DNA of 8,461 nt from the NCBI GenBank assembly GCA_041486365.1, contig JBGPLH010000127.1:1-8461 (forward strand), written 5' to 3'. Shown piece by piece: positions 1-8,461 of the stretch; position 1 is the stretch's first letter; each line of letters starts with the position of its first letter. Origin of the DNA: JBGPLH01 sp041486365 [NCBI: Thermodesulfobacteriota bacterium]. GTDB taxonomy: Bacteria; JAUYMQ01. Position numbers and translations under genes: made by a program. The notes beneath the pieces are model-generated. The model was not told where the DNA came from, ran no database searches, and saw nothing but the letters and a program-made list of their open reading frames with translations.

Positions 1-1229
1 AGGCGGGCCAGGGCCTTCGTCACCTCGAGGTCCGCCTTCCGGATACCCTCGTACAGGCCGTCATCGATCCGGATCCCCCGAAGGCGCGCTTCGGCCTCCC
101 GCGCCTCCGCGACCGCCCGATCGATGTGACCCCTGCGCTCCTCGAAGTCGGCCAGATCGTGCTCGTCGCGGCGGAAATTGAAGTCCTCGTTCCGGAGGAG
201 ATGCAGGCGCCGCGCGGATTCCTGTCGGGCCTGCGCTTTCGACAGGGCCTCCTGGGCCTGATCGAGACCGCGGATCGCGTCGTGCAGCGCCGGGGCGGCC
301 GCCTGGAGATCTTCGGCGATCGACGCGCGATCGCGCTCCGCGCGCGCCAGCTCCGCGACGATGCGATCGCGCTCCCCTACCGCGTCCGCGGAAAGCTTCA
401 TCTGCTTCAGCGCCGCATCCCGCTTCGCCTGGAGCTTCTCCAGATCGCTCTTGAGCCCCGCGACCCCCTGCCGGTCCGCCTCGCGCTGCTCCGCGATCCC
501 GATCTGCCCGCTGATGCTCCGTCCCATCGTCGCGATGTCGATCGCGAGCCTCGCGCTGAGATCGATGTCCGACTCGAGTCTGCCGAGCTCTTCCCGGAGC
601 CGGTCCGCCTCGGCACGCCGTTCGCCCAGCACGCGGGTTGCCTCTGCGAGCTCCTTCTTTTCCTTACCCGTGTCCGTGAAGTATCGGAGGAACTCCTTCT
701 CGGCCTTCTCGTAAAGGCTCTCCTCCCGCGGGCCGCTCGTGGAACCGCCCGCCGCGACATCGAGCGCGCGCGAGAGGGCGGTCTGATCTCGGAGATCCAA
801 GGGATCGATCCCCCGGCCCTGCTCGATCCGGAGGGCCTTCCAGAGGCTCAGATCGACGGTCTCCTCGAGGATGGCGCGCGCGCGGTCGTGGGCCTCGCGG
901 CCCGTCCAGTCCTCGGCCTTTGGCCGGGAGACGTGGAGCCGCGTCGCCTTGTCCTTGTGAAAACGCTTGAAGTAGGTGAAGGCGTACGAGCCCGTCTCGA
1001 CGTCAATCTCGATCTCGGCGCCGGCGTCCCGGTGCACCGGCTTGATCGCCTTGATCTCCTGTTTCGAGGTGCTGTCGAGGTGATCGAAGATCACGTCGAT
1101 CGCCTCCGCGAGGCTCGATTTTCCGATCTCGTTCGGACCGGCGACAAGGGTGATGCCCGTGGGCGCGAAGCGCACCTCGCGCTCGTCCGTGCCGCGGTAG
1201 TTGCGAAGGCGCACGCGGAGGATTTTCAC
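1..1229 (-). CDS. sbcC: SbcC/YhaN-like AAA ATPase, N-terminal part (runs off left edge)
   Basis: N-terminal 409 codons of an SMC/Rad50-type ATPase, the likely partner of the nuclease encoded just upstream; such complexes process DNA ends and hairpins in the cytoplasm. Seen: an opening beta-strand with LRNYRG, then a Walker A motif GPNEIGKSS at residues 31-39, then a Q-loop-like LRIEQG near residue 138, and after about residue 190 a long stretch rich in E, R, K, A and L that looks like coiled coil. The GPNE-type Walker A is typical of the YhaN-like branch of this family. The C-terminal half, with signature motif and Walker B, lies outside the window. The GTG start is chosen because GTGA overlaps the nuclease stop codon by 4 bp, a GGGAGG ribosome binding site lies 5 nt upstream, and the ATPase fold begins at once. 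Translation is probably coupled to the nuclease gene. Confidence 0.88.
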   Translation of the reverse strand, partial: MKILRVRLRNYRGTDEREVRFAPTGITLVAGPNEIGKSSLAEAIDVIFDHLDSTSKQEIKAIKPVHRDAGAEIEIDVETGSYAFTYFKRFHKDKATRLHVSRPKAEDWTGREAHDRARAILEETVDLSLWKALRIEQGRGIDPLDLRDQTALSRALDVAAGGSTSGPREESLYEKAEKEFLRYFTDTGKEKKELAEATRVLGERRAEADRLREELGRLESDIDLSARLAIDIATMGRSISGQIGIAEQREADRQGVAGLKSDLEKLQAKRDAALKQMKLSADAVGERDRIVAELARAERDRASIAEDLQAAAPALHDAIRGLDQAQEALSKAQARQESARRLHLLRNEDFNFRRDEHDLADFEERRGHIDRAVAEAREAEARLRGIRIDDGLYEGIRKADLEVTKALAR

Positions 1230-2368
1230 GCGGCCCTCCCGGAGAGCCGCAGGAGGAGCGCCAGGGCGTCACGCGCCGTCACTGCGTCGTCCCCGGTCGC
1301 GAGCGCCCTCGTCCGCAGCCGCTCGACGGCCCGGGCGGCGAAGCCCGAAAGGCCGATCTCCGAGAAGTCATCGTCGTCCGGCAGGACGGCGAGATCCGTC
1401 GCACGCCCCCACAGCTCGATGGCGGCGAACAGATCGCGCGTCTCGTCCAGGAACTGATCGAGCCGCGCCTGGAGACGGAGCGAGATCGTCCCGACGAGCC
1501 CGAGCTTCACAATCGTCCGGTCTTTGGCCTCGAGGTTCCGGAGCAAGCGCTCGAGCGACTCGAAATCGGCCTCGCCGTTGAGATCGAACCGGTCCCGCAG
1601 GAGGAATCGCCAGGTTGCCACCTGCCGGGGAGTCGTGCGGACGCCGTCCAGACCCGCCTCGACGATGAGGATCTTTCCGGGATCCTGCTCGTCGTAGTCC
1701 GTGGGCTCGGGCGCGCCCGAGTACCAGATCCGGCCCGAGTCTCCCACCGGCGTGAGTGAGTGGCGATCGCCCAGCGCGAGGTAGTGGATCTGTCCGGCGG
1801 CGACGGTCGCCTCCGCGGCCGCGAGACCGATCAGGGCCGGGTTCTCCGGGTCGGGAGACAGGGTGTTCACCATGCCATGTGCCACGGCAATCCGGATGGT
1901 TCCCCGGGCCGGTTCCAGCCCGGCGCAGGAGGCCGCCACGAGATCCCGGAGGGGCCGCTTGGAGTTCCAGGGGGCGCCGACGATCTCAACGCCCTCGCGG
2001 ACGGGAATCGGGCGGGAGTCCTCTATCACGCGGACGTGGGCGGGCTTCCTCTCGAGGAAGGTGGGAGAGCGGAACACGGAGGCTGCTTCCAGAGGGTCGT
2101 GGTTCCCGGGCAGGAGGTAAACGGGCACGGAGATGGACGCGAGCGCGTCGATCGCGCGAGACACCGTGCGGCGCTCTACATGATTTGTCTCGAAAACGTC
2201 CCCGCAGACCACCACGAACTCGCACTTCTCCTCGGCGGCGATCCGCCCGATCGTCCGGATGGCGTCGGCGCGCGCCTGGGCGAAGCGCGACTGCGCCTCC
2301 TCACCGAGGAAGTGGCGGGTCATGCCGAGTTGCCAGTCGCTGGTGTGGATGAAACGAACCGTGGCCAT
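1226..2368 (-). CDS. sbcD: SbcD/YhaO/Mre11-like metallophosphoesterase (DNA repair exonuclease subunit)
   Basis: A 380-residue calcineurin-like phosphoesterase, expected to be the nuclease subunit of an SbcCD/Mre11-Rad50-like complex with the ATPase encoded next to it. Phosphoesterase motifs appear in order: D11-W-Q13, G56-D57-V-F-E60, G88-N-H-D91, H164 in AHG, and G200-D201-R-H203. The WYSGAPEPTDYDE stretch after the last motif is usual for this branch. Two ligands usually given as histidine in Mre11 are different: Q13 replaces the His of D-x-H and D201 replaces the first His of G-H-x-H. I recall both as common in the YhaO-like subfamily, so this need not mean loss of activity. The length fits the family. 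The start is supported by GGAGGG a few bases upstream on the minus strand. The gene is first in its operon and its stop overlaps the ATPase start. No clear promoter was found. Confidence 0.9.
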   Translation of the reverse strand: MATVRFIHTSDWQLGMTRHFLGEEAQSRFAQARADAIRTIGRIAAEEKCEFVVVCGDVFETNHVERRTVSRAIDALASISVPVYLLPGNHDPLEAASVFRSPTFLERKPAHVRVIEDSRPIPVREGVEIVGAPWNSKRPLRDLVAASCAGLEPARGTIRIAVAHGMVNTLSPDPENPALIGLAAAEATVAAGQIHYLALGDRHSLTPVGDSGRIWYSGAPEPTDYDEQDPGKILIVEAGLDGVRTTPRQVATWRFLLRDRFDLNGEADFESLERLLRNLEAKDRTIVKLGLVGTISLRLQARLDQFLDETRDLFAAIELWGRATDLAVLPDDDDFSEIGLSGFAARAVERLRTRALATGDDAVTARDALALLLRLSGRAA

Positions 2369-2659
2369 GGGCCCTCCGCGGAAACGCTTTCACTCTAACC
2401 CAGAGTTGCGACATCCCTCAAACCGCGGGCGCCGGGCCGCGGGACGGGTGGGCTTTCCGGCGCAGCTGAAAATCGAGAAGTATCCTTTTAGCCCATGACA
2501 ATCTCGACCCATCCGCGGATTGTCTGATCTTGAAATCCTCGGTCGATTCTGAATATGACGCACTATTCCAGACCGGGGTTCTGACTAGCCCATGTGTTTT
2601 TTCATTTACCGGGGGTCGTTGCTTTTTTTGATCCACATAGCGAATTCTTGTTGACACGC
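2369..2659. other. Non-coding flank upstream of the sbcD-like gene
   Basis: No convincing gene on either strand. It should hold the promoter and leader of the minus-strand sbcD-like gene, but no clean -35/-10 pair was found. A GC-only inverted pair (CCGCGG at 2423-2428 and 2437-2442, 8-nt loop) could form a small hairpin in the sbcD leader. From about 2470 to 2659 the sequence is noticeably AT-richer than the genes on either side, with T-runs near 2596 and 2621. That composition resembles the region beyond 6760 and suggests the two were once contiguous. Confidence 0.5.
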
Positions 2660-2668
2660 TAGCACCGG
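2660..2668 (+). repeat. Candidate target-site duplication, left copy
   Basis: TAGCACCGG occurs here and again, in the same orientation, at 6760-6768. The two copies bracket the four-gene transposition operon and lie where composition changes from AT-richer flank to GC-rich element. A 9-bp match between two searched regions could arise by chance, and no matching terminal inverted repeats were found just inside, so this is a candidate only. Confidence 0.3.
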
Positions 2669-3000
2669 CAGGAGTAGCGAGTTAACAGTAGCGGAAGCTC
2701 ACGCACCCTCGTTAGGACTGCCACGGGTCCGTAAGCCCACCGTCTCAGGCAAAGTTCGTTTCCCATTGGCCCGGCGCTTCGCATCCCCCGAGCGTAGCCG
2801 TGCGCCTATTATCTGATTTTGACACATCCCCAACATCGCCTGCCCTGATCCTCGCGGGATATACGCAGGGCCTTGTCTCGCTTTCGACAAAAGGAGCAAG
2901 GGCCGGGTCGCTCCCGTTGGCGCATAGAAACGAAGGAACCAGGAGAGCCACGCAGGCCCTCTTGCCGGCTGAGTATCCTTTTCAACGCGAGGCGAAAGCC
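2669..3000 (+). other. Presumed left-end/leader region of the mobile element
   Basis: No convincing gene. Frames are open here on the minus strand, but they lie opposite or upstream of the transposase and show no family features. The stretch should carry transposase-binding sites and the promoter. One visible detail is an IS-like end: on the minus strand the sequence starting at 2826 reads TGTGTCAAAATCAG, resembling the TGT...ACA termini of IS481/IS3-type elements. It may be an older IS remnant or an internal end sequence. Nothing matching it was found at the right side of the four-gene operon. Confidence 0.35.
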
Positions 3001-3075
3001 ATGAAGACGCTTCTGGCTGTGCTCCTTTGTTCGGTTTGCCTCCTTTGTCTCCCTCCCCGAAATGATTGCCTTTGA
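3001..3075 (+). CDS. Possible 24-residue leader or signal-like peptide
   Basis: The frame starting ATG AAG ACG encodes MKTLLAVLLCSVCLLCLPPR and four further residues. It is a basic start, a leucine/valine/cysteine hydrophobic core and a short polar tail, much like a lipoprotein or signal peptide with nothing behind it. It lies 68 bp upstream of the first transposase and in the same direction. The upstream ribosome binding site is weak (gcgaggcgaaag). It could be a translated leader of the transposase mRNA, the 5' remnant of an exported-protein gene cut by a rearrangement, or chance. It has no homologue that I recognise. Confidence 0.25.
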   Translation: MKTLLAVLLCSVCLLCLPPRNDCL

Positions 3076-3101
3076 TTGAGAGGAAATGGGCAGAGGAATT
3101 G

Positions 3102-3139
3102 CCTCCTCGATGATGGCGGGGCGACCCGTCGAGAGGAGG
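3102..3139 (+). promoter_or_regulatory. Hairpin that can mask the transposase 1 ribosome binding site
   Basis: CCTCCTC at 3102-3108 is perfectly complementary to GAGGAGG at 3133-3139, which is the Shine-Dalgarno tract of the transposase gene starting at 3144. Inside the loop, CGGG (3117-3120) and CCCG (3125-3128) pair around a GCGA tetraloop, so a two-stem structure is possible. If formed in the mRNA it would hide the start site and keep transposase levels low, similar in principle to the translational control known for IS10 and other elements. The complementarity is seen; the regulatory role is inferred. Confidence 0.4.
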
Positions 3140-3143
3140 AGAG

Positions 3144-4628
3144 ATGGAAGAGGACAGGAGGCGAGAGGGAGAAGAGGACGGTGAAGAGACAGCGACCGAA
3201 GAGGAGCAAGCTGCAGGCCGAGTCGATGAATGCGACCTGGCTTCCCCGCTGAGCGAAGGGCGACCCACCGACGACCCACGCGAAGAATTCCCGGAGGAGA
3301 TCCGGGGACCCACCGAGGAGGAGCTGCACTCGGAGGATGAGACAGCGCCCTCCATTCCCAATCTGACGGCCCGCAGACCCGGACGACGGCTGGTGAAGCC
3401 GGAGAGCGCCCCGCGGGTATCTCTCACATCGCAGCAGCGGCTTTTGCTCCTGGACACCTGGCGACGAAGCGCGCTTCCGGCCGGCGATTTCGGATCGCTG
3501 GTCGGGGTGAGCAAGCACACGCTGTACGCGTGGAAGAAGCGCTTCGAGGAGGGCGGGCCGGCGGGCCTTGAGGACCAGCCGCGGGGAGCGCCCGGGGGAA
3601 GCCGTGTGCCGGAGGTCACGCGGCGGGCGATTGTGATGATGAAGCAGGACAACCCCGAGTGGGGATGCCAGCGAATAGCCGACGTGCTGGCGCGAGCGCA
3701 GGGCCTTGGGGCGAGCGCCAAGGCGGTGGCGGGGGTGCTTCACGAGGAGGGCTACGAGCTGGAGGATATCCCGACCCGCCCGCATCGGGACCATGTCCGG
3801 ACCTTCGAGCGGGCGCGACCGAACGAGATGTGGCAGACGGATCTCTTCACGTTTGTGCTCAAGCGACAAAACCGTCGCGTGCACCTGGTGGCCTTCATGG
3901 ATGATCACAGCCGCTTCCTCGTGGGCTACGGGCTTCACGCCACGGCGAGCGCGGCGCTGGTGATCGAGGCGTTTCGAGCGGCGATTGCTTCCTACCACGC
4001 CCCCGGGGAGATCCTGACGGATAACGGGAGCCAGTATGTCACGTGGCGAGGCAAGAGCGCGTTTGCGCGGGAGTGCGAGACGCGGGGGGTGAAGCATCTG
4101 GTGGCCGCGCCGCGGCACCCGCGGACGCTGGGGAAGATCGAGCGCTTCTGGGGGACGCTGTGGCGGGAGTGCCTGAGTGCGGCGGTGTTTCTGGATCTGG
4201 AGGATGCGCGAAGGCGGGTGGGGCTCTTCATTGATCACTACAACTTCCAGCGCCCGCACCAGGGGCTTGGGGGGTCGGTGGTGCCGGCGGACCGGTATTT
4301 CGGGCAGGCCGAGGAGGTGCTCAAGACGCTTAAGGCGCGGGTGGCGGCCAATGCGCGGGAGCTGGCCTGCAACGGGATCCCCCGGGAGCCGCTGTACCTC
4401 ACGGGGCAGCTCGGGGGCAAGAGCTTCAGCGTGCACGCGGAGGGGGAGCGGGTGATCCTGACAAAGGAAGGGGAGGGGCGTCGGGAGATCGAGTGGAACC
4501 CACCGGAGAGGAAGATGGCTCCCGAGCCGCTGTGTCCTCAGGGCGCGCCTCGTGGGGAAGACGGAAACGAGGAGCCGCCGTCTCCCGGGACGTCGGCGAT
4601 CGATGCGCTGCCGCGAGGTGAGCGATGA
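3144..4628 (+). CDS. DDE transposase 1, IS481/rve-like (TnpA1)
   Basis: A 494-residue cut-and-paste-type transposase with an RNase H-like integrase core. Order of parts: a very acidic, probably disordered N-terminus (about residues 1-75), a first helix-turn-helix around 95-140 (LVGVSKHTLYAWKKRF), a second around 170-205 (NPEWGCQRIADVL), the catalytic core, and a C-terminal beta-rich segment around 380-452. Catalytic residues are D233 (WQTDLF), D293 (LTDNGSQY) and E333 (GKIERFWGTL), with 39 residues between the last two, followed by the usual HYNFQRPHQGL. The acidic head and proline-rich tail make it longer than simple IS481 transposases. The start has a strong AGGAGGAG site. The stop overlaps the next gene by ATGA. 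All catalytic residues are intact, so it could be active. An alternative label is a generic rve integrase. Confidence 0.93.
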   Translation: MEEDRRREGEEDGEETATEEEQAAGRVDECDLASPLSEGRPTDDPREEFPEEIRGPTEEELHSEDETAPSIPNLTARRPGRRLVKPESAPRVSLTSQQRLLLLDTWRRSALPAGDFGSLVGVSKHTLYAWKKRFEEGGPAGLEDQPRGAPGGSRVPEVTRRAIVMMKQDNPEWGCQRIADVLARAQGLGASAKAVAGVLHEEGYELEDIPTRPHRDHVRTFERARPNEMWQTDLFTFVLKRQNRRVHLVAFMDDHSRFLVGYGLHATASAALVIEAFRAAIASYHAPGEILTDNGSQYVTWRGKSAFARECETRGVKHLVAAPRHPRTLGKIERFWGTLWRECLSAAVFLDLEDARRRVGLFIDHYNFQRPHQGLGGSVVPADRYFGQAEEVLKTLKARVAANARELACNGIPREPLYLTGQLGGKSFSVHAEGERVILTKEGEGRREIEWNPPERKMAPEPLCPQGAPRGEDGNEEPPSPGTSAIDALPRGER

Positions 4629-5104
4629 GCGGGGCGGAAGGGAAGAAGAAGAGCCGCGGTCCGCAGGGCCCGCGCATTGGCGGGGGGACGCTTGAGGGGC
4701 GGCTGCTGGCGGCGGCGATCCTCGAAGTGCTCGCGGGGATGCGCACGCCGACCGATGCGGCGCGCGCGTTGACGGTGAGCGTGCCGCGGTACTACGCGCT
4801 GGAGGCGCGGGGGCTTGAGGGGCTGGTCCTGGCCTGCGAGCCGCGAGGAAGGAAGGGGCGGCGAAGAAATCCGGAACGGGAGGTGGAGCGGCTGCGCAAG
4901 GAGGTGGAGCGACTGGAAAAGGAGTGCGCCCGGAGGCAGGCATTGCTGCGGGCGGCGAGCCGCGCGGTGGGCCTTGGACCTGCTTCGGCCAAGCCCGACG
5001 GGAAGCGGCGACGCCGGCCAGTGGTGCGAGCACTGAAGGCGGCCGGGGTGTTACGCTCGGGTCCTGAGAGTGGCGCGGAGAAGGCTGAGTCCTCTGCGTC
5101 GTGA
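4625..5104 (+). CDS. Small HTH plus coiled-coil protein 1 of the element
   Basis: A 159-residue basic protein. Residues 24-66 resemble a helix-turn-helix (LEVLAGMRTPTDAARALTVS followed by PRYYALEA), then an arginine/glycine linker (RGRKGRRR), a predicted coiled coil at about 83-115 with regular E/R/L heptads, and a basic, low-complexity tail. This build resembles the OrfA proteins of IS3-type elements: DNA binding at the element end plus a zipper for assembly with a transposase. It starts inside the ATGA overlap with transposase 1, so translation is probably coupled. It is clearly related to the next small protein (see findings). A role as accessory or targeting subunit is inferred; no enzymatic motif is visible. 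A transcription regulator of the operon is the other possibility. Confidence 0.75.
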   Translation: MSGAEGKKKSRGPQGPRIGGGTLEGRLLAAAILEVLAGMRTPTDAARALTVSVPRYYALEARGLEGLVLACEPRGRKGRRRNPEREVERLRKEVERLEKECARRQALLRAASRAVGLGPASAKPDGKRRRRPVVRALKAAGVLRSGPESGAEKAESSAS

Positions 5105-5122
5105 GCGTGAGGGGGAGAGGCG

Positions 5123-5512
5123 ATGGCGCGACCGCCGATGGGACCGCGGGTGGTGGAAGGGATGGAGGGGACGAGGGGAGCCAGGCTCAGGCTGCAGATG
5201 ATCCTCGAGACGCTCTCGGGGGCGCGAAGCGTGGGAGAGGCGAGTCGGGAGCTGGGGGTGAACGAGGCGCGGTTTTACGAGTTGAGAGCGGAGGCCTTGT
5301 CCGGAGCGCTGTCGCGGCTGGAGCTGCGGCGTGCGGGGCGGCCGGCGAAGCAGGTGGCGAAGGAGGAGGGAGAGGTCGAGGCGCTCAGGGCACAGATGAG
5401 GGAGCTGAGGCTTGAGCTACAGGGGTCGAGGGTGCGGGAGGAAATAGCGATTGCGATGCCGCATCTGCTCAAGCGGCGGGAGGAGGGAGGAAAAAAAACG
5501 AAGAGGCGGTGA
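5123..5512 (+). CDS. Small HTH plus coiled-coil protein 2, OrfA-like
   Basis: A 129-residue protein with the same plan as its upstream neighbour. It has a helix-turn-helix at about 24-58 (LSGARSVGEASRELGVNEAR, then FYEL), a basic linker (RRAGRPAKQ) and a coiled coil at about 82-107 with leucine spacing, ending in a lysine/arginine tail. The ATG at 5123 is preceded by GGGGGAGAGG and lies 18 nt after the previous stop. Near its 3' end an in-phase A_AAA_AAA heptamer allows -1 slippage into the frame of transposase 2, which begins at a GTG overlapping this stop codon. It therefore matches IS3-family OrfA in build, position and frame relation. Role inferred: DNA recognition and multimerisation with the downstream transposase, free or as part of a fusion. 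Confidence 0.75.
   Translation: MARPPMGPRVVEGMEGTRGARLRLQMILETLSGARSVGEASRELGVNEARFYELRAEALSGALSRLELRRAGRPAKQVAKEEGEVEALRAQMRELRLELQGSRVREEIAIAMPHLLKRREEGGKKTKRR
5478..5498 (+). promoter_or_regulatory. Candidate programmed -1 ribosomal frameshift site
   Basis: In the frame of the small protein the codons read GGA AAA AAA ACG, which places an A_AAA_AAA slippery heptamer at 5491-5497 in correct phase. The run is eight A's in an otherwise very GC-rich gene. Directly upstream is a Shine-Dalgarno-like purine tract (GGGAGGAGGGAGG, 5478-5490), a kind of stimulator known from dnaX and some IS elements. A shift of -1 enters the frame of transposase 2, which is open from 5416 onward. The predicted fusion is 535 residues. 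The short spacing between SD and heptamer is not the dnaX optimum, so efficiency is uncertain. The tract could instead serve initiation at the GTG of transposase 2. Confidence 0.5.
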
Positions 5513-6729
5513 ACGCTCATCGATGCGCGACGACGCGGGCCGAGCGGCGGCACGTGCGGCGGCTGGAGCGGGCATGGGAGCTGCGAGAGGAAAGGAAGGT
5601 GCGTGGGCATCGGCGGGTGACGGGCTGGCAGCGAGCGCGGAGGGATGGGGAGCGGCGGGTGCGGGCGAGCGCACTGGCGTACCGGCGGTGGGCGATGCGG
5701 CAGGGAGTGATGCCGGAGGAGGTGGCCGCGCGGCTGGGCATGTCGCCCCGGACGCTATCGCGATGGGCGGGGCGGTGGCGCGTGGAACGCCTGGGAGCGG
5801 CTGCCCGGGGGCGAAGGATGCGTAGAGCGGACTTGGAGACGCGACGCCTGATCCTGGGCGTGCTCGCCTACGTGGGCCCCGGCGTGAGCATCGTGCTCCT
5901 GCGGGAATTTTTCCCCGAAGTGGCCCGCCGGGAGCTGGAGGACCTGCGGCGGCGTTACCGGAGAGCGTATCGCATGCGCAGGAGCCTCCTGGTCCACGTG
6001 CTGCACTGGAAGCGCGCGGGTGCGGTCTGGGCGATGGACTTCAAGAAGCCGCCCCTTCCGGTAGATGGCCTGTACCCGAAGGTGATGGCCACGCGGGATC
6101 TGGGAAGCAGCGATCAGCTACTGGGGCTTCCGGCCCTGGACGAGACGGGTCAGACGGTGCGGGACGCCCTGGAAGCGCTCTTCAAGGAGCATGGCCCGCC
6201 TCTGGTTATCAAGTCGGATCAGGGCTCGGCCTTCGTCGCTGAGGAGACGAGGGAATTTCTCCAGGGGCACGGGGTGCAGCTGCTGCTATCCCCACCGCGC
6301 CTGCCCTCCTACAATGGGGCCTGCGAAGCAGGGATCGGCTCGATGGCGACCCGGGCGCACCACGCCTCGGCGAGAAACGGGCGACCCGGGGAGTGGACCT
6401 GCGACGACCTGGAGCTGGCACGGCTGGAGGCAAACGAGACCGCGAGGCCGTGGGGGATGAACGGGCCCACGCCGGAGGAGGTCTGGCAAGGTCGGACCCC
6501 TATCACCGAGGAAGAGCGCGCCTTGTTTGCGAGGACGGTCGTGACGATGCGCGAGGAGGCTCGCCGACGTCGAGAGAAGGCGGCGATCATCGAGCTTGCG
6601 CGGCACCGGGAAGATGCGATAGAGCGTGAGGCAATCTCCCGCGCGCTCGTGGCGTGCGGGATTCTTAAGCTCAGAAGGAGGCGAATTCCTCCACCTATTA
6701 AACTCGTCAGTCGGGCCATAATTTCGTAG
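5509..6729 (+). CDS. DDE transposase 2, DD35E (OrfB-like, TnpA2)
   Basis: A 406-residue second transposase, distinct from the first. It has a very basic N-terminus, a helix-turn-helix at about 66-92 (PEEVAARLGMSPRTLSRW), then an RNase H-like core with D177 (VWAMDF), D237 (IKSDQGSAF) and E273 (NGACEAGIGSM). There are exactly 35 residues between the last two, as in IS3 and retroviral integrases. After the core comes PGEWTCDDLELARLEANETA and GPTPEEVWQ, then an arginine-rich helical tail. Catalytic residues are intact. The GTG start overlaps the previous stop as GTGA, so expression is by reinitiation and/or -1 frameshifting upstream. The frame is also open back to 5416. Related proteins are usually labelled simply as integrase catalytic region. 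Its use alongside a second DDE enzyme in one operon is the unusual point. Confidence 0.92.
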   Translation: MNAHRCATTRAERRHVRRLERAWELREERKVRGHRRVTGWQRARRDGERRVRASALAYRRWAMRQGVMPEEVAARLGMSPRTLSRWAGRWRVERLGAAARGRRMRRADLETRRLILGVLAYVGPGVSIVLLREFFPEVARRELEDLRRRYRRAYRMRRSLLVHVLHWKRAGAVWAMDFKKPPLPVDGLYPKVMATRDLGSSDQLLGLPALDETGQTVRDALEALFKEHGPPLVIKSDQGSAFVAEETREFLQGHGVQLLLSPPRLPSYNGACEAGIGSMATRAHHASARNGRPGEWTCDDLELARLEANETARPWGMNGPTPEEVWQGRTPITEEERALFARTVVTMREEARRRREKAAIIELARHREDAIEREAISRALVACGILKLRRRRIPPPIKLVSRAIIS

Positions 6730-7159
6730 GGGGCACAACTTCGATGCGACTCGTTTTCTTAGCACCGGTCATTTCGGCGATCTTGGGCTAAGGGATATTT
6801 CATTTTTCGGTGGGCTTGGCGCGGGTAGTAACTACGAGTCAGGTTTATCAGCAAGTCGTAGCCTGGTGCACACGGGTACTTCATCGCCCGTGCAGTTTGG
6901 TACTATTCTCGAGGCGGGTGTTCCAGGATACGTCGGTGGAGGAACCGCGACATGGATAGGAATTTCTTCGTTGTCTACTGATCTTTCTGTAAAAGGATAT
7001 GTAGGTGGCGGATCGTTTGCATGCTTCTGTTTTCATGCGACGATCGATAGGAACGCGCTATATGGTGGAGTCAACTGGATTGGAACAACTCTTGCGTCAC
7101 CATACGGACCTCAACGTCCACCATATCGAGGATATGGATATCCTCCGGGTGTTCCATGA
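6722..7159 (+). pseudogene. Possible 3' remnant of a Gly/Ser/Thr-rich (RHS-like?) protein gene
   Basis: The frame is open from just after TAA at 6719-6721 to TGA at 7157-7159, without a good ATG or ribosome binding site; the only in-frame start of note is a GTG at 6866. The translation is rich in G, S, T and aromatic residues and contains two similar units, VPGYVGGGTATW and VKGYVGGGSFACF, then ends in a proline/tyrosine-rich tail. This resembles the glycine-rich strands near the C-terminus of some RHS or other polymorphic-toxin proteins, but I recognise no family with confidence. The frame reaches into or beyond the presumed right end of the mobile element, which would explain a missing 5' part. 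It may equally be a chance open frame. GC content is well below that of the element. Confidence 0.3.
6760..6768 (+). repeat. Candidate target-site duplication, right copy
   Basis: TAGCACCGG in direct orientation with the copy at 2660-2668. It lies 31 bp after the stop codon of transposase 2 and at the transition to lower-GC sequence. The same caution applies: the inner flanks (CAGGAGTAGCGAG on the left, AGAAAACGAGTCG as the reverse complement on the right) share only CGAG(T) and do not form a convincing inverted repeat. Confidence 0.3.
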
Positions 7160-7211
7160 ACATAAAGAAAAGGTGCTATCAAATTATTACGAGGAAAGCG
7201 TACATTGCACG

Positions 7212-7529
7212 ATGGCTAAAATACTGATAGGGATATGGTTTCCAGTACTACTCGCATCCGCTCCGATCGGGATGACGCTGCTGTCGGTCTTGTTTCATCG
7301 ACTGAAGGCACGATATCCAGAGGTTTATGCATCTCTCGGATCGCCAGGGGTGTTTTATAATAACAGCCTGAGAAGCAACTGGCTGTTTCTCAGATTTATC
7401 TGGGGAAGTCACTATAAAGCGCTTCAGAGTAGAACGGTAAATAGGTTATGCATGGTTCTAAAAATATATTCGATTCTGTCCATGGGATGGGTTCTAATGT
7501 TTTTTATTTTGATTAAGTTTGCGCGATGA
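7212..7529 (+). CDS. Small two-helix membrane protein A (tandem paralogue 1)
   Basis: A 105-residue protein with a hydrophobic segment at about 4-27, a conserved middle and a second hydrophobic segment at about 84-102. The middle reads YPEVYASLGSP, then NNSLRSNWLFLRFIW. The frame extends upstream to a GTG at 7005, but the ATG at 7212 is preferred. From there, length and register match the downstream paralogue without gaps, and the first membrane segment begins immediately. A GAGGAAAG element lies 13 nt upstream, which is rather far. The build loosely recalls small UspB-like inner-membrane proteins, though this is only a resemblance. Function unknown. A role as an immunity protein for a membrane-acting toxin is a speculative alternative suggested by the tandem duplication and the remnant upstream. 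GC is lower than in the flanking transposons. Confidence 0.7.
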   Translation: MAKILIGIWFPVLLASAPIGMTLLSVLFHRLKARYPEVYASLGSPGVFYNNSLRSNWLFLRFIWGSHYKALQSRTVNRLCMVLKIYSILSMGWVLMFFILIKFAR

Positions 7530-7660
7530 TCAGCCGGTCTACTGCCGTAGCTCATATTTCAGCTAGTGATGAATAACTCCTTACGACGAGGAGAGGTAAA
7601 GGAAGAATAAAGATTGGGATGATGAATTACTCTTCGAAGCAATGGGAAATGGATCGTTAA

Positions 7661-7981
7661 ATGAGTTATAAATTTGCACTAACTTGGTTTTGCACTCTAT
7701 TCGTAGGCGCTATAGTTGGTAATATCTTGTCGGCACGAATACAGCGTCGTATTTCTAGAATGTATCCGGATGCATACAAAGCAATGGGGTCGCCTTCATT
7801 TTTCTGGAATGCTTCCCCCGCGAACGGCTTAAGATTTCTTAGGTTTTTGTGGTTTTTGGACAAGAGTAATCTAGATAAGGAAACGATCAAACTTTGCACA
7901 ACGGTCAAGACGTACCAGATTGCCTATCTAGTATGGTTCCTTATCCCGTTCATTGTCTTAATCTGTTTGTACTTGGCATGA
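7661..7981 (+). CDS. Small two-helix membrane protein B (tandem paralogue 2)
   Basis: A 106-residue protein with the same plan as its upstream neighbour. It has an N-terminal membrane segment at about 4-26, the conserved YPDAYKAMGSPSFFWNAS and LRFLRFLW region at residues 35-64, and a C-terminal membrane segment at about 85-104. An ungapped alignment with protein A from residue 1 to 64 gives 22 identities by eye, including YP, Y, GSP, F, N, S, FLRF and W. The ATG is directly preceded by an in-frame TAA that closes a 13-codon mini-frame starting at 7619, so the start is well bounded upstream. The ribosome binding site is weak. It lies 131 bp after the stop of protein A and may share its transcript. 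Function unknown. Confidence 0.75.
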   Translation: MSYKFALTWFCTLFVGAIVGNILSARIQRRISRMYPDAYKAMGSPSFFWNASPANGLRFLRFLWFLDKSNLDKETIKLCTTVKTYQIAYLVWFLIPFIVLICLYLA

Positions 7982-8129
7982 AAGTGGAAGAAAGATTTCT
8001 ATGCTTTGAATAGGAGAGATCGGGGATTACGCGTAGGCTTCCTGTGGGTGGCGAATTCCAATTTGTTCTTGAAAATCAGCGATTCGGTCGTCTTGCTCCG
8101 GAGGCCATTCTGCCCTAGGCTTCCGCGCC
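7982..8129. other. Intergenic, probably containing the left end of the right-edge element
   Basis: No gene is supported. Composition rises from AT-rich to GC-rich around 8030, which suggests an element boundary between there and the transposase start at 8130. The octamer AAAATCAG at 8072-8079 also occurs on the minus strand at 2813-2820 inside an IS-end-like sequence, a possible but weak hint of a shared terminal repeat. An open frame on the minus strand across 8027-8365 is taken to be antisense to the transposase. Confidence 0.35.
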
Positions 8130-8461
8130 ATGAGGGCCGTATTCATCCTGCTTGGACACCTCCTGACGACGATCGCTAGGCTCCTCCGGCCTGGCGGCGC
8201 GCGCGCCATCGTTGCCGAGAGCGTTCTCCTGAAACAGCAGCTCTTGGTCGTCGGCCGGTCTCGCCATCGGGCTCCGAACCTTTCCCCTCTCGATCGATTC
8301 CTCTTTGGCTTCTGGTCACTCTTCCTCGGCGAGCGACGCATCCGACGGGTGGCGGTAATTCTCAAGCCATCGACGCTTTTGAGCTTTCACGATGCCCTCG
8401 TGAACCGGAAGTACCGACTGCTCTTCACGCCCCGGCGGCGGGGGAAGCCCGGCCCCAAGGG
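8130..8461 (+). CDS. Integrase-core transposase, N-terminal part (runs off right edge)
   Basis: The first 110 codons of a third transposase. The translation opens with a hydrophobic/basic stretch (MRAVFILLGHLLTTIARLLR), then VAESVLLKQQLLVV, RSRHRAPNLSPLDRFLFGFW, LFLGERRIRRVAVILKPSTL, LSFHDALVNRKYRLLF and RRRGKPGPKG. This is the characteristic N-terminal region of a family of about 350-residue integrase-core (rve) transposases, and RRGKPGPKG normally leads into the helix-turn-helix before the DDE core. The catalytic part is outside the window, so intactness is unknown. The ATG fits the usual start of the family. The nearest SD-like CGGAGG, at 8099-8104, is too far away to be decisive. It is not closely related to either transposase in the four-gene operon. 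Confidence 0.82.
   Translation, partial: MRAVFILLGHLLTTIARLLRPGGARAIVAESVLLKQQLLVVGRSRHRAPNLSPLDRFLFGFWSLFLGERRIRRVAVILKPSTLLSFHDALVNRKYRLLFTPRRRGKPGPK

What the first reader, a model, noticed from the sequence alone, without database searches (positions are those of the whole stretch)
3144..6729. Mobile element with two different DDE transposases and two paralogous HTH/coiled-coil partners
Four overlapping or nearly abutting co-directional genes encode two complete, catalytically intact DDE enzymes (D233/D293/E333 and D177/D237/E273) plus two small DNA-binding-type proteins. Most IS elements use one DDE enzyme. Elements with two different recombinase subunits, as in Tn7 (TnsA/TnsB), are few, and two rve-type DDE subunits in one operon is not an arrangement I recognise. 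The two enzymes could form a heteromeric transpososome, act at different ends, or one could control the other. It could also be a composite of two IS elements fused into one operon, but the 4-bp overlaps argue for long co-evolution.
Basis: partly seen in the sequence, partly recalled or inferred. Interest (0 to 1): 0.72.

Follow-up and report, generated by a model that had tools for sequence, protein, structure and literature searches.

The report
Jumping gene with two different transposases
This is one small mobile DNA element that carries two different, apparently intact cut-and-join enzymes plus two small helper proteins; the same set recurs in other bacteria and moves as a single unit, whereas ordinary elements of this kind carry one such enzyme.

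Summary
The four genes lie in one element, window 3046-6737 (3692 bp), with ~65-bp imperfect inverted repeats (TGT...ACA). One genome holds two 4286-bp copies, 99.95% identical, at unrelated sites. In 392 Planctomycetota genomes, 28 of 30 places with a p1 relative (E <= 1e-70) have small gene(s) and p4 directly behind; the other two run off the contig. Three sub-families share this, as do four Verrucomicrobiota loci, one of them with a small domain in the p1 frame. Both D-D-E triads are kept (p1 27 of 27 rows, p4 26 of 27).

New anatomy: (1) an A7-A9 run near the end of the small gene before p4 in 14 of 29 elements, against 2 in the other 95.5 kb, pointing to a frameshift-made p3-p4 fusion; (2) tip-to-motif spacing 1 bp longer at the left end (19 of 20 rows, one tie); (3) no target duplication of 4 bp or more in 18 of 18.

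Most likely a heteromeric two-transposase insertion sequence of the IS481/IS3/IS1202 kind. Seven literature searches listed no such element; ISfinder could not be searched. How the enzymes share the work is inferred.

The parts
3046..6737 (+). whole element, 3692 bp, TGT...ACA
   Evidence: Ends placed by comparison with relatives whose ends are fixed by two 99.95% identical copies
3046..3112 (+). left terminal inverted repeat (about 65 bp, imperfect)
6671..6737 (-). right terminal inverted repeat (about 65 bp, imperfect), overlapping the end of p4
3093..3105 (+). inner dyad GAGG-AATTG-CCTC of the left end, 38 bp upstream of p1 (candidate binding site of a dimer; inferred)
   Evidence: sequence itself; ends listed
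6677..6692 (-). inner dyad GGAGG-AATTCG-CCTCC of the right end (inferred binding site)
   Evidence: sequence itself; ends listed
3144..4628 (+). p1: DDE transposase, IS481-like (acidic N-terminus, HTH, RNase-H core, C-terminal beta strands); D233 D293 E333
4625..5104 (+). p2: small HTH/coiled-coil-type protein, paralogue of p3
5123..5512 (+). p3: small HTH_Tnp_1 protein (OrfA-like)
5491..5498 (+). A8 run near the end of p3: probable slippage/frameshift site joining p3 to p4
5416..5508 (+). open part of the p4 frame upstream of its GTG (overlaps p3; p4 is in the -1 frame)
5509..6729 (+). p4: second DDE transposase (OrfB-like); D177 D237 E273; no C-terminal beta barrel in the model

Best explanation
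A single insertion sequence of the IS481/IS3/IS1202 kind that encodes two different DDE transposases. p1 is made as one chain. p4 is made as a p3-p4 fusion by slippage at an A8 run, as OrfA-OrfB is in many IS elements, besides free p3 (and perhaps free p4). p2 is a second, unfused OrfA-like protein. The small proteins bind the inner dyads of the two inverted repeats; the left dyad is also in a position to regulate the operon. p1 and p3-p4 assemble on the two ends as an asymmetric complex, the two kinds of end differing by one base in tip-to-motif spacing. SHOWN: one mobile unit; conserved order; both triads kept; A run enriched at the p3/p4 overlap; conserved 1-bp asymmetry; no target duplication seen. 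INFERRED: fusion protein, DNA binding, both active sites needed, end-specific roles.
For: Two 4286-bp copies, 99.95% identical, at unrelated sites with exact TGT/ACA borders; second pair, 98.9% over 3760 bp, same left border, one copy decayed and cut by its contig end. p1 followed by p4 at 28 of 30 places, 2 cut by the contig end. Triads 27 of 27 and 26 of 27 rows, L051/L052 being copies. dN/dS below 1 for both enzymes in three pairs. p1 and p4 distances correlate: r 0.88, n 27; 0.71, n 16 within family I. p1 and p4 each one clade, 99/98. A7+ runs: in 14 of 29 elements in the last 100 nt of the small gene, 2 runs in the other 95,506 nt, Fisher p 6e-20 (rows are related, so the p is too small). 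Natural p2-p4 fusion in one open frame in L018. +1 offset of the left end in 19 of 20 rows of three sub-families, one tie.
Against: No experiment. One of 27 p4 rows (L125) has N for the first D. 15 of 29 elements lack the A run. The -1 frame in family I is also what an ATGA/GTGA overlap gives; in the other groups p4 is in the +1 frame. p1 and p4 distances correlate only weakly within family II (r 0.29, p 0.09, n 8). For the window itself the +1 register wins narrowly (0.41 against 0.34 identity), and in the Verrucomicrobiota element L152 it is not clear. The p1 model is of low confidence (pLDDT 63, pTM 0.38). Lack of target duplication is also recorded for a few IS1202-family elements with one transposase (PMC10132070, passages), so it need not come from having two enzymes.
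Confidence: 0.62

Rival explanations
1. p4 (or p3-p4) is not a second catalyst but a regulator or target-choosing subunit derived from a transposase; p1 alone does the chemistry.
For: p4 evolves faster than p1 (longer branches; higher dN/dS in all three pairs); p1 has C-terminal beta strands as integrases and TnsB do, p4 has not; L125 has lost one catalytic D.
Against: The p4 triad is kept in 26 of 27 rows although p4 rows are as little as 35% identical to the window protein within family I alone; frameshift signal typical of a catalytic OrfAB (PMC1088944, passages).
Confidence: 0.2
2. A fusion of two once separate insertion sequences, each enzyme still working on its own on the shared ends (redundancy).
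For: p1 and p4 are distant paralogues (hhalign probability 97.8%, 22% identity); the small genes are also duplicated.
Against: One pair of inverted repeats; p1 never alone where the contig allowed a look (28 of 28); the three p4 places without p1 at E <= 1e-40 (G202 with an internal stop, G077 and G122 partial) are not intact; the pairing is found in two phyla.
Confidence: 0.12
3. Missing target duplications come from recombination or adjacent deletions after normal insertion, not from an unusual reaction; the element is otherwise an ordinary staggered-cut IS.
For: Flanks carry truncated, unrelated genes (L064, L051, L052); no further malQ fragment was found in the genome of L064; such causes are documented, and an IS481 movement without duplication has been observed (PMC11708052, abstract).
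Against: None of 18 elements has an exact duplication of 4 bp or more, and no stretch of 4-45 bp has under 25% mismatches. A third possibility, an IS1202-like reaction without duplication, has precedent (PMC10132070, passages).
Confidence: 0.55
4. The four genes are a decayed or chance cluster.
For: Some relatives are decayed (L130, L057, p4 of L064).
Against: Intact frames, conserved order, near-identical mobile copies.
Confidence: 0.01

Closest known systems
IS481 family
   Same: p1 matches NCBIfam transpos_IS481 over the model's length (209 bits); TGT...ACA termini as in the IS481EU relatives (PMC10045372, passages)
   Different: Below the curated cut-off (224 bits); IS481EU families are described there as encoding one protein, and prokaryotic IS481 duplications as 2-15 bp, mostly 6; here three extra genes and no duplication seen
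IS1202 family
   Same: large TnsB-like transposase with HTH, RNase-H fold and beta barrel, ends 5'-TGT, and a few members without detectable duplication (PMC10132070, passages); the p1 model is nearest to TnsB
   Different: Described there as 1.5-kb elements with one transposase and 24-26 bp inverted repeats (Acinetobacter members); here 3-4 kb, four genes and repeats of about 65 bp. No IS1202 sequence was compared directly
IS3 family (OrfA/OrfAB)
   Same: p3-p4 resemble OrfA-OrfB: HTH_Tnp_1 small protein, rve protein in an overlapping frame, A run in the overlap in 14 of 29 elements
   Different: p4 scores 58.6 bits against a cut-off of 160; a second complete transposase and a second OrfA-like gene are added
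Tn7 (TnsA/TnsB) (recalled)
   Same: two recombinase subunits in one element; TnsB is the nearest fold of p1
   Different: TnsA is an endonuclease-type enzyme, not an rve DDE enzyme (recalled); no TnsA- or TnsC-like protein among the four
IS21 (IstA/IstB) (recalled)
   Same: IstA is among the nearest folds of p1
   Different: the partner of IstA is an AAA+ ATPase (recalled); none among the four proteins

Membership tests
IS481 | transposase over the curated NCBIfam cut-off | tested here: not met
   p1 209.1 of 224 bits; p4 60.9
IS481 | TGT...ACA ends | tested here: met
   20 of 20 rows; for some rows the motif helped to place the end, so partly by construction; fixed independently in the G179 pair
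IS481 | target duplication, mostly 6 bp | tested here: not met
   0 of 18 with 4 bp or more
IS481 | one transposase gene | tested here: not met
   p1 plus p4 at 28 of 30 places, 2 cut by contig ends
IS1202 | TnsB-like large transposase, TGT ends, 24-26 bp inverted repeats, single gene | tested here: inconclusive
   TnsB-like fold and TGT ends fit; repeat length and gene number do not; no sequence comparison made
IS3 | OrfB over the curated cut-off | tested here: not met
   p4 58.6 and p1 131.6 of 160 bits
IS3 | OrfA-OrfB fusion by frameshift at an A-rich site | tested here: inconclusive
   A7-A9 run in 14 of 29 elements; fusion not shown
Tn7-like | TnsA and TnsC homologues | tested here: not met
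   none among the four element proteins in the Pfam and NCBIfam scans
any ISfinder family | DNA or protein match to a catalogued element | not testable with these tools
   ISfinder is not held

The most novel reading that the evidence does not exclude
A new class of insertion sequence with an obligately heteromeric transpososome: two paralogous rve-type DDE enzymes, one made as a frameshift fusion, each assigned to one end. The ends are built differently (1 bp), and the asymmetric complex joins target DNA without the usual fixed stagger, so that no target duplication arises.
Probability: 0.25. Interest if true: 0.9.

Novelty: new variant of a known kind. Interest (0 to 1): 0.72.

Why it matters
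DDE transpososomes normally use the same enzyme at both ends, and the fixed distance between two equal active sites sets the target duplication (established knowledge). An element found in two phyla with two different enzymes and two measurably different ends would let the roles of the two active sites be separated genetically. It would also test whether the duplication depends on that symmetry. It adds a group whose parts fall below the curated IS481 and IS3 cut-offs and so may be annotated as unrelated fragments.

Tried and rejected
Close relatives elsewhere: viral contigs, none; phages, no match to p4; plasmids, 5 records for p4, each covering 27%, and 4246 for p1, all under 60% identity and one covering 80% or more. 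The neighbourhoods of these plasmid matches were not examined. The first genome-contig scan with p4 found no relative. The second, a degenerate pattern, gave 8 loci, one a true relative (L018).

Palindromic target: L066, L124 and L152 looked as if inserted in inverted repeats. One test gave p 0.0085 (18 elements); later tests on 19 elements gave p 0.14 and 0.19, and a fold test p 0.33. Rejected. Direct-repeat tests: p 0.39, 0.11 and 0.019. The last compares 18-22 bp registers, is one of several tests, and no single convincing duplication stands behind it.

Empty site: the right flank of L052 was sought elsewhere in its genome. Relatives of the flanking transposase were found, but themselves truncated, so they give no empty site. 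Frames spanning joined flanks (67-402 aa, 15 elements) were not used, for lack of a control.

Distribution: Pseudomonadota 0 of 398 at 1e-80 (at most 4 candidates scored per genome, so no proof of absence). Verrucomicrobiota 6 of 240 at 1e-30. Seven genomes reached by chance matches: 0 of 7. Small-class searches met only genomes already.

Literature searches that listed nothing like it, judged from titles and abstract starts. Two papers holding the phrase 'two DDE transposases' were checked by passage and are unrelated. Seen otherwise: PMC10045372, PMC1088944 and PMC10132070 by passages; PMC11708052 abstract and section list; the rest only in listings.

Changed on checking: the novel-case probability was lowered from 0.30 to 0.25, because PMC10132070 reports single-transposase elements without duplication; p4 places recounted from 20 to 21.
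Full report
THE OBSERVATION. The four ORFs are present as described, with 4-bp overlaps at p1/p2 and p3/p4 and 18 bp between p2 and p3. p1 and p4 carry rve domains. The D-D-E residues are exactly those named. p2 and p3 align at 36% identity, and p3 matches HTH_Tnp_1.

IT IS ONE MOBILE UNIT. No genome is held for the window. A pattern search gave one Planctomycetota relative. Its phylum was then searched: p4 matched in 77 of 392 genomes at E <= 1e-3 (mostly at most four candidates per genome scored), but many are generic rve matches. Larger regions show p1-p2-p3-p4 in one orientation at 17 places of 14 genomes, p4 of one (L064) broken by a stop. G179 holds two copies of a 4286-bp block, 99.95% identical, whose identity begins exactly at TGTG and ends exactly at CACA, in unrelated flanks. 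G248 holds a 98.9% pair over 3760 bp with the same left border; one copy is decayed and cut by its contig end. Two contigs (L053, L062) begin or end at, or within one base of, an element border.

ENDS. The 20 elements begin TGT and end ACA, with imperfect inverted repeats of about 65 bp. In several (L053, L054, L059, L062, L064; L118, L123, L128) the alignment of left with right end starts at TGT by itself; in others the motif helped to place the end. For the window this gives 3046-6737. Each repeat has an outer motif (in families I and II around CGAAA/ACGWAA) and, in the window and several relatives of family I, an inner dyad such as GGAGG-AATTCG-CCTCC. The left dyad lies 38 bp upstream of p1.

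THE TWO ENZYMES STAY TOGETHER. With a p1 profile, 23 of 392 genomes had a match at E <= 1e-70, at 30 places. At 28 of 30, small gene(s) and p4 follow on the same strand (one set decayed, L130); at the other two (G222, G213) the contig ends after the first small gene. In the reverse direction, of the 21 p4 places with E <= 1e-40, 17 have p1 upstream (in G001 a part of it), one (G192) runs off the contig after p2, and three are not intact and have no p1: G202 (internal stop), G077 and G122 (partial). Sub-families: I, window type, four genes; II, p1, one small gene, p4; III, a divergent four-gene form in G234. In Verrucomicrobiota, 6 of 240 genomes matched p4 at 1e-30. Of these six loci three have p1, two small genes and p4 in order (L151, L152, L153), a fourth (L150) has the first small domain in the p1 frame, and two are fragments (L149, L154). 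Pseudomonadota: 0 of 398 at 1e-80, few candidates scored.

BOTH ACTIVE SITES ARE KEPT. D-D-E in 27 of 27 p1 rows and 26 of 27 p4 rows (two rows are copies; the exception is L125, N for the first D; three short rows were left out). dN/dS in three pairs is 0.44, 0.24, 0.65 for p1 and 0.60, 0.32, 0.77 for p4 (whole open frames, so rough). On a tree of 52 catalytic cores p1 and p4 are one clade each, 99/98. Family I is a supported clade in both halves (96/99 and 97/80). Family II is one group among p4 (93/89) but unresolved among p1, and the program warns that long branches meet. Distances correlate: r 0.88 over 27 rows, 0.71 over 16 of family I (p 2e-4), but only 0.29 (p 0.09) over 8 of family II. 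The AlphaFold model of p4 (pLDDT 83) is nearest to retroviral integrases. That of p1 (pLDDT 63, pTM 0.38) is nearest to TnsB and IstA and has C-terminal beta strands that p4 lacks.

A PROBABLE FRAMESHIFT FUSION. The open frame of p4 overlaps the end of the small gene in front of it. In family I it is in the -1 frame in 17 of 17 scorable elements; elsewhere it is +1 in 12 of 12 (three rows gave no small gene by the script's rule and L064 is broken). A run of 7-9 A lies in the last 100 nt of that small gene in 14 of 29 elements, 12 of the 14 being elements of 63-70% G+C, against 2 such runs in the other 95,506 nt (Fisher p 6e-20; related rows make the p too small). In the window it is A8 at 5491-5498, with the p4 frame open from 5416. 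IS elements are known to make OrfA-OrfB fusions by slippage on runs of nine, and in some cases eight, A (PMC1088944, passages). L018 shows a natural one-frame fusion of a p2-like protein with p4. The -1 frame by itself is weak evidence, since a GTGA overlap imposes it, and 15 of 29 elements have no such run.

THE ENDS DIFFER BY ONE BASE. When left and right repeats are laid on each other from their tips, the best register in positions 9-40 is shifted by exactly one base, the left being longer, in 19 of 20 rows (18 independent, as L051 and L052 are copies). The remaining row, L127, is a tie between +1 and +2. This holds in all three sub-families (11, 7 and 2 rows). For the window the margin is narrow (0.41 against 0.34). 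In L152 from Verrucomicrobiota it is not clear. No control with single-transposase elements was run. A one-base difference kept over such divergence suggests that the two ends are handled differently, which fits two enzymes; this is inference.

NO TARGET DUPLICATION SEEN. None of 18 elements has an exact duplication of 4 bp or more, and no stretch of 4-45 bp has under 25% mismatches. Flanks can be unrelated truncated genes: malQ against a PHP-type gene at L064, two different genes at L051 and at L052 (gene names by reading, malQ confirmed by PF02446, with no further malQ fragment found in that genome). Adjacent deletion or recombination can do this and is documented, as is an IS481 movement without duplication (PMC11708052, abstract); a few IS1202-family elements with one transposase also show none (PMC10132070, passages). 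So I do not claim a new strand-transfer reaction, but keep it as the most novel reading.

COMPARISON. p1 is IS481-like but under the curated cut-off, and TnsB-like in fold as IS1202 transposases are; p4 is far below every cut-off of its NCBIfam matches. IS481, IS3 and IS1202 elements have one DDE enzyme (recalled; PMC10045372 and PMC10132070 describe single transposases for the elements they treat). Tn7 and IS21 pair a DDE enzyme with other kinds of protein (recalled). The literature searches listed no element with two rve-type enzymes; ISfinder itself could not be searched.

VERDICT. A real, mobile, conserved two-transposase insertion sequence: well supported. Frameshift fusion: likely in the elements with the A run, the window among them. 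Heteromeric, end-specific complex: plausible and directly testable.

Noticed in passing
window 1226-2368 (-): SbcD-like gene by reading; Pfam gives a calcineurin-like phosphoesterase (PF00149). An SbcC-like gene probably continues to position 1 (by eye only).
   Followed up: no
window 7005-7529 and 7661-7981 (+): Two short ORFs in an A+T-rich stretch right of the element share a motif (YPxxYxxxGSP...FLRF); they look like paralogous small membrane proteins without a Pfam match.
   Followed up: no
window 8130-8461 (+): Start of another ORF that by recollection resembles the N-terminus of an integrase-type transposase; no Pfam match; cut by the window end.
   Followed up: no
L018:2714-4975: p2-like protein fused in one open frame to p4 (- strand), while a p3-like plus p4-N-terminus piece lies nearby on the + strand.
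   Followed up: partly
L150:1503-2999 (-): In this Verrucomicrobiota element the first small HTH domain appears to lie in the same frame as p1 (weak profile scores).
   Followed up: no
L118:1-493 and L119:2864-3354: An 89.7% identical 493-bp repeat near two different elements of one genome (G155), and a 183-bp repeat at 95.6%; nature unknown.
   Followed up: no
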